64,000 bases of DNA. It comes from Clostridium sp. Lineage in GTDB: Bacteria > Bacillota > Clostridia > Clostridiales > Clostridiaceae. Below the pieces are notes generated by a model, which did no database searches, was not told the origin of the DNA, and was given only the letters and a program-made list of their open reading frames with translations. The DNA lies in NCBI GenBank assembly GCA_031292145.1, contig JARLHR010000009.1:1-64000 (forward strand). The letters are read 5' to 3'. Numbering within the stretch: position 1 is the stretch's first letter; each line of letters opens with the position of its first letter. Both the position numbers and the translations under genes were made by a program. Positions 1 to 64,000 of this stretch are shown one piece after another.

Positions 1-286
1 CTAGGTTTATTTCAGTGCGTTTAAAAGTCAGAAATCTTTCAATAATTGATGTGGGATTTTAAACATTTGGAAATTTACTGGTTTAAACCGAAAAGGAGCA
101 TCGCTCATGATTAAAATTTAATCATTTTGCGACACTCTCTTGAGTAGAAAATAAATTTTTTATTATAAATTTTATTTCTTTAAAAAATGATATTAAAAGA
201 GTTTTGTATTGTTTTTTTTTATTTAATGATTTCATGAAAAGAACTCCTTTAGTCGATTTAAGAATTATATTTATCTTGCGTAAAAA
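1..286. other. Non-coding left edge of the window
   Basis: No convincing ORF is visible on either strand. The stretch holds a short GAGC-ATC-GCTC inverted repeat near 96-106, followed directly by a 9+1+9 bp perfect palindrome at 107-125 (ATGATTAAA-A-TTTAATCAT). It lies downstream of the minus-strand membrane gene, so these palindromes could help end its transcript, but neither has a clear T-run on that strand. Confidence 0.4.
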
Positions 287-1771
287 TTAATGTGATTTAC
301 ATTTTATTAGGTCAATTATTTTAAAGACGATGAAACTAAAGACAAACACAAGTAATCCATCAAAAATATAATTAAATAAAAATAATTGTTTAGCTGTGTC
401 AGCATACCCGTTGCCAACAAATGGCATAGGAAATTGAACTGCACTTATTAACATAATAGTCCAAAGTAAAAGTATTTTAGTTTTAATTTCTAAATTAGAT
501 TTACTTTTAATATATTTATAAAGTGAATATATTAAAATAATAAGATAGATTGAAGTTATGAAATATATATTTCGTGGTATCATATTTTGTCTAAATGATG
601 ACCAAAGGGTAAATCTATTGAACTTTGTTATTGGTGTTTCACTATAACTTCTATAACATTTCCCCAATACTGTACTAGTATAAAATGCTTTGCTAGCAGT
701 GTATTCCATGCCCTTTAATAACCTTGTGGGATGAGTTAAATAGAATTTAGCAAGTTTTAAATTATTTATATTGTTATAGAATTCATTAGCTGTTAATTCG
801 GATTTTGGAAAGTATTTAACATATTTATCTTTATCTAAATAAGCAGTTTTTCCGGCTTCAACTGCCATATCTGGATTTAGGCCTAAATCTATTAAATCTT
901 GTTCAGGTGTTTCAGAATCCTTTAGGACACCATAAAAAACTGAATTATATTGAGTATCTTTATTTAAATTATGACTATGATAGCTAATTCCAATAGGATA
1001 AGCAATTACTATGCAAAAAAGTATAGATAAAATAAATAAACTTACTTTACTAAAAGAACGTCTGTTATCCAATATTATTTTACTAATAAAAAATATTATG
1101 AAAGGTAATGATGTAAGTACTTGTAACTTTGAACCTATAAATAAAAATGCTGCCAATAATATAAAAACTACTTTTGACATTATTTTTTCTCTTCCCTTAA
1201 GAACATATTTATAATGAGTGTAATTAAGAACGGAGGCAATGAATAATAATAAAGTAATGAACATCATTGGTTCACCATATAAACTATTAAACCAAATTAA
1301 ATAATTACCATCAAAGAAAACAAATAAAATCAATAATGCAAGTATTATTAATTTTATTTGGTGTTTTATATTTAAAGATTTTAATATTATGCTAAACGAA
1401 AGAATATATATGATACTGTAAACTATAGCTAAATATTGAGTTTTAAATAAAGCTTGTCCAAATAATTTGCAAATAGTATTAATAAGAATAATTATATAAC
1501 CTAAGCTAGAACCGAAAACGGTTAGAACAATATGTTTTAAATCAGTTATTTGATAATCAGTTACAATATATTTAAAAAATCTGCAAAAGTTAGGATTATT
1601 TGCATCTGAGTCCGATAATGCAAGGCCAGAGATACTCATAATTCTATCAAAATCACCTTGATCAGCAATACCAACTTGAGGTTTTATAAATAAAACTCCA
1701 ATAATTATCATAATTGCGAATATAATGAACCCAATATTATAATAGTCTATCAATCTTTTTTTTATCTTCAC
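287..1771 (-). CDS. Polytopic membrane protein, possible GT-C-type glycosyltransferase
   Basis: A 494-residue integral membrane protein with about ten hydrophobic segments. The first is at residues 12-30 and is followed by an acidic extracytoplasmic loop carrying ADQGDFDRIM. This topology (TM1, acidic loop, many TMs, a soluble stretch around 265-355) resembles GT-C glycosyltransferases that use lipid-linked sugars, and related clostridial proteins are usually annotated only as hypothetical membrane proteins. I infer a cell-surface glycan role from topology only; no catalytic residue can be assigned. The start ATG at 1771 is preceded on the minus strand by GGAGGAAG. It is a lone gene, divergent from the EF-G-like gene. 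The family name is uncertain. Confidence 0.6.
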   Translation of the reverse strand: MKIKKRLIDYYNIGFIIFAIMIIIGVLFIKPQVGIADQGDFDRIMSISGLALSDSDANNPNFCRFFKYIVTDYQITDLKHIVLTVFGSSLGYIIILINTICKLFGQALFKTQYLAIVYSIIYILSFSIILKSLNIKHQIKLIILALLILFVFFDGNYLIWFNSLYGEPMMFITLLLFIASVLNYTHYKYVLKGREKIMSKVVFILLAAFLFIGSKLQVLTSLPFIIFFISKIILDNRRSFSKVSLFILSILFCIVIAYPIGISYHSHNLNKDTQYNSVFYGVLKDSETPEQDLIDLGLNPDMAVEAGKTAYLDKDKYVKYFPKSELTANEFYNNINNLKLAKFYLTHPTRLLKGMEYTASKAFYTSTVLGKCYRSYSETPITKFNRFTLWSSFRQNMIPRNIYFITSIYLIILIYSLYKYIKSKSNLEIKTKILLLWTIMLISAVQFPMPFVGNGYADTAKQLFLFNYIFDGLLVFVFSFIVFKIIDLIKCKSH

Positions 1772-2020
1772 TAAATTCTTCCTCCATTATAAAAACAAAA
1801 AGTTTAAAATATCAATCAATAAGATTATAATGTTTTTTTACTAATACTACAAGAAAACATAAATAGTAGTTAAAAAGTTGGGAATAAATATATATTAGAT
1901 ATAAATTTTCAGAAAATTAAGAAAAATAGAAGGATTTAAGAAATAGAAATAGAATAAATAACATATAATATTATCAAGTGAAAGGCAGGTGAAAGCCAGC
2001 TTCTTAGGTGACTTAAGGGT

Positions 2021-4114
2021 TTGGCAGAGTTAATGAAAGATTATAGTATTAAAAATTTAAGAAATGTAGGATTAATGGGACATAATGGAACAGGAAAAAC
2101 TTCTTTGGCAGAGAGTCTTTTGTATTATTCAAAGATAATAGATAGATTAGGAAAAATTGAAGATGGAACTACTGTTTTAGATTTTGATACTGAAGAAAAG
2201 AAAAGACAATTTTCCATTGCGCTTTCTGTGGCTCCCATTGAATTAGATAATGTTAAAATAAACCTTATTGATATTCCTGGATATGCTGATTTTCAGGGAG
2301 AATGCATTGAAGGCATGAGAGCTGTAGATGTTGGGATGATAGTTGTTAGTGCAGTTTCAGGAATAAAAGCTGGAACTGAAAGAGCATGGGAATATTGTAA
2401 TAAGATCAAGCTGCCTAGAACAATCTTTATAAACAAGTTAGATAGAGAAAATGCAAGTTTCGATAAAGTATTAGATTCCCTTAATCAAAAGTTTGGAATA
2501 AGTGTGGTGCCAATTCAATATCCAATAGGAAAAGAGGATGGGTTTACAGGTGTAATAAATGTTATTTCTAAGCAAGCAAGAATATATGATGTTAAGACTA
2601 AAGAGATAAAAGTTTTAGATATACCTGAAGAATTGAAGGAAAAAGTTGAAGATTGCAAGAGAATGATTATGGAATCAGTTGCTGAAACTGATGAAGAATT
2701 ACTTGATAAATATTTTAGTGAAGGCACATTAAGTGATGAGGAAATATATCAGGGATTGATAAAGGGATGTGCGAGTGGTGATATTGCACCTGTTATGTGT
2801 GGAAGTGCGACTAAGGTTATAGGAATGGATTCGTTGATTGATGATATTGTAGAATGTTTTCCTTCACCAGAATATGCAATCCCTCAAAAGGTTTTAGACG
2901 TTTCAAAGAATGAAGAAACTTTTATTGATATTAATCAAGAAAAACCTTTTTCAGCATTAGTATTTAAAACGATTGCAGATCCGTTTGTAGGGAAGATTTC
3001 TTTCTTTAGGGTTATGGCAGGAGAAGCTAAAGACGATATGACAGTGTTAAATGTTAATAAAGATAAGACTGAAAAGTTATCCCACATTTGCTTTATTAGA
3101 GGGAAAACACAAATACCTACTAAAAAGATTATTGCAGGAGATATAGGTGCAATTTCTAAATTGCAATATACAAATACAGGAGATACCTTAGCAAGTCCAG
3201 ATTATAAAATAATATATGATAAAATGAACTTTCCAAAAGCTGTTTGTTCAATGGCGATAATACCTCAAGCTAAAGGGGATGAAGAAAAGATATCTCAAGC
3301 TTTAAATAAGTTAAAGGATGAAGATCCAGTTTTTGAATTAGATAGAGATGTAGAAAATGCTGAAATTATTATTTCAGGATTAGGGGAAACACATATAAAT
3401 GTAATTGCAAGTAAAATAAAAAATAAATTTGGTGTGGATGTAGTATTAAATTTACCAAAGGTTCCATATAAAGAAGCAATAAAGGGATTTGCTGATGTAC
3501 AAGGAAAACATAAAAAGCAATCTGGTGGACATGGACAATATGGAGACGTTGTTATTAAATTTGAATCTAGAACAGATGGGGAAGATGATTTAGAATTTGT
3601 AGATAACGTTGTTGGTGGTGCTGTTCCAAGGAATTTCATTCCAGCAGTAGAAAAGGGATTAAGAGAATGCATTGCTCATGGTGTTTTAGCAGGATGTCCT
3701 GTTATGGGACTTAAAGCAACTCTTCATGATGGATCATATCATGCTGTAGATTCATCTGAAATGGCATTTAAGATGGCAGCATCATTAGCATATAAGAAAG
3801 GACTTGAGCAAGCAAAACCTATTTTGTTAGAACCTATAATGAAATTAGATATTATGATGCCTAATGAGTATACTGGAGATGTAATAGCTGATATAAATAA
3901 AAAGAGAGGCAGAGTAGTAGGAATGGAGCAAGAAGGAGATAAGCAAAAAGTTATGGCTGAAGTTCCACTTGCAGAGGTTAGAAAATATGCAACTGAACTT
4001 CGTTCATTAACGCAAGGTAGAGGTGTATTTACAAAAGAATTTGTAAGGTATGAAGAAGTTCCGGAAGTAGAATTAGCAAAAGCGATAGAAAGTGTTAAGG
4101 AATCAAGGAAATAG
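2021..4114 (+). CDS. EF-G-like translational GTPase
   Basis: About 697 residues with the domain order of EF-G. The GTPase domain has G1 GHNGTGKT (residues 20-27), G3 DIPGYADF (84-91) and G4 NKLD (138-141). Then come domain II, domain III, and the EF-G domain IV/V region with QSGGHGQYGDV and a GRVVGMEQEGDKQ stretch. The G2 position reads RQFSI rather than the RGITI of canonical EF-G, and G3 reads DIPGY instead of DTPGH, so this is the divergent paralogue class (FusA2 / EF-G-like) and not the housekeeping fusA of the str operon. Its role is probably ribosome-linked but unproven. The TTG at 2021 has AGGTGA nine bases upstream. The ATG at 2033 (start MKDYSIKN) fits homologues and is the alternative. 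It stands alone. Confidence 0.85.
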   Translation: MAELMKDYSIKNLRNVGLMGHNGTGKTSLAESLLYYSKIIDRLGKIEDGTTVLDFDTEEKKRQFSIALSVAPIELDNVKINLIDIPGYADFQGECIEGMRAVDVGMIVVSAVSGIKAGTERAWEYCNKIKLPRTIFINKLDRENASFDKVLDSLNQKFGISVVPIQYPIGKEDGFTGVINVISKQARIYDVKTKEIKVLDIPEELKEKVEDCKRMIMESVAETDEELLDKYFSEGTLSDEEIYQGLIKGCASGDIAPVMCGSATKVIGMDSLIDDIVECFPSPEYAIPQKVLDVSKNEETFIDINQEKPFSALVFKTIADPFVGKISFFRVMAGEAKDDMTVLNVNKDKTEKLSHICFIRGKTQIPTKKIIAGDIGAISKLQYTNTGDTLASPDYKIIYDKMNFPKAVCSMAIIPQAKGDEEKISQALNKLKDEDPVFELDRDVENAEIIISGLGETHINVIASKIKNKFGVDVVLNLPKVPYKEAIKGFADVQGKHKKQSGGHGQYGDVVIKFESRTDGEDDLEFVDNVVGGAVPRNFIPAVEKGLRECIAHGVLAGCPVMGLKATLHDGSYHAVDSSEMAFKMAASLAYKKGLEQAKPILLEPIMKLDIMMPNEYTGDVIADINKKRGRVVGMEQEGDKQKVMAEVPLAEVRKYATELRSLTQGRGVFTKEFVRYEEVPEVELAKAIESVKESRK

Positions 4115-4465
4115 GTAATATAAATAATAAACTATAATAGTTATCTAAGGTGAAAATTAATATTAGACACATGGATTTATTATTTTTTTGATTGTTCCTT
4201 ATATCATAACAAAAGAGTCAATAAAGGTTATGCATTTATTAGTTGCATAGAAGATGTTTATGCAATACTGAATAAAAGTATAACCTTTAATTTTTTGATT
4301 ATGCTTTAATACATAAAAGTTTCAAATCTTTTATTGGTGTTTTATTGAGCAAATGAGCTAAATTTTTTGCTAAGTAAGGTAGCATAAAAGTACGTCCATG
4401 AAGACATACTATTTTTAGTAATAATATAGAATTTTTAGGACTATATTAATAAGGGAGATGAAATT
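4115..4465. other. Intergenic region with repeat remnant and terminator
   Basis: The gap between the EF-G-like gene and the small ORF contains a much-shortened family A repeat at about 4162-4202 (TTAGACACATG at one end, TTTGATTGTTCCTTA at the other). It is followed by a nested hairpin and T-run. The remaining 150 bases to the next gene show no coding signal; a promoter for the small gene is presumably there but I cannot place it. Confidence 0.5.
4223..4296 (+). terminator. Nested hairpin terminator after the EF-G-like gene
   Basis: The outer arms AAAGGTTAT (4223-4231) and ATAACCTTT (4280-4288) enclose an inner stem TTGCATA/TATGCAA (4243-4249 with 4259-4265). A run of six T follows at 4291-4296. 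The shape fits a rho-independent terminator on the plus strand. Confidence 0.55.
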
Positions 4466-4702
4466 ATGTCAGATTATAGTATGGATATTAATGGAATCAT
4501 GTGTCTAAGTGATTATAGCAATATTTTTGACTATTTAAATATAATAGATAAGGATGATAATTTTGTAATAAGGATAGATAAAAACAATAAAGGGGATATA
4601 GATTTAATTAGTTCAATGCTTAGAGATAATAAATTTGCTATTAATTATACACAATATGATGAGTTTGGTAACTATTATATAAGTGCAAATAGAATGTTTT
4701 AA
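4466..4702 (+). CDS. Small hypothetical protein, 78 aa
   Basis: A 78-residue, acidic, soluble protein with no signal peptide or membrane segment. I do not recognise the family. Support for it being real is a strong AAGGGAGATG Shine-Dalgarno ending just before the ATG, normal codon bias and a clean stop. The C-terminal half (YTQYDEFGNYYISANRMF) is aromatic-rich and looks like a beta structure. Its stop lies about 130 bases upstream of the glucokinase start with a separate promoter-like element between, so the two are probably not an operon. The function is unknown. Confidence 0.6.
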   Translation: MSDYSMDINGIMCLSDYSNIFDYLNIIDKDDNFVIRIDKNNKGDIDLISSMLRDNKFAINYTQYDEFGNYYISANRMF

Positions 4703-4750
4703 ATGAATAAATATTTTAAATATAGGTTTTATTAACATAACATAATGTAG

Positions 4751-4798
4751 TATAATATCAATTAAAAGAAATCGTTTTTTGTAAAAGAAATCGTTTTT
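4751..4798 (+). promoter_or_regulatory. glcK upstream region: -10 box and direct repeat
   Basis: A perfect TATAAT lies at 4751-4756. Just downstream, AAAAGAAATCGTTTTT occurs twice (4764-4779 and 4783-4798) with a 19-base period. The repeats would sit in the 5' leader of the glucokinase mRNA, where a protein could bind as a roadblock. No good -35 is visible at the usual spacing. Confidence 0.35.
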
Positions 4799-4833
4799 GA
4801 TTGGGGAAGTAAAAAATAAAGGAGAGTTATGTT

Positions 4834-5787
4834 ATGCAAAAATATGTTGTAGGAGTAGATTTAGGAGGTACTAAAATTAGTACTGCATTATCTAATTTGA
4901 ATGGAGAAGTAATAAGCCAAACTACAGTGCCAACAAACGCAAATGAAGGAGAAATTCCTGTATTAAATAGAATTATAGAATCTATAGAAAAAGTAATTAA
5001 AGATGGCTCAGCAAGCTATGATGAAATAAAAGGAATTGGAATAGGTTCACCAGGACCTTTAGATGCTGAAAAAGGAACTATAATTTATACGCCAAATCTT
5101 CCGTTTAAAAACTTTAATTTAGTTGAACCAATAAATAAAAAATTTGGATTGCCTGTTTTTTTAGATAATGATGCAAACGTTGCAGCTATTGGAGAGTATA
5201 TGTTTGGAGCAGGAAGAGGAGCAAAACATGTAGTGTTCTTTACAGTAAGTACAGGAGTAGGTGGAGGAGCCGTATTAAATGGAAAAGTATACAGGGGACA
5301 TACTTCAAATGCTTTAGAAATTGGACATATGACAGTAGCGCCAGATGGTCCAAGATGTAATTGTGGAAATATTGGTTGTGTGGAAGCAACATCATCAGGA
5401 ACTGCAATTGCTAAAAGAGGTCAAGAAGCATTAACTACTAAGGTTGAAACTTCACTAAGAAAGTATGAAACTGTTACTTCCTATGAAGTATTTACAGAAG
5501 CTGCAGCGGGAGATCCAGTTTGTAAAGATATAATCAGCAATGCATTAAATTATTTGGGAATAGCTGTTGCTAATGCAGTATCTATTTTTGATCCAGAAGT
5601 AATAATAATTGGTGGTGGAGTATCAAAGGCTGGAGATATTGTATTTGATACAGTAAGAAAAGTTGTTGATAAGCGATGCTTTAAATCAATGGCAGAATCA
5701 GTTAAAATTGTTCCAGCAGGATTAGGCACAGATGCAGGTGTAATAGGAGCTGTGGCATTAGCTCTACTTGAAACAGAAGGCAAATAA
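4834..5787 (+). CDS. glcK: ROK-family glucokinase
   Basis: A 317-residue cytoplasmic sugar kinase that makes glucose-6-phosphate from glucose and ATP at the entry of glycolysis. The N-terminal phosphate-binding motif DLGGTK is at residues 9-14 and is followed by GIGSPGPLD, DNDANVAAIGE, the STGVGGG loop, ALEIGH and the ROK zinc-binding cluster CNCGNIGCVE near residue 175. The length is typical of Firmicute GlcK. The ATG has GGAGAG upstream. It is monocistronic as far as can be seen, with terminator hairpins downstream. ROK proteins also include repressors, but there is no N-terminal HTH here, so a kinase is the right call. Confidence 0.93.
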   Translation: MQKYVVGVDLGGTKISTALSNLNGEVISQTTVPTNANEGEIPVLNRIIESIEKVIKDGSASYDEIKGIGIGSPGPLDAEKGTIIYTPNLPFKNFNLVEPINKKFGLPVFLDNDANVAAIGEYMFGAGRGAKHVVFFTVSTGVGGGAVLNGKVYRGHTSNALEIGHMTVAPDGPRCNCGNIGCVEATSSGTAIAKRGQEALTTKVETSLRKYETVTSYEVFTEAAAGDPVCKDIISNALNYLGIAVANAVSIFDPEVIIIGGGVSKAGDIVFDTVRKVVDKRCFKSMAESVKIVPAGLGTDAGVIGAVALALLETEGK

Positions 5788-6090
5788 TCGTTACGCTAAA
5801 TAAGTATTTTTGCAAATATATATAGGATTAAAGAATTGCTATTAAATTAAGAATACAATCCTAACTTTTAATGTATATTAGATTTTGCAATATATCTAGA
5901 AATTTTTGAAAGATTAACATATAATTTTTACAATAAAATTATTAATAGGTATGAATAAGTAAGAGGTGTTATACATATAATAAAAGTATAGAAGTTCTCT
6001 TGCAATGAATTTTTTCTTCTCATACATATTACTAATCTAATTTTAGGTATGTGCTTAAAATGGATTGAGATGAAAAAATTTTTTATATAA

Positions 6091-6119
6091 GCTATCTCTA
6101 AAGTATATTTAGAGATAGC
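6091..6119. terminator. 12-bp perfect hairpin
   Basis: GCTATCTCTAAA (6091-6102) pairs perfectly with 6108-6119 around the loop GTATA. No strong T-run follows, so termination is possible but weak. Confidence 0.4.
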
Positions 6120-6150
6120 ATATTATAAAAGAAAATATTTTTATATAGAG

Positions 6151-6187
6151 CCTATTCAATATTTTATTGAATAGGTTTTAGACTTTT
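6151..6187 (+). terminator. Hairpin with T-rich tail upstream of cinA
   Basis: CCTATTCAATA (6151-6161) pairs with TATTGAATAGG (6165-6175) around TTT and is followed by TTTTAGACTTTTT. It is a credible rho-independent terminator, about 360 bases after the glcK stop. Confidence 0.5.
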
Positions 6188-6296
6188 TAATGCTAAAATA
6201 TATTATATCTAATAAGTTACTAGTAAAATTTAAAAGAGTAGAAGCTGCAGGGAGTAGTATTTCTTAAGAAAGCATAGAAGGATAGAAGGTAATTTT

Positions 6297-7532
6297 ATGA
6301 AGGCAGAAATTATAGCAATAGGAACAGAAATTTTATTGGGTGATATAGCTAATTCTAATGCTCAATATTTAGCACAAGAATTAGCAGTACTAGGAATTGA
6401 TATGTATTATCAGCAGGCTGTAGGAGATAATGAAAAAAGAATTATACACGCTTTTGATGAGGCATATAGCAGAAGTGATATTATAATAACAACAGGTGGA
6501 CTTGGACCTACAGATGACGATTTAACTAAAGAAGTTGCAGCAAAGTATTTTAATAAGGAATTACTTGCGGACCAAGAATCAATTGAAAAAATAAAAAATT
6601 ACTTTAAATTTAGAGAAAGAAAGATGACTGAGAATAATTTAAAGCAAGGATTAATTCCAGAGGGGGCTGTAATTATAAAAAATGATAATGGTACAGCACC
6701 AGGAGTGATTATAGAAGAAAATAATAAGATAATGGTTATTTTGCCTGGTCCACCAAAAGAAATGAAGCCAATGTTTGAAGAAACAGTTAAGCCTTATCTT
6801 CAAAAAAAAGCTGATTCAATATTAATATCAAAAGTAATTAAAATATTAGGTATTGGAGAAAGTGCAGTTGCAGCTGAATTAAAGGATATAATGGAGGCTC
6901 AAACTAATCCAACTATTGCTCCTTATGCAAAGGAAGTAGGCGTAATGCTTCGTATAACAGCGAAAGCCAGTAATGAAGATGAAGCTCTTAAGTTAATATC
7001 GCCTATAGAAAAAGAAATTATAAATAGATTAGGCGATAATGTTTATACAACTGAAGATATTAGCATAGAAGAGGTTGTAGCCAGGCTTTTGATAGAAAAA
7101 AAACTTACAGTATCTACGGCTGAATCATGTACAGGTGGAATGATAGCAAGCACACTTATAAACTATCCCGGAATATCTGAAGTATTTTTAGAAGGTGCTG
7201 TAACATATTCAAATGAAGCTAAACATAATAGATTAGGGGTTAAGAATGAAACGTTAGAAAGGTATGGAGCTGTAAGTGAGGAAACAGCACGAGAAATGGC
7301 TATTGGTATTGCAAAAACAGCTAAAACTGATGTGAGTATTGTCACAACAGGAATTGCAGGTCCAGAAGGAGGCACTCCAGAAAAACCAGTTGGACTAGTT
7401 TATATAGGAGTTTATTTTCAAGGTGAAGTCACAGTAAAAAGATGTGTTTTTAATGGTAATCGCAGCAGAGTAAGACTTCAAGCAACAACAACAGGATTAG
7501 ATATGTTAAGAAGAACCTTAATGCAAAAATAG
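6297..7532 (+). CDS. cinA: CinA-family nicotinamide-nucleotide amidase
   Basis: A 411-residue two-domain CinA. The N-terminal MoCF-like domain shows GTEILLGDIANSNAQYLA, TTGGLGPTDDDLT and LPGPPKEM. The C-terminal amidase domain (about 250-411) has TAESCTGGMIAS with the expected serine, and TGIAGPEGGTPEKPVG. The family removes the amide from NMN for pyridine-nucleotide recycling, and the N-domain is an ADP-ribose pyrophosphatase in characterised members. In competent species cinA is linked to recA, but recA is not present here. AGAAGGT sits seven bases before the ATG. It is a lone gene, followed directly by a family B repeat. Confidence 0.92.
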   Translation: MKAEIIAIGTEILLGDIANSNAQYLAQELAVLGIDMYYQQAVGDNEKRIIHAFDEAYSRSDIIITTGGLGPTDDDLTKEVAAKYFNKELLADQESIEKIKNYFKFRERKMTENNLKQGLIPEGAVIIKNDNGTAPGVIIEENNKIMVILPGPPKEMKPMFEETVKPYLQKKADSILISKVIKILGIGESAVAAELKDIMEAQTNPTIAPYAKEVGVMLRITAKASNEDEALKLISPIEKEIINRLGDNVYTTEDISIEEVVARLLIEKKLTVSTAESCTGGMIASTLINYPGISEVFLEGAVTYSNEAKHNRLGVKNETLERYGAVSEETAREMAIGIAKTAKTDVSIVTTGIAGPEGGTPEKPVGLVYIGVYFQGEVTVKRCVFNGNRSRVRLQATTTGLDMLRRTLMQK

Positions 7533-7542
7533 AGGATGCACT

Positions 7543-7707
7543 TATAGATAAACAGTGTCTAATCTAGACTTATGCAATAGCCTACCAAAAGAATTGGTAG
7601 TCTGTTGCTCGGTTGCTAGAGAATATAGCAGCGCAAAAGGCTATCAGTTCTTTCTAGCAAGGTGTATCTATGAAAGTATAATCTAGTTCATGATTTGTTT
7701 ATCTATA
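7543..7707. repeat. Family B intergenic repeat, copy 1
   Basis: The element is bounded by TATAGATAAACA (7543-7554) and its inverse TGTTTATCTATA ending at 7707. Interior blocks shared with copy 2 (35687-35960) are TAGACTTATGC, the AACC(A/G)AAAG / CTTTCTAG arms and GAAAGTATAA followed by AGTTCATG. An internal CTACCAAA/TTGGTAG hairpin is present. It starts ten bases after the cinA stop and has no ORF. Confidence 0.65.
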
Positions 7708-7757
7708 TAAATAAACGATATAAATTCTAGTGTTATGTATAAGAAGGTACAATACAA

Positions 7758-7802
7758 AAAGCCATAATATATGTTGATCTTACTAACACATATTATGGCT
7801 TT
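7758..7802 (-). terminator. Terminator between cinA and the sensor kinase gene
   Basis: AAAGCCATAATATATGTT (7758-7775) pairs with AACACATATTATGGCTTT (7785-7802) with one mismatch. Read on the minus strand, GGCTTTTTG supplies a T-run, so it suits the end of the sensor kinase transcript. It may also serve the plus strand. Confidence 0.55.
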
Positions 7803-7907
7803 ACAAATTGTATATAAATAAAAATGGGGGAGAGGCGATTAAATATTGAAGTTAAATACTTCATTATTATTTATTGCCAAGTTAAATTTATTTATACATA
7901 ATTTAGA

Positions 7908-9428
7908 TTAAAATTGTTCTTTTTTTAATAAAATTTTTACTTTAAACAAATCTCCATCAAATTTAAGTTGAAAAATTCCTTTTTGAAGTTCTACTAAGCT
8001 TTTAGCAATAGCTAATCCTAATCCAGAACCTTCTGTTGTTCTGGAAGAATCTCCTCTTTTAAATCTTTCTAGTATTTCTTCTTCAGTGAAAGTCAATGGA
8101 TACTTTGAGATATTTTTAAATGTTATTGATACAAAATCATCTTTTTCTTCAATATCTACATATACTCTAGTACTATTCAATGAATATTTTAAAATATTAG
8201 AAATTAAATTTTGAAATACTCTGAATGTCTTTTTTCCATCTGCATATACGCTTAGTTTATGTTCTGGTATGTTCTTTATAAAATCTAAATTAGAATTACT
8301 TATTTTATCTTCAAACTCTCCTAAAGTTTGTCTAAGAAGTGCTACAGGGTCTAAATATTCCATATGCATGTCTAGATTGCCTGAAGATGCTTTTGAAGCT
8401 TCAAATAAATCCTCAATTAGGATTTTTAGCCTTGAGGATCTTTCTTTAAGAATAGATAAATATTCTTTTCTTTTTTCTTCTGAAACATTTTCCTTATCTA
8501 AAAGATCAATATAATTAATTATAGATGTTAGAGGGGTTTTTAAATCATGGGATACATTGGTTATTAATTCACTCTTCATTCTTTCACTTTTTACAGCTTT
8601 ATCTATGGATTTATTTATGCCATTTTCTATGTGTATAAGATTTTTTGCAATATCTTTAAAAAATAGTAGGTCTTTTATCTCAAATTTATTATAATTACCA
8701 GCTGTAATATTACTAGTGATTACTGTCACTTTATTAATATCTCTGCTAATATAAATTAAAAATAATATCACAGCTATAGCAGGAAGAGTAATAATACTAA
8801 ATAATAAGATATTATCGTATAAGTGTGCATTGTAATGTCCTGTTAAATATCCTATTATATATATCGCAATAACATAGATAATAAAAATTACTATTAAAAA
8901 CATTATTTTTGATGATGTAGATTTTGTTAAAAAGCATTCTTTAATCAATGTATATAATTTATACAGCATAGATTTTTCGTAAATATAATTTTCAAATTTA
9001 TTTCTCTCATTGAATAAATAGAGCTTATACATATCTATTAATACTAAATATGTTAATATTAATATTGCAACAAAGTTTATAAGGACATCAGGATTTGTAA
9101 ATATACTTCCCCACAGCATAACGCTATATAAATCAAATAAAGAGTATACAACTGCTATAGTTAGTAAAGTACGTATTTCTAAAAATAGCCTGCTATATAA
9201 TCGTATAATAAAAGTTTCCTTGAATATTAAAGTTTTCTCTGTTGCAATAGTTACTAACAAAAATATAATAATCAATATATCTAATAAAACTAAATACCTG
9301 CTTCCAATAATATAATGAAAGCCACGTCCACTTGATATGCAGAGCAAAATAGGTAACAAAGTAAGGCATATTCCTAAAAGTAATATCCTTAGATTAAGAC
9401 TTTTATTGTTTTTCAATTTTATATCCAA
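7908..9428 (-). CDS. Sensor histidine kinase, VanS-like
   Basis: A 506-residue membrane kinase. The N-terminal 230 residues contain about six transmembrane segments and no large extracytoplasmic domain, so it may sense a membrane-embedded signal. Then come a short HAMP-like linker, the H-box ELITNVSHDLKTPLTS (phospho-acceptor His294), an N-box with NLISNILKYS and a G-box GSGLGLAIAKSL. The signature SHDLKTPLTS places it among VanS/ResE-type kinases. Its start overlaps the 3' end of the response-regulator gene by 26 bases, so the two are co-transcribed. The partner gene is frameshifted, which may leave the kinase without a functional output. The stimulus is unknown. Confidence 0.88.
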   Translation of the reverse strand: MDIKLKNNKSLNLRILLLGICLTLLPILLCISSGRGFHYIIGSRYLVLLDILIIIFLLVTIATEKTLIFKETFIIRLYSRLFLEIRTLLTIAVVYSLFDLYSVMLWGSIFTNPDVLINFVAILILTYLVLIDMYKLYLFNERNKFENYIYEKSMLYKLYTLIKECFLTKSTSSKIMFLIVIFIIYVIAIYIIGYLTGHYNAHLYDNILLFSIITLPAIAVILFLIYISRDINKVTVITSNITAGNYNKFEIKDLLFFKDIAKNLIHIENGINKSIDKAVKSERMKSELITNVSHDLKTPLTSIINYIDLLDKENVSEEKRKEYLSILKERSSRLKILIEDLFEASKASSGNLDMHMEYLDPVALLRQTLGEFEDKISNSNLDFIKNIPEHKLSVYADGKKTFRVFQNLISNILKYSLNSTRVYVDIEEKDDFVSITFKNISKYPLTFTEEEILERFKRGDSSRTTEGSGLGLAIAKSLVELQKGIFQLKFDGDLFKVKILLKKEQF

Positions 9429-10097
9429 TTCCCCATACCACCTTTAAATATTTTGGTTCTTTAGGATTTATTTCGATCTTTTCTCTTATACGTCTTATAT
9501 GGACAGCAACAGTATCTACATTGCTATAAGCAGGCTCGTTCCAAACTCTTTCGTAAATTTCTTCAATAGAAAATACTCTATTAGGATTGTCCATTAGGAG
9601 CGTTAAAATTTTAAATTCTAATGGAGTTAGCTTTATATTTGTACCGTCAGAGAATACCTCTTTACTTTCTTTATTAAGTTCTATTCCCCCTATTCTAATC
9701 ACATTTGTATTTTCCTTAAGAGGAGAAAATATAGTATATCTTCTAAGCTGAGAATTAACTCTAGCTATGAGTTCTAATGATTAAATGGCTTGGTTATATA
9801 ATCATCAGCACCAAAATTTAATCCTAATATTTTGTCAGTATCTTCAGATTTGGCAGAGAGAAGTATTATTGGAAGCTGTTTTTCCTCTCTTATTTTAATT
9901 GTAGTTCTCATACCATCCATATTAGGCATCATTATATCCATTAATATAAGATGTATGTTCTCATTTTGTAATACATCTAAAGCGTGCAGTCCGTCATATG
10001 CCTTGAAAATATTATAGCCTTCATTAGTTAAATAGACTTCAATTGCATCAGTTATTGCTTTATCATCATCAACAACTAAAATATTATAGTTCTGCAT
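9403..10097 (-). pseudogene. OmpR/VanR-type response regulator, broken by a frameshift
   Basis: The receiver domain runs from the ATG at 10097 (with AGGAGGAAC upstream): VVDDD, the phospho-acceptor region LILMDIMMP and YITKPFN. It then hits a TAG at 9774-9776. In the -1 frame the protein resumes at once as LELIARVNSQLRR and continues into a complete winged-helix domain (RIGGIELN, LTPLEFKILTLLM, VAVHIRRIREKI), ending at 9403. Restoring one base at about 9778-9779 would give the usual KPFNPLEL junction and a normal protein of about 230 residues. No canonical -1 slippery heptamer is in frame, so this is either a true deletion or a sequencing error. The pair with the downstream kinase is a VanRS-like two-component system. 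Confidence 0.85.
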
Positions 10098-10261
10098 TTT
10101 GTTCCTCCTGAAGTAGTTAAATTAATACTATTTTACCATATAAGTATGAATCAATATAAAATAACAAATCCTATAAGATTTATATTAGGGTATAAAGATT
10201 ACAAAAGAGTAATATAAATTCGAAAGAAAATCGAAAGATTTCATAAGAATATAAGAGTATA

Positions 10262-10287
10262 AGCCTAGGTCAATACAGGCCTAGGCT
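10262..10287 (-). terminator. GC-rich hairpin downstream of the sirtuin gene
   Basis: AGCCTAGG (10262-10269) pairs with CCTAGGCT (10280-10287). It lies about 90 bases past the sirtuin stop on the minus strand and has no long T-run. Termination is plausible but weakly supported. Confidence 0.3.
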
Positions 10288-10373
10288 AACTAAAGAAAGA
10301 ACTAATCAGCATTATATATTGGATATTATTGAAGCTAATTTCCATAAGAGCGGATTAGAGATTGTATTAGATT

Positions 10374-11111
10374 TTAAAGAGTATTTACAGCTTCGCTTAG
10401 AACTTTTCCAATAGAATCATTAATAACTAAATCAGCTTTAGAATCAGCAGAAGTAGAGCTCTTATTTATAAGTACAAGATTTTTACCATTAAAATAATCT
10501 ATAAGCCCAGCTGCAGGATAAACAACAAGCGAAGTTCCACCAATAATAAGAGTATCAGCTTTAGAAATTGCATCTACTGCACCTCTAATTACCTTATCAT
10601 CTAAGCCTTCCTCATAAAGAACTACATCCGGCTTAATAGTTTCGCCACATTTAGTGCAGATAGGAGCCCCTTTAGCTTCTAAAATAAATTTTGCATCATA
10701 AAATGCATGACATTTAGTGCAGTAATTTCTATGAACAGAACCATGAAGTTCGAAAACATTTTTATTTCCTGCCATCTGGTGAAGACCATCTATATTTTGT
10801 GTTACTATAGCCTTTAATTTGCCCATTTCTTCAAGTTTAGCTAATGCTAAATGCCCACCATTTGGTTTTGCTTCAGGATAAATAAGCTTTGATTTATAAA
10901 AGTTAAAAAACTCTTTTGGATATCTAATATAAAATGAATGTGATACTAATTGCTCAGGAGTAAATGTAATATTTAGTTTTTCATTAAATAATCCACTCGA
11001 ACTCCTGAAATCTGGAATGTTAGATTCTGTCGATACTCCAGCTCCGCCAAAGAAAACTATATTGCTACTTGTTTTTAAAATCTGAGTTAACTTTTTTATT
11101 TCAGTAGTCAT
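10374..11111 (-). CDS. cobB: Sir2-family NAD-dependent protein deacylase
   Basis: A 245-residue sirtuin that removes acyl groups from protein lysines using NAD. It has the NAD-binding GAGVSTESNIPDFR (residues 23-36), TQNIDGLH (105-111), the catalytic histidine in ELHGS (His123), zinc cysteines 131, 134, 152 and 155 as two CxxC pairs, and a GGTSLVVYPAAGL Rossmann motif. I place the start at 11111 because GGAGATGA lies eight bases upstream on the minus strand. The in-frame ATG at 11129 (six residues longer) overlaps the Shine-Dalgarno region and is less likely. It is a single gene with no obvious operon partner. Confidence 0.92.
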   Translation of the reverse strand: MTTEIKKLTQILKTSSNIVFFGGAGVSTESNIPDFRSSSGLFNEKLNITFTPEQLVSHSFYIRYPKEFFNFYKSKLIYPEAKPNGGHLALAKLEEMGKLKAIVTQNIDGLHQMAGNKNVFELHGSVHRNYCTKCHAFYDAKFILEAKGAPICTKCGETIKPDVVLYEEGLDDKVIRGAVDAISKADTLIIGGTSLVVYPAAGLIDYFNGKNLVLINKSSTSADSKADLVINDSIGKVLSEAVNTL

Positions 11112-11474
11112 AAAATCATCTCCAAACATTTAATAAGTTTATTATGGCACAAATAATAAAAAAATCAAAATATTATAATAACATCAGCATGGTAATATAT
11201 GTATTAATATGGTATTATGAGAATGTAACTAATTACAAATATGTAATAAATCATTTTAAAGACATACATAGATTAAAAAATCTTTTGTATGTCTTTATTT
11301 AGTATTAAGGACTTTGTATCTAGAATGAGTACTAGTGACAGCAGCTCTAAATAAAACTATATTATTATTGATACTTATATAAAGAGTTTTTCTTATTAGC
11401 TGACACAAAATATTCAGTTATTGTATCTATTGATAGTTTATTTCATGTTTTTTAATAAAATATCAAAAAAAGTG
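11112..11474. other. Intergenic region between sirtuin and the 5S rRNA promoter
   Basis: No ORF is visible. A hairpin with arms AAAGACATAC (11258-11267) and GTATGTCTTT (11287-11296) is followed by ATTTAG. It looks like an orphan terminator with no gene directly upstream on the plus strand, perhaps a relic of lost DNA. The remainder is AT-rich and unremarkable. Confidence 0.4.
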
Positions 11475-11503
11475 TTGACATAAGGTTAATATCTCGATAT
11501 AAT
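11475..11503 (+). promoter_or_regulatory. Consensus sigma-A promoter of the 5S-tRNA-Phe unit
   Basis: The boxes are TTGACA (11475-11480), a 17-base spacer and TATAAT (11498-11503), an exact match to consensus. The 5S gene begins 11 bases after the -10 box. This is the strongest promoter visible in the window, as expected for stable RNA. Confidence 0.9.
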
Positions 11504-11514
11504 ACTACTTGTGA

Positions 11515-11630
11515 TCTGGTGATGACGGCGTAGAGGTAACACTCCTTCCCATTCCGAACAGGAAAGTTAAGGTCTACAGCGCCAATGGTACTGCACGGGA
11601 GACTGTGTGGGAGAGTAGGACGTTGCCAGG
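11515..11630 (+). rRNA. rrf: 5S ribosomal RNA (orphan copy)
   Basis: About 116 bases with recognisable 5S blocks: GATGACGGCGTAGAGGTAAC, CCATTCCGAACAGG and the 3' part TGGGAGAGTAGGACGTTGCC. The terminal stem pairs TCTGGTGAT with the 3' GTTGCCAGG. There are no 16S or 23S genes anywhere in the window, and the upstream neighbour is a sirtuin, so this copy is driven by its own promoter and co-transcribed with the adjacent tRNA. The ends are set from the terminal helix and may be off by one or two bases. Confidence 0.93.
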
Positions 11631-11636
11631 TAAGAT

Positions 11637-11712
<76 letters not shown>

Positions 11713-11715
11713 TAT

Positions 11716-11746
11716 AAAAAGCACTAACATATGTTAGTGCTTTTTT
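11716..11746 (+). terminator. Terminator of the 5S-tRNA-Phe transcript
   Basis: AAAGCACTAACAT pairs with ATGTTAGTGCTTT as a perfect stem and is followed by a continuous T-run (11741-11746), starting four bases after the tRNA CCA. This is a textbook intrinsic terminator. Confidence 0.9.
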
Positions 11747-11761
11747 GTTGTAAAAAATATA

Positions 11762-11835
11762 CACCTTTGAAAAAAGTGCGAAGCACAATCAAGAACATTT
11801 CACCTTTGAAAAAAGTGCGAAGCGCAATTAAGAAC
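11762..11835. repeat. Two-copy tandem repeat, about 39-base period
   Basis: A 35-base unit starting CACCTTTGAAAAAAGTGCGA at 11762 recurs at 11801 with only two differences, and a degraded third (AAAAAAGCGTGAAGCG) follows. No ORF is present. It may be a decayed mobile or palindromic element next to the tRNA gene. Confidence 0.6.
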
Positions 11836-11886
11836 TTGATTAAAAAAGCGTGAAGCGAATAGTAAAACCAAGATGAAAAATAAATA

Positions 11887-11937
11887 ATGAATAATAAAGG
11901 TTGAAATTCCTTTGGAATTTCAACCTTTATTATTCAT
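11887..11937. terminator. 24-bp perfect hairpin between tRNA unit and 11948 gene
   Basis: The arms 11887-11910 and 11914-11937 are perfectly complementary around the loop TTT (core GGTTGAAATTCC / GGAATTTCAACC). It sits ten bases beyond the stop of the minus-strand gene and can act as a bidirectional terminator. Confidence 0.65.
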
Positions 11938-11947
11938 CATTCATTTG

Positions 11948-12358
11948 TTAAACAGTGCACTGCTCTACAGAGATTGAATAGGCACCACAGTTAGGACAAA
12001 CAATTACACTAACTATATAGCTATCATCAATTTTTCCTAAACTAAAAAGTTTGTTAAAAGATGTGTCTTTATATTCATTGCTAATAGTATTTATTATATA
12101 TTCGTTATTTTTTGTATAAATGTAAAAGTGATATTCTAAGTAACTATAAGACTTATTTTTTTCTTCTTGTGCATTACAAGAACACTTATCAGCATAATAC
12201 TCATTTGAAAAACTTACTTCTTCACCTTCGTTTAAAGCATTTAATATTATATCTAAAGATAAATCAGTAACTTCATTTTCATCATCGAAAAATATTCCTT
12301 CACAATTTTCTTTTGTTAATATGTATTCCTTGTTATCATAAACAAATTTATAATCCAT
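11948..12358 (-). CDS. Clostridial hypothetical protein with zinc-binding-type cysteines
   Basis: A 136-residue acidic cytoplasmic protein. It carries CSC near residue 60 and CPNCG near 122, followed by a final cysteine (EQCTV), so a small metal site is possible. It resembles small clostridial proteins grouped as DUF3785, but I am not certain of the family. The start is well supported by AGGAGGTA eight bases upstream on the minus strand. The neighbouring ung gene is on the same strand about 100 bases upstream, so a shared transcript is possible. The function is unknown. Confidence 0.65.
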   Translation of the reverse strand: MDYKFVYDNKEYILTKENCEGIFFDDENEVTDLSLDIILNALNEGEEVSFSNEYYADKCSCNAQEEKNKSYSYLEYHFYIYTKNNEYIINTISNEYKDTSFNKLFSLGKIDDSYIVSVIVCPNCGAYSISVEQCTV

Positions 12359-12463
12359 AAAAATACCTCCTAATATTAGTCTTATAAGTATTATACACTA
12401 ATTATGGGGAATTATATATTTATTAACATTATGTTGAATGAATAATTAAGGTATTATCATTTC

Positions 12464-13141
12464 TTATATATTTTCAATTTGCCAATCAATTGGTGTTTGA
12501 TTTGTAGAAATTAGGAAATTATTTGTTTTTGAAAAAGGTTTACTGCCTAAAAAGCCTCTTGATGCAGATAAAGGGCTAGGATGGACTGATTTAATAATGA
12601 GATGATTAGAGTTCGTTATTAAACTGGATTTTGAGATAGCATTGTTTCCCCATAATATAAAAACTATAGGATTTTCCTTTTCGTTTAATGCCTGAATAAC
12701 TTTGTTGGTGAATTCTTCCCAACCCTTGTTTCGATGAGAATTAGCATCCCCAGCTCTAACTGTTAATACTGTGTTTAATAATAAGACCCCTTGATCAGCC
12801 CATTTTTTTAGATAACCATTGTTTGGTATATAGCAGCCTAAATCAGTGTGCAACTCTTTATAGATATTAATTAAAGAGGGCGGAGCTTTTACACCAGGAT
12901 TAACAGAAAAACTTAATCCATGAGCTTGATTTGGACCGTGGTAAGGATCTTGGCCTAATATAACAACCTTAACATTTTTGTAAGGTGTAAAATGTAATGC
13001 GTTAAAAAGATCATGCATATTGGGATAAATAACATTAGAATTATATTCATTTACTAAAAACTTTCTTAATTTAATATAATAATCCTTTTGAAATTCGGAT
13101 TCTAAATAATTTTTCCAATCATTCTTTAATATTTCGGACAT
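12464..13141 (-). CDS. ung: Uracil-DNA glycosylase, family 1
   Basis: A 225-residue base-excision-repair enzyme that removes uracil from DNA. The water-activating loop GQDPYHGP has the catalytic Asp65. It is followed by AHGLSFSV, the uracil-recognition strand FILWGNNA and the minor-groove intercalation loop [10 protein letters not shown]. The length and all five motifs match family 1 UNG exactly. GGGGTGATATT lies before the ATG on the minus strand. It is not in an obvious repair operon. Confidence 0.96.
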
Positions 13142-13232
13142 AATATCACCCCAATTTATTATAACATTTTATTATAGTTTTATGTATATTATAAATTTAG
13201 ACTACAAATTTCAAAATTATTTAGTTATATTA

Positions 13233-13261
13233 TTGTTAGGAACGGTAGATACTGTTAAAAT
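13233..13261 (+). promoter_or_regulatory. Promoter of the parvulin gene
   Basis: The boxes are TTGTTA (13233-13238), a 17-base spacer and TAAAAT (13256-13261), 41 bases ahead of the ATG. It is a fair sigma-A match. Confidence 0.45.
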
Positions 13262-13302
13262 AAGAATAAATGTAAAAATAATTATATTGAAGGAGAATTT
13301 TA

Positions 13303-14049
13303 ATGGAAAATAAGGTGTTAGCAGTTGCTGCAGGAAATGAAATAACAGAAAAAGATCTAAATACTATAATTAGCAGATATCCTCAAGAGCAAAGAGGAGC
13401 ATTACAAGGTGAAGAAAAAAAGAAACAATTAGTTGAGCAACTAATTTCGTTTGAATTAATGAATAAATTTGGAAAAGAAATAGGATTGGATCAAACACAA
13501 GAATATAAAGATGCTATAGAAAATATATCAAAGGAAGTTATAACTTCAATGGCTATAAACAAAATACTAAGTGATGTTACAGTTACAGATGAAGAAGTAA
13601 AAAATTACTATGAAAGTAATAAAGAATCTTTTGGTACACCAGCAACAGTTTCTGCTAGACATATTTTAGTTGAAACAGAGGAAGAAGCTAAAAAGGCAAA
13701 GGAAGAAATTTTAAGTGATAGCATATCTTTTGGCGATGCATCAATGAAATACTCAATGTGCCCATCAAATCAACAAGGTGGAAACCTAGGTGAATTTTCA
13801 AAGGGAATGATGGTTCCAGAATTTGAAGAAGCTGCTTTTACAGCAGAAATAGGAAAAGTTACCGAACCAGTTAAAACTCAATTTGGTTATCATTTAATAT
13901 TAGTAGATGCAAAGAATGAAGCATCAGTTAAGAGTTTTGATGAAGTGAAAGATGATGTACTAAATGAATTATTAAAACAAAGCCAACATACAAAATATGA
14001 TCAAATATTAAAAGAATTAGAAGGTAAATATGGAGTAGAAAGAAAATAA
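13303..14049 (+). CDS. Parvulin-type peptidyl-prolyl isomerase, cytoplasmic
   Basis: A 248-residue SurA/PpiC-like protein. The N-terminal helical chaperone region is at about 1-110, and the parvulin domain at about 115-205 has SARHILVETEEEA, GGNLGEFSKGMMVPEFEEAAF and TQFGYHLILVD. Unlike PrsA it has no signal peptide or lipobox, as it starts MENKVLAVAAGNEITEKD, so it should act in the cytoplasm. It probably assists protein folding. AAGGAGAA precedes the ATG. It is monocistronic, and its nearest downstream neighbour is convergent. Confidence 0.88.
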   Translation: MENKVLAVAAGNEITEKDLNTIISRYPQEQRGALQGEEKKKQLVEQLISFELMNKFGKEIGLDQTQEYKDAIENISKEVITSMAINKILSDVTVTDEEVKNYYESNKESFGTPATVSARHILVETEEEAKKAKEEILSDSISFGDASMKYSMCPSNQQGGNLGEFSKGMMVPEFEEAAFTAEIGKVTEPVKTQFGYHLILVDAKNEASVKSFDEVKDDVLNELLKQSQHTKYDQILKELEGKYGVERK

Positions 14050-14139
14050 GTGTTATTTCTATTATTAAGGAATACTTGAGGAGATAATAAATTATCATTC
14101 TGGTCTATTAAATAATAAGCTTACAATTTAAAATTAGTA

Positions 14140-14221
14140 AATGCCAGGTTCGTTAATTAATTGCTTGTCCTAATATTACATATATATTAGAGACATTGCA
14201 CATATGATTCAACCTGGCATT
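14140..14221. repeat. Inverted repeat with 60-base interior
   Basis: AATGCCAGGTT (14140-14150) is matched by AACCTGGCATT (14211-14221). The interior has no ORF. It lies between the convergent parvulin and HAD genes, so it could be a terminator with a long loop or a small palindromic element. Confidence 0.45.
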
Positions 14222-14305
14222 AAATAAGTTTTTAGGAAACTCATTAACAATTGTATATATCAAAGATAAATTGTATTTTAATTATACTGTATATAAGTTG
14301 AACAA

Positions 14306-14950
14306 CTATAATAAGTCTACAAAAGAATCAATATATGCATCTGCATGTTTAAGTAATTCTTCTTTAGAGTCAAGGCATTCGTCATCTCTTACGGCAATTA
14401 CTCTCATATTAGCTGCTTTTGCACCTTGGATAGCAGGTAATATATCTTCAAAGACTAAACAATTTTTGGGAGATACACCTATTTTTTTTGCAGCCAGTAA
14501 ATATACATCGGGAAAGTTTTTCCCATTATTGACCTCATCAGTAGTCGTAATTGAATCAAAATAGTCATAAATATAATTGTTTTTTAAGCAAGCTTCTAAT
14601 AATGGAAGTGAATTGCTGGTTGCTAAAGCAATTTTTATTTTATTAGACTTTAAATGCTTTAAAAAATCTTTCACACCAGATTTTAATTTTACTTTTTTAG
14701 CGTAATAGTTAAATGCCATGTTATGCCAATCGTTTAATATTTCTTCTATGGAATCACTAAGTTTAAATTTTTCTTTGAAATGAACTGCTGTCTGGTAAAA
14801 GCTCAAATGTGAAATTTCACTTCTTAAATTTTCATGCATAGAATGTCCTTTCATTTGAAGATAATCAATATCAAGTTGAGACCAAACCCACATAGAGTCA
14901 ACTAAAGTTCCATCTAAATCAAATATTGCACCTTTTATATTAGTTAACAT
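14306..14950 (-). CDS. HAD-superfamily phosphatase, beta-phosphoglucomutase-like
   Basis: A 214-residue subfamily IA haloacid-dehalogenase hydrolase. Motif I is FDLDGTLVDSMW with the nucleophile Asp near residue 11. An alpha-helical cap follows (about 20-85), then motif II LATSNS, motif III lysine in NGKNFPDVY, and motif IV LVFEDILPAIQGAKAA. The family includes beta-phosphoglucomutases and sugar-phosphate phosphatases; the substrate cannot be read from sequence. AGGAGGTACC lies just before the ATG. It is a single gene between two intergenic repeats. Confidence 0.87.
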   Translation of the reverse strand: MLTNIKGAIFDLDGTLVDSMWVWSQLDIDYLQMKGHSMHENLRSEISHLSFYQTAVHFKEKFKLSDSIEEILNDWHNMAFNYYAKKVKLKSGVKDFLKHLKSNKIKIALATSNSLPLLEACLKNNYIYDYFDSITTTDEVNNGKNFPDVYLLAAKKIGVSPKNCLVFEDILPAIQGAKAANMRVIAVRDDECLDSKEELLKHADAYIDSFVDLL

Positions 14951-14992
14951 TTTGGTACCTCCTAAAAATTGCGTATATATTGAAGTTAATCC

Positions 14993-15065
14993 TTAGGCAT
15001 ATAAAAGAAAATAACGAGTCAAATATATTGGAATTATGACTTATTACTTTTTTGATTGTGCCTTA
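14993..15065. repeat. Family A repeat, short copy
   Basis: The ends are TTAGGCATATAAAAGAAAAT at 14993 and TTTTTTGATTGTGCCTTA to 15065, with the internal arms GAGTC and TGACTT. Only 73 bases long, it represents the two termini without the internal core. It lies between the HAD gene start and the tRNA-Pro terminator. Confidence 0.7.
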
Positions 15066-15066
15066 T

Positions 15067-15120
15067 ATTATTAAATAAAAAAACTTAAGGAGTGTTCCTT
15101 AAGTTTTTTTATTTAATAAT
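15067..15120 (-). terminator. 25-bp perfect hairpin terminator of tRNA-Pro
   Basis: The arms 15067-15091 and 15096-15120 are perfectly complementary around GTGT, with core CTTAAGGA/TCCTTAAG flanked by A and T runs. It starts four bases beyond the tRNA-Pro 3' end on the minus strand and has poly-T in both directions. Confidence 0.85.
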
Positions 15121-15123
15121 ATT

Positions 15124-15199
15124 TGGTCGGGGTGACAGGGATTGAACCTGCGACCTCATGGTCCCAAACCACGCGCGCTCCCATCTGCGCCACACCCCG
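15124..15199 (-). tRNA. tRNA-Pro (TGG)
   Basis: A 76-base tRNA read on the minus strand, with CCA encoded. The acceptor CGGGGTG pairs with CACCCCG. The anticodon loop TTTGGGA gives anticodon TGG, and the T-arm is GCAGGTTCAATCCTGT. A single tRNA gene with its own terminator. Confidence 0.96.
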
Positions 15200-15459
15200 T
15201 GAACATATTTAATTATATATTCAAGTTAAATTTATGTCAAGAATTTTGAAATATATAAACAATAATTATCATAGTAAAATGAAACATATAAGTAATTCTA
15301 TAAATCATATTAGATTATGTTAAGACTTGAGAATTTCTAGAATAATTGCTAAGAAAATTATCGATAATGAGATAATAAAGAATAACTAAGAAAAAGTGGG
15401 GAATTTGGACGATATATATATATTAGTAGGATAAATTAAAATCTTGATAGATGGATTAA
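15200..15459. other. AT-rich gap upstream of the NlpC/P60 gene
   Basis: No coding signal is visible on either strand. The minus-strand promoter of tRNA-Pro must lie at the left end. I see no repeat or hairpin of note in the rest. Confidence 0.35.
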
Positions 15460-15488
15460 TTGTCTATCCTTAGTGAAAGTGTTATAAT
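15460..15488 (+). promoter_or_regulatory. Promoter of the NlpC/P60 hydrolase gene
   Basis: TTGTCT (15460-15465), a 17-base spacer and TATAAT (15483-15488). The predicted transcript has a leader of about 50 bases that includes the mini-ORF below. Confidence 0.6.
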
Positions 15489-15508
15489 TAATTAGAAATA
15501 ATAGATTA

Positions 15509-15547
15509 ATGAAGGAGGGAAGGTTTTTAAAGACCGATTATGAATGA
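15509..15547 (+). other. Possible 12-codon leader ORF coupled to the hydrolase gene
   Basis: ATG at 15509 opens MKEGRFLKTDYE and stops with a TGA at 15545-15547 that overlaps the ATG of the downstream gene (ATGA). The only strong Shine-Dalgarno (GGAGG, 15514-15518) lies inside this mini-ORF and is 25 bases from the hydrolase start, too far for normal initiation. The mini-ORF itself lacks a clear ribosome-binding site, so its translation is uncertain. Confidence 0.3.
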
Positions 15548-16788
15548 AAAGTAGAATTCTAGCTATTGTGTTAGCGAGCGTAATCGTTGTAGGTGGTTCA
15601 ATGCCAGCATTTGCAGCGCCAGATAGTCAACAGTTAAGCGATTCAAGACAGAAATATGCAGAAATTGAAAACAAAATAACAGACATTCAGAATAAGATTT
15701 ATGATTTAGATGCGCAGATAGAACCGCTACAATTAACTGTAGATAAAAATAAAAAAGATATAACAAATATTAATAAGGTTATTGACAATACAACAAAAGA
15801 CATTGAACAATGTAAAAAAGATATCAATACATTGGATTTAGCTCTGGGACAAAGGGTTAAAGCGATGTATATGTCAGGTAATTTAGAGTTCAGTTATTTG
15901 AATTTTATACTTGAATCAGAATCAACAAGTGATTTCTTTTCGAGGGCAGAAGCAGTAAGTAAAATTATAGGGAAGGATAAATCTGCAATAGAAGAGGTTA
16001 CAAGCAAAAAAGAAGAGCTAAACACTAAGATACAATCTTTACAAGATAAAAAAGATGAAATAGATAAGCTTAATCAAGAGATACAAACTAGTTTAAGTGA
16101 ATTAGATGGAAAGAAAAAAGACGAAGAAACTTTAATAAGTCAAGCTAAGGATGAAAGGAAAAATTTTGATTCACAATATTTATCACAATTAGAAAGAGAT
16201 CTTGTAAAGCCTCAAATGGATATGTTAAGCAATTCTAATAGTTCAGCAGCAGACCTTCAAGCCGCAATAGATCAATTGAGGAAGATTAGAGATAGCCAAA
16301 TCAAGAGTGAGATTGTTACTTCAGAAATCAATGATAAGATTGAGAAAGCTAAAGTAATAGTAGCAGCAAAGAAACAAGCAGAGGTAAAAGCAGCAACGCC
16401 AAGTAGAGGATCGTTAAAATCTACTTCATTAGCTGTGCCAGCAGCAGGAAAGGCGCAAGCAATTCTGAATATGGCCTATGCACAAATGGGAAAACCTTAT
16501 GTATGGGGAGCAACGGGATCGCAAAACTTTGATTGCTCCGGATTTACTCAATATGTATACGAAAATGCCTTAGGAATAGATATATCAAGAACAACTTATT
16601 CACAAATTGATGAAGGACAAGCCGTTAGTGAAGATCAACTTCAACCAGGAGATTTGGTATTTCCTCATGCAGGACATGTTGGTATATATGTTGGAAATGG
16701 ACAAATGATACATGCACCGCAAACGGGTGATGTTGTTAAAGTTTCACCTGTATATAATTTTTATGCAGCAAGAAGAATTCTTAATTAG
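15544..16788 (+). CDS. Secreted coiled-coil NlpC/P60 peptidoglycan hydrolase
   Basis: 414 residues. The signal peptide MKSRILAIVLASVIVVGGSM ends with cleavage after AFA near residue 25. A long coiled coil (about 28-250) of the PcsB/CwlO type follows, then an Ala/Lys/Ser linker, and a C-terminal NlpC/P60 domain with Cys331 in FDCSGF, His378 in GHVGIYVG and His390 in MIHAP. Such proteins are endopeptidases cutting peptide cross-links, and their coiled coils are often the contact for FtsEX, which is encoded elsewhere in this window. An in-frame TGA sits directly before the ATG, so this is the earliest possible start. A strong terminator follows. Confidence 0.93.
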   Translation: MKSRILAIVLASVIVVGGSMPAFAAPDSQQLSDSRQKYAEIENKITDIQNKIYDLDAQIEPLQLTVDKNKKDITNINKVIDNTTKDIEQCKKDINTLDLALGQRVKAMYMSGNLEFSYLNFILESESTSDFFSRAEAVSKIIGKDKSAIEEVTSKKEELNTKIQSLQDKKDEIDKLNQEIQTSLSELDGKKKDEETLISQAKDERKNFDSQYLSQLERDLVKPQMDMLSNSNSSAADLQAAIDQLRKIRDSQIKSEIVTSEINDKIEKAKVIVAAKKQAEVKAATPSRGSLKSTSLAVPAAGKAQAILNMAYAQMGKPYVWGATGSQNFDCSGFTQYVYENALGIDISRTTYSQIDEGQAVSEDQLQPGDLVFPHAGHVGIYVGNGQMIHAPQTGDVVKVSPVYNFYAARRILN

Positions 16789-16829
16789 TAAACATAAGAA
16801 ATTAGTTGTTAATGTCTGATTTCAAGCAT

Positions 16830-16868
16830 AAGTTCTTCTGTCTATAGACAGAAGAACTTTTTTTTATT
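16830..16868 (+). terminator. Terminator of the NlpC/P60 gene
   Basis: AAGTTCTTCTGTCTA and TAGACAGAAGAACTT form a perfect inverted repeat (16830-16859) running into nine T. It begins about 40 bases after the stop. Confidence 0.88.
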
Positions 16869-16940
16869 TATTTGTGATGCTATAATATGAAGGGTACGCT
16901 TAATTTATAATAGAGTTTATTATAGAAAAGGAAGAATAAT

Positions 16941-17690
16941 ATGCATAAAGATTTAGAATATTTAATGGAAGATGAAACTATTGATGACTTACAGCTTGAA
17001 GGTTTGAAGCTAATACAAAAAAAAGATGGATTTAAATTTGGAATAGATGCTGTCTTATTATCAGATTTTGCTTACATAAAAAGGAATCACGAAGTAATTG
17101 ATTTATGCACAGGAACAGGAATAATTCCATTTCTGATATATGGTAAATATAAGCCACAACATGTATGTGGCTTAGAAATTCAAGAAGATATGGTCCATAT
17201 GGCAAAAAGAAGTGTAAAGTTAAATACATTAGAAGGAAGTATTTCTTTTTACAATGAAGATTTAAAGAATATAGACTACTTAAAACAGCTTAAAAAATTT
17301 GATGTTGTCACTGTAAATCCACCGTATAAATTGAATAATTCAGGGATTATTAATCCAAATGATAAATTAGCAATAGCTAGGCATGAAATATTATGCAATT
17401 TAGAAGATGTGATTTATGCTTCGAGAATTTTATTGAAGGATAATGGAAGACTATTTATGATACATAGACCAGAACGATTAGCTGATATATTTACACTGAT
17501 GAGAAAATATAAAATTGAGCCTAAAAGGGTGAAAATGATTCATCCAAAGGTTGGTAAGGCTCCGAATATTGTATTAGTTGAAGGTCAAAGAGATGGGGGA
17601 TCATATCTAAAATGGGAACCGCCATTATATGTTTATGATGATAATGGAAAATATACTAAGGAAATAGATTCAATATATTGGAGGAAGTAA
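16941..17690 (+). CDS. tRNA1(Val) A37 N6-methyltransferase-like protein
   Basis: A 249-residue SAM-dependent methyltransferase. Motif I is DLCTGTGIIPFL, an acidic loop is GLEIQEDM, and the catalytic NPPY (near residue 128) is typical of N6-adenine methyltransferases. It matches the TrmN6/YfiC (B. subtilis YabB) family, which modifies tRNA; the exact target base is inferred. It ends one base before the rsmI ATG, and the yabB-rsmI pairing is conserved in Firmicutes, which supports the call. The ATG has GGAAGAATA upstream. Confidence 0.87.
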   Translation: MHKDLEYLMEDETIDDLQLEGLKLIQKKDGFKFGIDAVLLSDFAYIKRNHEVIDLCTGTGIIPFLIYGKYKPQHVCGLEIQEDMVHMAKRSVKLNTLEGSISFYNEDLKNIDYLKQLKKFDVVTVNPPYKLNNSGIINPNDKLAIARHEILCNLEDVIYASRILLKDNGRLFMIHRPERLADIFTLMRKYKIEPKRVKMIHPKVGKAPNIVLVEGQRDGGSYLKWEPPLYVYDDNGKYTKEIDSIYWRK

Positions 17691-17691
17691 T

Positions 17692-18537
17692 ATGGAAAGT
17701 GGAAAATTATATTTAGTACCTACACCCATTGGAAATTTGAAAGATATTACTTTAAGGGCGTTAGAAACGTTACGAGAAGTTGATATTATTGCAGCAGAAG
17801 ATACTAGGCAAACACTAAAATTATTAAATCATTTTGAAATAAAAAAATCTTTAATAAGTTATCATAAATTCAATGAACAAAATAAGAGTGATACAATTAT
17901 AAATTTACTCATAGAGGGAAAAGATGTTGCTGTAGTATCAGATGCTGGAACACCAGGAATATCAGATCCGGGGAGTGTTATAGTTGAAAGGTGTATAAAA
18001 GAAAACATTCATTTTGAGGTACTTCCAGGGGCAACGGCAATAACTACAGCATTAGTTTATTCTGGATTGGACACAACAAAGTTTTTGTTCAGAGGTTTTT
18101 TGCCTAGAGAAAATAAAGAGCGTAAAAATATAACAAAGGAACTTTTGCAAAGTCAGGAAACTATTATATTTTATGAAGCACCACATAGATTAATAGATAC
18201 ATTAACATTTTTATTAGAGACATTTGGAGATAGAAGAATTGCAGTATGTAGAGAATTGACTAAGATATATGAAGAAATATATAGAGGTGCTCTAAAAGAA
18301 GCGGTGGAATATTTTGTGGAAAATAAACCAAGAGGTGAATTTGTACTTGTATTAGAAGGTAAAAAACTTGAAGAAATAAAAGAAGAACAAAGAGATACGT
18401 GGATTAATTTATCAATTGAAGAACACATACTTAAGTATATAAATAAGGGAATAAATAAGAAAGAAGCAATAAAAATTGTAGCAAAAGAAAGAGAAATTCC
18501 TAAGAGTGAGGTATATAAGTTTTCAACGGAAATTTAG
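17692..18537 (+). CDS. rsmI: 16S rRNA (cytidine1402-2'-O)-methyltransferase
   Basis: A 281-residue tetrapyrrole-methylase-fold enzyme that 2'-O-methylates C1402 in the ribosomal decoding centre. Hallmarks are VPTPIGNLKDITLRALE at the N-terminus, AEDTRQT, VSDAGTPGISDPG (SAM loop) and LPGATAITTALVYSG. The C-terminal helical part (KKEAIKIVAKEREIPKSEVY) is the usual RsmI tail. It is in an operon with the preceding tRNA methyltransferase, and GGAGGAAGTA in that gene's last codons is its ribosome-binding site. Confidence 0.96.
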   Translation: MESGKLYLVPTPIGNLKDITLRALETLREVDIIAAEDTRQTLKLLNHFEIKKSLISYHKFNEQNKSDTIINLLIEGKDVAVVSDAGTPGISDPGSVIVERCIKENIHFEVLPGATAITTALVYSGLDTTKFLFRGFLPRENKERKNITKELLQSQETIIFYEAPHRLIDTLTFLLETFGDRRIAVCRELTKIYEEIYRGALKEAVEYFVENKPRGEFVLVLEGKKLEEIKEEQRDTWINLSIEEHILKYINKGINKKEAIKIVAKEREIPKSEVYKFSTEI

Positions 18538-18587
18538 TGTATAGATAAACAACACATAAGTCTGAGTCTTGCTTTGGATATCTATAG

Positions 18588-18645
18588 ACATCTAAAAAGA
18601 TAGACTATCCTCAATATGGCTGGGATAGTCTATCTTTTTAGATGT
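18588..18645. terminator. 23-bp perfect hairpin between rsmI and abrB
   Basis: The arms 18588-18610 and 18623-18645 are fully complementary (core GATAGACTATCC / GGATAGTCTATC with flanking A5 and T5) around a 12-base loop. It separates convergent genes and can terminate both. The bases just before it (18541-18553) resemble the TATAGATAAACA end of family B. Confidence 0.75.
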
Positions 18646-18682
18646 ATTTGATAATACAGAAATTATTTATGTAAAATAAATA

Positions 18683-18928
18683 TTATCTATTATTTTTTAT
18701 TTCGTCTAGGCATTTTGTACAAATGTTTTTGCCTCTATAGTTTATTACATCTCTTGCATCTCCGCAGAAAATACAAGCAGGTTCATATTTCTTTAAGATG
18801 ATTTGCTCTCCATCTACATAAATTTCTAATGCATCTTTTTCAGCAATATCTAAAGTTCTTCTAAGTTCTATAGGAATAACTATTCTTCCTAATTCGTCTA
18901 CTCTTCTTACTACACCTGTTGATTTCAT
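18683..18928 (-). CDS. abrB: AbrB-family transition-state regulator with zinc-finger tail
   Basis: 81 residues. The N-terminal swapped-hairpin DNA-binding domain (1-50) is near-canonical AbrB: STGVVRRVDELGRIVIPIEL followed by RRTLDI. The C-terminus differs from B. subtilis AbrB, having CIFCG and ICTKC, a four-cysteine zinc-binding pattern typical of clostridial AbrB proteins. By family it represses post-exponential genes (sporulation, solvent formation in solventogenic clostridia). GAGGAGGAA lies before the ATG. The promoter and a perfect Spo0A box lie immediately upstream, matching the Spo0A-represses-abrB arrangement. Confidence 0.93.
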   Translation of the reverse strand: MKSTGVVRRVDELGRIVIPIELRRTLDIAEKDALEIYVDGEQIILKKYEPACIFCGDARDVINYRGKNICTKCLDEIKNNR

Positions 18929-18952
18929 AAAAAATTCCTCCTCATTCCATTA

Positions 18953-19000
18953 TTCGACATACTACTATGATATATTACCAAGGATGTAATATAAAGTCAA
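18953..19000 (-). promoter_or_regulatory. abrB promoter with downstream Spo0A box
   Basis: On the minus strand: TTGACT (18995-19000), a 17-base spacer and TAATAT (18972-18977). The 0A-box core TGTCGAA (18953-18959) follows about +6 to +12 from the expected start site. Spo0A~P bound there would block transcription, as known for B. subtilis abrB. Confidence 0.65.
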
Positions 19001-19422
19001 TGAATTTTTTTATTATATTTATAAGAAATTACAAATTTCAACTTTAATAAACATCTTAACTAAAATATACTACCATATTTTAGAAAAGTCAAGAGGATTT
19101 ATTTGCCAGTTTTTAATGTTAGTTTAAAAAAAGCAAGTTGTCTAAAGTTATCTTACATCAACGTTTAATGCGGTATTTAGAATATCTAATAACAAAATTA
19201 TTTTCCAATTTAAAAGAAGAAATTTACAAAAAAAAGTATATGAGTAATATATAGGATTTTTTGCGGAAACACAGAGACTTGAGACAATAATGTCGATTAA
19301 TTACATAAATTAGATATTTTTCAGATATGTATATTATAACTATAAGGACATCAGTATAATAATATTATCGTGAGTGTAGCATATTATAAATCAAAAATTT
19401 ACATCATAATGTTTGGAATAAC
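19001..19422. other. Gap between divergent abrB and the DUF1836 gene
   Basis: About 420 bases of AT-rich DNA between two divergent regulators. A TGTCGAT near 19289 is one base off a Spo0A box. No ORF with a ribosome-binding site, repeat or strong hairpin is visible. Confidence 0.35.
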
Positions 19423-19451
19423 TTGTAACAAGTTCATAAGTACTATATAAT
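19421..19451 (+). promoter_or_regulatory. Promoter of the DUF1836 gene with palindromic operator
   Basis: TTGTAA (19423-19428), a 17-base spacer and TATAAT (19446-19451). The perfect palindrome ACTTGT-A-ACAAGT (19421-19433) covers the -35 box, a typical repressor position. The downstream gene itself encodes a putative DNA-binding protein, so autoregulation is possible. Confidence 0.5.
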
Positions 19452-19489
19452 GTATATGTATAGATAAGGGAAAGAACAGGTGTATAATA

Positions 19490-20080
19490 ATGAATAAAAG
19501 TTTCGATTCAAATTATATAAAAGGATTAGTAGAGGAAATTTCTTGGAATAGTTTAATTTCATATGAGGATTTTCCAAAATATAATTTGTTTTTATCACAA
19601 GTAATAGATTATCTAAATGATAAATTTGTAGATGAGAAATTTACTAATAATATAGTACAAAATTATACTAAGAGTGAAGTTATAACTAAACCTGAAGATG
19701 GAAAAAAGAGAGGATATACTAAAGCGCACCTAATACAGTTAGTATTACTGGGGTACATGAGACCTGTCTTAACAACGGAGGAAATAAAAAAGGTATTTAG
19801 ACTTGCTTTCAATGATATTAATGATAGGAATGATGATATATTATCATGGGAAGAAACTTATAAAACTTTTATACAAATACAGAAGGAAAGTTTTGACAAT
19901 AGCTTGATTGCATCCTTGACAAATGAAGAAAAATTTGATGAAATAATAAAAACTTTTGACTTAAAAGATAAGGATAAAGAAAGAATAAAAATCTTTTTAT
20001 TAGTTTTATCTTTAATAGCAGAAGCAAGTGTTATAAAAAAGTTAGTTCAAAAAATAGTCAATGAGTATGAAACAGAGTAG
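19490..20080 (+). CDS. DUF1836-type protein, putative DNA-binding regulator
   Basis: A 196-residue soluble protein. The central part (YTKSEVITKPEDGKKRGYTK, AHLIQLVLLGYM, RPVLTTEEIKKVF) matches my recollection of the DUF1836 family, clostridial and bacillar proteins with a MerR-like helix-turn-helix. No membrane segment is present. The family has no assigned target; regulation is inferred from the fold. An AGGTG sequence lies ahead of the ATG, and the upstream promoter carries a palindrome. It is a single gene followed by a 25-bp hairpin. Confidence 0.7.
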   Translation: MNKSFDSNYIKGLVEEISWNSLISYEDFPKYNLFLSQVIDYLNDKFVDEKFTNNIVQNYTKSEVITKPEDGKKRGYTKAHLIQLVLLGYMRPVLTTEEIKKVFRLAFNDINDRNDDILSWEETYKTFIQIQKESFDNSLIASLTNEEKFDEIIKTFDLKDKDKERIKIFLLVLSLIAEASVIKKLVQKIVNEYETE

Positions 20081-20181
20081 TTAGATAAGTCTGTAATAAG
20101 TAACATAATTTGACTAATAGAAATAGATTAAATAAAATGAAAAAGTAAGGCAAAGATGTAATGTATATTGTGTCGTAAGAT

Positions 20182-20236
20182 AAATTCAACTAAATTCAGG
20201 TGGAATATAAAATTCCGCCTGAATTTAGTTGAATTT
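20182..20236 (+). terminator. 25-bp hairpin, related to a module inside a family A repeat
   Basis: The arms 20182-20206 and 20212-20236 pair throughout with one G-T (AACTAAATTCAGG / CCTGAATTTAGTT) and run into TTTTAAG. It lies 100 bases past the DUF1836 stop. A close copy is found at 31042-31090 within a larger repeat, so it is also a mobile or duplicated module. Confidence 0.65.
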
Positions 20237-20410
20237 TAAGTCATTTGGGCAATATATTTGTTTTATAGCCGGGTTAGAAAAAAGATTACTAAACATGAAA
20301 CGATATATATTAGAATATTGAATCGTAAGATAATTAGAGGTGATTTTATTTTTAATAGAGTTTTTATATTTTGACAAGTTATATGATGTATATTTGAAGA
20401 GGAAATAATC

Positions 20411-22696
20411 ATGGATAAAATTATTATAAGAGAATCTGTAAGAAATTTAGTTGAATTTTGCTTAAAAAAAGGTGATATAGATAATAGATTTTCTGGAAGC
20501 GGTAGAGCTGTAGAAGGTACAAAAGCACATCAAAAACTTCAAGATGACAATGGGAAGGTTTATGAAAATTATCAAAAGGAAGTATATTTAACCCACGAAT
20601 TTGAAATGAATCAAAGTTTAATAAATATTGAGGGCAGAGCCGATGGAATTATAATACAAGAAGATAGAATAATAATTGAGGAGATTAAATCTACATATAG
20701 AAATTTTGCATATATAGATGATTCAAATGAAGTACATTGGGCACAAGCAAAAGTATACGCATTAATTTATGCTAAACAAAATAGACTTAGTGAGTTAAAT
20801 ATAAGATTATCTTATATGCAGCTTGAAACAAATGAAGTTAAAAGTTTTGAGAAAAAATTTTCTTTAGATGAATTAGAAAAGTTTGTGTTGAATTTATTAG
20901 AGGCTTATGAGAGTTTTAGTATTTTAATATATGAAAAAAGAGATAGTAGAAATGAATCTATAAAGTGTCTTGAATTTCCCTTCGAAAAATATAGAGAAGG
21001 CCAAAGAAAATTAATTAATACATCATATTACACCATAAAAGAAAAAGAAATGTTATTCACTCAAGCACCAACGGGAATAGGTAAGACAATATCAACGATA
21101 TTTCCATCAGTAAAGGCCTTAGGAGAAGGTATTGGGGATAAAATTATATATTTGACAGCTAAGACTATAAATAGGCAGGTTGCAGAAGATACTTTTGAGA
21201 GGTTAAGGCAAGGCGGTTTGAAATTTAAAAGTATTGTAATTACTGCAAAGGAAAAAATGTGCATTAATCAAAATTTCGATTGTAATCCTGAAAATTGCAT
21301 ATATGCAAAAGATTATTATAGTAAAGTAAAAAATGCAATATTATATATTATTGAGAACGAAGATAGAATTTCCTCGGAAATATTGAAAAAATATGCTGAA
21401 AAATATGAAATATGTCCATTTGAACTCTCTTTAGATTTAAGCATTTATTGTGACGGAATTATAGGGGATTACAACTATGTCTTTGATCCGAGAGTATCTT
21501 TAACAAGAATACTAGAGAGTAAAGGAAATATAGTTCTTATTGATGAAGCACATAATCTAATTGATAGATCTAGAAATATGTATTCAGCATCTTTGTCAAA
21601 AAGTAAAATAATGACATGCAGAAAAATAGTTAAAGGTAAACTTGGTAAATTACATTCGATTTTAGGCAAAATTAATGATTATTTTATTGATTTGAGAAAT
21701 GAATGTGATAATAAAGGTGTGGAATGGTTCTATGAAACAGAGTCACCAAAAGATTTAAATAAACATTTACAAATTTATTTGAGAGAAAGTGAAGAAATTT
21801 TAGTAAGAGGAAATAAATTTGATGGATATGGAGAAATACTGCAACTTTACTTTGATATAAATGCTTTTATTTCTACTACTCAGCTATATGATGAAAATTA
21901 TAGAACATGTATTGAAAAGGAATCTCAAGATATTAGAATTATATTATATTGTGTAAATCCGTCAAAAAACTTAAAAGAATATTTATCAAAATGTTATTCG
22001 GTGATTTTCTTCTCGGCAACCATATCACCAATAATATATTATGTTAGTATGCTTGGAGGAATGGATGAAACATATAGATTAAAACTTCCATCACCATTCA
22101 AAAAGGAAAATTTAAAGGTGTATTTAAGTTCTATTAACATTAGATATAAATATAGGGAAAAAACATTAGAATCAGTAAAAAATAAAATTTATAGTTTTAT
22201 AAGTGAACAAATAGGAAATTATATGATTTTTTCACCATCATATGCGTATATGGAGTCATTATATAATGAGATTAGTAAAACACCAATAGACGGATTTGAG
22301 CTTATAAAACAAAAGCAAAATATGAGTGAAGAGGAAAAAACAGAATTTTTAGCTAAGTTTAAAAATAATAATAACTTGTTAATGTTTTGCGTACTTGGTG
22401 GTATGTTTTCTGAAGGGATAGATCTACCCGGAGAGCAATTGATAGGAAGCATAATAATTGGTGTGGGATATCCGATGATATCAATGAATAATGAAGTGAT
22501 AAAGGATTTTTACAAAGAAAATGGTTATGATTATGCGTATGTGTTTCCAGGTATAAATAAAGTTCAACAGGCTGTAGGCAGAATAATAAGAACTGAAAAT
22601 GATAAAGGAAGGGCTTTGCTTATTGATGATAGATATATCACAAACAAATACAAAATGCTGTTACCAAATGAATGGTATCCTATCCATAAGTATTAA
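20411..22696 (+). CDS. PD-(D/E)XK nuclease fused to a Rad3/DinG-type helicase
   Basis: 761 residues. The N-terminal part (about 35-125) has the Cas4/RecB-like nuclease signature EGTKAH, then GRADG (Asp78) and IEEIKST (Glu91, Lys93). The C-terminal superfamily 2 helicase has Walker A APTGIGKT (219-226) and DEAH (378-381). Between the two boxes lie cysteines at 284, 291, 296 and 335 (plus 347), in the position of the XPD/DinG iron-sulfur cluster. Motif V/VI is GGMFSEGIDL and QAVGRIIRTENDKG. It should unwind and cut DNA 5'-3' in repair, though the pathway is not known. AGAGGAAATAATC precedes the ATG. It is a lone gene. Confidence 0.88.
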   Translation: MDKIIIRESVRNLVEFCLKKGDIDNRFSGSGRAVEGTKAHQKLQDDNGKVYENYQKEVYLTHEFEMNQSLINIEGRADGIIIQEDRIIIEEIKSTYRNFAYIDDSNEVHWAQAKVYALIYAKQNRLSELNIRLSYMQLETNEVKSFEKKFSLDELEKFVLNLLEAYESFSILIYEKRDSRNESIKCLEFPFEKYREGQRKLINTSYYTIKEKEMLFTQAPTGIGKTISTIFPSVKALGEGIGDKIIYLTAKTINRQVAEDTFERLRQGGLKFKSIVITAKEKMCINQNFDCNPENCIYAKDYYSKVKNAILYIIENEDRISSEILKKYAEKYEICPFELSLDLSIYCDGIIGDYNYVFDPRVSLTRILESKGNIVLIDEAHNLIDRSRNMYSASLSKSKIMTCRKIVKGKLGKLHSILGKINDYFIDLRNECDNKGVEWFYETESPKDLNKHLQIYLRESEEILVRGNKFDGYGEILQLYFDINAFISTTQLYDENYRTCIEKESQDIRIILYCVNPSKNLKEYLSKCYSVIFFSATISPIIYYVSMLGGMDETYRLKLPSPFKKENLKVYLSSINIRYKYREKTLESVKNKIYSFISEQIGNYMIFSPSYAYMESLYNEISKTPIDGFELIKQKQNMSEEEKTEFLAKFKNNNNLLMFCVLGGMFSEGIDLPGEQLIGSIIIGVGYPMISMNNEVIKDFYKENGYDYAYVFPGINKVQQAVGRIIRTENDKGRALLIDDRYITNKYKMLLPNEWYPIHKY

Positions 22697-22811
22697 TATA
22701 ACTAATTATTGTACGTTGTTAATTAAAAATAAGTATGTTAAAATATTCATGTTAGTTTTAAAAAATATATATTAAGATAAAATTTTTGTGTAGAATTAAG
22801 GAGCGAGGGAA

Positions 22812-23993
22812 ATGAATATTCCATTAATTGATTTAAAAGCTCAATATAAATCTATTTCTGAAGATTTAGATAGAGTAACTAAAGAAGTGCTTTCTTCTGC
22901 AAATTACATTATGGGCAAGAATGTGACAGAATTTGAAAGAGAATTTGCAGAATATATCGGGGTTAAGCATGCAATCTCGGTAGGAAATGGAACAGATGCA
23001 TTAGTTATTGCATTAAAATCTTTAGGAATAGGAAGTGGAGATGAAGTAATAACTTCTACATTTACTTATTTCGCTTCAGCAGAGGCTATTTCAGCAGTTG
23101 GTGCAACTCCTGTTTTTATTGATGTGGAAAAAGAAACGTTTAATATAGACCCGGCTAAAATAGAAGAAAGAATTACTAAAAATACAAAGGCTATTATTCC
23201 GGTTCATATCTTTGGTCAAAGTGCTAGAATGGATGAAATAAATACGTTGGCAAAGAAATATGATTTAAAGATAGTAGAAGATGCTGCTCAGGCGGTAGGT
23301 TCAAAATATAAAGGAAAAATGATAGGCGCTTTGGGAGATGCGGCATGTTTTTCATTCTTTCCAACAAAAAATCTTTCATGTGCTGGCGATGGTGGTATGA
23401 TAGTAACCAATGATGATAACATAGCTATAGTAGCAAGAGCTTTAAGAACACACGGAAGTGGGGAAAATGGCCAAAAGGCATTTAATTTTTTAAATAATAT
23501 AAAAGATGAAGTAGAAGTTTCTAAAGATGGAGATGACACTGTATATAACCCTTTAAAATATTATAATTATTTAATTGGATTTAATTCTAGATTGGATGCT
23601 ATTCAAGCAGCAATTTTAAGCGTGAAATTACCGCATTTGGATAGATGGAATGCACGAAGAAGAGAAATCGCTAAGATATATGATGAAAAATTAAAAGGTT
23701 CAAATGTAGTCACACCAATTGTAGACGGAGAAAATGAAACCATATACCATCAATATGTGCTTCAATGTGACAATAGAGAAGTGATGTTAACAAAGCTTAA
23801 AGAAAAAGGAATAGCAACTGGAGTTTATTATCCAGTTCCATTACATTTACAAAAGGTATATAAAGATCTTGGGTATAAAGAAGGTGATATGCCTGTTTCT
23901 GAATACTTAGCAAATAGAACTTTTGCAATTCCTGTTTATCCAGAGTTAACAGAAGAAGAAATTGAGTATATAATTGAAGGTATTAAAGAATAG
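22812..23993 (+). CDS. DegT/DnrJ/EryC1-family nucleotide-sugar aminotransferase
   Basis: A 393-residue PLP enzyme. VGNGTDALVIALK binds the cofactor phosphate, STFTYFASAEA and VEDAAQAVGSKYKGK (Asp157) follow, and the PLP lysine is Lys186 in FFPTKNLS. It is close to WbpE/WlbC, which transaminates UDP-3-keto-GlcNAcA to make a 3-amino sugar. The next two genes encode matching acetyltransferase and dehydrogenase activities, so it likely acts in a UDP-2,3-diacetamido-uronate type pathway for surface polysaccharide. AAGGAGCGAGGG is before the ATG. Confidence 0.9.
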   Translation: MNIPLIDLKAQYKSISEDLDRVTKEVLSSANYIMGKNVTEFEREFAEYIGVKHAISVGNGTDALVIALKSLGIGSGDEVITSTFTYFASAEAISAVGATPVFIDVEKETFNIDPAKIEERITKNTKAIIPVHIFGQSARMDEINTLAKKYDLKIVEDAAQAVGSKYKGKMIGALGDAACFSFFPTKNLSCAGDGGMIVTNDDNIAIVARALRTHGSGENGQKAFNFLNNIKDEVEVSKDGDDTVYNPLKYYNYLIGFNSRLDAIQAAILSVKLPHLDRWNARRREIAKIYDEKLKGSNVVTPIVDGENETIYHQYVLQCDNREVMLTKLKEKGIATGVYYPVPLHLQKVYKDLGYKEGDMPVSEYLANRTFAIPVYPELTEEEIEYIIEGIKE

Positions 23994-24059
23994 AAATATA
24001 ATTTAGTAATTAAATTGATAAGGCTTAATAAAATATATTTTAAGATGTGAGGATTATTT

Positions 24060-24632
24060 ATGGATAAGGATTATTTTGTACATGGATCTAGCTATGTAGA
24101 TGATAATGTAAGAATAGGATCTGGAACAAAGGTATGGCATTTTTCTCACGTTATGAGTAATAGCGAAATAGGAGAAAAGTGTAATATAGGACAAAATGTT
24201 GTAATATCACCAGGTGTAAAGATTGGAAATAGAGTAAAAATACAAAATAATGTGTCAGTTTATACAGGAGTTATCTGCGAAGATGATGTTTTCTTAGGAC
24301 CGTCTTGTGTATTTACCAATGTAGTAAATCCAAGAAGCTTTATTGAAAGAAAGAGTGAATATAAGGAAACTATAATTGGAAAGGGAGCATCAATTGGAGC
24401 TAATGTTACAATTGTATGTGGGCACAATATAGGTAAATATGCATTAGTAGGTGCTGGAGCCGTTGTTACTAAACATATACCTGATTATGCTTTAGTTGTA
24501 GGAAATCCAGCAAGTATATTAGGATACGTATGTAAATGTGGGGAAAAGTTAAAATTTAAAGATGATCATGCAACTTGTAATGTTTGTGGAAAAAAATATA
24601 GCAAAAATAATGAAAAAGTGGAATGTATTTAA
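24060..24632 (+). CDS. Left-handed beta-helix sugar N-acetyltransferase (WbpD/WlbB-like)
   Basis: 190 residues. Hexapeptide repeats run through residues 7-160 (for example VRIGSGTKVWHFSHV, IGEKCNIGQNV, VVISPGVKIG, IGANVTIVCGHNIG). The catalytic-type histidine is in VWHFSHV. The C-terminus adds CKCG and CNVCGKKY, a small zinc ribbon. The family acetylates the 3-amino group of UDP-GlcNAc3NA using acetyl-CoA. It is 66 bases after the aminotransferase and in the same operon. Its stop is directly followed by a family C repeat. Confidence 0.88.
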   Translation: MDKDYFVHGSSYVDDNVRIGSGTKVWHFSHVMSNSEIGEKCNIGQNVVISPGVKIGNRVKIQNNVSVYTGVICEDDVFLGPSCVFTNVVNPRSFIERKSEYKETIIGKGASIGANVTIVCGHNIGKYALVGAGAVVTKHIPDYALVVGNPASILGYVCKCGEKLKFKDDHATCNVCGKKYSKNNEKVECI

Positions 24633-24633
24633 A

Positions 24634-24788
24634 TCAGTTAGGAGTTAAGAGTTAAGAGTTAAGAGTTGTAGATAAAGATTCTAGCGAATTTTTTAAATTA
24701 GTTTAGATAATATAATAACATATTTGGAAAAAATCCTGTAAGAATTTCATTATTAACTGTTAACTATGCACTGTTACCTGTTAACTGA
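24634..24788. repeat. Family C intergenic repeat, copy 1
   Basis: It begins TCAGTTAGGAGTTAAGAG right after the stop of the acetyltransferase and ends CTGTTACCTGTTAACTGA just before the ribosome-binding site of the dehydrogenase gene. The ends are inverted and built from tandem GTTAAGA/GTTAACA heptamers. The interior has no ORF. It occupies the entire space between the two co-directional genes. Confidence 0.7.
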
Positions 24789-24806
24789 AAAAAGTGGAGG
24801 TAAAAG

Positions 24807-26123
24807 ATGTCAACATTAAAACAACAATTATTAGATAGGATAAACAATAAAGCTGCCAAAGTTGGTGTAGTTGGACTTGGATATGTTGGATTACCACTAG
24901 CAGTAGAGAAGGCTAATGCAGGGTATCAAACTATTGGGTTTGATGTTCAAGAACAAAAAGTAAAAATGGTTAATGAAGGACAAAACTATATAGGGGATGT
25001 AGTTGATGAAACATTAAAAAAATTAGTAGAAGCAAAAACTTTGCAAGCGTCTACAGATTTTAGTTTTGTTAAAGATGTGGATACTATCTGTATTTGCGTA
25101 CCTACTCCATTGGATTTATATAAACAACCGGATTTATCATATGTTGTTTCTTCAACAAAAAGTGTTGCTCAGTATCTACATAGAGGCATGCTTGTTATTC
25201 TTGAAAGCACTACTTATCCGGGAACAACAGAAGAAGTTCTTAAGCCAATTTTAGAAGAAAGTGGTCTTAAGTGCGGAGAAGACTTTTTCTTAGCCTTTTC
25301 ACCAGAGAGAGTTGATCCAGGTAATAAGGATTTTAACACTAAAAATACCCCAAAGGTTGTTGGAGGATGTACAGAGGATTGCACTGAAGTTGCAGCGGCA
25401 TTATATAGAAATATATTAGAAGGGGATATACACACAGTATCATCACCAGCTGTAGCTGAAATGGAAAAAATACTAGAAAATACTTTTAGAAATATAAATA
25501 TAGGTTTAGCTAATGAAATGGCTATCTTGTGTAATAGAATGGGAATAGATGTTTGGGAAGTTATTGATGCAGCAAAAACTAAACCATATGGATTTATGCC
25601 GTTTTATCCAGGTCCAGGTCTAGGTGGTCATTGTATTCCTCTTGATCCGTTTTATTTAGAGTGGAAAGCAAAGGAATATGATTATCATACAAGATTAATT
25701 GAAACATCAGGAGAAATCAATGATTCAATGCCTGAATTTGTACTTGATAATGTGATGAAAATTTTAAATAAAAATAAGAAAGCATTAAATGGAGCTAAAG
25801 TTCTTTTGTTGGGTGTAGCATATAAGAATGATATTGATGATTATAGAGAATCACCAGCATTTAAGGTAATAGAACTGTTGGAAAAGAATGGTGCAGATCT
25901 TATGATCAACGATCCATATTGTCCTAAATCTAAATATAAAGATAAAGTTTATAATTCAGTTGATTGGACAGAAGTTATAGATGATTCGGATATTGTTATA
26001 ATCACAACAAACCACAGTTGCTATGATTATGAATCAATTGTAGCTAGATCTAAAGTTGTATATGATACTAGAAATGCAACTAAAAATGTAGTTAATAATA
26101 GGAATAAAATTCATAAATTGTAA
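24807..26123 (+). CDS. UDP-N-acetylglucosamine 6-dehydrogenase (WbpA-like)
   Basis: A 438-residue UDP-Glc/GlcNAc dehydrogenase. The NAD motif is GVVGLGYVGLPLA (residues 20-32), with ESTTYPGTTEE and AFSPERVDPGN. The catalytic Cys276 is in GLGGHCIPLDP, and the C-terminal UDP-binding domain has LLLGVAYKNDIDDYRESPA. These features fit the WbpA/TviB group that oxidises UDP-GlcNAc to the uronic acid, the first step before aminotransfer and acetylation by the two genes upstream. The 3-dehydrogenase step (WbpB) is not encoded nearby. GTGGAGGTA is before the ATG, and a terminator-like hairpin follows the stop. Confidence 0.91.
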   Translation: MSTLKQQLLDRINNKAAKVGVVGLGYVGLPLAVEKANAGYQTIGFDVQEQKVKMVNEGQNYIGDVVDETLKKLVEAKTLQASTDFSFVKDVDTICICVPTPLDLYKQPDLSYVVSSTKSVAQYLHRGMLVILESTTYPGTTEEVLKPILEESGLKCGEDFFLAFSPERVDPGNKDFNTKNTPKVVGGCTEDCTEVAAALYRNILEGDIHTVSSPAVAEMEKILENTFRNINIGLANEMAILCNRMGIDVWEVIDAAKTKPYGFMPFYPGPGLGGHCIPLDPFYLEWKAKEYDYHTRLIETSGEINDSMPEFVLDNVMKILNKNKKALNGAKVLLLGVAYKNDIDDYRESPAFKVIELLEKNGADLMINDPYCPKSKYKDKVYNSVDWTEVIDDSDIVIITTNHSCYDYESIVARSKVVYDTRNATKNVVNNRNKIHKL

Positions 26124-26142
26124 GAACGGGTTAAATAAATGG

Positions 26143-26181
26143 GGTATATTCGTAAATTTTTAATTTAGGAATATACCTTTC
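26143..26181 (+). terminator. Terminator after the nucleotide-sugar gene set
   Basis: GGTATATTC (26143-26151) pairs with GAATATACC (26169-26177), followed by TTTCTATTT. It lies 20 bases after the stop. Confidence 0.6.
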
Positions 26182-26294
26182 TATTTCACTTAATATAACT
26201 TCTATTGTCAATATGGGACCTTGTATTGAAGCACATTTACTATTTGGAACTAATTACAAAAGTGAAATTTTTTATAAACAGGGTGTATGATTTA

Positions 26295-26323
26295 TTGACA
26301 CTAATGAGAATGAATAATATTAT
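26295..26323 (+). promoter_or_regulatory. Promoter of the dlt genes
   Basis: TTGACA (26295-26300), a 17-base spacer and TATTAT (26318-26323). The leader to the dltD ATG is about 100 bases and has no obvious regulatory structure. Confidence 0.7.
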
Positions 26324-26427
26324 AAATATAGGATAATTTACTTTATCGTGAAGTAAATTTAATTAGGTAAATTAATGAATTTTGATAATTTAAGTTAGTA
26401 ATTTGACGACAAAGAGGTTGTTACGTA

Positions 26428-27612
26428 ATGAAAAAAATAATTAGTGTATTAATACCAGTAATAATTGCTGTTTTTGCAACAGTTGCATTAAATTCATTTT
26501 TAGATAATAAAATAGAAATTTTAACTAAGGAAAAAGATATTAGTGTAATGGGAAAGATGCGTTTTGATACGGTAAAAGACAAAAGCTCATTAGATAAAAA
26601 ATTATTGTCCGATAAGGGAGATTTATTTTTACTTGGATCTTCTGAACTTGGAATAAGTGTTCCGCAAAATCCACTGGATTTTTTCCCGTTTAAGGGTGTT
26701 GATTATAATTTGAGTTGCTTTGGAAGACCATTTGTCCAAGATTTACAACAGACTGCATATTTAGGCGGAGGAGATATACAAGATGAGCAGAAAGTAGTTT
26801 ATATTCTCTCAATTCAATGGTTTGAAAATGCAAATGGACTAGATCCAGATCAGTTTGCAGCTAACTTTTCAGAAGTACAATTTTATAATTTCTTAAAAAA
26901 TTCAAAAATAAGTGAAGAAAATAAACGATATTATGCACAAAGAGTATATGATTTTTTAACAAAAGCCAAAAAAAATGACCCAGAAGCTTATTATGCAAAA
27001 CTATATTTGGATTCAAGTGCGCTTTCAAGTGTTCAGAAGGTTTTACTTAAGCCATATTATGAAATTAAGCAGTATTTGTTAAGTGTTCAAGATAAAGCAT
27101 TAATTTATCAAAAACTCAAAGACTTACCAGATAAAAATTCTGGACAAACATTGAGAGATGTAAATTGGAATGATGAATATGCACAAGTTGAAAAAGATAA
27201 TGAAAGAATTGTATCTACAAATCAATTTAATTTAGAGGATAAACTTTATAGTCTGACTCTAAAAGATAATATTGATAGTCATAAGGGAGAATCTAATAAT
27301 GAAAATCTCATAGCGTCAAAGGAGATGGATGACTATAAGTTTTTTCTAAGCGTATGTAAGGATCTTGGTATAAAACCATATATAGTAATACCACCAGTTA
27401 ATGGATGGTATTATGATTTTGAGGGACTTACTAAAGATAAAAGAGAAGAATGGGATGAAAAAGTAAATAAAATCGCAAAGAATAATGGTCTAGATGTTCT
27501 TGATTTGCAAAGCTATGATTATAAAAAGAATTTTTTAATAGATACGAAACATTTAGGAGAAGAAGGGTGGCTTAGAGTAAGTGAAGGAATTTATAAGCAT
27601 TTTAATAAATAA
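26428..27612 (+). CDS. dltD: DltD-like D-alanyl transfer protein
   Basis: 394 residues with one N-terminal membrane anchor (about 5-24) and an extracytoplasmic SGNH-hydrolase-like domain. The serine motif is GSSELG near residue 71, and the Asp/His pair is DTKHLGEEGW near the C-terminus, the DltD arrangement. In characterised systems DltD works with DltB outside the membrane to move D-alanine onto teichoic acids. GAGGTTGTTACGTA precedes the ATG. It comes first in this locus, not last as in the usual dltXABCD order, and no dltA or dltC is present in the window. Confidence 0.9.
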   Translation: MKKIISVLIPVIIAVFATVALNSFLDNKIEILTKEKDISVMGKMRFDTVKDKSSLDKKLLSDKGDLFLLGSSELGISVPQNPLDFFPFKGVDYNLSCFGRPFVQDLQQTAYLGGGDIQDEQKVVYILSIQWFENANGLDPDQFAANFSEVQFYNFLKNSKISEENKRYYAQRVYDFLTKAKKNDPEAYYAKLYLDSSALSSVQKVLLKPYYEIKQYLLSVQDKALIYQKLKDLPDKNSGQTLRDVNWNDEYAQVEKDNERIVSTNQFNLEDKLYSLTLKDNIDSHKGESNNENLIASKEMDDYKFFLSVCKDLGIKPYIVIPPVNGWYYDFEGLTKDKREEWDEKVNKIAKNNGLDVLDLQSYDYKKNFLIDTKHLGEEGWLRVSEGIYKHFNK

Positions 27613-27634
27613 TAAAGAGTTGAAGAGAGGTACA

Positions 27635-27721
27635 ATGCTAACAATTGCATTAGTCGTAATGTTATTGGTTTATTTTTTTCAATCATCATCAGATTTGCCA
27701 TTTGTTTATAGTCAATTTTAA
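27635..27721 (+). CDS. dltX: DltX-like membrane microprotein, 28 aa
   Basis: A short ORF 22 bases after dltD encodes MLTIALVVMLLVYFF, then QSSSDLP and the terminal hexapeptide FVYSQF. One hydrophobic helix plus a C-terminal F-x-Y-x-x-F is the signature of DltX, whose tail in Bacillus and Lactobacillus reads FIYNEF and whose tyrosine is implicated in D-alanine transfer. GAGAGG lies four bases before the ATG; an in-frame TTG 15 bases upstream is an alternative start. It is shorter than typical DltX (about 45-50 residues). Its location between dltD and dltB strongly supports the assignment. It is missed by normal length cut-offs. Confidence 0.7.
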   Translation: MLTIALVVMLLVYFFQSSSDLPFVYSQF

Positions 27722-27908
27722 TTATTATATCAATGTTTATAGTATTGAATAGTGGTAAATAAACATATAAAGTTTATAACTTATGTATTGTACAAGTTTA
27801 AATATATATCTTAGTTTATATTAAATAAAATATATTAAGTTATCACTTTGATTTTTATTGAGTAATGCTGTAAATGAAAAGTATTAATAATTTAGATTAT
27901 ATAAATGA

Positions 27909-28073
27909 TAAGGCACAATCAAATAAATAACAAGTCCATTTGCCAGACTATTTTCCATCATACTGCGTCGGCAAATTGACCTAATAGGCCCGCTATGAGG
28001 GCAATTTGTCTCCTTGTCTGATAAAAAATAATCATGGCAACTTTGGACTTGTTATTTATTTTCATGTGCCTAA
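27909..28073. repeat. Family A repeat, full copy (dltX-dltB gap)
   Basis: The ends are TAAGGCACAATCAAATAAAT at 27909 and TTATTTTCATGTGCCTAA to 28073, with inner arms ACAAGTCC and GGACTTGT. The core, in inverse orientation, carries AGACAAGGAG and CATAGCGGGCCTATTAGG. It is one of the best-preserved copies, with no ORF. It splits the dlt operon; the rest of the gap (27722-27908) is featureless AT-rich DNA. Confidence 0.85.
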
Positions 28074-28106
28074 GATTGACAGAAAGAAACTTATGGAGGA
28101 ATTAAA

Positions 28107-29270
28107 ATGTTAGTTGAATATGGAGATTACTTTTACTTATATATACTTGCAATTGCATTGATACCAGCTATTATTTTAGGGCTTTTAGAAAAGAATATTA
28201 AATATTATGGAGTCTTTATATCTATTTTGATGATATTAGCAATAATGGGAATAGGAAAGGTATTTCCATTATTTTTGGTCGGCGAAATCGCTTTAATCAA
28301 AGTATATTCTATTTTAAGAAAAAAAACAGACAATAAGTATTTATACTACTTTATGTTATTTTGTTCAATGTTACCAGTAATTATTCTCAAAGTTAGTGGT
28401 GCAGTTAGTGTAAAAACTATTGGATTTATAGGTCTTTCATATATGAATTTTAAAGCTATTCAAATGATTATTGAAATATATGATGAAAATATAAAAGAAG
28501 TTAATATACTAAATACGATATATTTCTTTATATTTTTTACAACATTAACTTCTGGTCCAATAGATAGATCTAGAAGATTTGAAAAGGACTTAGAAAAAAA
28601 AATAAGTAGAAGTGAATATATTAATGATTATCTGGACTTTGGTGTGAAAAAAATAATCAGAGGTATAATATATAAATTTGTTATAGCCAATTTGATTAAT
28701 TCGTTATGGATGAGTCAAATTCCATCTCTTATAGGAATTAGTGCAAGATCAGTAATTCTTAAATATTCTATAAATTATATGTATTCGTATAGTTTGTATT
28801 TATTCTTCGATTTTGCAGGATATACAGCTTTTGCAGTTGGTACAAGTTATATTTTAGGTATTAAAATGCCAGAAAACTTTAATAAACCTTTCTTAAGTAA
28901 GGATATGAAGGAATTTTGGACTAGATGGCATATATCACTATCTAAATGGTTTGGAGATTACATATACTCAAGATTTGTATTAAATAGTATGAGGAAGAAA
29001 AGATTTAAGAATAGATTTATTGCATCTCATATAGGACAATTATTAACAATGTTTATTATGGGAATGTGGCATGGTTTGAAATGGTATTATATAATATATG
29101 GAATATATCAAGGCTTAGCATTAGTTGCAACTGATATATATCAAAGAAAATCAAAATTCTATAAAAATCACAAAAAGGAAAAATGGTTCCAATATATGCA
29201 AGTAGTAGTCACATTCCATATAGCATGTTTTGGATTGCTGTTATTCTCGGGATATTTATATAATAATTAA
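28107..29270 (+). CDS. dltB: DltB-like membrane-bound O-acyltransferase
   Basis: A 387-residue MBOAT protein with about ten or eleven transmembrane helices. The MBOAT core motifs are LTSGPIDRSRRF, the EFWTRWHISLS signature and GMWHGLKWYY with the conserved catalytic histidine. It is the channel-forming acyltransferase that takes D-alanine from the DltC carrier to the outer face. TATGGAGGAATTAAA lies before the ATG. It is separated from dltD/dltX by a family A repeat but has no promoter visible in between, so it is likely co-transcribed. Confidence 0.9.
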   Translation: MLVEYGDYFYLYILAIALIPAIILGLLEKNIKYYGVFISILMILAIMGIGKVFPLFLVGEIALIKVYSILRKKTDNKYLYYFMLFCSMLPVIILKVSGAVSVKTIGFIGLSYMNFKAIQMIIEIYDENIKEVNILNTIYFFIFFTTLTSGPIDRSRRFEKDLEKKISRSEYINDYLDFGVKKIIRGIIYKFVIANLINSLWMSQIPSLIGISARSVILKYSINYMYSYSLYLFFDFAGYTAFAVGTSYILGIKMPENFNKPFLSKDMKEFWTRWHISLSKWFGDYIYSRFVLNSMRKKRFKNRFIASHIGQLLTMFIMGMWHGLKWYYIIYGIYQGLALVATDIYQRKSKFYKNHKKEKWFQYMQVVVTFHIACFGLLLFSGYLYNN

Positions 29271-29300
29271 AAATATAATATAAATTAAGTAAGGTATTTT

Positions 29301-29341
29301 AAACTGGTTAATTTGAAGTTTTCAAAATAACCAGTTTTTAT
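29301..29341 (+). terminator. Terminator after dltB
   Basis: AAACTGGTTA (29301-29310) pairs with TAACCAGTTT (29328-29337), followed by a T-run. It lies 30 bases past the stop. A one-ended family A remnant (TTATTTTCTTGATTGTGGCTTA) follows at about 29343-29365. Confidence 0.75.
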
Positions 29342-29537
29342 TTGTTATTTTCTTGATTGTGGCTTACATAAAATATATAAAAAGCGAATAAAATATGTAT
29401 TATAAAAGCACCAGTAACAATAGAAAATTTATAATGAGATACAAAATAGCTGAGTAGTTGAAATATAAAAATTAATTTAATTTTATATATAGATTAGTTT
29501 GAATAAAATAATAATGTGAGTAGGAATTGGTGGTTAA

Positions 29538-30407
29538 ATGAGTGGTACAAATTTGGAAGAAAAAATAAAGTTATTGATACACCTTATAGTTAAAATTAAA
29601 AAAGATGATGTATTTGCATTAGCATCTCAGTTAGCATATTATTTAGTATTATCGTTTTTTCCGTTTATGATATTTTTGATGACGTTAATAGGATTTAGCA
29701 GTTTTAATTCTGGTCAAATATTGGCACAGTTAAGTGTTATGTTGCCAAAAAGTATATTAGAATTAACAAAATCAACTGTGAGGGAAGTATTTGATAACCA
29801 GTATAGGGGATTGCTGGGAATATCTATCTTGTTAATGGTATGGACAGCATCATCAGCATTTAAAGCCGTAATTAAAAGCGTAAATAAAGCTTATAATCTT
29901 AAAGAAAACAGATCATTTGTTAAACTTTCAATTATTTCAATGATAGGGATTTTGGCATTGGCGATAACTATCATGCTGGCTTTAATATTATTAGTATTTG
30001 GGAATGTAATAGACCAATATATTGAATCGGTTTATCCGTTCTATAAAATAATGTCAATCCTTTGGAATATATCTAGATACTTTTTTATAATAATTATTAT
30101 GGTATGTATATTTATAGGAGTTTATAGATTTGCTCCAGCTCAAAAACTTGTATGGAAAGAAGTGATTCCGGGTTCAATATTTAGCACAATAGGATGGATA
30201 TTATTATCTTTTGGATTTTCATTTTATATTGATAACTTTAATAATTATGCTAGACTTTATGGGAGTCTTGGTGCTGTATTCATACTTATGACTTGGTTAT
30301 TTTTGATATCAGTAATATTTATTTTAGGAGTAGAAATAAATTGTGTTACAACAGAATTTAAAAATAAAAATAAAGCTTATTCGCTTAAGGCACAATCAAA
30401 AAAATAA
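29538..30407 (+). CDS. YihY/BrkB-family inner-membrane protein
   Basis: 289 residues with about six transmembrane helices. Family marks are ASQLAYYLVLSFFPFMIFLM near the N-terminus, WTASSAFKAVIKSVNKAYN, YRFAPAQKLVWKEVIPGS and GSLGAVFILMTWLFLI. The family was once annotated as ribonuclease BN, which is wrong; its function remains unclear. The last residues SLKAQSKK and the stop are encoded by the left end of a family A repeat (TTAAGGCACAATCAAAAAAA), so the native C-terminus has been replaced. GGTGGTTAA is before the ATG. Confidence 0.9.
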   Translation: MSGTNLEEKIKLLIHLIVKIKKDDVFALASQLAYYLVLSFFPFMIFLMTLIGFSSFNSGQILAQLSVMLPKSILELTKSTVREVFDNQYRGLLGISILLMVWTASSAFKAVIKSVNKAYNLKENRSFVKLSIISMIGILALAITIMLALILLVFGNVIDQYIESVYPFYKIMSILWNISRYFFIIIIMVCIFIGVYRFAPAQKLVWKEVIPGSIFSTIGWILLSFGFSFYIDNFNNYARLYGSLGAVFILMTWLFLISVIFILGVEINCVTTEFKNKNKAYSLKAQSKK

Positions 30408-30503
30408 CAAGTCAATCCGCTAGTCTATTTACCGTCATACTTCCTTGTCTGACGGAAAATATACATCGCATATTGGACTTGCTATTTTCTTTCATGTGCC
30501 TAA
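30386..30503. repeat. Family A repeat overlapping the YihY stop codon
   Basis: It runs from TAAGGCACAATCAAAAAAAT at 30386 to TTTCTTTCATGTGCCTAA at 30503. Inner arms are ACAAGTC/GGACTTG and a partial core (CTTCCTTGTCTGACGG). Its first 22 bases are translated as the end of the YihY protein. Confidence 0.8.
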
Positions 30504-30580
30504 ATAATAATTAATTTTAGATGAATATAAATTACTGAAATGGATATAACTTTAGAAGAAAAATATTCAGGAGGTAAAAA

Positions 30581-30928
30581 ATGAATAAAATAATATTAGT
30601 AGGAAGATTAGTTAAAGACCCTGAACTCAGGCATACTGAAAATGGTGATAAAATTTATACTAAGTTTACAATTGCTGTGCAGAGAAATTTTAGATTACCT
30701 GATGGGATGAGGGAAGCGGATTTTATACCTATTAAAGTTTGGGGTAAAAAAGCAGAAGTTATAGTGAAATATATGAAAAAAGGAAGTCTCATTACTTTAA
30801 GTGGAAGACTTAAAACAGGAAGTTATGAAGATAAGGATGGAAATAGAAAATATACAGTGGAAGTCGTTGCAGAAGATTTTAAATTTCTTGAGAATAAGAA
30901 ATCTAAATCAGAGGTTATAGAGAATTAG
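30581..30928 (+). CDS. ssb: Single-stranded DNA-binding protein, short form
   Basis: A 115-residue OB-fold SSB. It starts MNKIILVGRLVKDPELRHTE, has FTIAVQRNFR and DFIPIKVWGKKAEV, and ends FLENKKSKSEVIEN. The OB domain is complete (1-105), but the flexible linker and acidic DDDIPF tip that recruits partner proteins are absent. This suggests an accessory SsbB/YwpH-type paralogue and not the main replication SSB of the rpsF-ssb-rpsR operon. AGGAGGTAAAA precedes the ATG. Confidence 0.92.
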   Translation: MNKIILVGRLVKDPELRHTENGDKIYTKFTIAVQRNFRLPDGMREADFIPIKVWGKKAEVIVKYMKKGSLITLSGRLKTGSYEDKDGNRKYTVEVVAEDFKFLENKKSKSEVIEN

Positions 30929-30979
30929 AAACCTAACTTAAAACATATACGATTGCAATAATCATATATGGGATGTTAG

Positions 30980-31206
30980 TAAGGCACATGAAAGAAAACA
31001 GCAAATCAAAAGATCAGATGTATATTTTGGTTTAAGAGATGTTCAACTAAATCCAAGTGGAATGTAGAATTCTACCTGAATTTAGTTGAAATATACATCA
31101 GACAAGGACGTATGTTTTATCCATAGCGGACCTATTAGGGAAGCATGCCTTAGTACGACACAAGGTAGACTAGCATACTGAGTTGTTATTTTGTTGAATA
31201 TGTCTA
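30980..31206. repeat. Family A repeat with nested hairpin module
   Basis: It starts TAAGGCACATGAAAGAAAAC at 30980 and ends in the degraded TTGAATATGTCTAA at 31206. The core is AGACAAGGA and CATAGCGGACCTATTAGG. Inside, at 31042-31090, is a hairpin (TTCAACTAAATCC / TGAATTTAGTTGAA) nearly identical to the stand-alone one at 20182-20236, flanked by complementary AGATGTATAT and ATATACATC. Confidence 0.75.
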
Positions 31207-31439
31207 ACGTTTATGAAGCTATTTAGATAACCTTTTTAAAATAAAATAATCCATAATGAAATAAATAATTATGTATTTATATTAATGTAATTACAAAACT
31301 TATAAATTAGTATATTATTTGTATTAATTTAATAATACTAAATGTAAATATTAAAAATAAAAATTTTTTAGTATATATTTAGTAATTTTCAATACATACA
31401 ATTTTAAGCTTTAAGTAAATGAAATTTATACAAAAAGTG

Positions 31440-31467
31440 TTGTATTTAAAGGTAAATGTGATATAAT
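31440..31467 (+). promoter_or_regulatory. Promoter of a possible small RNA
   Basis: TTGTAT (31440-31445), a 16-base spacer and TATAAT (31462-31467), with no gene downstream until after a strong terminator at 31534-31561. Confidence 0.5.
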
Positions 31468-31473
31468 AAAAGT

Positions 31474-31561
31474 GTAAACGATATCTGAATTATTTTTCAA
31501 TTATGGCAGATAAAAAAAGAGAGATTATGAGGTAAAAAAAGAGCTAATAGCTCTTTTTTTA
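31474..31561 (+). ncRNA. Candidate small RNA, about 88 nt
   Basis: A sigma-A-like promoter is followed, after about 60 bases, by a compact terminator (GAGCT-AAT-AGCTC with A-run before and seven T after, 31534-31560). The 5' part (GTGTAAACGATATCTGAATT) is unpaired, and a purine-rich stretch AAAAAAAGAGAGATTATGAG could pair with U-rich targets. A ten-codon ORF (MADKKREIMR) inside has no ribosome-binding site. It may be a regulatory RNA or only a prematurely terminated leader. Confidence 0.4.
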
Positions 31562-31806
31562 TGTCATAATGAAAAATACAAACATTATAATGCAAAAAAC
31601 GACAATATTTTTTCGCTATAGTACTAAATTCAATAGTGAACATATTATATGTACTAAATTCGACAATACATAGTTGTGATATATTAATATTCTAGGAACT
31701 GCATGTAGTAAAAGCGAAATGAAGAAATTTTATTGTCAATAAAAAGGTTAATAAATTTGAAAACGTGGACATGCTTTGACAATTTATTATCATATTATGT
31801 GATAAT
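31562..31806 (+). promoter_or_regulatory. Upstream region of the 31851 gene: Spo0A-like box and direct repeat
   Basis: GTACTAAATTC occurs at 31621 and again at 31651. The second is followed by CGACAAT, which on the minus strand reads ATTGTCGAATTT, a good Spo0A box (31656-31668). A weaker ATTGTCGTT is at 31599-31606. TTGACA (31776-31781) and GATAAT (31801-31806) form a plausible promoter with a long 19-base spacer. Confidence 0.35.
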
Positions 31807-31850
31807 ATTATGATGTAAATGAGAATTAGTAATTAAGGAGTTGAAGGGGT

Positions 31851-32180
31851 ATGAATTTAGTTGAGGAGTATACTGCGGTTAATAGTGATGCGGATATAGA
31901 ATTTCGATATGCGTATAGACTTATAAAGAAAGAATTTAATGGGATAACAGCATATGGAATAGAAATAGAAAGAAAAGACTATGTTGGGTTAAAAAATGTA
32001 AACTTAGAAAGAGATAAAATAGATATAATATCAATTCATAGGCATAAGGTAAAACAATTGCTTATGAAATTATATAATAGTCAAGTGTCGCCAATTCATT
32101 TAATTGATATTATTGGCAGTTATGCAGACGAACATGCCTATGAATTTGATATTGGAGAAAAAGAAAAGGTTATAAATTGA
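31851..32180 (+). CDS. Hypothetical protein, DUF6514-like
   Basis: 109 residues, soluble, with a beta-rich N-terminal half (FRYAYRLIKKEFNGITAYGI) and helical C-terminal half (HKVKQLLMKLYNSQVSPIHL). It resembles small clostridial proteins grouped as DUF6514; I am not certain. GGAGTTGAAGGGGT is before the ATG. A possible Spo0A-box region lies upstream, which would suggest post-exponential expression. It is 70 bases upstream of acpS and may share its transcript. The function is unknown. Confidence 0.65.
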   Translation: MNLVEEYTAVNSDADIEFRYAYRLIKKEFNGITAYGIEIERKDYVGLKNVNLERDKIDIISIHRHKVKQLLMKLYNSQVSPIHLIDIIGSYADEHAYEFDIGEKEKVIN

Positions 32181-32251
32181 TGTAAAGGTATAGAAATAAT
32201 TTAATATTTACGCTAATATGTGGAGAGAGATTATTAAGAAAGGCGATAAAT

Positions 32252-32623
32252 ATGATTATTGGAATTGGTACCGATATAATTGAAATAAATAGAATAGAAA
32301 AGGTAATAAATAGAACAAAGAGTTTTATAGAAAAATCATTTACGTATAGGGAAATTGAGTATTTTAATTTACATGGGTTTAGAGGGAATGTAATAGCAGG
32401 AAATTTTGCTGCTAAAGAGGCGGTCAGCAAAGCCTTAGGAACGGGATTTAGGGGCTTTGGGTTAAAGGATATTGAAGTGTTAAGAGATGAGCTGGGAAAG
32501 CCAATTGTGTATTTGAGTGATAATATTTATAGAATATTGAATATTAAAGATTTTAATATTCATGTTAGTATTTCACATAGCAAAGAAAATGCAATAGCCT
32601 ATGCAGTTATGGAGGTAATATAA
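32252..32623 (+). CDS. acpS: Holo-[acyl-carrier-protein] synthase
   Basis: 123 residues. It transfers 4'-phosphopantetheine from CoA to ACP serine. Signature motifs are GIGTDIIEINRIEK with the metal-binding Asp8, FAAKEAVSKALGTGF with the metal-binding Glu, and a VSISHSKENAIAYAV C-terminus. It is the usual AcpS length. GAAAGGCGATAAAT precedes the ATG. Its last base is the first base of the nnr ATG, so the two are translationally coupled. The acpS-nnr-ydcC-mazEF order is a conserved Firmicute block. Confidence 0.96.
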   Translation: MIIGIGTDIIEINRIEKVINRTKSFIEKSFTYREIEYFNLHGFRGNVIAGNFAAKEAVSKALGTGFRGFGLKDIEVLRDELGKPIVYLSDNIYRILNIKDFNIHVSISHSKENAIAYAVMEVI

Positions 32624-34125
32624 TGTTTGAAATTTTTTCTGCAATTCAGTGTAAGGAAATGGATAAACATGCTATTAACGACATAGGAATTCCAGGAATG
32701 ATATTAATGGAGAATGCAGCAATACGAATATTCGAACAATTAAGGGATAAAGGGGAATCCTTTTTAATATTATGTGGTAAAGGAAATAATGGAGGGGACG
32801 CTCTAGCATTATCTAGACATTTAATATTAGAAGGAAAGAAGGTAAAAGTTTATATCATAAGTAAAGATAAAAGTTATAGTAATGATTTTAGAACTAATTT
32901 TAATATTGTGGAAAAATTAATTGATAAAAGAGATCTTTTGTTTATACAGTCAGAAGATGATATAGATGAAGGTGTGATTAATGATTTTAATAACTATGAT
33001 ATAGTAGTTGATGGAATGTTTGGTGTTGGACTTAATAAGGATTTAACAGGTATGTTTAAGAAATTAATAGAATATACAAATCTGCATGCAAAATTTATAG
33101 CATCAATTGATATTCCATCAGGTTTGGATTGCGATTTGGGAATTCAAAGGGGAATTGCAGTACGAGCTGATATTACTTATACACTAGAAGTCATGAAACA
33201 AGGATTTTTTAATTATAAAGCAATTGATTACGTTGGAGATATAAAGGTATTGAGAATAGGAATACCAGAACATATAACAAAAAATAGTTCGAGGAATTTT
33301 TATATTTTACAAGAGCCTGAATATAAACAATTATTTTTAAAGAGAAAAATTTATGGGCATAAGGGGAATTATGGTAGAGCGTTAGTTATAGCAGGGCAAA
33401 AGGGATTTACGGGAGCAGCATTTATTACTACAGAATGTACAGTTAGGGCAGGTGCAGGATTAACAACTTTGATATGTGATCCAGATGTTCAAGAAATATT
33501 ATCAAGTAGATTGATAGAAGCTATGACATCAACTTGGGATAACAATGTGGTAGAGCTAATAAAAAATGCGAGTTCTATCGCTTTTGGGCCAGGAGTTGGA
33601 ACTGGGGATAGGCAGAATAATATATTACAGCAAGTTATAAACAATAGTAGATGTCCTATTGTAATTGATGCAGATGGAATAACATTATTGGGTAAAAATA
33701 AGGTGTTATTGAAAGAAATCAAAGGTAGAGCAATTATTACACCACATCCAGGAGAAATGGCACGATTCCTAGGAATAACTGTTACGGAAGTAGAGGCCAA
33801 TAGAGTTAACATAACAAAGGAAATTGCTAAAAAATATGGAATAATAGTTTTATTAAAAGGCTACAATACTGTTATTTCAAATGGGGAAGATGTTTATATA
33901 AATCCAACTGGAAACAGTAAAATGGCATCAGGTGGGATGGGAGATGCATTGACAGGGATAATAAATGCATTTCTTTCTCAAGGCATAAAATTAGAGAGTG
34001 CAGCTCTTTTAGGTGCATATGTTCATGGAAAGATAGCTGATAAGTTAGGCGAGCACGTTTACATAGTAAATGCAAGAGATATTATAAATGAACTACCTAA
34101 GGAAATAAATAATATTATTGGTTAA
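32623..34125 (+). CDS. nnr: Bifunctional NAD(P)HX epimerase/dehydratase
   Basis: A 500-residue metabolite-repair enzyme. The N-terminal YjeF epimerase domain (1-215) has the start AIQCKEMDKHAI, LCGKGNNGGDALALSRHL and SIDIPSGLDCD. The C-terminal ribokinase-like dehydratase domain (225-500) has GHKGNYGRALVIAG, ITPHPGEMARFLG and SKMASGGMGDALTG. It rescues hydrated NADH/NADPH using ADP or ATP. It is coupled to acpS by a one-base overlap (AATG). GGAGGTAATATA is its ribosome-binding site. Confidence 0.95.
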   Translation: MFEIFSAIQCKEMDKHAINDIGIPGMILMENAAIRIFEQLRDKGESFLILCGKGNNGGDALALSRHLILEGKKVKVYIISKDKSYSNDFRTNFNIVEKLIDKRDLLFIQSEDDIDEGVINDFNNYDIVVDGMFGVGLNKDLTGMFKKLIEYTNLHAKFIASIDIPSGLDCDLGIQRGIAVRADITYTLEVMKQGFFNYKAIDYVGDIKVLRIGIPEHITKNSSRNFYILQEPEYKQLFLKRKIYGHKGNYGRALVIAGQKGFTGAAFITTECTVRAGAGLTTLICDPDVQEILSSRLIEAMTSTWDNNVVELIKNASSIAFGPGVGTGDRQNNILQQVINNSRCPIVIDADGITLLGKNKVLLKEIKGRAIITPHPGEMARFLGITVTEVEANRVNITKEIAKKYGIIVLLKGYNTVISNGEDVYINPTGNSKMASGGMGDALTGIINAFLSQGIKLESAALLGAYVHGKIADKLGEHVYIVNARDIINELPKEINNIIG

Positions 34126-34191
34126 TTAAGAATAAAAGTTCTAAAGTTTTCATAAATACTATTAACATAGTAATAAATATTTGGAGGACTT

Positions 34192-34818
34192 ATGAACTTG
34201 AAAAACAATTTATTTAATAAACCGATAATTATTGGTGTTTTGGTTTTAATTCCAATACTTGTAATTGGATTGGTTATTATATGTAGAAATGTAATTATTC
34301 CATCAAATGAAGATATAATAAATGAATTAAGGAATACTAAATGTTATAGTAGTAAAGTTCATTATGTATTCAAGAATTCAAAATCATTATTTGAAGAAAA
34401 TACAATTCAATACTATAGTAGTGATAAAGGATCAAGGATAGAATTTTTAGATGATTACAAGCGGGTTAAGGTTTATAAAGGTGGAGAGATTAAGGTAGAG
34501 GGAAATGAAGATGAGGAATATGTTCTTGATAAGGATATAGATAGGATTTACCCATTGGCATTTATACAAAATATATTATCAAATCCACAAGTGGGTGAGA
34601 CTCAGGAAGTGAAGGAAGAATGGGGCCAAGAAGTTTATTTAAAGGTGGACGTAGAATATAATATTAATAAACATTTAAATAAGGCTGAATTTTATATAGA
34701 TAAAAATAAAGGGGTTCCAGTTTTATTAAAGATTTTTGATGATAACGATAAAGAAAGAATAATAATAACTTATAACGACTTTAAGAAAGAAAAAGCTTTA
34801 AGTGATGAATTATTTTAA
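34192..34818 (+). CDS. YdcC/GerS-like membrane-anchored sporulation or germination protein
   Basis: 208 residues. One N-terminal hydrophobic segment (12-31) ends at IICRN, not a good lipobox, so it is probably a signal anchor. The outside part has a LolA/LolB-like beta pattern (SSKVHYVFKNSK, GSRIEFLDDYKRVKVY, AEFYIDKNKGVPVLLKI). Position after acpS-nnr and ahead of mazEF matches B. subtilis ydcC and C. difficile gerS, which affects cortex modification and germination. Identity rests on position and fold more than on sequence. TTGGAGGACTT precedes the ATG. Confidence 0.7.
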   Translation: MNLKNNLFNKPIIIGVLVLIPILVIGLVIICRNVIIPSNEDIINELRNTKCYSSKVHYVFKNSKSLFEENTIQYYSSDKGSRIEFLDDYKRVKVYKGGEIKVEGNEDEEYVLDKDIDRIYPLAFIQNILSNPQVGETQEVKEEWGQEVYLKVDVEYNINKHLNKAEFYIDKNKGVPVLLKIFDDNDKERIIITYNDFKKEKALSDELF

Positions 34819-34970
34819 AATTAACAAATTGTAATATCAAATTGAAATCAAGCCAACATTAACATTAAAAAACTAAATTAAAAATATATTGGTAAAGTAC
34901 ATAAATATAAGGTGAAAAATTATCAGCTAAGGAAATATGTATAAGATGACAAATAAGTAATACAAATCCT

Positions 34971-35000
34971 TTGACAAATTGACATAATTTGCAATATAAT
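34971..35000 (+). promoter_or_regulatory. mazEF promoter
   Basis: TTGACA (34971-34976), an 18-base spacer and TATAAT (34995-35000), 41 bases before the antitoxin ATG. A second TTGACA at 34979 is too close to the -10 box to be used with it. Confidence 0.65.
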
Positions 35001-35041
35001 CATAGTTAATAAGAACTTTTTACTACGATGGAGGCGGAACT

Positions 35042-35299
35042 ATGTCAATAATTAATCTGAATAATATGAAAAACGTAAAAATAAAAAATATAGAAACTCC
35101 AAAAATTAAAAAAAATAGTGGAATTATGGAGAAATCGTTAATACAATATATTGACGAAGGTTTTTCAGCTGAATTTGAACTATTAATGAAAATAGGATAT
35201 AGGGATATGGCTGAAATTAACTTAGAATATGCTAAATTAGGTTTTGAATATATGTTAGATGATGTTAATGAGTATGAGGCATGGATTTGCGGAGTGTGA
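35042..35299 (+). CDS. MazE/EndoAI-type ribbon-helix-helix antitoxin
   Basis: An 85-residue protein directly upstream of the MazF/EndoA toxin. It is too divergent for clear motif matching, but the C-terminal half ([20 protein letters not shown]) is the conserved end of Firmicute EndoAI, which wraps around the toxin. The N-terminal [18 protein letters not shown] is longer and more basic than in B. subtilis. GATGGAGGCGGAACT precedes the ATG. It ends ten bases before the toxin start. Confidence 0.82.
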
Positions 35300-35309
35300 T
35301 TATTTAAAA

Positions 35310-35663
35310 ATGGCGAACATTGTGGTAAAAAGAGGGGAAATTTTCTATGCAGATTTAAGTCCAGTTATAGGATCAGAGCAAGGTGGGATAAGGCCTGTTA
35401 TTATAATACAAAATGATATTGGGAACAGATATAGTCCTACTGTTATTGTTGCAGCAATAACATCTCAAATAAATAAGGCTAAACTTCCTATTCATGTTGA
35501 GATTTCATCAGAAGAATATGGATTAAATAGAGATTCTGTTGTCTTGTTAGAACAAATAAGAACACTAGATAAGAGAAGATTAAAAGAGAAAATTGGACAT
35601 ATGACTGAAGCAGACATGAAAAAGGTTGATAAGGCATTGGCAGTTAGTCTAAATTTAAATTAG
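35310..35663 (+). CDS. mazF: MazF/EndoA mRNA interferase toxin
   Basis: 117 residues. It matches EndoA/NdoA closely: [58 protein letters not shown] and [20 protein letters not shown]. The family cuts single-stranded RNA (UACAU in B. subtilis EndoA). I start it at 35310 because homologues begin MANIVVKRG and GGAGTGTGA lies upstream. An in-frame start at 35259 would add 17 unrelated residues inside the antitoxin gene. It is in an operon with the antitoxin. A family B repeat begins 24 bases later. Confidence 0.95.
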
Positions 35664-35686
35664 TAAAAAGAATTTATTTATTAAAT

Positions 35687-35960
35687 TATAGATATCACAT
35701 GCAAGAATTAGACTTATGCGATAACTAACCGAAAGGACAGGAACTCTGTTGTTTCGGTTACTGAGAATAAGTTGAGGAGTTCTAACATCAGAAGTTGCAC
35801 CATTTCTGCATGCTCGTGACAAGCAAGAATGGAACAACTTCTAATGAAGAAATGCCTGCAACTTATTCTCTAGCGTAACACTGCACAAAAGAGTACCTGT
35901 CCTTTCTAGTATGGTATATCTTTCAAAGTATAAATCGAGTTCATGGTTTGTTTATCTATA
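35687..35960. repeat. Family B intergenic repeat, copy 2
   Basis: It begins TATAGATATCACATGC and ends TTTGTTTATCTATA at 35960. It shares with copy 1 TTAGACTTATGC(A/G)ATA, CTTTCTAG, GTATATCTTTCAAAGTATAA-like sequence and AGTTCATG(A/G)TTTG. It is longer by an inner inverted pair, GAATAAGTTGAGGAGTTC and TGCAACTTATTC, with a further AGAAGTTG/CAACTTCT pair inside. There is no ORF. Confidence 0.65.
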
Positions 35961-35970
35961 AATAGGTTTG

Positions 35971-36010
35971 GGTAGTATAAATACAGTGATATTTATGCTA
36001 CTCTTTTTTT
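35971..36010 (+). terminator. Terminator after the mazF/family B region
   Basis: GGTAGTATAAATA pairs with TATTTATGCTACT with one G-T and is followed by eight T (36003-36010). The remaining gap to the transketolase gene holds the palindromes AGTATACT (36048-36055) and TGTATACA (36070-36077), 22 bases apart, which might be operators. Confidence 0.7.
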
Positions 36011-36162
36011 ATAAAGTGATATGCTATATAATTTTAAATACATATAAAGTATACTGTATTAACAAATGGTGTATACAAGTATTTACTTCTATGTTAGAAT
36101 AATTATGTTAAAATAAAACATACTATAAATAGGCAAAAAAATTACTAACAGGGGGTTGTTTA

Positions 36163-36984
36163 ATGAATAATGAATATAAACTTGAAGAAGTTTCAAAGCT
36201 GATGAGAAAAGATATAGTTTCTATGCTTACAGAATCAGCATCAGGTCATCCAGGAGGTTCTTTATCAATAGCGGATATCATGGCAGTACTATTCTTTAAA
36301 GAAATGAATATAGATGTAACAAATGTAAGTAATCCAGACAGAGATAGATTTGTTTTGTCAAAAGGTCATGCAGCACCAGCATTATATAGTGCTTTAGCTA
36401 GAAAAGGATACTTTGGAGTAGAAGAATTAAGCACATTAAGAAAAACTGGTTCAAGATTACAAGGTCATCCTAATATGAATGATTTACCTGGAATTGATAT
36501 GTCAACAGGTTCTTTAGGACAAGGAATTTCAGCAGCTGTAGGAATGGCTTTAGCAGGAAAGCTTGATAAGAAAGACTACAGGGTATATACAATATTGGGA
36601 GATGGAGAGCTTGAAGAAGGTCAAGTTTGGGAAGCATCAATGTCAGCAGCTCACTATAAGTTAGATAATTTAACTGCATTTATAGATAATAATGGATTAC
36701 AAATAGATGGGAATATAGAAGATGTAATGAATCCGGGTCCAATAGATAAAAAATTTGAAGCTTTTGGTTGGAACGTTTTATCAATTAATGGTCATGATTA
36801 TGATGAGATAATCGATGCAATTGCAAAAGCAAAAGAATTTAAAGGAAAACCAACAGCTATTGTATGCAATACAATAAAAGGTAAAGGTGTTTCGTTTATG
36901 GAAAATCAAGCAGGATGGCATGGAACAGCTCCAAATAAAGAGCAATGTGAGCAAGCATTACAAGAAATTGGAGGGGAAAATTAA
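36163..36984 (+). CDS. Transketolase, N-terminal subunit
   Basis: 273 residues forming the thiamine-diphosphate-binding half. It has [48 protein letters not shown] and the ThDP motif [13 protein letters not shown] through NNGL. The pentose-phosphate enzyme moves two-carbon units between sugar phosphates. The split into two subunits is common in clostridia and archaea. AGGGGGTTGTTTA lies before the ATG. It overlaps the second subunit by one base (TAATG), so the two are made together. Confidence 0.94.
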
Positions 36985-37928
36985 TGGGGAATAGAATAGC
37001 AACTAGAGAAGCTTATGGTAAGACGTTAGTAAAACTTTCAGGGTTAAATAAAAATGTTGTAGTACTTGATGCAGATTTATCAAAATCAACCAAGACAGCA
37101 GATTTTAAGGCTGTTTCGCCAGAAAGATTTATAAATGTTGGAATAGCAGAATCAAATATGATGGGTATTGCAGCAGGACTTTCAACTTGTGGAAAGATTC
37201 CGTTTGCTAGTACTTTTGCAATGTTTGCAGCCGGAAGAGCGTTTGAACAAATTAGAAATTCAATTTGCTATCCTAACTTAAATGTAAAGATTTGTGCAAC
37301 TCATGCAGGATTAACTGTTGGTGAAGATGGAGCTACTCATCAATCAATTGAAGATATATCATTGATGAGAAGTATTCCTAATATGACAGTAATTAATCCG
37401 GCAGATGCGGTGGAAACAGAAGCAGCAATATTAGCAGTGGCAGAATATAATGGACCTTGTTATGTGAGATTAGGAAGGTTAGCAGTTGATACTATAAATG
37501 ACGCTCAAAGCTATAAGTTTGAAATTGGAAAAGGTGTTACATTATCAGATGGTAGTGATGTCACTATAGTAGCAACTGGAATGATGGTTCAATTAGCTTT
37601 AGAAGCTAAAGATATCTTGTCAAAAGAAGGAATTAGTGCTAGAGTAATAAATATACATACAATAAAACCAATTGATAAAGATTTGTTAATTAAAGCAGCT
37701 AAAGAAACTAAGGTAATAGTTACAGCAGAAGAACATAGCGTAATTGGAGGTTTAGGCTCAGCAGTTGCTGAAGTTGTGACAGAAGGATGTCCAGTTCCAG
37801 TATTAAAAATTGGAATAAAAGATACTTTTGGCGAAAGTGGTAAACCCGAAGAGTTATTAAAAGCTTATGGGTTGACAGCTGAGTCAATAGTAGAGCATAG
37901 TAGGAATGCTATTTCAGTGAAGAAATAA
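36984..37928 (+). CDS. Transketolase, C-terminal subunit
   Basis: 314 residues forming the pyrimidine-binding and C-terminal domains. It has DADLSKSTKTADF, NVGIAESNMMGIAAGLS, the catalytic-region HAGLTVGEDGATHQSIEDIS and a C-terminal domain with EEHSVIGGLGSAVAEV. It resembles the related DXPS C-half, but the partner upstream and the motif spacing indicate transketolase. GGAGGGGAAAATTA is the ribosome-binding site, inside the first subunit's end. A short family A repeat follows the stop. Confidence 0.94.
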   Translation: MGNRIATREAYGKTLVKLSGLNKNVVVLDADLSKSTKTADFKAVSPERFINVGIAESNMMGIAAGLSTCGKIPFASTFAMFAAGRAFEQIRNSICYPNLNVKICATHAGLTVGEDGATHQSIEDISLMRSIPNMTVINPADAVETEAAILAVAEYNGPCYVRLGRLAVDTINDAQSYKFEIGKGVTLSDGSDVTIVATGMMVQLALEAKDILSKEGISARVINIHTIKPIDKDLLIKAAKETKVIVTAEEHSVIGGLGSAVAEVVTEGCPVPVLKIGIKDTFGESGKPEELLKAYGLTAESIVEHSRNAISVKK

Positions 37929-37929
37929 T

Positions 37930-37986
37930 TTAGGCACATGAAAAATAGGCGAGCGTACTGGTCTATTATTTTTTGATTGTACCTTA
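37930..37986. repeat. Family A repeat, short copy after transketolase
   Basis: TTAGGCACATGAAAAATAGG at 37930 and TTATTTTTTGATTGTACCTT to 37986. The inner GAGCGTACTGGTCTATTA matches the copy at 60204-60408 and suggests an internal deletion. Confidence 0.75.
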
Positions 37987-38041
37987 ATCTTAAGCTTATA
38001 AAATAGATTAAATAGATTAATATTAAAATATAATACAGAAG

Positions 38042-38088
38042 ATACAGGATATAAAGCTTATGAAATGGCTAAGTATCCTGTATTTTTT
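38042..38088 (+). terminator. Terminator after the transketolase genes
   Basis: ATACAGGATA (38042-38051) pairs with TATCCTGTAT (38074-38083), followed by TTTTTG. The loop is 22 bases. Confidence 0.7.
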
Positions 38089-38173
38089 GTTATATTTGTG
38101 GAAAATTAAAAAAGAGATCTAATAAAATACAATATAAATAAAATATAAATAAAAATGTAAAGGGGAAGATAGA

Positions 38174-39028
38174 ATGAAAACATCAATACTTAAAGAGTAC
38201 AGCATAATAACATTAGGAATATTATTAGTTGCATTTGCAATAGAGTATTTTTATGCGCCTAATAACATTGCAGCTGGAGGAGTTACGGGAATAGCAATAA
38301 TTTTAAATGCCGTTATGCCTAATTTATCAATAGGTTTAATCACTTTGGTTTTAAATGGTTTGTTGTTTATAGTTGCATTTATGTTTATAGACGGAAGTTT
38401 TGGGGTAAAGACAATTTATGCGAGTTTGGGGTTATCAATAGTTATATGGATAATTGAAAAATTTTTAAGGCCAGCTGCAATTACTAATGATTTAATGATA
38501 GCAACTATTTTTGGTGCATTGATTTCAGCTATTGGAATGGCGCTTGTATTTAATGAAAATGCATCAACTGGAGGGACTGACATATTAGCTAAGATATTGA
38601 ATGTATTTTTTCATTTGGAGATTGGTAAATCTCTATTAGCTGTTGATTTCATAATAACGTTCGTAAGTATATTTGTATTTGGCATTAATGTAGCTTTATA
38701 TTCTATGTTAAGCATAATATTACTTGGAATAATAGTGGATAGATTAATTGAAGGATTTAATGTATGTAAGAGTGTATTTATTATTAGTAAAAATAGTTAT
38801 GAAATAAGTACGTATATAATTGATACTTTACAACGTGGCTGTACATTTTTAAATGGCGTAGGAGCCTATACAGGAAAAGATATTAATGTACTTTATGCAG
38901 TTATAAGTAGAAATGAATTTATAAAGCTAAAAAAGTTTATTAAAGATACAGATCCAGAAGCATTTATAACTGTGGGAGAGGTTCATGAAGTATTAGGAGA
39001 AGGATTTAATGACATAAAGCAATACTAA
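38174..39028 (+). CDS. YitT-family membrane protein (DUF161 + DUF2179)
   Basis: 284 residues. Five to six transmembrane helices occupy 1-190, with NNIAAGGVTGIAIILNA and NENASTGGTDILAKIL typical of the family. A cytoplasmic DUF2179 domain (about 205-284) has CTFLNGVGAYTG and LYAVISRNEFIKLKKFIKDT. The function is unknown in all family members; a transport role is often suggested. AAAGGGGAAGATAGA precedes the ATG. It is a lone gene. Confidence 0.9.
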   Translation: MKTSILKEYSIITLGILLVAFAIEYFYAPNNIAAGGVTGIAIILNAVMPNLSIGLITLVLNGLLFIVAFMFIDGSFGVKTIYASLGLSIVIWIIEKFLRPAAITNDLMIATIFGALISAIGMALVFNENASTGGTDILAKILNVFFHLEIGKSLLAVDFIITFVSIFVFGINVALYSMLSIILLGIIVDRLIEGFNVCKSVFIISKNSYEISTYIIDTLQRGCTFLNGVGAYTGKDINVLYAVISRNEFIKLKKFIKDTDPEAFITVGEVHEVLGEGFNDIKQY

Positions 39029-39284
39029 TTTGTCAATAATTACTCAAGATTTAATAAATTTGTATAACATTAACGAGTATACTTATGTTATAATTAATTT
39101 TGTAGGTTTTGCAATTAATTTGCAGAATGTATTATAAGTAGAATTTTAAAGGCGGAGTATTGTGCTACAGTTAAAATAAATTTCTGCAGGCTTAATTAGG
39201 GTATAGTGGCTAGAAGTGAATCTTTAAATTTAATAATTTAAGAGTTAAAAGGACTGGGCATGAGATAAAAAGGAGTGTTTGAAC

Positions 39285-39971
39285 ATGATTCAATTTAGAG
39301 GGATATCTAAAATTTATGATAATAATGTAAAAGCTTTGTCAGATGTTAATGTTGAAATAGAAGCAGGGGAATTTGTGTTTTTAGTAGGGCCAAGTGGATC
39401 AGGAAAATCTACATTTATAAAAATGATTTTAAAGGAAGTTGAACCTACTAATGGGAAAATAGTGGTTGGAGATAAGGATTTATCAACAATTAATAGAAAA
39501 CAAATTCCGTTTTATAGAAGAAAAATAGGGATGGTATTCCAAGACTTTAGGTTAATACAGACTCTTAATGTATATGAAAATGTTGCTTTTGCAATGAGAG
39601 TTGTAGAAGCATCGCCGAAAGAAATTAGAAGGAGAGTTCCAATGGTATTATCTTTGGTTGGATTATCTCATAAATATAAAATGTTTCCTAATGAGTTATC
39701 AGGAGGGGAACAACAAAGAGTTTCTTTAGCAAGAGCATTGGTAAACAATCCAACAGTCTTAATTGCTGATGAGCCTACTGGAAATTTAGATCCAGATACA
39801 GCAAGAGAAATAATGTCGTTACTAGAGGATATAAATAAAGCAGGAACTACTATCTTAATGGCTACTCATGCTAAGGAAATTGTTGATTATATGAAAAAAA
39901 GAGTTATAGCTATTGAAAAGGGAGAAATCGTTAGAGACGAGAAAAGAGGTAAGTACGAAGATGAAAATTAA
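39285..39971 (+). CDS. ftsE: Cell-division ATP-binding protein FtsE
   Basis: A 228-residue ABC ATPase. It has Walker A GPSGSGKS, a Q-loop in GMVFQDFRL, the signature LSGGEQQR, Walker B VLIADEPTGNLD and an H-loop ATHAK. With FtsX it controls peptidoglycan hydrolases at division or along the side wall. I prefer the ATG at 39285 (nine bases after AGGAG) over the TTG at 39279, which is only three bases from it. Its last 11 bases overlap ftsX. The first half of the upstream gap has no feature I recognise. Confidence 0.95.
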   Translation: MIQFRGISKIYDNNVKALSDVNVEIEAGEFVFLVGPSGSGKSTFIKMILKEVEPTNGKIVVGDKDLSTINRKQIPFYRRKIGMVFQDFRLIQTLNVYENVAFAMRVVEASPKEIRRRVPMVLSLVGLSHKYKMFPNELSGGEQQRVSLARALVNNPTVLIADEPTGNLDPDTAREIMSLLEDINKAGTTILMATHAKEIVDYMKKRVIAIEKGEIVRDEKRGKYEDEN

Positions 39972-40851
39972 TACTATTGGACATTTTATTAAAGATGCTT
40001 TTATAAGTTTAAAGAGAAATAAGACTATTAGTATTGCTTCTGTGATTACAGTTCTTATAACCTTCTTTGTTTTGGGAATATTTTTATTAATTGCAAATAA
40101 TATAAATAAAGGAATTAGTACTGTTCAAAATAAAGTTGAACTAAGTGTATCCTTAAAAGATGATATAAAACTTATTGATCAAAGGGAAATTGAAATTAAA
40201 TTACGACAAATTGAAGGGGTAAAAGATGTAGTTTATCTATCTAAAGAGGATGTATTTAATAATTTCCAAAGTACAACAAATAATAATGAAGGATTATTAA
40301 AGGGATATACACTTCAAAATAATCCATTTAATGCAGCATTTATAGTAAAACTAGAAGCACCAGAATATGCTTCTAATGTAACTGAAGGAATAAAAGATTT
40401 TCAAGGAGTTGAAAGTATTGAGAATCAGCAGGCATTAGTTGATAAGATTGTTGGTATAGTAAAAGGTATAAGGATAGTTGGATTTGGATTATTTGTAATT
40501 CTAGTAGGAGTTTCGCTTTTCTTAATAATGAATACAACAAAATTAACTGTATATTCAAGAAGAAGAGAAGTTGGAATTATGAAATTTGTAGGGGCTACGG
40601 ATTGGTTCATTAGATGGCCATTTGTAATAGAAGGTATGGTAATAGGATTAATTGGAGCAATGTTAGCTTGTGGAGCGTTATTCGTTGCATATGATGGTTT
40701 GATAAAATGGATTTCTTCACAATTGGCATATATAAGTCTTGTACCAACAACATATATTTTATCAACAATATCATGGCAATTTATGCTTGGAGGAATTATG
40801 GTTGGTGGAATAGCTAGTATAATTGCACTAAGAAAGTTCTTGGTGGTATAG
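39961..40851 (+). CDS. ftsX: Cell-division protein FtsX
   Basis: A 296-residue membrane partner of FtsE with four transmembrane helices (about 22-44, 168-190, 220-242 and 265-290). A large extracytoplasmic loop lies between the first two, the usual contact for coiled-coil NlpC/P60 hydrolases such as the one at 15.5 kb. The start is MKINTIGHFIKDAF at 39961, preceded by AGAGGTAAG. A longer in-frame start at 39913 lies inside ftsE and adds 16 charged residues absent from the family. A family A repeat begins three bases after the stop. Confidence 0.94.
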   Translation: MKINTIGHFIKDAFISLKRNKTISIASVITVLITFFVLGIFLLIANNINKGISTVQNKVELSVSLKDDIKLIDQREIEIKLRQIEGVKDVVYLSKEDVFNNFQSTTNNNEGLLKGYTLQNNPFNAAFIVKLEAPEYASNVTEGIKDFQGVESIENQQALVDKIVGIVKGIRIVGFGLFVILVGVSLFLIMNTTKLTVYSRRREVGIMKFVGATDWFIRWPFVIEGMVIGLIGAMLACGALFVAYDGLIKWISSQLAYISLVPTTYILSTISWQFMLGGIMVGGIASIIALRKFLVV

Positions 40852-40853
40852 GG

Positions 40854-41129
40854 AAGGCACAATTAAGAAAATAATAGACCAATATGCTTGTCTATTTTGG
40901 GCCATAAGGAAGCACGACTCGTATACACTCGTTGAGTAGTAAGTGATTCACACAAAATCATAGATTTTGGTTCTCTACTCACGTAAGCAAGTTCTGTTAA
41001 TAGGCTTGTTATGAGCAGAATTTGCTTCCTTGTCTGGCTCAAAATATACACATTAAAAAAGAGCAGTTATGCTGCATGTACGAACATCTCATCGCATCTT
41101 TGGTCTATTATTTTTTTTCATGTGCCTAA
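40854..41129. repeat. Family A repeat, longest copy
   Basis: AAGGCACAATTAAGAAAATA at 40854 and TTTTTTTTCATGTGCCTAA to 41129, with inner arms ATAGACCAA/TTGGTCTAT. It carries the inverse core (AATAGGCTTGTTATGAGCAG, TTCCTTGTCTGG), the GTGTATATTTTG and GCAGCATAAC blocks shared with the 60204 copy, and an extra 90-base segment with TTGAGTAGTAAGTGATT. There is no ORF. The remaining 155 bases before the next gene hold a TATAAT at 41255 with no good -35 box. Confidence 0.8.
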
Positions 41130-41284
41130 TTTTAGTAAATAGGTATAAATATAATTACAATAAGAGAAACTAATAATATCTAACACCATAAAATCTTAAC
41201 AATTTTACATGATGCCCCATTTAATCTATAAAGATATTATATTGGGATTGTGTGTATAATGCATATGAAAGGAAGTCTTTATAG

Positions 41285-42550
41285 GTGAAGGAATCAAAAA
41301 AATATATATTTGCAAACAAAAGAGAAAAAAGGAAAATAAGTTTAATTCTAATAATTTGCTTTGGAATAGTTATTATGGGAATATCATTTTTAGCAGGAAA
41401 TTATATAGCGACCAAAGGAGTATTTTTAGTAAAAACACCATCTCCAGATGTTCAAAGTACAGCAAAACAAATTAATGATAAAAGCAAGTATTCAGCACTT
41501 TTTACGGTTAGAGATACGCTAATTGAAAAGTTTGACGGTGAAATTGATGATAATAAGCTTTTGATAGGTGCTATTAAAGGAATGACAAATTCATTAAATG
41601 ATCCATATACTGTATTTAAGACACCGGAGGAATTTGATGCATTGATAAAAGAAAGTAATGGGAGCATGACAGGGATAGGTGTTACTGTAGCTTTAAAAGA
41701 CAACAAAGTAGTAATTGTAGACACGGTTAAGGGAGCACCAGCGGATAGAGCGGGAATAGTTGCAAATGATATAATTGAAAAGATAAATGATGCAGACGTA
41801 TCTGGTGATGATCTTGCCAAAACAACATCTATGATTGCAGATGCTAATGACTCAGAAATAAAATTGACTATTAAAAGAGGAAATGCTGAAGAATTTGATG
41901 TTAAAGTAACAAGGGAAGTAGTGAAAATTGAATCCGTAAAAGGAAATATGTTGAATTCATCAGTAGGATATATTCGTATAAAAACTTTCAATAATGAAAA
42001 TACAGCAAAAGATTTCAAAGATACTATTGATGAGTTAAAGGGGCAAGGCATGAAAGGGTTAGTATTGGATTTAAGAGAGAATCCAGGAGGCTTGTTGTCA
42101 GAAGCAGTAGGAGTCGCATCGCAGTTTATACCAAAAGATAAAATTATAACCTACACTATTGATAAATATGATAATAGAAACGATTCACCATCTGTTGGTG
42201 GAGATGCTGAAGGAATGCCTTTAGTTTTATTAGTTAATGAAAATAGTGCTAGTGCATCAGAAGTTGTTACAGGAGCATTAAGAGATTATGGCGTAGCAAC
42301 AATTGTAGGAAAGACTACTTTTGGAAAAGGAATAGTTCAACTACCAATTAAATTTGATAATAATATTGGTGGGCTTAAGGTAACAATTTCGAAGTATTAC
42401 ACTCCAAATGGTGAAAATATTCATAAAAAAGGAATAACACCAGATTTTGAAGTTACAACTTCTGTAGGTATAGACGAAAATGGATATGATAAAAATACAG
42501 ATGAACAGTTAAAAGTAGCAATACAGAAGTTAGAAGAAAAATTGCAATAG
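41285..42550 (+). CDS. Carboxy-terminal processing protease, S41 family (CtpB-like)
   Basis: 421 residues. The N-terminal membrane anchor is at 17-38, a PDZ domain at about 128-210 (GIGVTVALKDNKVVIVD), and the S41 core has DLRENPGGLL, NENSASASE and GKTTFGKGIVQ. The catalytic Ser323, Lys348 and Gln352 are spaced exactly as in CtpB. It acts outside the membrane. In Bacillus CtpB triggers the SpoIVFB/sigma-K checkpoint in sporulation. GTG start with AAAGGAAG upstream. It has the same order as B. subtilis ftsEX-ctpB-minJ-uvrB and is ten bases upstream of the PDZ gene. Confidence 0.93.
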   Translation: MKESKKYIFANKREKRKISLILIICFGIVIMGISFLAGNYIATKGVFLVKTPSPDVQSTAKQINDKSKYSALFTVRDTLIEKFDGEIDDNKLLIGAIKGMTNSLNDPYTVFKTPEEFDALIKESNGSMTGIGVTVALKDNKVVIVDTVKGAPADRAGIVANDIIEKINDADVSGDDLAKTTSMIADANDSEIKLTIKRGNAEEFDVKVTREVVKIESVKGNMLNSSVGYIRIKTFNNENTAKDFKDTIDELKGQGMKGLVLDLRENPGGLLSEAVGVASQFIPKDKIITYTIDKYDNRNDSPSVGGDAEGMPLVLLVNENSASASEVVTGALRDYGVATIVGKTTFGKGIVQLPIKFDNNIGGLKVTISKYYTPNGENIHKKGITPDFEVTTSVGIDENGYDKNTDEQLKVAIQKLEEKLQ

Positions 42551-42560
42551 GGGGGATAAA

Positions 42561-43892
42561 ATGAGTTTATTTATATACACACTTAGAAGTGTAGCAAGTG
42601 CTATAGTTACCCCCCCATTAGTATTTTTGTTAATTTCTTTAATTATAATACTGCATTTAAAGAATAAAAAATTAGTAGCTATGCAAAAAATAATCCTAGG
42701 AGGTAGTGTAAATTCATCCATTGAACTTACACTATCTCAACTTGTTTTGGGGATTATAGGGGGATGTATAGGGAGTTTAATTCTCACAAGTTTAGGAGTT
42801 ATGTTTAATGATAATTCTGGAATATGGTATTTGTTTATTATATCTATATTACTAACATTTATAAAACCAAGGTTAATATGCTTTTCTTATTCTGGTGCGA
42901 TTTTAGGATTTATAAGCATTATGCTTAAGAGTGCAAGTATATTTGTACCAGGGCTTTCAGATATTTTTGATTTAAATATTAATATATTCTATTTAGTTAT
43001 ATTGATAGGAGTTTTTCATATTATAGAAGGCATAGTAGTAATGATTGATGGTGACAGAGGTGCAGTTCCGGTCTTCACAAATAAGGATGGAAAAATTTTA
43101 GGTGGATATGCGTTGAAAAGATATTGGATATTGCCTATTGCAATAATGATTGCAGTAACTATGGATAATTCCACATTAAATTATGTAACAGAATCAATAC
43201 AAAATCCTAACTGGTGGCCATTGATTAAATCGCCGTCAGGATTTGCATTATTAGCTAGCAGTGTAATTTCTATATCTCCTTTTTATACAATCTTGGGATA
43301 TTCAGCAGTTACATTTACAAGGAATAAAAGAGAAAAGGCATTATCGTCAGGAATACATATAGCTATTTATGGAGCAATCTTAATTGGTGTATCTCAAATT
43401 GCTAAAGTAGGGATTTTAGGAGAAATGTTAGTACTAGCGTTTATGCCATTTGCTCATGAATTTATGTTAAAACTTCAATTGAAAAATGAAGAAAGAAGAA
43501 CACCTAAGTTTGTAAGTGATGAAGAAGGATTAGTGATTTTAGAAATTTCGACAGATTCAAAAATTAAAGAATTTGGAATTGGTATTGAAAGTAAGGTTTT
43601 GTCGATAAATGATAAAGGTGTCAACTCGGAAACGGAAATTTACTCTATTTTAAGGGAAAATTTATATAATGCTATGTTAAAAATCAAAGATTCTCATGGA
43701 ATTGTGAAGGATATTAACTTCAGGCATAATAGAAATACTAGGCTTGGAATTTTGTTGGTACCTAGAAATGTGAACAAAGAAGACATTATACCAGTTGAAG
43801 ATAATAGTTTTAATAGTGTTTTCAATACAATAAAAAATTCGAACCATAAAGAAAAAAATGAATCAAATGAAAAAGATAATAAAAGAGAATAA
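42561..43892 (+). CDS. Polytopic membrane protein with C-terminal PDZ domain (MinJ-like)
   Basis: 443 residues. About eight transmembrane helices cover residues 5-310. A cytoplasmic PDZ-like domain (about 320-410) has VLEISTDSKIKEFGIGIESK and VNSETEIYSILREN, and a charged tail (NSNHKEKNESNEKDNKRE) ends the protein. The architecture and position between ctpB and uvrB match B. subtilis MinJ, which links DivIVA to MinCD. Sequence similarity cannot be judged here, so MinJ function is inference. AGGGGGGATAAA precedes the ATG. It shares an operon with the protease gene. Confidence 0.82.
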   Translation: MSLFIYTLRSVASAIVTPPLVFLLISLIIILHLKNKKLVAMQKIILGGSVNSSIELTLSQLVLGIIGGCIGSLILTSLGVMFNDNSGIWYLFIISILLTFIKPRLICFSYSGAILGFISIMLKSASIFVPGLSDIFDLNINIFYLVILIGVFHIIEGIVVMIDGDRGAVPVFTNKDGKILGGYALKRYWILPIAIMIAVTMDNSTLNYVTESIQNPNWWPLIKSPSGFALLASSVISISPFYTILGYSAVTFTRNKREKALSSGIHIAIYGAILIGVSQIAKVGILGEMLVLAFMPFAHEFMLKLQLKNEERRTPKFVSDEEGLVILEISTDSKIKEFGIGIESKVLSINDKGVNSETEIYSILRENLYNAMLKIKDSHGIVKDINFRHNRNTRLGILLVPRNVNKEDIIPVEDNSFNSVFNTIKNSNHKEKNESNEKDNKRE

Positions 43893-43907
43893 ATTGTAAT
43901 TAACATG

Positions 43908-43931
43908 AAGTGGCTTAGCCACTTTTTTTTC
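43908..43931 (+). terminator. Terminator after the PDZ-protein gene
   Basis: AAGTGGC-TTA-GCCACTT with eight T following directly. It lies 16 bases past the stop. Confidence 0.88.
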
Positions 43932-43940
43932 TTTATGGAT

Positions 43941-44012
43941 TTAGGCATAATGAAAAAATAATAAGTAAGTATACTAGTCTATTTTTCCTGTTATTTTCTT
44001 TCGTGTGCTTAA
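43941..44012. repeat. Family A repeat, short copy upstream of uvrB
   Basis: TTAGGCATAATGAAAAAATA at 43941 and TTATTTTCTTTCGTGTGCTT to 44012. Both ends are of the GGCACATGA type, unlike most copies, which carry one end of each type. Confidence 0.65.
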
Positions 44013-44151
44013 ACAGTTAAGATTTGTGGAATAATATATAGAAAAAAGTAAATTAACTATAAAATAAATATAGAACTTATTGACTTAAGACTTTGAGAAA
44101 AGTAAAATATACATATAACACGAATGTCTGTTCGCGGTGGAGGCGATATAT

Positions 44152-46125
44152 ATGGGAGAATTTAAAATATATTCTAAATTTAAACCAACAGGGGATCAAC
44201 CACAAGCTATTGATAAGTTGGTTGATTCTATAAAGAAAAAGAATAAAGGTCAAACTTTACTGGGAGTGACTGGTTCAGGAAAAACATTCACTATGGCAAA
44301 TATCATAGAAGAATTACAAAGGCCTACTTTGATTTTGGCACATAATAAAACTTTAGCAGCACAACTATGTTCAGAATTTAAGGAATTTTTCCCTGATAAT
44401 ATAGTTGAATATTTTGTATCATATTATGATTATTATCAGCCAGAAGCGTATGTACCTCAAACAGATACTTTTATAGAAAAAGATGCATCTATCAATGATG
44501 AAATAGATAAATTAAGGCATTCGGCCACTTCAGCACTTTTCGAAAGAAGAGATGTAATCATTGTAGCATCTGTGTCATGTATATATGGATTGGGTAATCC
44601 GGATGAATATAAGAAATTAACAATAAGTCTTAGAACTGGAATGGAAAAAGAAAGAGATGAGATTATAAAAAGGTTAATAGAAATTCAGTATGAAAGAAAT
44701 GACATAGACTTTTCAAGGGGTACATTTAGGGTTAGGGGAGATTCCTTAGATATAATTCCTGCATCCTATTCGAATAAGGGAATTAGAATTGAATTTTTCG
44801 GAGATGAAATTGATAGAATAAGAGAATTTGATGTATTGACAGGAAATATTCTCGGTGACAGAAATCATGTCGCAATAACGCCGGCATCTCACTTCGCAAC
44901 TTCTAGAGAGACAGTTGATAAATCAATTGGGCTTATTGAAGGGGAATTGGAAGAAAGATTGAGGGAACTTAATGCCCAAGATAAACTTTTGGAGGCTCAA
45001 AGGTTAAGACAAAGAACGAATTATGATATTGAAATGATAAAAGAAATGGGCTATTGCAGTGGAATAGAAAATTATTCGAGAATATTAGATGGTAGGGCAA
45101 GTGGAACGCCACCTAAAACTTTAATAGATTATTTTCCTGAAGACTTTTTAATGTTTATTGATGAAAGTCATGTAACATTACCTCAAGTTAGAGCAATGTA
45201 TGCAGGAGATAGATCTAGAAAGAATACATTGGTTGATTATGGATTTAGGCTTCCATGCGCATATGATAACAGGCCTTTAAAGTTTGAAGAGTTTGAAAAG
45301 AAAATTAATCAAGTAGTTTTTGTGAGTGCAACTCCAGCAGCATATGAAATAGATAATTCAAGAGAAATTGGTGAACAAATTATAAGACCAACAGGATTGC
45401 TAGATCCAGAAATAATTATAAGACCAATTAAAGGTCAGATAGATGATTTATATGGGGAAATTAATAAAACTACAGAACATGGTTTTAGAACTTTAATAAC
45501 TACTTTGACTAAACGTATGGCAGAAGATTTAACTAAATATTTAACGGAACTTGGTGTTAAGACAACTTATATGCATTCAGACATTGATACAATTGAAAGA
45601 ATGAAGATTATAAGAGATTTGAGGCTTGGAGAATATGATGTATTAGTAGGAATAAATCTTCTAAGGGAAGGATTAGATATACCAGAAGTTGCTTTGGTTG
45701 CAATTTTAGATGCAGATAAAGAAGGTTTCTTAAGATCGGAAACATCATTGATTCAAACAATAGGAAGAGCAGCTAGAAATTCTGAAAGTAAGGTTATAAT
45801 GTATGCAGATAACATAACCAAGTCAATGGATAAGGCTATAAAAGAAACCGAAAGAAGAAGGGCTATACAAAAAGAGTATAATGTTAAAAATGGAATAGTA
45901 CCGACAACAATAGTTAAAGAAGTAAGAGATGTTATTGAGGCTACAAAAATTGCTGAAGAAGTTGAAGAATATAAAGTTACAGATAAGAAAAAACTTAATA
46001 AAAAGGAAAAAGATAAATTAATTAAACAACTTACAGAAGAGATGCTTTTAGCTGCAAAAAACTTGCAGTTTGAAAGAGCAGCGGAACTTAGAGACACTAT
46101 AAATCAGTTAACAGGTAAGAGTTAA
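44152..46125 (+). CDS. uvrB: Excinuclease ABC subunit B
   Basis: 657 residues. A damage-verifying helicase-like protein of nucleotide excision repair. Walker A is GVTGSGKT, the beta-hairpin [17 protein letters not shown] inserts into DNA, the DEAD-type box is DESH, and helicase motif VI is QTIGRAARN. The C-terminal UVR domain ([11 protein letters not shown]) binds UvrC. I start it at 44152 because GGTGGAGG lies eight bases ahead; a GTG at 44137 overlaps that site. The last codons (INQLTGKS) coincide with the start of a family C repeat. uvrA follows. Confidence 0.97.
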
Positions 46126-46446
46126 GCGTTAACAGTTAAGGAAGAAAAGTTCTGGAGAATTTTTCTTGTAATTTTTGTTTTGATAAATGAAATTATAGGA
46201 TTTTTATATTAATAATAAGTATTAAATACTTAGAAGTGCTTGTGAATTTTCTTTCATGTTCTTCAAAAGGTTGCTAACATATACTAATTGATAATTTTTT
46301 AGATATATATACTGTATATTAAAATATTATACTCAATAAATGAAAAAAATAAGGATAAAAACACTGGAATTTAAAAATATAATTAAGAAATCCCGTAAGG
46401 GATTCTATAAAAAACTGTTAACTGTTACTTGCTAACTGTTAACTGA
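46104..46446. repeat. Family C intergenic repeat, copy 2
   Basis: TCAGTTAACAGGTAAGAGTT at 46104 and CTTGCTAACTGTTAACTGA to 46446 are inverted ends built of TTAAC units. Its first 22 bases encode the UvrB tail, and its right end abuts the uvrA ribosome-binding site (ACGGGGGTTG). The interior contains an AATCCC-GTAA-GGGATT hairpin and a one-ended family A remnant (TTTCTTTCATGTTCTTC) near 46250. It fills the whole uvrB-uvrA gap. Confidence 0.7.
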
Positions 46447-46462
46447 ATTTACGGGGGTTGTT

Positions 46463-49288
46463 ATGAACGATAAAATAATAATTAGAGGTGCAAAAGTTAA
46501 TAATTTGAAAAATGTTAGTTTAGAAATACCAAGAGATAAATTAGTTGTATTTACAGGGCTATCAGGTTCTGGTAAATCATCTTTAGCGTTTGATACATTA
46601 TATGCAGAAGGGCAAAGAAGATATGTTGAATCTCTATCTTCCTATGCTAGGCAATTTTTAGGTCAAATGGATAAACCGGATGTTGAATATATAGAGGGAT
46701 TATCGCCAGCAATATCGATAGATCAAAAAACTACAAGCAAGAATCCAAGATCTACTGTTGGAACAATAACAGAAATTTATGATTATTTGAGATTGCTATA
46801 TGCTAGAGTCGGTGTTCCTCATTGTCCAAAGTGTGGAAAGGAAATTGCGAAACAGTCTGTGGATCAAATTGTTGATAAGATTATGAACTATGGGGACAAA
46901 ACTAAACTTCAGATATTGTCACCTGTAATCATAGGTAGAAAAGGCACTCATGAAAAAGTATTAGATAATATAAAGAAAAATGGATTTGTAAGAGCTAGGA
47001 TTGATGGAGAAATTTATGATTTAACTGAAGAAGAAGTAAGATTAGATAAAAATAAAAAGCATAATATTGAAGCAGTTATAGATAGAATTGTCATAAAAGG
47101 CGGAATTGAAGGAAGGCTTACAGAATCTGTAGAAGCAGCATTAAAAATGGGAGAAGGATTGGCAATAGCGAGCATTATTGGTGGTGAAGATACTTTGTTT
47201 AGTGAGAATTTTGCCTGCGCGGAATGTGGAATAAGTATTGACGAGTTAGCACCTAGGTTATTCTCATTTAATGCTCCATACGGAAAGTGTGATCATTGTG
47301 ATGGAATTGGAACATTGATGGAAATAGATGAAAGCTTAGTTATACCTAATAAGGAACTAAGTATTATGGAAGGCGCTGTAGCTAGCTGGGGAAGTGGAAG
47401 ACTTAAAGAAGATTCTTGGACATATGCAATACTTCAAGCGTTGTCTAAAGAATATGGAGTAGATTTAAATGCACCAATAAAGGGTTTAGATAAAAAGTAT
47501 GTTGATTTATTATTGTATGGAACAGAGGGAAAAAAGCTTAAGGTTGAATATGTTAAGGATGGTGTTAAGGCTATATATAGTTATGCATTTGAAGGAGAAA
47601 TTAATGCATTAAATAGAAGGTATAGAGAAAGCAATTCTGATATAATAAAGACTGAAATAGAACAATATATGAGTGATGATTTATGTCCTAAATGTAAAGG
47701 TGCTAGATTGAAAAAAGAAGTATTAGCAGTTACTGTTGGTGGAAAAAACATATATGAATTTACAAGCATGTCAATAAGAGAAGAACTTCATTTTATAAAT
47801 GGAATAGAATTTTCAGAAAAGAATAGAATTATTAGTGACCAAATTGTAAAAGAAATTAAAAATAGATTGCAATTTTTATTGGATGTTGGTCTTGATTATC
47901 TAAGCCTATCAAGAAAATCAGGAACTCTATCAGGCGGTGAATCTCAAAGAATAAGACTTGCAACCCAAATTGGTTCAGCACTTATGGGTGTTTTATATAT
48001 TTTGGATGAGCCTAGTATTGGCTTGCATCAAAGAGATAATGATAGGTTAATACATACTCTAAAGAATTTAAGAGATGTTGGGAATACAGTAGTTGTTGTA
48101 GAGCATGATGAAGATACGATGATGGAAGCAGATTATATTGTGGATATTGGACCTGGAGCAGGAGAGCATGGAGGAGAGGTTGTTGTTGCGGGAACTATTG
48201 ATGAAATTAAAGCATGTGAAAAATCAATAACAGGACAATATTTAACCGGAAGGAGAGTTATTAATGTTCCAACTACGAGAAGAAAAGGAAATGGACAAAA
48301 TATAAAAGTCATTGGAGCAAAAGAAAATAATTTGAAAAATGTAAATATAACTATTCCACTAGGAACCTTAACTATGATTACAGGAGTTTCAGGCTCAGGA
48401 AAAAGCACATTAGTAAATGAAATACTTTATAAAGGATTAAATAAATTAGTAAACAAAAGTAAAAATCCAGTAGGGATTCATAAAGAAATAACTGGTTATG
48501 AAAACATAGATAAAATCATAGATATAAATCAAAGCCCAATAGGAAGAACTCCACGTTCTAATCCTGCAACTTATACAGGTACATTTGATATAATAAGGGA
48601 ACTTTTTTCACAAACTACAGAAGCTAAAATGAGAGGTTATAAGCAAGGGCGATTTAGTTTTAATGTGAAGGGAGGAAGATGTGAGGCGTGTTCTGGTGAT
48701 GGCATCATAAAGATAGAAATGCAATTTTTATCAGATGTGTATGTGCCATGCGAAGTTTGTAAAGGGAAGAGATACAATAGAGAAACTTTAGAAGTTAAAT
48801 ATAAAGGTAAAAATATAGATGATGTACTAAATATGACTGTTGAAGAAGCATTGAGATTCTTCGAAAATATACCTAGAATTGAAAATAAGCTAAGGACATT
48901 AAATGATGTAGGCTTGGGATATATTAGACTCGGGCAACCATCAACCCAACTATCTGGTGGAGAAGCTCAAAGAATAAAATTGGCATATGAACTGTCAAAG
49001 AGAAGTACAGGAAAAACATTGTTTATATTAGATGAGCCAACAACAGGATTACATGTAGATGATGTCAGCAGATTAATAGAGATACTACAAAGATTAGTAG
49101 ATGCAGGTAATACAGTAGTAGTAATTGAACATAATTTAGATATGATAAAATGTGCAGATCATTTAATTGATTTAGGACCAGAAGGTGGAGATAAGGGTGG
49201 TACTATTATAAAAACAGGAACACCTGAGCAAATATGTAAAGATGAAAGATCGTATACAGGAAAGTATTTAAATAAGATATTATTTTAA
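46463..49288 (+). CDS. uvrA: Excinuclease ABC subunit A
   Basis: A 941-residue DNA-damage sensor with two ABC modules. Walker A sites are GLSGSGKSS near 31-39 and GVSGSGKST in the second half, and the signatures are [11 protein letters not shown] and [11 protein letters not shown]. Zinc sites are the CPKCG insertion, CAECG...CDHCDG and CEACSGDG...CEVCKGK. The full length is as expected. ACGGGGGTTGTT precedes the ATG. It follows uvrB, separated only by a family C repeat. Confidence 0.98.
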
Positions 49289-49302
49289 TTAATGGTTAAC
49301 TT

Positions 49303-49460
49303 TAAAAAATAGCAGATGGACATTTAAATTGTAATATTTGACTTATTAGATAAACATATTTACTAGACTTTTAATATACATCTGCACCAGAAATTAGAAA
49401 TATTTTTGTGTAGCAGGCATTTTCATAGTCCTGCGAAACAAAAATATTTCTGATTTCGGT
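49303..49460 (+). other. Structured intergenic element between uvrA and the FHA gene
   Basis: An outer pair GCAGATG (49312-49318) / CATCTGC (49379-49385) is followed by a long stem: GAAATATTTTTGT (49397-49409) with ACAAAAATATTTC (49438-49450), capped by GCAGG/CCTGC. No T-run follows. The remaining 175 bases to the FHA gene are AT-rich. It may be another palindromic element or a transcript-end structure. Confidence 0.45.
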
Positions 49461-49635
49461 AAGTTACCACATAAGTTTAGAGTTGATATTGTTAATCTAA
49501 TTTTAATAATTTTTTATGATATATTTTCTTTTTTGTTGTATAATCATTAATAAGGGTATATATGAAGTGGTAATAATTGCTGATAATCATATTTTTATAT
49601 GCCTATGATGTAGGAATTAATATTGAGGTGAAAAT

Positions 49636-50079
49636 ATGAGTTTTTCGAGAATAATTGCAGGTGTTTTTGGACTAATTTTTATTGTTATTCTATATGTAAT
49701 AATATATTATGCATTAAAGATAATGTATAAAGACGTTAAAAATGGAGGCAAGAAGAGACGGCCACCAGCAACAAAGGGGAATTATGGATTAGAAATTATA
49801 AATTCAGGAAATGCAAAAGATTTAAAAGAAGGATCAATAATTCCTATAAGGTCTGATTTAACAATAGGCAGAAAAGATGACAATTCTATTGTGTTAAGTG
49901 ACCAGCATGTTTCGGGGAATCATGCTAAAATTATTATAAGAAATAATGCATTATTTATAGAAGATTTAAATAGCACAAATGGCACTTATTTAAATAAAAA
50001 TAAAATAAATGGTAAGGTGAAATTATCTAATAAAGATGAAATAAAAATTGGTACTTCAATTTTTAAAATTTTAGCTTAG
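49636..50079 (+). CDS. FHA-domain protein with N-terminal membrane anchor
   Basis: 147 residues. One transmembrane helix (8-28), a basic linker (KNGGKKRRPPATKGN) and a C-terminal FHA domain with TIGRKDDNSIVL, QHVSGNHAKI and DLNSTNGTYLN, the phosphothreonine-binding loops. It likely recruits a Ser/Thr-phosphorylated partner to the membrane. FHA genes sit beside rodA and a PBP gene in clostridia and actinobacteria, and here the same trio follows. The stop TAG lies inside TTAGGCATTTGA, a family A left end. TTGAGGTGAAAAT precedes the ATG. Confidence 0.9.
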   Translation: MSFSRIIAGVFGLIFIVILYVIIYYALKIMYKDVKNGGKKRRPPATKGNYGLEIINSGNAKDLKEGSIIPIRSDLTIGRKDDNSIVLSDQHVSGNHAKIIIRNNALFIEDLNSTNGTYLNKNKINGKVKLSNKDEIKIGTSIFKILA

Positions 50080-50140
50080 GCATTTGAAAGAAAATAGGCT
50101 CAGTAGTAGGTATTTTTAAAATATATCTTCTGCTGAGCCT
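50076..50140. repeat. Family A left-end remnant with terminator-like hairpin
   Basis: TTAGGCATTTGAAAGAAAAT at 50076 contains the stop codon of the FHA gene. The following GGCTCAG ... CTGAGCC arms form a hairpin at about 50095-50137. No right end is recognisable. Confidence 0.5.
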
Positions 50141-50206
50141 TGCAAAACTTAGTACATATTAAAAATCTAGAGATTATAGAAAGATGGGCAGTGAGGTGAC
50201 ATATAA

Positions 50207-51427
50207 TTGAAGGTAAAAAAAGATGAGGTAAAGTTATTGATTTTAACGTACCTATTATGTATGGCTCTTTTTACTAATTTAGCTATATTAAAAGATCCTA
50301 TGGATATGGGTGCAATATACATGGGATTAATAGTATGCGCATTATTAACAATAACTCAAATTTTAGTTAGAAAGTTTTATCCACAGGGAGATAAATTTTT
50401 AATTATATTTGCATGTATATTGTCAGTTATAGGCATAGCTGTATTATATAGATTGGATACTCAAGTTGCAATTAAACAATTAATGTGGTTTGCTGCTGGC
50501 ATTGTTGTATTTATTGTCTTATTAGTAGCAATTCCAGATTTGAGAGATTTTGCAAAATATAAAAAAATATATTTAATTATAACGATTATCTTTATGCCTA
50601 TGGCATTAATTTTTGGGAAAGACGTTTATGGTGAAACTAACTGGGTTATGATTGGAGGGATGGGATTCCAGCCATCTGAATTTGGTAAAATTAGTTTTGT
50701 AATTTATCTTGCAGCTGCATTAAAGGATTATGAAGATCGAAATAGTATTATAGAGGATTTTAAACAACTTTGGGAGCCGGCCATAGTTGTAATGTTTGCA
50801 TTATTATGTTTAGTTATGCAAAAAGATTTAGGATCTGATTTAATATTTTTTAGTATAGCATTAGCAATGGTTTATGTTGCAACGGGGAAAAAGAAGTATG
50901 TATTAATTGCTTTTGTATTATTTATAATTGGATCATTTGTTGCTTTTAAGCTATTTGCACACGTAAGAGAAAGAATATTGATTTGGAGGAATCCATGGGA
51001 ATATTCAAAGACAGGAGGATATCAAATAGTCCAGGGATTATATGCAATTTCTTCGGGTGGTATGTTTGGGAGTGGACTCGGGCAAGGATATCCAGGATTT
51101 GTGCCAGTTAACACTTCGGATTTCATCTTTGCAGTAATTGGTGAAGAACTAGGAATGGTGTTTGGATTTGGGATTATGGTAATATATTTCTTATTCTTCT
51201 ATAGAGGAATGAGGGCAGCATTTAGAATTGAAGATAAATTTTCACAACTTAGTACGATAGGAATAAGTACTATGATAGCTTGTCAGGTATTAGTTATAAT
51301 TGGTGGTGTATTTGCGGTTATACCACTTACAGGAATTACATTACCGCTTATTAGTTATGGTGGATCTTCTATGATAAGCATGTTCTTTGCACTAGCAATA
51401 CTTCAGAAGATATCAGAGGAGGGCTAA
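50207..51427 (+). CDS. RodA/FtsW/SpoVE-family peptidoglycan polymerase
   Basis: A 406-residue SEDS protein with about ten transmembrane helices. Family motifs are WVMIGGMGFQPSEFGKISFV, QKDLGSDLIFF, RILIWRNPWEY, GGMFGSGLGQG, FIFAVIGEELG and PLTGITLPLISYGGSSM. It polymerises lipid II glycan strands together with its class B PBP, the next gene, whose start lies four bases after this stop. TTG start at 50207 with GAGGTGA at normal spacing. The rod-elongation, division or sporulation role cannot be set from sequence. Confidence 0.94.
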   Translation: MKVKKDEVKLLILTYLLCMALFTNLAILKDPMDMGAIYMGLIVCALLTITQILVRKFYPQGDKFLIIFACILSVIGIAVLYRLDTQVAIKQLMWFAAGIVVFIVLLVAIPDLRDFAKYKKIYLIITIIFMPMALIFGKDVYGETNWVMIGGMGFQPSEFGKISFVIYLAAALKDYEDRNSIIEDFKQLWEPAIVVMFALLCLVMQKDLGSDLIFFSIALAMVYVATGKKKYVLIAFVLFIIGSFVAFKLFAHVRERILIWRNPWEYSKTGGYQIVQGLYAISSGGMFGSGLGQGYPGFVPVNTSDFIFAVIGEELGMVFGFGIMVIYFLFFYRGMRAAFRIEDKFSQLSTIGISTMIACQVLVIIGGVFAVIPLTGITLPLISYGGSSMISMFFALAILQKISEEG

Positions 51428-51430
51428 ATT

Positions 51431-52909
51431 TTGAAAAATAATTCTAATAGTATAAAACAAGTAATGGTAGTTTTTCTATTTTGCTTTGTAGCTCTTATCT
51501 CATACATTGCGTATTTTCAAGTTTTTTCAGCACCTAATATAGAAGAGCAACAAGGAAATCAAAGATTATGGGCTAGAAGAAATGAAGTTCTAAGAGGAAC
51601 CATATATGATAGAAATAAAAATCCATTAACCACAAGTGCTAGAGTCGACGCTCTTACGCAAAAAAGAACATATACTAATGGAGATTTATATGTTCATGCT
51701 TTAGGATATGTAGATCCAAGGTATGGATTAACTGGGTTAGAAGCAAATTATGATAGTGAGTTAACTACATATAATAAGTTTGAAAATAATATTTTAAGTT
51801 TGACTAAAGATTTTAGTATTGATAAATTAAAAACAATGTTCCAAAATAGAAAAGAGGATGACGATAAGATAGGGAATGGTGTTATAACTACGTTAGATCC
51901 TACGCTACAAAAGATAGCCTATGATGCACTTGGGGATAACAAGGGCGCCGTGGTTGCATTAAATCCCAAGACTGGAGAAGTGTTAGCTATGGTATCCAAA
52001 CCAACGTATAATCCTAATGATTTAGAAAATTCTATGAAGGCGGCTAATGCAGGAACAGCTGAAGATAGTCCGCTTATTAATAGAGTAACATCAGGGCTTT
52101 ATCCACCAGGGTCAACATTTAAGACTATTACACTTAGTAGTGCATTGGAGAATATGCCAGGTGTTACAAGCAGGACATTTGATGATACTGGTAAAATAGT
52201 ATTTAATGATAAACAGTCTTTGAGCAATGATAATGGAGAAGTCAATGGAGAGATAGATTTAAAAGATGCATTTAGATTATCAAGTAATTTTGTATTCGGA
52301 ACATTGGCAATGGAACTTGGAAATGATAAGTTAAAAGCTACTGCTGAAAAATATGGTTTTAATAGTACAATTGAGTCAGACGGTTTTAAAATGACACAAA
52401 GTCAATTTCCGAAGTTATCAAAAGATCAAATTGGAATTATTGCACAATCAGGGATTGGGCAAGGTAGTGATTTAGCAACACCGATGCAAATGGCGTTGGT
52501 GGCAAGTACAATAGCTAATAATGGTAATATGATGGAACCAAGACTTGTAAATCAAGTAATTGATAAGGATGGAAATGTAGTTAAAACAATTCAGCCAAAA
52601 GCTGAGAAGCAGGTTATTAGTTCAGCAAATGCGGCTATTATAAAAGATTATATGAAAAATTTAGTTGATTCAAAGATTGATTCGACCTGGGGATTCTTTG
52701 AAGGAACAGATACTGCAGGAAAGACAGGTACAGCTGATTATAATCTTGCGAATGGTGAAAGTGCCAAGCCACATTCTTGGTTTATTGCGTTTGCGCCTGC
52801 AAATAATCCACAAATTGCCGTTGCAGTAATAGTGGAAAATGGAGGATATGGAGCTAGCGTAGCCGCTCCAATAGCAGGAAAATTAATAAGAACTGCTGTG
52901 TTAAAATAA
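51431..52909 (+). CDS. Penicillin-binding transpeptidase (class B, PbpA-like)
   Basis: 492 residues. One N-terminal transmembrane helix (9-31), a dimerisation/pedestal region with RGTIYDRN, then the transpeptidase domain: active-site serine in S228-T-F-K231, SSN at 284-286 and KTG at 431-433. It cross-links peptidoglycan and pairs with the SEDS polymerase just upstream. Its size is smaller than PBP2/PBP3 and close to actinobacterial PbpA, consistent with the FHA-RodA-PbpA trio. TTG start with GAGGAGGGC in the end of the preceding gene. Confidence 0.94.
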   Translation: MKNNSNSIKQVMVVFLFCFVALISYIAYFQVFSAPNIEEQQGNQRLWARRNEVLRGTIYDRNKNPLTTSARVDALTQKRTYTNGDLYVHALGYVDPRYGLTGLEANYDSELTTYNKFENNILSLTKDFSIDKLKTMFQNRKEDDDKIGNGVITTLDPTLQKIAYDALGDNKGAVVALNPKTGEVLAMVSKPTYNPNDLENSMKAANAGTAEDSPLINRVTSGLYPPGSTFKTITLSSALENMPGVTSRTFDDTGKIVFNDKQSLSNDNGEVNGEIDLKDAFRLSSNFVFGTLAMELGNDKLKATAEKYGFNSTIESDGFKMTQSQFPKLSKDQIGIIAQSGIGQGSDLATPMQMALVASTIANNGNMMEPRLVNQVIDKDGNVVKTIQPKAEKQVISSANAAIIKDYMKNLVDSKIDSTWGFFEGTDTAGKTGTADYNLANGESAKPHSWFIAFAPANNPQIAVAVIVENGGYGASVAAPIAGKLIRTAVLK

Positions 52910-52916
52910 TATATTG

Positions 52917-52939
52917 CCTCAGAGGAATTGCCTCTGAGG
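52917..52939 (+). terminator. GC-rich hairpin between the PBP gene and uvrC
   Basis: CCTCAGAGG (52917-52925) pairs perfectly with CCTCTGAGG (52931-52939) around AATTG. It has no real T-run, so it may only attenuate or protect mRNA. Confidence 0.45.
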
Positions 52940-52990
52940 TATTTATGTATAGGTAAATTTCTGGTACTTGTTGAAGGAAGGAGATGTATT

Positions 52991-54865
52991 ATGTTTGATT
53001 TTAAGGAACAATTAAAGATTCTACCAGATAAACCGGGAGTTTATTTGATGAAAAATTCTCTTGGAGAAGTTATTTATGTAGGTAAGGCAAAAATATTAAA
53101 AAATAGAGTTAGACAATATTTTCAAAATTCAAAAAACCACTCAGAAAAAGTGAAAGCAATGGTTAAGAACATTGCTGAATTTGAATACATAGTTACAGAC
53201 TCTGAAATGGAAGCTTTAATATTAGAATGTAATTTAATAAAAAAATATAGCCCCAAATACAATATTTTGCTAAAAGATGATAAATTTTATCCATTTATAA
53301 AAATAACTATTAATGAAGAGTTTCCAAGAGTCTTTATAACTAGAAATTATGCAAAGGATGGGAATAAATACTTTGGTCCATATCCTAATGCTGGCGATGT
53401 TCATGAGACAATAAATCTAATTAGGAGAATTTTTACACTAAGAACATGTAAAAAACTGATTACAGAAGAGGGAAAACCAACGCGGGCTTGTTTAAATTAT
53501 CATATAAAAAAATGTAATGCTCCATGTGAAGGGTTTATTTCAAAAGTTAATTATAGAAATATGATAAATGAAATTATGGATGTTCTGAGTGGAAAAGATA
53601 AGACCCTTCTAAATAGATTAAAGGAAGAAATGCAAGAAGCTTCAAAAAACTTAGAATTCGAGAAAGCAGCATCTTTAAGGGATAAAATTATAGCTATAGA
53701 AAATATAGCTGAAAAACAAAAGGTGTTTAAATCACAAGAAAATGATGAAGATTTTATTAATATCTACAAGGATGAAAAAGATTGTTGCATCCAAGTGTTC
53801 TTTTTAAGAGATGGAAAAATTATAGGAAGAGAACATTTTATGATTGAAAATAGCTCAGATGAAGATAATACGACAATTATGTCGCAGTTTATAATTTCGT
53901 TTTATGGAGGTACTCCTAAAGTACCTAAGAGCGTTTATATTCCAGAAAGTGATGAAATAGATGCTTTAGAAGAATTTTTAAGTATAAAACGAGGATCGAA
54001 AGTTTTTATTAAAGTTCCTCAAAAGGGTGAAAAAAAGGAAATGTTGGAAATGGTAAAAAACAATGCGAAAGTTACCTTAGACCAATTTAAGGATAAAATT
54101 TTGAAGGATAAAGCTATAAATATAAATTCTTTAGAGCAAATACAAGAATTATTGGAACTGGATAGTATGCCATTTAGAATAGAAGCTTATGATATATCTA
54201 ATATACAAGGGGTAGATTCTGTTGGATCAATGATTGTGTTTGAAGAAGGCAAGGCTAAGAATAGCGATTATAGAAGATTTCGTATAAAGACTGTAAAAAA
54301 TGCTAATGATTATGATAGTATGAGAGAAATATTAGAGAGGCGATTTACTCATGGATTGAAAGAAATTCAAGAAATTCAGGAAAAAAAACTTAAGTTCTCT
54401 AATGGGAAATTTTCAAATTTTCCTGACTTAATTATGATGGATGGTGGAAAAGGACAGGTAAATATAGCATTAGAAGTTTTAAATAAATTAGGTATAGATA
54501 TACCAGTATGTGGTTTGGTTAAAGATGATCATCATGCAACGAGAGGAATAATTTATAACAATGATGAATTGATAATAAATAGAAATTCTAATTTGATGCA
54601 GTTAATAAGGAGAATTCAAGATGAAGTTCATAGATTTGCAATTACTTACCATAGGAGTTTAAGGGATAAGAGAACACTACATTCAATATTAGATGATATA
54701 CCCAATATTGGACAAAAGAGAAGGATGGCACTTCTTATGAAATTTGGAAGTATAGATAATATTAAGAAAGCTACATTAGAAGAACTTCTCGAAACTGAAA
54801 CGATTGATAATAAGGCAGCAAACAGTATCTTTGCATATTTTAAAAAACATGAACAAAACAAATAA
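52991..54865 (+). CDS. uvrC: Excinuclease ABC subunit C
   Basis: 624 residues. The N-terminal GIY-YIG nuclease (KPGVYLMKNSLGEVIYVGKA) makes the 3' cut. A cysteine cluster (TRACLNYHIKKCNAPC) and a UVR domain (NLEFEKAASLRDKI) follow. The RNase H-like nuclease domain (EAYDISNIQGVDSVGSM) makes the 5' cut, and a C-terminal helix-hairpin-helix (LDDIPNIGQKRRMALL) ends the protein. The start at 52991 is set by AAGGAGATG; an upstream in-frame start at 52928 has no ribosome-binding site and runs through the hairpin. It completes the uvrBAC set. Confidence 0.97.
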   Translation: MFDFKEQLKILPDKPGVYLMKNSLGEVIYVGKAKILKNRVRQYFQNSKNHSEKVKAMVKNIAEFEYIVTDSEMEALILECNLIKKYSPKYNILLKDDKFYPFIKITINEEFPRVFITRNYAKDGNKYFGPYPNAGDVHETINLIRRIFTLRTCKKLITEEGKPTRACLNYHIKKCNAPCEGFISKVNYRNMINEIMDVLSGKDKTLLNRLKEEMQEASKNLEFEKAASLRDKIIAIENIAEKQKVFKSQENDEDFINIYKDEKDCCIQVFFLRDGKIIGREHFMIENSSDEDNTTIMSQFIISFYGGTPKVPKSVYIPESDEIDALEEFLSIKRGSKVFIKVPQKGEKKEMLEMVKNNAKVTLDQFKDKILKDKAININSLEQIQELLELDSMPFRIEAYDISNIQGVDSVGSMIVFEEGKAKNSDYRRFRIKTVKNANDYDSMREILERRFTHGLKEIQEIQEKKLKFSNGKFSNFPDLIMMDGGKGQVNIALEVLNKLGIDIPVCGLVKDDHHATRGIIYNNDELIINRNSNLMQLIRRIQDEVHRFAITYHRSLRDKRTLHSILDDIPNIGQKRRMALLMKFGSIDNIKKATLEELLETETIDNKAANSIFAYFKKHEQNK

Positions 54866-54989
54866 ATTATGCTATAATAGTACGGAATAAAAATTTACTT
54901 GTATTAAGATAATATATGGATTATTATATCATGTATGAATTATTATATATCATGTAAATAAATTAGATAAATTTTTGAGGAGTTTGATC

Positions 54990-55904
54990 ATGAAACATTA
55001 TGGAGAATATAAGGATTTGTTCGGGGAAATATATCAAGAATCGCAAATTCAGTTAAATGCAAAAATGCGTGAACATATCTATTTTAAAGTTGGGGGTCCG
55101 GTAGATATACTGTTAACGCCAGTAAATGTACAACAATTAAAGGAAACTATTACTATTTGTAAAGAAAATCAAATTCCGTTTTATGTTATAGGGAATGGAT
55201 CAAACCTTTTAGTAAAAGATGGCGGAATTAGAGGCGTAGTTATAAAGTTATGTGAACTTAATAAGATAGAACATGTAGATAATAAAATTATTGCAGAATG
55301 TGGTGCATTACTTAAAGATGTTTCAAGCAAAGCTACAGAAAGCTCTTTGTCGGGATTTCAATTTGCATGTGGGATTCCAGGGAGTGTAGGAGGCGCTGTA
55401 TTTATGAATGCAGGAGCTTATGATGGAGAAATATCCTTTGTAATCGAAAGTGCGGAAGTATTAGATGAAAATCAAGAAATTAAAGTTTTACCTAAGGAAG
55501 AATTGAATTTGGCATATAGACAATCTGTAGTCATGCAAAATGGATATATAGTATTGAGAGCAACTTTTGCTCTAGTTCCTGGAGAAAAAGAAAAGATTCA
55601 AGCTAGAGTTGACGAATTAACTTCTAGAAGAGAAGAAAGGCAGCCTTTAGAATATCCATCAGCAGGAAGTACATTTAAGAGACCAGAAGGTCATTTTGCA
55701 GGTAAGTTAATTCAAGATGCAGGATTAAAAGGATTTACAATAGGTGGAGCATGTGTTTCAGAAAAACATGCTGGATTTGTTATAAATAAAGGCAATGGAA
55801 CTGCTAAGGATGTATTAGACGTAATATATCATGTTAAAGATGAAGTTAAAAAGCAATTTGGAGTAGATTTATATCCAGAAGTAAGAATTTTAGGTGAAGA
55901 TTAA
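54990..55904 (+). CDS. murB: UDP-N-acetylenolpyruvoylglucosamine reductase
   Basis: 304 residues. This FAD enzyme makes UDP-MurNAc from enolpyruvyl-UDP-GlcNAc with NADPH. The FAD motif is YVIGNGSNLLVKDGG, then GIPGSVGGAVFMNAGAYDGE, the catalytic serine in SAGSTFKRPEG, and the Glu near the C-terminus in LYPEVRILG. It is a type II MurB by length. ATG at 54990 follows GAGGAG by seven bases; a TTG at 54975 overlaps that site. It heads the murB-rapZ-yvcK-whiA block common in Firmicutes. Confidence 0.96.
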   Translation: MKHYGEYKDLFGEIYQESQIQLNAKMREHIYFKVGGPVDILLTPVNVQQLKETITICKENQIPFYVIGNGSNLLVKDGGIRGVVIKLCELNKIEHVDNKIIAECGALLKDVSSKATESSLSGFQFACGIPGSVGGAVFMNAGAYDGEISFVIESAEVLDENQEIKVLPKEELNLAYRQSVVMQNGYIVLRATFALVPGEKEKIQARVDELTSRREERQPLEYPSAGSTFKRPEGHFAGKLIQDAGLKGFTIGGACVSEKHAGFVINKGNGTAKDVLDVIYHVKDEVKKQFGVDLYPEVRILGED

Positions 55905-56247
55905 AAATATAAGGACCATTTAAATTAATGCACGATGCATAATGTACAATCTATGATTAAGGAACAAGTCACAAGTTGATTTGAAGACTATATCTTTATT
56001 ATCAATCCTAGGATTAAGGCATATCTTATTTCATGTGCCTTAGTCCTTAATTGTTGTTGGAAGTTTTGTATTGTGCATTAGGCATATTCAGAAAAAATAA
56101 GTTAGCATATTTAATAAATGCATACTATAAACGAAAGTTGCGTAACTACTTTTAGTAATAGTATGATATAATCTTAATGTTAATAACACATTAAAAATTA
56201 ACGGATTTATGTGTATAAATTTATCTTTGGCAAAGGGAGTGTGTAAT
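55905..56247. other. Intergenic region with degraded repeats, murB to rapZ
   Basis: It contains an inverted pair TAATGCACGATGCATAATGT / TATTGTGCATTA (about 55926 and 56071), and inside it fragments of family A: AAGGAACAAGTCACAAGT near 55961 and TTATTTCATGTGCCTTAG ending 56042. These look like nested insertions of older elements. TATAAT-like TATGATATAAT at 56162-56171 may be the rapZ promoter. Confidence 0.45.
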
Positions 56248-57132
56248 ATGAGATTTGTTATAGTTACAGGATTATCAGGAGCAGGAAAAACACAAGCAAC
56301 AAGAGCGCTAGAAGACTTGGGATATTTTTGTGTAGATAACCTTCCACCAAAGTTAATCTCAAAGTTTGCAGAAGTGTGTACTCAAAGTGGCGGAAATATT
56401 GAAAAAGTAGCGCTAATTATAGATATTAGAGGCGGAGTTTTTTTTGATGATTTTTTTGAAGCATTAACCTATTTGAAACAAAATGAATTCAAATATGAAA
56501 TTTTATTTTTAGAAGCAACAGATGAAGTGCTTATAAAAAGATTTAAAGAAACAAGAAGAAGTCATCCATTATCACCAGAAGGAAGAGTTTTAACTGGTAT
56601 TACTCAAGAAAGAGAAAAATTAAGAGAAGTCAAAAATGTAGCAGACATTATAATTGATACATCAAAATATGAAATAAGACATTTAAGAGATAAAATAAAT
56701 AAGACATATGGTAATCATACTTATCCAGAAAAACAATTATCTATTACAGTATTAAGCTTTGGATTTAAGTATGGAATACCTGTAGATTCAGATTTGGTTT
56801 TTGATGTTAGATTTATACCAAATCCATTTTATATACCAGAATTAAAGAAGTATTCGGGCAATGATGAGCCTGTTAAAGAATATGTACTAAAACAAGAAGA
56901 AACAACTAATTTTATAGAAAAGTTAATGGATATGTTAAAATATTTAATTCCTAATTATATCAAAGAAGGAAAGAGACAACTGATAATATCCATAGGATGT
57001 ACAGGGGGAAGACATCGCTCTGTTGCTATTGCTAATGAGATTTATGAAAATTTAAATAAAGAAAACTATAACTCTAAGATAGAACATAGGGATGTGGCAG
57101 AAGATCTTCATAAAGGGGAAAAGAAGCTATGA
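56248..57132 (+). CDS. rapZ: RNase adapter / nucleotide-binding protein RapZ (YvcJ)
   Basis: 294 residues. The P-loop is [12 protein letters not shown] (GLSGAGKT at 8-15), Walker B-like IIDIRG, then RRSHPLS, and the C-terminal domain has [14 protein letters not shown] and [14 protein letters not shown]. In E. coli RapZ guides decay of the GlmZ RNA to set glucosamine-6-phosphate synthesis; in Firmicutes YvcJ binds nucleotides and its role is less clear. ATG at 56248 follows AAAGGGAG. Its end overlaps yvcK by four bases (ATGA), so they are coupled. Confidence 0.95.
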
Positions 57133-58481
57133 GGATACTTGATTGGCTTAAGATAGGGATTAGAGTAAAGAGATGGCTAGCATTTGGAATCTTTGGAATA
57201 TTACTTATAGCATTTGGTTTTACAGAATTGGTTACTCATAGGGTTTATGATTTATATTATCAAATTTTCTATGTATTTTTAAATATCACAGGAATATTTG
57301 TTTTATATGTTTCAATTACTGAAATGATGAAATCGATAATTGCGTTGGTTAATAGGGGATATATTAAAGTATCTTTAGATAGCAGAAAAATGGAAAGCTT
57401 AATATATGAAAAAAGATTACTAGTTAAGGGACCTAAAATAGTTGTAATAGGCGGAGGAACTGGTCTTTCAACAATGCTTAGAGGATTAAAATACTATACA
57501 TCCAATATTACTGCAATAGTAACAGTTGGAGATGATGGTGGCGGTTCTGGAGATTTGAGAGAAGATTTAGGGATGTTGCCACCAGGCGATATAAGAAACT
57601 GTATTCTAGCATTAGCAGATACTGAGCCATTAATGGAAGATTTGCTTCAATATAGATTTTCAGATGGTAGATTAAAAAATCAGAGTTTTGGAAATTTATT
57701 TTTAGCAGCTATGGCTGGGATATCTGATAACTTTGAAGAGGCGGTTCAAAAAATGAGTTCTGTACTTGCCGTAACAGGTAAGGTTATACCAGTTACTTTG
57801 GATAATATGCAATTAGTAGCAAAACTTCAGAATGGGGCAATTGTAGAGGGTGAGTCTCAAATTCCAGAGGAAGCTATAAAGCAAAATTCTAGAATCGAGG
57901 AATTTAAAATAGTACCAGAAAATGCAAAAGCATTACCAGAGGCATTGCAGGCAATAAAGGAAGCTGATGCAATAGTTATGGGGCCGGGAAGCCTATATAC
58001 TAGTATAACTTCAAATTTACTTGTTAAAGACATTTCTAAAGAAGTTAAAAAAAGTGATGCTGTTAAAATTTACATTTCAAATATAATGACTCAACCAGGT
58101 GAAACGACAGGTTTTAAAGTATCAGACCATTTAAAAGTTTTATTGAAATATGGTGGAAAAGGCATTGTCGATTATGTAATCGCAAATACAGGTGAAATCA
58201 CAGATGAGTTAAAAGAAAAATATCAAAAAGATTGTGCTGAGCTTGTTAAGTTGGATAGGGAAGATATAAATAATTTGGGCGTAAAAATAGTGGGGGAAGA
58301 TTTGGTGAAAGTTAAGAATGGGTTTGTAAAACATGATTCAGATAAATTAGCAGAAATATTAGCGGATACAATCATGGAAAAGAAGTTATTATATGATAAG
58401 AAGAAGATTATAGAATATATGTATTTATCAGAACGTATTAAGGCAAGAGTAAGAGAAGAAAAAGGAAAAGAAATTGATTAA
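57129..58481 (+). CDS. yvcK: UDP-sugar-binding regulatory protein YvcK/GlmR
   Basis: 450 residues. The N-terminal part has two membrane segments (about 15-32 and 42-62), which many YvcK proteins lack. The conserved domain starts [18 protein letters not shown], with [29 protein letters not shown] and [11 protein letters not shown]. The family binds UDP-GlcNAc and tunes carbon flow into peptidoglycan precursors under gluconeogenic growth. It overlaps rapZ and lies 48 bases before whiA, the classic trio. Confidence 0.94.
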
Positions 58482-58529
58482 GATTAATCATTCATCGATT
58501 ATAATATTTAAGATAAGGAAGGAAGTAAA

Positions 58530-59477
58530 ATGTCATTTTCATCGAAAGTTAAAGGGGAAATATGCAGGTATATACATATTTCAAAGGAAGAAGCTTTGGC
58601 AGAAATATCAGCTATAATGAAAGTAAGTGGCACATTAGCTTTTAGTGGAAGTGGACTTAGCTTTAAAATGACCACAGAAAATCCAGCAAGTGCAAGATTA
58701 ATTTTTACACTGTTAAAAGAGCATTTTTATATTCATTCAAAATTAATGGTAAAGAAAAGTAATTCGTTAAAAAAAAATAATATCTATATGGTTGTAATTT
58801 CAGAAGATATGGGTGTTAGGGATTTATTGAGTGAGACTGGGATACTTAAAGAAATTGATGGTATAATGAGCTTGGATTACAGGATAGAAGAGCATATTTT
58901 TAAAGATGACAATATAAAAAAGGCATATGTTAGAGGAGCCTTTATTGGTGGAGGAAGCATTAGTAATCCAGAAAAAAATTATCATCTAGAATTTGTAACC
59001 CATAGCGAGGAATATGCTAAAGATTTATCTAATCTTATTAATACCTTTAAGTTAAATTCCAAGGTAATACAGAGAAAAAGCAGTTTTATAGTATATATTA
59101 AGGAAGGAGAGCAAATAGTAGATTTGCTCAATGTAATAGGAGCTCATTCATCTTTATTAGAAATTGAAAATATAAGAATAATGAAGGAAATGAGAAACAA
59201 TGTAAATAGGCTTGTTAATTGTGAAACTGCAAACCTTTCAAAAACGGTAAATGCAGCAGTTAGGCAAGTGGAAAGCATAAAGTTAATTCAGTCACAAATT
59301 GGTCTTCAAAGGTTGCCAGAGAATCTAAGAGAAATTGCAGAATTAAGGTTAAATTATCCTGATGAATCCTTAAAGGAATTAGGAGAAATGTTAGATCCAC
59401 CAGTAGGTAAATCAGGGATAAATCATAGATTAAGAAAGATAGAAAAAATAGCAGAAGAATTAAGAACAAGCAATTAA
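58530..59477 (+). CDS. whiA: WhiA-type DNA-binding protein
   Basis: 315 residues. The N-terminal part is a degenerate LAGLIDADG homing-endonuclease fold (YVRGAFIGGGSISNP is the marker). The C-terminal helix-turn-helix includes LPENLREIAELRLNYPD, SLKELGEMLDPPVGKSGINH and RLRKIEKIAEEL. In Streptomyces it controls sporulation septation; in Firmicutes it affects division and chromosome segregation. AAGGAAGGAAGTAAA precedes the ATG. A family C repeat begins two bases after the stop. Confidence 0.96.
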   Translation: MSFSSKVKGEICRYIHISKEEALAEISAIMKVSGTLAFSGSGLSFKMTTENPASARLIFTLLKEHFYIHSKLMVKKSNSLKKNNIYMVVISEDMGVRDLLSETGILKEIDGIMSLDYRIEEHIFKDDNIKKAYVRGAFIGGGSISNPEKNYHLEFVTHSEEYAKDLSNLINTFKLNSKVIQRKSSFIVYIKEGEQIVDLLNVIGAHSSLLEIENIRIMKEMRNNVNRLVNCETANLSKTVNAAVRQVESIKLIQSQIGLQRLPENLREIAELRLNYPDESLKELGEMLDPPVGKSGINHRLRKIEKIAEELRTSN

Positions 59478-59478
59478 A

Positions 59479-59669
59479 TCAGTTAAGAGCTATGAGTTAA
59501 GAATTAAGAGTTGATGAACAAACTCCTTTGGAGTTTGAAAGAATGCATAATGAATCAAATATAAGATTTAAACATTACTTTTTTATGGAGTTTAAAAAAG
59601 TAATGTTAAAAAAATCTCCAAGAGATTTTATCCATAACTCTTAACTCTTAATTTTTAACTCTTAACTGA
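59479..59669. repeat. Family C intergenic repeat, copy 3
   Basis: TCAGTTAAGAGCTATGAG at 59479 and TTTTTAACTCTTAACTGA to 59669. The inverted ends consist of GTTAAGA/TTAACTC units. The interior has small hairpins CAAACTCC-TTT-GGAGTTTG and AAATCTCC..GAGATTT, and a duplicated ACATTACTTTT/AAAAGTAATGTT pair. It fills the gap between whiA and the next gene up to its ribosome-binding site. Confidence 0.72.
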
Positions 59670-59685
59670 AGAAGGGGGGATTTTT

Positions 59686-59970
59686 ATGTTTACACATATT
59701 GTACTTTTTAAATTAAAGCAACCAACAATAGAGAATGTAAAATTTGTAGAACAGACTTTATTATCCATGAAGGGAAATATCCAAGAATTAAAGGAACTAG
59801 AGGTTGGGGTAGATGTAATAAGAAGTGACAGAAGCTACGACATAGGTATAATAACTAGATTTGATAGTAAAGAAGATTATTTAGCATATGATGTTGATGA
59901 ATTCCATGTTGAAAAAGTAAAAAAAGTCGTAGGTCCATATTTTGAAGGAAGTAAAACTTTAGATTTTTAA
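59686..59970 (+). CDS. Dabb-family (stress-responsive alpha/beta-barrel) protein
   Basis: 94 residues. It starts MFTHIVLFKLKQPTIENV and has ELEVGVDVIRSDRSYDIGI and the C-terminal HVEKVKKVVGPYFEGSKTLD, the typical dimeric ferredoxin-like Dabb fold. The conserved N-terminal histidine (His4) is present. The physiological substrate in bacteria is unknown. AAGGGGGGATTTTT precedes the ATG. A terminator and a family A repeat follow. Confidence 0.9.
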   Translation: MFTHIVLFKLKQPTIENVKFVEQTLLSMKGNIQELKELEVGVDVIRSDRSYDIGIITRFDSKEDYLAYDVDEFHVEKVKKVVGPYFEGSKTLDF

Positions 59971-60076
59971 ATTGTATTAGTAAATAGTTTTATGCTGTAG
60001 CTAACTGATAGTATAAAATCAAGAGATTAGACTATAATATTAAAAACGAGAAAAGATAAAGAGAATGCTCATGTTA

Positions 60077-60122
60077 AAACAGTAGTTGATTTTATTAAAA
60101 CATAATTCAACTGCTGTTTTTG
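60077..60122 (+). terminator. Terminator after the Dabb gene
   Basis: AAAACAGTAGTTGA (60077-60090) pairs with TCAACTGCTGTTTT (60107-60120) with one G-T and runs into TTG. Confidence 0.65.
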
Positions 60123-60203
60123 TGTAAAATTGTATAAAAAATAGTACTAAATTGCTATAATTGAAGGGCAGGCAATTTTAAAGAACTTATGAATATTATT
60201 AAT

Positions 60204-60408
60204 TTAGGCACATGAAAAAAAATAATAGACCAAAGATGCTATGAGATGTTCTTATATGCAGCATAGCTGCTCTTTCTTAATGTGTATATTTTGTACCAGA
60301 CAAGGAAGCAATTTATGCTCATAGCGGGCCTATTAGCTTAAATTGCTGACGCAGTATGGTGCAAAATAGACGAGCATACTGGTCTATTATTTTTTTGATT
60401 GTGCCTTA
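60204..60408. repeat. Family A repeat, full copy upstream of dnaE
   Basis: TTAGGCACATGAAAAAAAAT at 60204 and TTTTTTTGATTGTGCCTTA to 60408, with inner arms AATAGACCA and TGGTCTATT. The modules in order are an AGATGC/GCAGCATAGCTGC hairpin, GTGTATATTTTG, AGACAAGGAAGC, CTCATAGCGGGCCTATTAG and GACGCAGTATGG. This is the reference copy I used for comparison. It ends 21 bases before the dnaE start. Confidence 0.85.
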
Positions 60409-60428
60409 TCATAAGGAAGGAGGATTAC

Positions 60429-63400
60429 ATGGAAGCAGGAAAACAATTTTGCCATTTACATTTACATACAGAATATAGTCTGTTAGATGGTTCTGGTAAA
60501 ATAAAGAAGCTTATGAAAGCAGCCAAGGAAAAAGGCATGAATAGCATAGCTATAACAGACCATGGTGTTATGTATGGACTTGTAGATTTTTTTAAAGCAG
60601 CTGAAGAAAATGATATAAAAGCAATTTTAGGTTGTGAAATATATGTAGTACCTAAATCTATGCATATTAAGCAGCCAGATAAAGAAAATTCAACTTATCA
60701 TCTGGTTTTATTAGTAAAAAATGAAATTGGATATAAAAATTTAATGAAAATTGCTTCAATAGCATCTATAGAAGGCTTTTACTACAAGCCTAGGGTTGAT
60801 TGCGATTATTTAAGAAAACATAGTGAAGGATTGATTGCTTTAAGTGCTTGTTTAGGTGGAGAAGTTCAATCAAATGTACTTAAAGGAAATTATGAAAAGG
60901 CTAAAGAAACAGCATTAAAATATAAAGAAATATTTAACGGAGATTTTTATATTGAATTGCAAGATCATGGGATGGAAGAACAAAAAAAGGTAAATGAAGA
61001 AAATATAAAATTAGCAAAAGAAACAGGAATACCATTAGTGGCTACTAATGATGTTCACTATATTGATAAAGAAGATTCAAAATCGCATGATGTCTTAATG
61101 TGTATACAAACAGCAAAGACAATAGATGATCCTAATAGAAGGAGGTATCCTTCAGATCAATTTTATCTAAAATCTCCAGAAGAAATGTATGATATGTTTT
61201 CTTATATGCCAGAGGCTTTAGAAAATACAATAAAAATTGCTGAACAATGTAACTATGAATATAAATTTCATGAATCAAAATTACCAAAGTTTCCTTTAGA
61301 GGAGGGGCAGGATCCTTATGAATATCTGAAAGATACCTGTTATAATGGGCTTATTGATAGATATGATGTATTTGAAGAATTGAGAAATAAAGAGTTGAAT
61401 TACACAGAAGTTAATAAAATTGTGGAAAACTCTGAAAAAGCTAAAGAATATGTGGATAGATTAGAATATGAACTTGAAATAATAAATCAAATGGGGTATG
61501 TGGATTACTTCCTAATAGTTTGGGATTTTATAAAATTTTCATATGATAATGGAATACCAACTGGACCAGGAAGGGGATCAGCAGCAGGATCAATTGTAGC
61601 TTTTACATTAGGAATTACAAAAATAGATCCTATAAAGTATAGTTTGATTTTCGAACGTTTTTTAAATCCTGAAAGAGTATCAATGCCAGATATAGACTCG
61701 GATTTTTGTTACGAAAGACGTCAAGAAGTAATAGATTATGTAGTCGAGAAATATGGTGAAGATAATGTTTCACAAATCATAACTTTCGGAACTATGGCAG
61801 CCAGATTGTGCATAAGAGACGTTGGAAGAGCCATGAATTATAGTTATACCGAAGTAGATAGAATTGCAAAAATGATTCCTACAATGCTTGGAATAACTAT
61901 AGAAAAAGCTTTGGATTTGAATCCAGAACTTAAAGCGGCCTATGATAGTGATGAAAGGGTAAAAAACTTAATTGATGTTTCAATGGATTTGGAAGGATTA
62001 CCGAGGCATTCATCAACTCATGCAGCAGGGGTGGTTATAGCATCAAGACCATTAGTTGAATATGTGCCACTTCAAAAAAATGATGAAATGATAGTAACAC
62101 AATTTGGTATGAATACCTTGGAGGAACTTGGCCTTTTAAAAATGGATTTCCTTGGTTTAAGAACCTTAACTGTTATGAGCGATGCAATAAAAATGGTTAA
62201 AGCTAATAGAGGAATAGATGTTGATTTAGATAAAATTGATTTTGATGACAAAGAAGTTTATAAAATGATAGGGGAAGGCAAAACAGCAGGGGTATTCCAA
62301 TTAGAATCAGCAGGAATGACATCATTTATGAAGGAATTAAAGCCTGATAATTTGGAAGATATCATAGCTGGAATATCATTATATAGACCAGGACCAATGG
62401 CAGAAATACCTAGGTATATAGAGTGTAAAAGAAATCCGGATAAAGTTCAATATGAAACACCTGAGTTAGAAAATGTACTAGATGTTACGTATGGAGTAAT
62501 GGTTTATCAAGAACAAGTAATGGAAATTGTTAGAAAATTAGCTGGATATTCAATGGGACGTAGTGATATGGTTAGAAGAGCTATGTCAAAGAAGAAGCAT
62601 AAAGTCATGGAAGAAGAAAGAAAAAACTTTATTCATGGTATTGTTGAAGGTGACGAAGTAGTAGTTCCAGGCTGTATTAGAAATGGAATTAGTGAAGAGA
62701 ATGCAAATAAAATTTTCGATAATATGATGGACTTTGCATCCTATGCTTTTAATAAGTCCCATGCAGCAGCGTATGCAGTAGTAGGATATCAAACAGCATA
62801 CCTTATGAAGTATTATCCAGTAGAAATGCTTGCAGCTATGCTTAATTCAATTATGGGAATAAACGAAAAGGTAGCTTATTACATTGGAATAGCAGAAGAG
62901 TTAGGAATACAGGTTTTACCGCCTAATATAAATGAGAGTTTTTCAAAATTCACAGTTAAAGATGATAAAATCAGATTTGGGTTAGCGGCTATAAAAAATG
63001 TTGGAGCTAATGTTGTAGAGAGTATAGTTAAAGCAAGAGAAGAAAAGGGGAAGTTTGAATCTTTAGTAGACTTCATAAATAAAATGGATCCATCAGCTAT
63101 AAATAAACGTGCAGTTGAATGTTTGATAAAAGCTGGAGCGTTGGATGATTTTAATGTTTTTAGATCAAAAATGCTGGCAGTTCATGAAAAGTTAATTGAT
63201 AATATATCCAGCGATAAGAGAAGAAATATTGATGGACAAATAAGTTTATTTGCAAGTGATGAATTAAAAAATCCGGAGGTAAGCTATCCAAATATAAAAG
63301 AATTTAATAAAAAGAATCTTTTAGCAATTGAAAAAGAAATGACTGGATTATATATTACTGGACATCCCTTAGATGATTATGCTAAGAGTTTAAAGATGCA

Positions 63401-64000
63401 GACTACAAATGAAATTTCTAAGATTTTCTTAGTTCACGAAACCCTTGATGAAGTATTAGATCCAGACTTAGATGATATGTCTATGTTTAATAGACAAGAT
63501 ACTTTGCAGGATAATGATAGGGTAATTCTTGGAGGAATACTTTCTGGAGTTAGTCAAAAGGTAACAAGAAATAATTCTATAATGGCATTTTTAAAACTTG
63601 AAGATTTAACAGGTACCATTGAAGTAATAGTTTTTCCTAAAACATTAGACAAGGTTAAAGACTTATGTGTAACTGATAGTTTGGTAATAGTAAAAGGACG
63701 GTTAAGCTTAAAAGAAGATGAGCCGCCTAAACTTATATGTGAAAGTATAGAACCTCTAGAGCAAATAAACACATCAAAGGTTTATTTAAGAGTTGATAAT
63801 ACTATTGCTGCTAAGGAGCTTAACAAAAAACTGAAGGAACTATTAGAGAAAGAGCATTTCGGAGATACGCCTATTTATATCTTTGAAAGTAAAGAAAAAC
63901 AAAAATTTAGAGTTCCAAGAGATAGATGGGTATCATTGGATAGTGATGTTATAACACTGCTAAAAGAAACTCTAGGTGAGGAAAATGTGAAAATAATAGA
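60429..64000 (+). CDS. dnaE: DNA polymerase III subunit alpha (DnaE), cut by the window edge
   Basis: The frame is open from ATG at 60429 (AAGGAAGGAGGATTAC upstream) to the window end, 1190 codons, so only the last few residues are missing. The PHP domain starts HLHLHTEYSLLDG and has ITDHGVMYGL. The polymerase core includes GPGRGSAAGSIVAF and the catalytic PDIDSDF. Then come RHSSTHAAGVVI, SYAFNKSHAAAYAVVGYQTA (tandem HhH region follows) and the C-terminal OB fold VILGGILSGVSQKV. It is a DnaE1-type replicative polymerase, distinct from PolC. A family A repeat lies directly upstream. Confidence 0.97.
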   Translation, partial: MEAGKQFCHLHLHTEYSLLDGSGKIKKLMKAAKEKGMNSIAITDHGVMYGLVDFFKAAEENDIKAILGCEIYVVPKSMHIKQPDKENSTYHLVLLVKNEIGYKNLMKIASIASIEGFYYKPRVDCDYLRKHSEGLIALSACLGGEVQSNVLKGNYEKAKETALKYKEIFNGDFYIELQDHGMEEQKKVNEENIKLAKETGIPLVATNDVHYIDKEDSKSHDVLMCIQTAKTIDDPNRRRYPSDQFYLKSPEEMYDMFSYMPEALENTIKIAEQCNYEYKFHESKLPKFPLEEGQDPYEYLKDTCYNGLIDRYDVFEELRNKELNYTEVNKIVENSEKAKEYVDRLEYELEIINQMGYVDYFLIVWDFIKFSYDNGIPTGPGRGSAAGSIVAFTLGITKIDPIKYSLIFERFLNPERVSMPDIDSDFCYERRQEVIDYVVEKYGEDNVSQIITFGTMAARLCIRDVGRAMNYSYTEVDRIAKMIPTMLGITIEKALDLNPELKAAYDSDERVKNLIDVSMDLEGLPRHSSTHAAGVVIASRPLVEYVPLQKNDEMIVTQFGMNTLEELGLLKMDFLGLRTLTVMSDAIKMVKANRGIDVDLDKIDFDDKEVYKMIGEGKTAGVFQLESAGMTSFMKELKPDNLEDIIAGISLYRPGPMAEIPRYIECKRNPDKVQYETPELENVLDVTYGVMVYQEQVMEIVRKLAGYSMGRSDMVRRAMSKKKHKVMEEERKNFIHGIVEGDEVVVPGCIRNGISEENANKIFDNMMDFASYAFNKSHAAAYAVVGYQTAYLMKYYPVEMLAAMLNSIMGINEKVAYYIGIAEELGIQVLPPNINESFSKFTVKDDKIRFGLAAIKNVGANVVESIVKAREEKGKFESLVDFINKMDPSAINKRAVECLIKAGALDDFNVFRSKMLAVHEKLIDNISSDKRRNIDGQISLFASDELKNPEVSYPNIKEFNKKNLLAIEKEMTGLYITGHPLDDYAKSLKMQTTNEISKIFLVHETLDEVLDPDLDDMSMFNRQDTLQDNDRVILGGILSGVSQKVTRNNSIMAFLKLEDLTGTIEVIVFPKTLDKVKDLCVTDSLVIVKGRLSLKEDEPPKLICESIEPLEQINTSKVYLRVDNTIAAKELNKKLKELLEKEHFGDTPIYIFESKEKQKFRVPRDRWVSLDSDVITLLKETLGEENVKII

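Follow-up and report, generated by a model that had tools for sequence, protein, structure and literature searches.

A DltX of ordinary length in a Clostridium dlt cluster that keeps dltD and dltB without dltA and dltC

According to work in other species, D-alanine carried by DltC is transferred by DltB to the tyrosine in the tail of DltX, which hands it on to DltD (PMC12148441). A further account reports the complex and calls the actual role of DltX unclear (PMC11035591). DltX has been shown to be required for D-alanylation in B. thuringiensis, in a paper which also states that the small frame before dltABCD is often overlooked in annotation (PMC5541007). In L. plantarum, DltC is primed by AcpS (PMC9338922). 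Of 185 Pfam-listed proteins of the family, all but two were reported to be encoded immediately upstream of dltA (PMC3783018). The C. difficile operon is named dltDABC in a paper whose main text contains the word dltX 0 times (PMC10642750). Titles and abstract openings of the open-licence literature gave us neither a dltX between dltD and dltA in clostridia nor a dlt pathway split over two sites, from which absence in print does not follow.

Here we analysed a stretch of 64,000 nucleotides of a Clostridium sp. genome (contig JARLHR010000009.1 of assembly GCA_031292145.1), called the window below. Its forward strand carries dltD, for the D-alanyl transfer protein (26428..27612; PF04914, E 6e-97), and dltB, for an MBOAT protein (28107..29270). 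DltD scores 322.1 bits against the equivalog model TIGR04092 (cut-off 150) and matches the solved DltD 6pfx at E 5.9e-21, while DltB scores 481.5 bits against the equivalog TIGR04091 (cut-off 375) and matches the solved DltB 6bug at E 3.9e-83; both are thus over their cut-offs. Sugar-nucleotide genes (DegT type and UDP-sugar dehydrogenase) and a BrkB-type gene flank the site. Further downstream lies a gene for an acpS-type phosphopantetheinyl transferase (32252..32623, forward strand), assigned by PF01648 (E 3.8e-15) and by synteny, since such a gene neighbours this dlt site in many relatives. The spacer ahead of dltB contains a dispersed repeat of about 165 nt (27861..28080, no strand assigned), which also matches itself reversed (27911-28071, 74%). 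Further matches to it occur in the window (30386-30503, 41089-41129, 60204-60244 and 60287-60412), on other contigs, among them C252 (L052 4683-4849, 93%), and in loci of other species; two short pieces are found at L051 5972-6127, about 2 kb from dltA.

Between dltD and dltB, the sequence-only reading had described a 28-codon gene for a DltX-like microprotein almost half the usual length. The 28-codon ATG frame is present (27635..27721, forward strand), has dltD on one side and dltB on the other, encodes a single hydrophobic stretch and ends in FVYSQF directly before a TAA stop. It is, however, the 3′ portion of a 46-codon frame, dltX, which runs from a GTG at 27581 to 27721 on the forward strand and shares its first 32 nt with the end of dltD. 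The apparent shortness came from a misreading of the start codon, the product conserved across homologues being 46 residues long.

To compare starts, we used 59 genus genomes, that of the window among them, and a named genome collection (8 loci), and fetched the surroundings of the matches. Of the 59 genus genomes, 27 contain a relative of DltD (E up to 1e-20), at 41 places in total. The window and 39 loci were then scanned with a pattern for short frames that end in the tail, which returned 37 homologues, sequences with identical last 150 bases being entered once; as the scan demanded at least 20 open codons, the openness of these frames follows partly from the scan. An earlier, looser pattern had also flagged four unrelated frames (in L057, L059, L068 and L082), which were not counted, and had failed to pick up the copies in L074 and L075 (tail HFIYNQF), which inspection revealed. 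The loci L074/L075, L071/L072 and L043/L054 are near-copies of each other.

A start codon (ATG, GTG or TTG) that yields 44-49 residues is present in all 37 distinct homologues, window included, although in five of them (L070, L074, L077, L079 and L081) TTG is the sole start in that range. By contrast, a start exactly at the 28-codon place occurs in 5 of 37 (ATG in the window, L053, L054 and one of the two L062 copies, GTG in L082), and a like-for-like count, which accepts any start within a six-codon span (26-31 codons), gives 8 of 37. GGGTGG or GGATGG, read by eye from the list, precedes the long start in 35 of the 37 homologues; L064 and L070, where dltX lies upstream of dltD, have neither. 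In the window the corresponding Shine-Dalgarno-like stretch (27560..27570, forward strand) falls within the dltD codons for G-W residues. The mean Shine-Dalgarno energy is -8.3 kcal/mol for the long start, -3.1 for the 28-codon place and -2.4 for background, although the bases before the long start double as dltD codons and the coding of dltD itself may keep them. The window itself shows the reverse order, with -9.2 kcal/mol for the internal ATG and -7.5 for GTG 27581, the latter close to the 5th percentile (-7.4) for stretches drawn at random from the window.

The good match before the internal ATG could mean that initiation takes place only at 27635 and that the 28-residue product is the working form. 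We consider this very unlikely. Besides the rarity of a start at this place among homologues, the codons upstream of the ATG are themselves constrained: codons 11-18, which lie outside the dltD overlap, have a pooled pN/pS of 0.50, as compared with 0.41 for codons 19-46. Moreover, the 28-residue product would be without the net positive N-terminus that precedes the helix in 37 of 37 homologues. The 28-codon gene model was rejected on the infrequent start, the upstream constraint and the Shine-Dalgarno match that is weak there on average. The internal ATG might instead supply a second, 28-residue form next to the 46-residue DltX in a small clade, given that the window, L053, L054 and one L062 copy share it and that the Shine-Dalgarno match is strong in L054 (-7.9 kcal/mol) as it is in the window. 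However, L053 (-2.9) and that L062 copy (-2.4) have weak matches, and 32 of 37 homologues have no start at this position, which makes two products an unlikely arrangement. We know of no role for a shorter form of DltX. The 46-residue frame is the reading we follow below.

Selection on this frame was estimated from 19 pooled sequences, window included, over codons 11-46, which lie outside the dltD overlap. The coding frame has a pN/pS of 0.44, the lowest of the six frames, and 0 stops, with the reservation that the pairs compared are not independent. The remaining five frames range from 0.49 to 1.22 and contain 18 to 104 stops; the closest competitor is an antisense frame, at 0.49, but with 48 stops. 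Single pairs can be much less constrained than the pool, with ratios of 0.96 for the window and L053 (few changes) and 0.88 for the window and L079.

P40, F41, Y43 and F46 are invariant in the aligned rows. The tail (27701..27718 in the window, forward strand, directly 5′ of the TAA) reads F-[IV]-Y-[NS]-[QE]-F in all 37 homologues, as a scan that required such a tail would favour, and the preceding residue is P in 36 and H in one. The sequence-only reading had named free variation of tail and stop among close relatives as evidence against the gene, and no such variation was seen, again with the scan itself requiring the tail. A profile built without the tail columns, and trained on the very homologues it then found, gave 37 strong matches over the 39 loci (E up to 1.1e-12), every one of which ends in F-x-Y-x-x-F-stop, and one further weak match without a tail. 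That the frame is open by chance draws some support from the motif, which is not rare at the ends of short open frames in this AT-rich window: F-x-Y-x-x-F ends two of them, against a mean of 0.83 and a maximum of 4 in 60 first-order Markov sequences. The stricter PF[IV]Y[SN][QE]F, a post hoc pattern derived from the relatives, occurs once in the window and in 0 of the 60 sequences. However, place, length, tail and stop are conserved in the relatives examined and the strongest constraint is in this frame, so that chance is almost certainly not the explanation. It is conservation, rather than the motif alone, that carries the case for a real gene.

The 46-residue protein has its hydropathy maximum (1.90) at residues 17-35, behind the positively charged N-terminus, and we infer that the N-terminus is cytoplasmic and the tail outside. 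Its family could not be named by direct search. The Pfam DltX model PF12459 does not match the window protein at E up to 10; searched against the window's own genome, with all 121 candidates scored, it returned nothing at the window site, and it exceeded its cut-off in 0 of the 59 genus genomes. With looser settings, and up to 100 candidates scored per genome, weaker matches (E up to 0.01) were found in at least 11 of the 59, one of which (in G018) falls on the DltX of that genome. Of 21 rows compared with PF12459, six reached E up to 10, the best at 4.6e-4, and the window protein was not among these; the 28-residue piece itself was one of the 21 rows. Sequence searches of Pfam, NCBIfam and PDB did not yield a family name that could be used for this protein, and no solved chain matched it at E up to 10. 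An apicomplexan microprotein model matched 8 of the 21 rows (window protein E 0.022, 15.2 bits, cut-off 27), and we discarded this as a match between hydrophobic helices.

A link to recognised DltX came from more distant genomes. Among 249 sampled genomes of the phylum, seven have DltD, namely the window's own and six others, and those six are exactly the ones in which a DltX exceeds the Pfam cut-off, while E 0.01 is reached in 18 of the 249. Four of these six outgroup genomes (G061, G182, G213 and G289) have a DltX frame that begins within the 3′ end of dltD, by 38 nt in three of the four, given a 50-codon start; the other two (G197 and G302) have the order X-A-B-C-D. Profile-profile alignment by hhalign of the 37 genus sequences with the six Pfam-recognised DltX, which spans 46 columns, has a probability of 94.9% and an E-value of 4.4e-8 for a single comparison. 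The hhalign match, the shared overlap with dltD and the failure of Pfam together suggest that the window gene is the DltX of a diverged lineage, out of reach of the Pfam model. The identification as DltX proposed from sequence alone is thus well supported by the tail, the topology, the adjacency to dltD and dltB and the profile link to Pfam-recognised DltX. The accompanying idea that such genes are missed by length cut-offs holds in that Pfam does miss this one, but length is a poor cause, since the PF12459 model has just 43 positions; divergence of sequence is the likelier reason. Very probably, then, the window gene encodes a functional DltX of normal length, 46 residues, with the shuttle role. 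Elsewhere, genome G219 has, near a contig end (L145 133-417), a frame that ends PFIYNQF and matches the Pfam DltX model below its threshold (18.7 bits); no DltD was found in that genome at E up to 1e-20.

The position of the gene, after dltD and not before dltA, had also been read as unusual. The statement is true of the window site, but it does not mark an oddity, because in most complete clusters X precedes A wherever A is kept. The commonest order among the complete clusters seen in the genus is dltD-X-A-B-C, in some cases with an extra dltD ahead, and one complete cluster, L070, is ordered X-D-A-B-C. As dltX is upstream of dltD in L064 and L070, its overlap with the dltD 3′ end is common but not universal. 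Across 34 relative loci, X lies within 2.5 kb and on the same strand in 33 of the 34 dltB matches, and in the 34th, L070, it is just upstream of dltD. Five of 40 dltD matches have no adjacent X: the extra copies ahead of the cluster in L074, L075 and L083, a dltD that stands away from its cluster in L077, and the dltD of L078, a short contig where a search for dltB found none. In L083, a weak DltX-like frame without tail (ending at 5687, E 1.4e-4) follows just after the extra dltD and is perhaps a decayed copy.

In the window cluster, dltA and dltC are absent and D-X-B is retained. The absence of dltA directly before dltB was recorded for 12 of the 42 rows of a DltB tree, window included, and X is present in all 12 loci. 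The tree, rooted at its midpoint and with bootstrap values of 81-83 at several forks near the window clade, needs five changes of the dltA label, four of which are forced by well-supported branches, which implies either repeated loss of dltA or its loss and later regain. The window gene is an ordinary-length DltX at the ordinary place for the genus, in a cluster minus dltA and dltC, and the claim of an unusually small protein fails.

A dltA and a dltC are found at a second site of the same genome, on contig C198. Its DltA, the best of the genome, scores about 550.7-550.9 bits against the equivalog TIGR01734, just under the cut-off of 559.85, and 560.8 bits against the subfamily model NF003417, over the cut-off of 476. 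Its DltC is over both equivalogs (NF003464, 76.4 bits, cut-off 68; TIGR01688, 58.5 bits, cut-off 52.35) and is the only DltC-family match of the genome at E up to 1e-6. Roughly 200 nt separate the two genes, a stretch that contains no dltB, and neither dltD nor dltX was found upstream of them. No other DltA-like match above 33% identity was found in the genome at E up to 1e-60. The C198 site adjoins an ABC transporter pair, and complete operons occupy the equivalent place in L071, L072 and L073; relatives such as L056, L058, L061 and L063 carry complete dltDXABC at the window-type site. Two further D-X-B clusters, L055 and L057, show neither set of neighbours within the stretch fetched. The assembly consists of 282 contigs with 4.6% contamination; the one-contig genome G051 nevertheless shows the same split, as does G027, each with one DltD, one DltB and a DltA beside DltC without dltB. 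In G027 (L133), between dltA (to 3319) and dltC (from 3577), 29 residues that match DltB (62% identity, E 2.4e-7, six short stretches searched) are probably a deletion scar; the same stretch of the window's genome and of G051 gave no DltB match at E up to 1. When plasmids were searched for DltD, nine records came back, each under 60% identity and none from this genus.

Both sites hold complete operons in relatives, and the simplest account is complementary decay of two operons. It is likely that two complete ancestral operons decayed in this way, the window site keeping D-X-B, which forms the unit for transfer at the membrane, and the other keeping A-C, the unit for supply from the cytoplasm, and that D-alanylation in this small clade runs on a hybrid of paralogous operons, with DltC and DltB from different lineages. 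The second-site DltA and DltC would then serve the window DltB. The cluster might also move another acyl group, or decorate another polymer, unconnected to the distant dltA-dltC pair; the adjoining sugar-nucleotide genes, which recur in relatives, would fit such a duty, and in G050, G032, G038, G023 and G005 a D-X-B set stands besides a complete operon, suggesting a separate duty of the extra copy there. However, the window DltB and DltD are well above the NCBIfam cut-offs for D-alanylation equivalogs, relatives carry the complete operon at this very site, and the genome offers no alternative DltA or DltC to the C198 pair within the thresholds given above. We regard a different duty as quite unlikely, and D-alanylation by the two sites together as the preferred reading.

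By analogy with the systems described above, we propose the following scheme for D-alanylation in this genome. DltX would be translated from GTG 27581, overlapping the end of dltD, and is predicted to have a short positive cytoplasmic N-terminus, one membrane helix and FVYSQF as an outside tail. It would form a complex with DltB and DltD, the products of the flanking genes. DltB would transfer D-alanine from the carrier DltC onto the tail tyrosine Y43, and the tail may then hand it to DltD, from which it would reach teichoic acid. DltA and DltC would be supplied by the second dlt site, which is on another contig and without D, X and B. We considered whether the window DltB has a shuttle tail fused to it, and ruled this out: the protein ends GYLYNN and is without a C-terminal F-x-Y-x-x-F. 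A separate DltX fits the scheme, given a DltB that carries no tail itself.

In the stretch L052 8034-12506 of contig C252, the same genome encodes a second MBOAT, of 532 residues, with the shuttle motif fused at its own end (FMYAQF). It adjoins a 467-residue protein without a Pfam or NCBIfam match and a DltA-like adenylation enzyme (299.6 bits against TIGR01734, cut-off 559.85), with a pectinesterase-like gene upstream; a DltC-family search found nothing on this contig. Fused tails have been linked with acyl-CoA donors (PMC12148441), and for this reason the ligase beside a fused-tail MBOAT is noteworthy.

Since the DltX lineage of the genus escapes the Pfam model, studies of dlt genes in clostridia may pass over a gene on which D-alanylation depends in B. 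thuringiensis (PMC5541007). The split clusters amount to a natural experiment, in which dltA and dltC are absent and X stays with B and D in 12 of 12 loci; this retention agrees with the prediction of a model in which DltB, DltX and DltD form a complex. Of these results, the complementary split of two operons holds more interest than the identification of the gene. If the two halves cooperate, the DltC of one operon lineage would serve the DltB of another, and the interface between carrier and MBOAT would become testable by comparison.

The window DltX resembles the DltX of Bacilli and other groups (PF12459, formerly DUF3687) in its length of about 50 residues, positive N-terminus, single hydrophobic helix, F-x-Y-x-x-F tail and dlt neighbours. 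It differs from that of Bacilli in that its gene overlaps dltD rather than opening a dltXABCD operon, in that its dltA and dltC are at another site, and in being unrecognised by PF12459. The PatA-type MBOATs have the same tail motif and, according to PMC12148441, use the same acyl-tyrosine step; there the motif is fused within the MBOAT, whereas in the window system it is on a separate protein. Finally, dltXABCD of Bacilli and dltDABC of C. difficile (PMC5541007, PMC10642750) comprise the same genes as those described here, but the window genome divides them between two sites.
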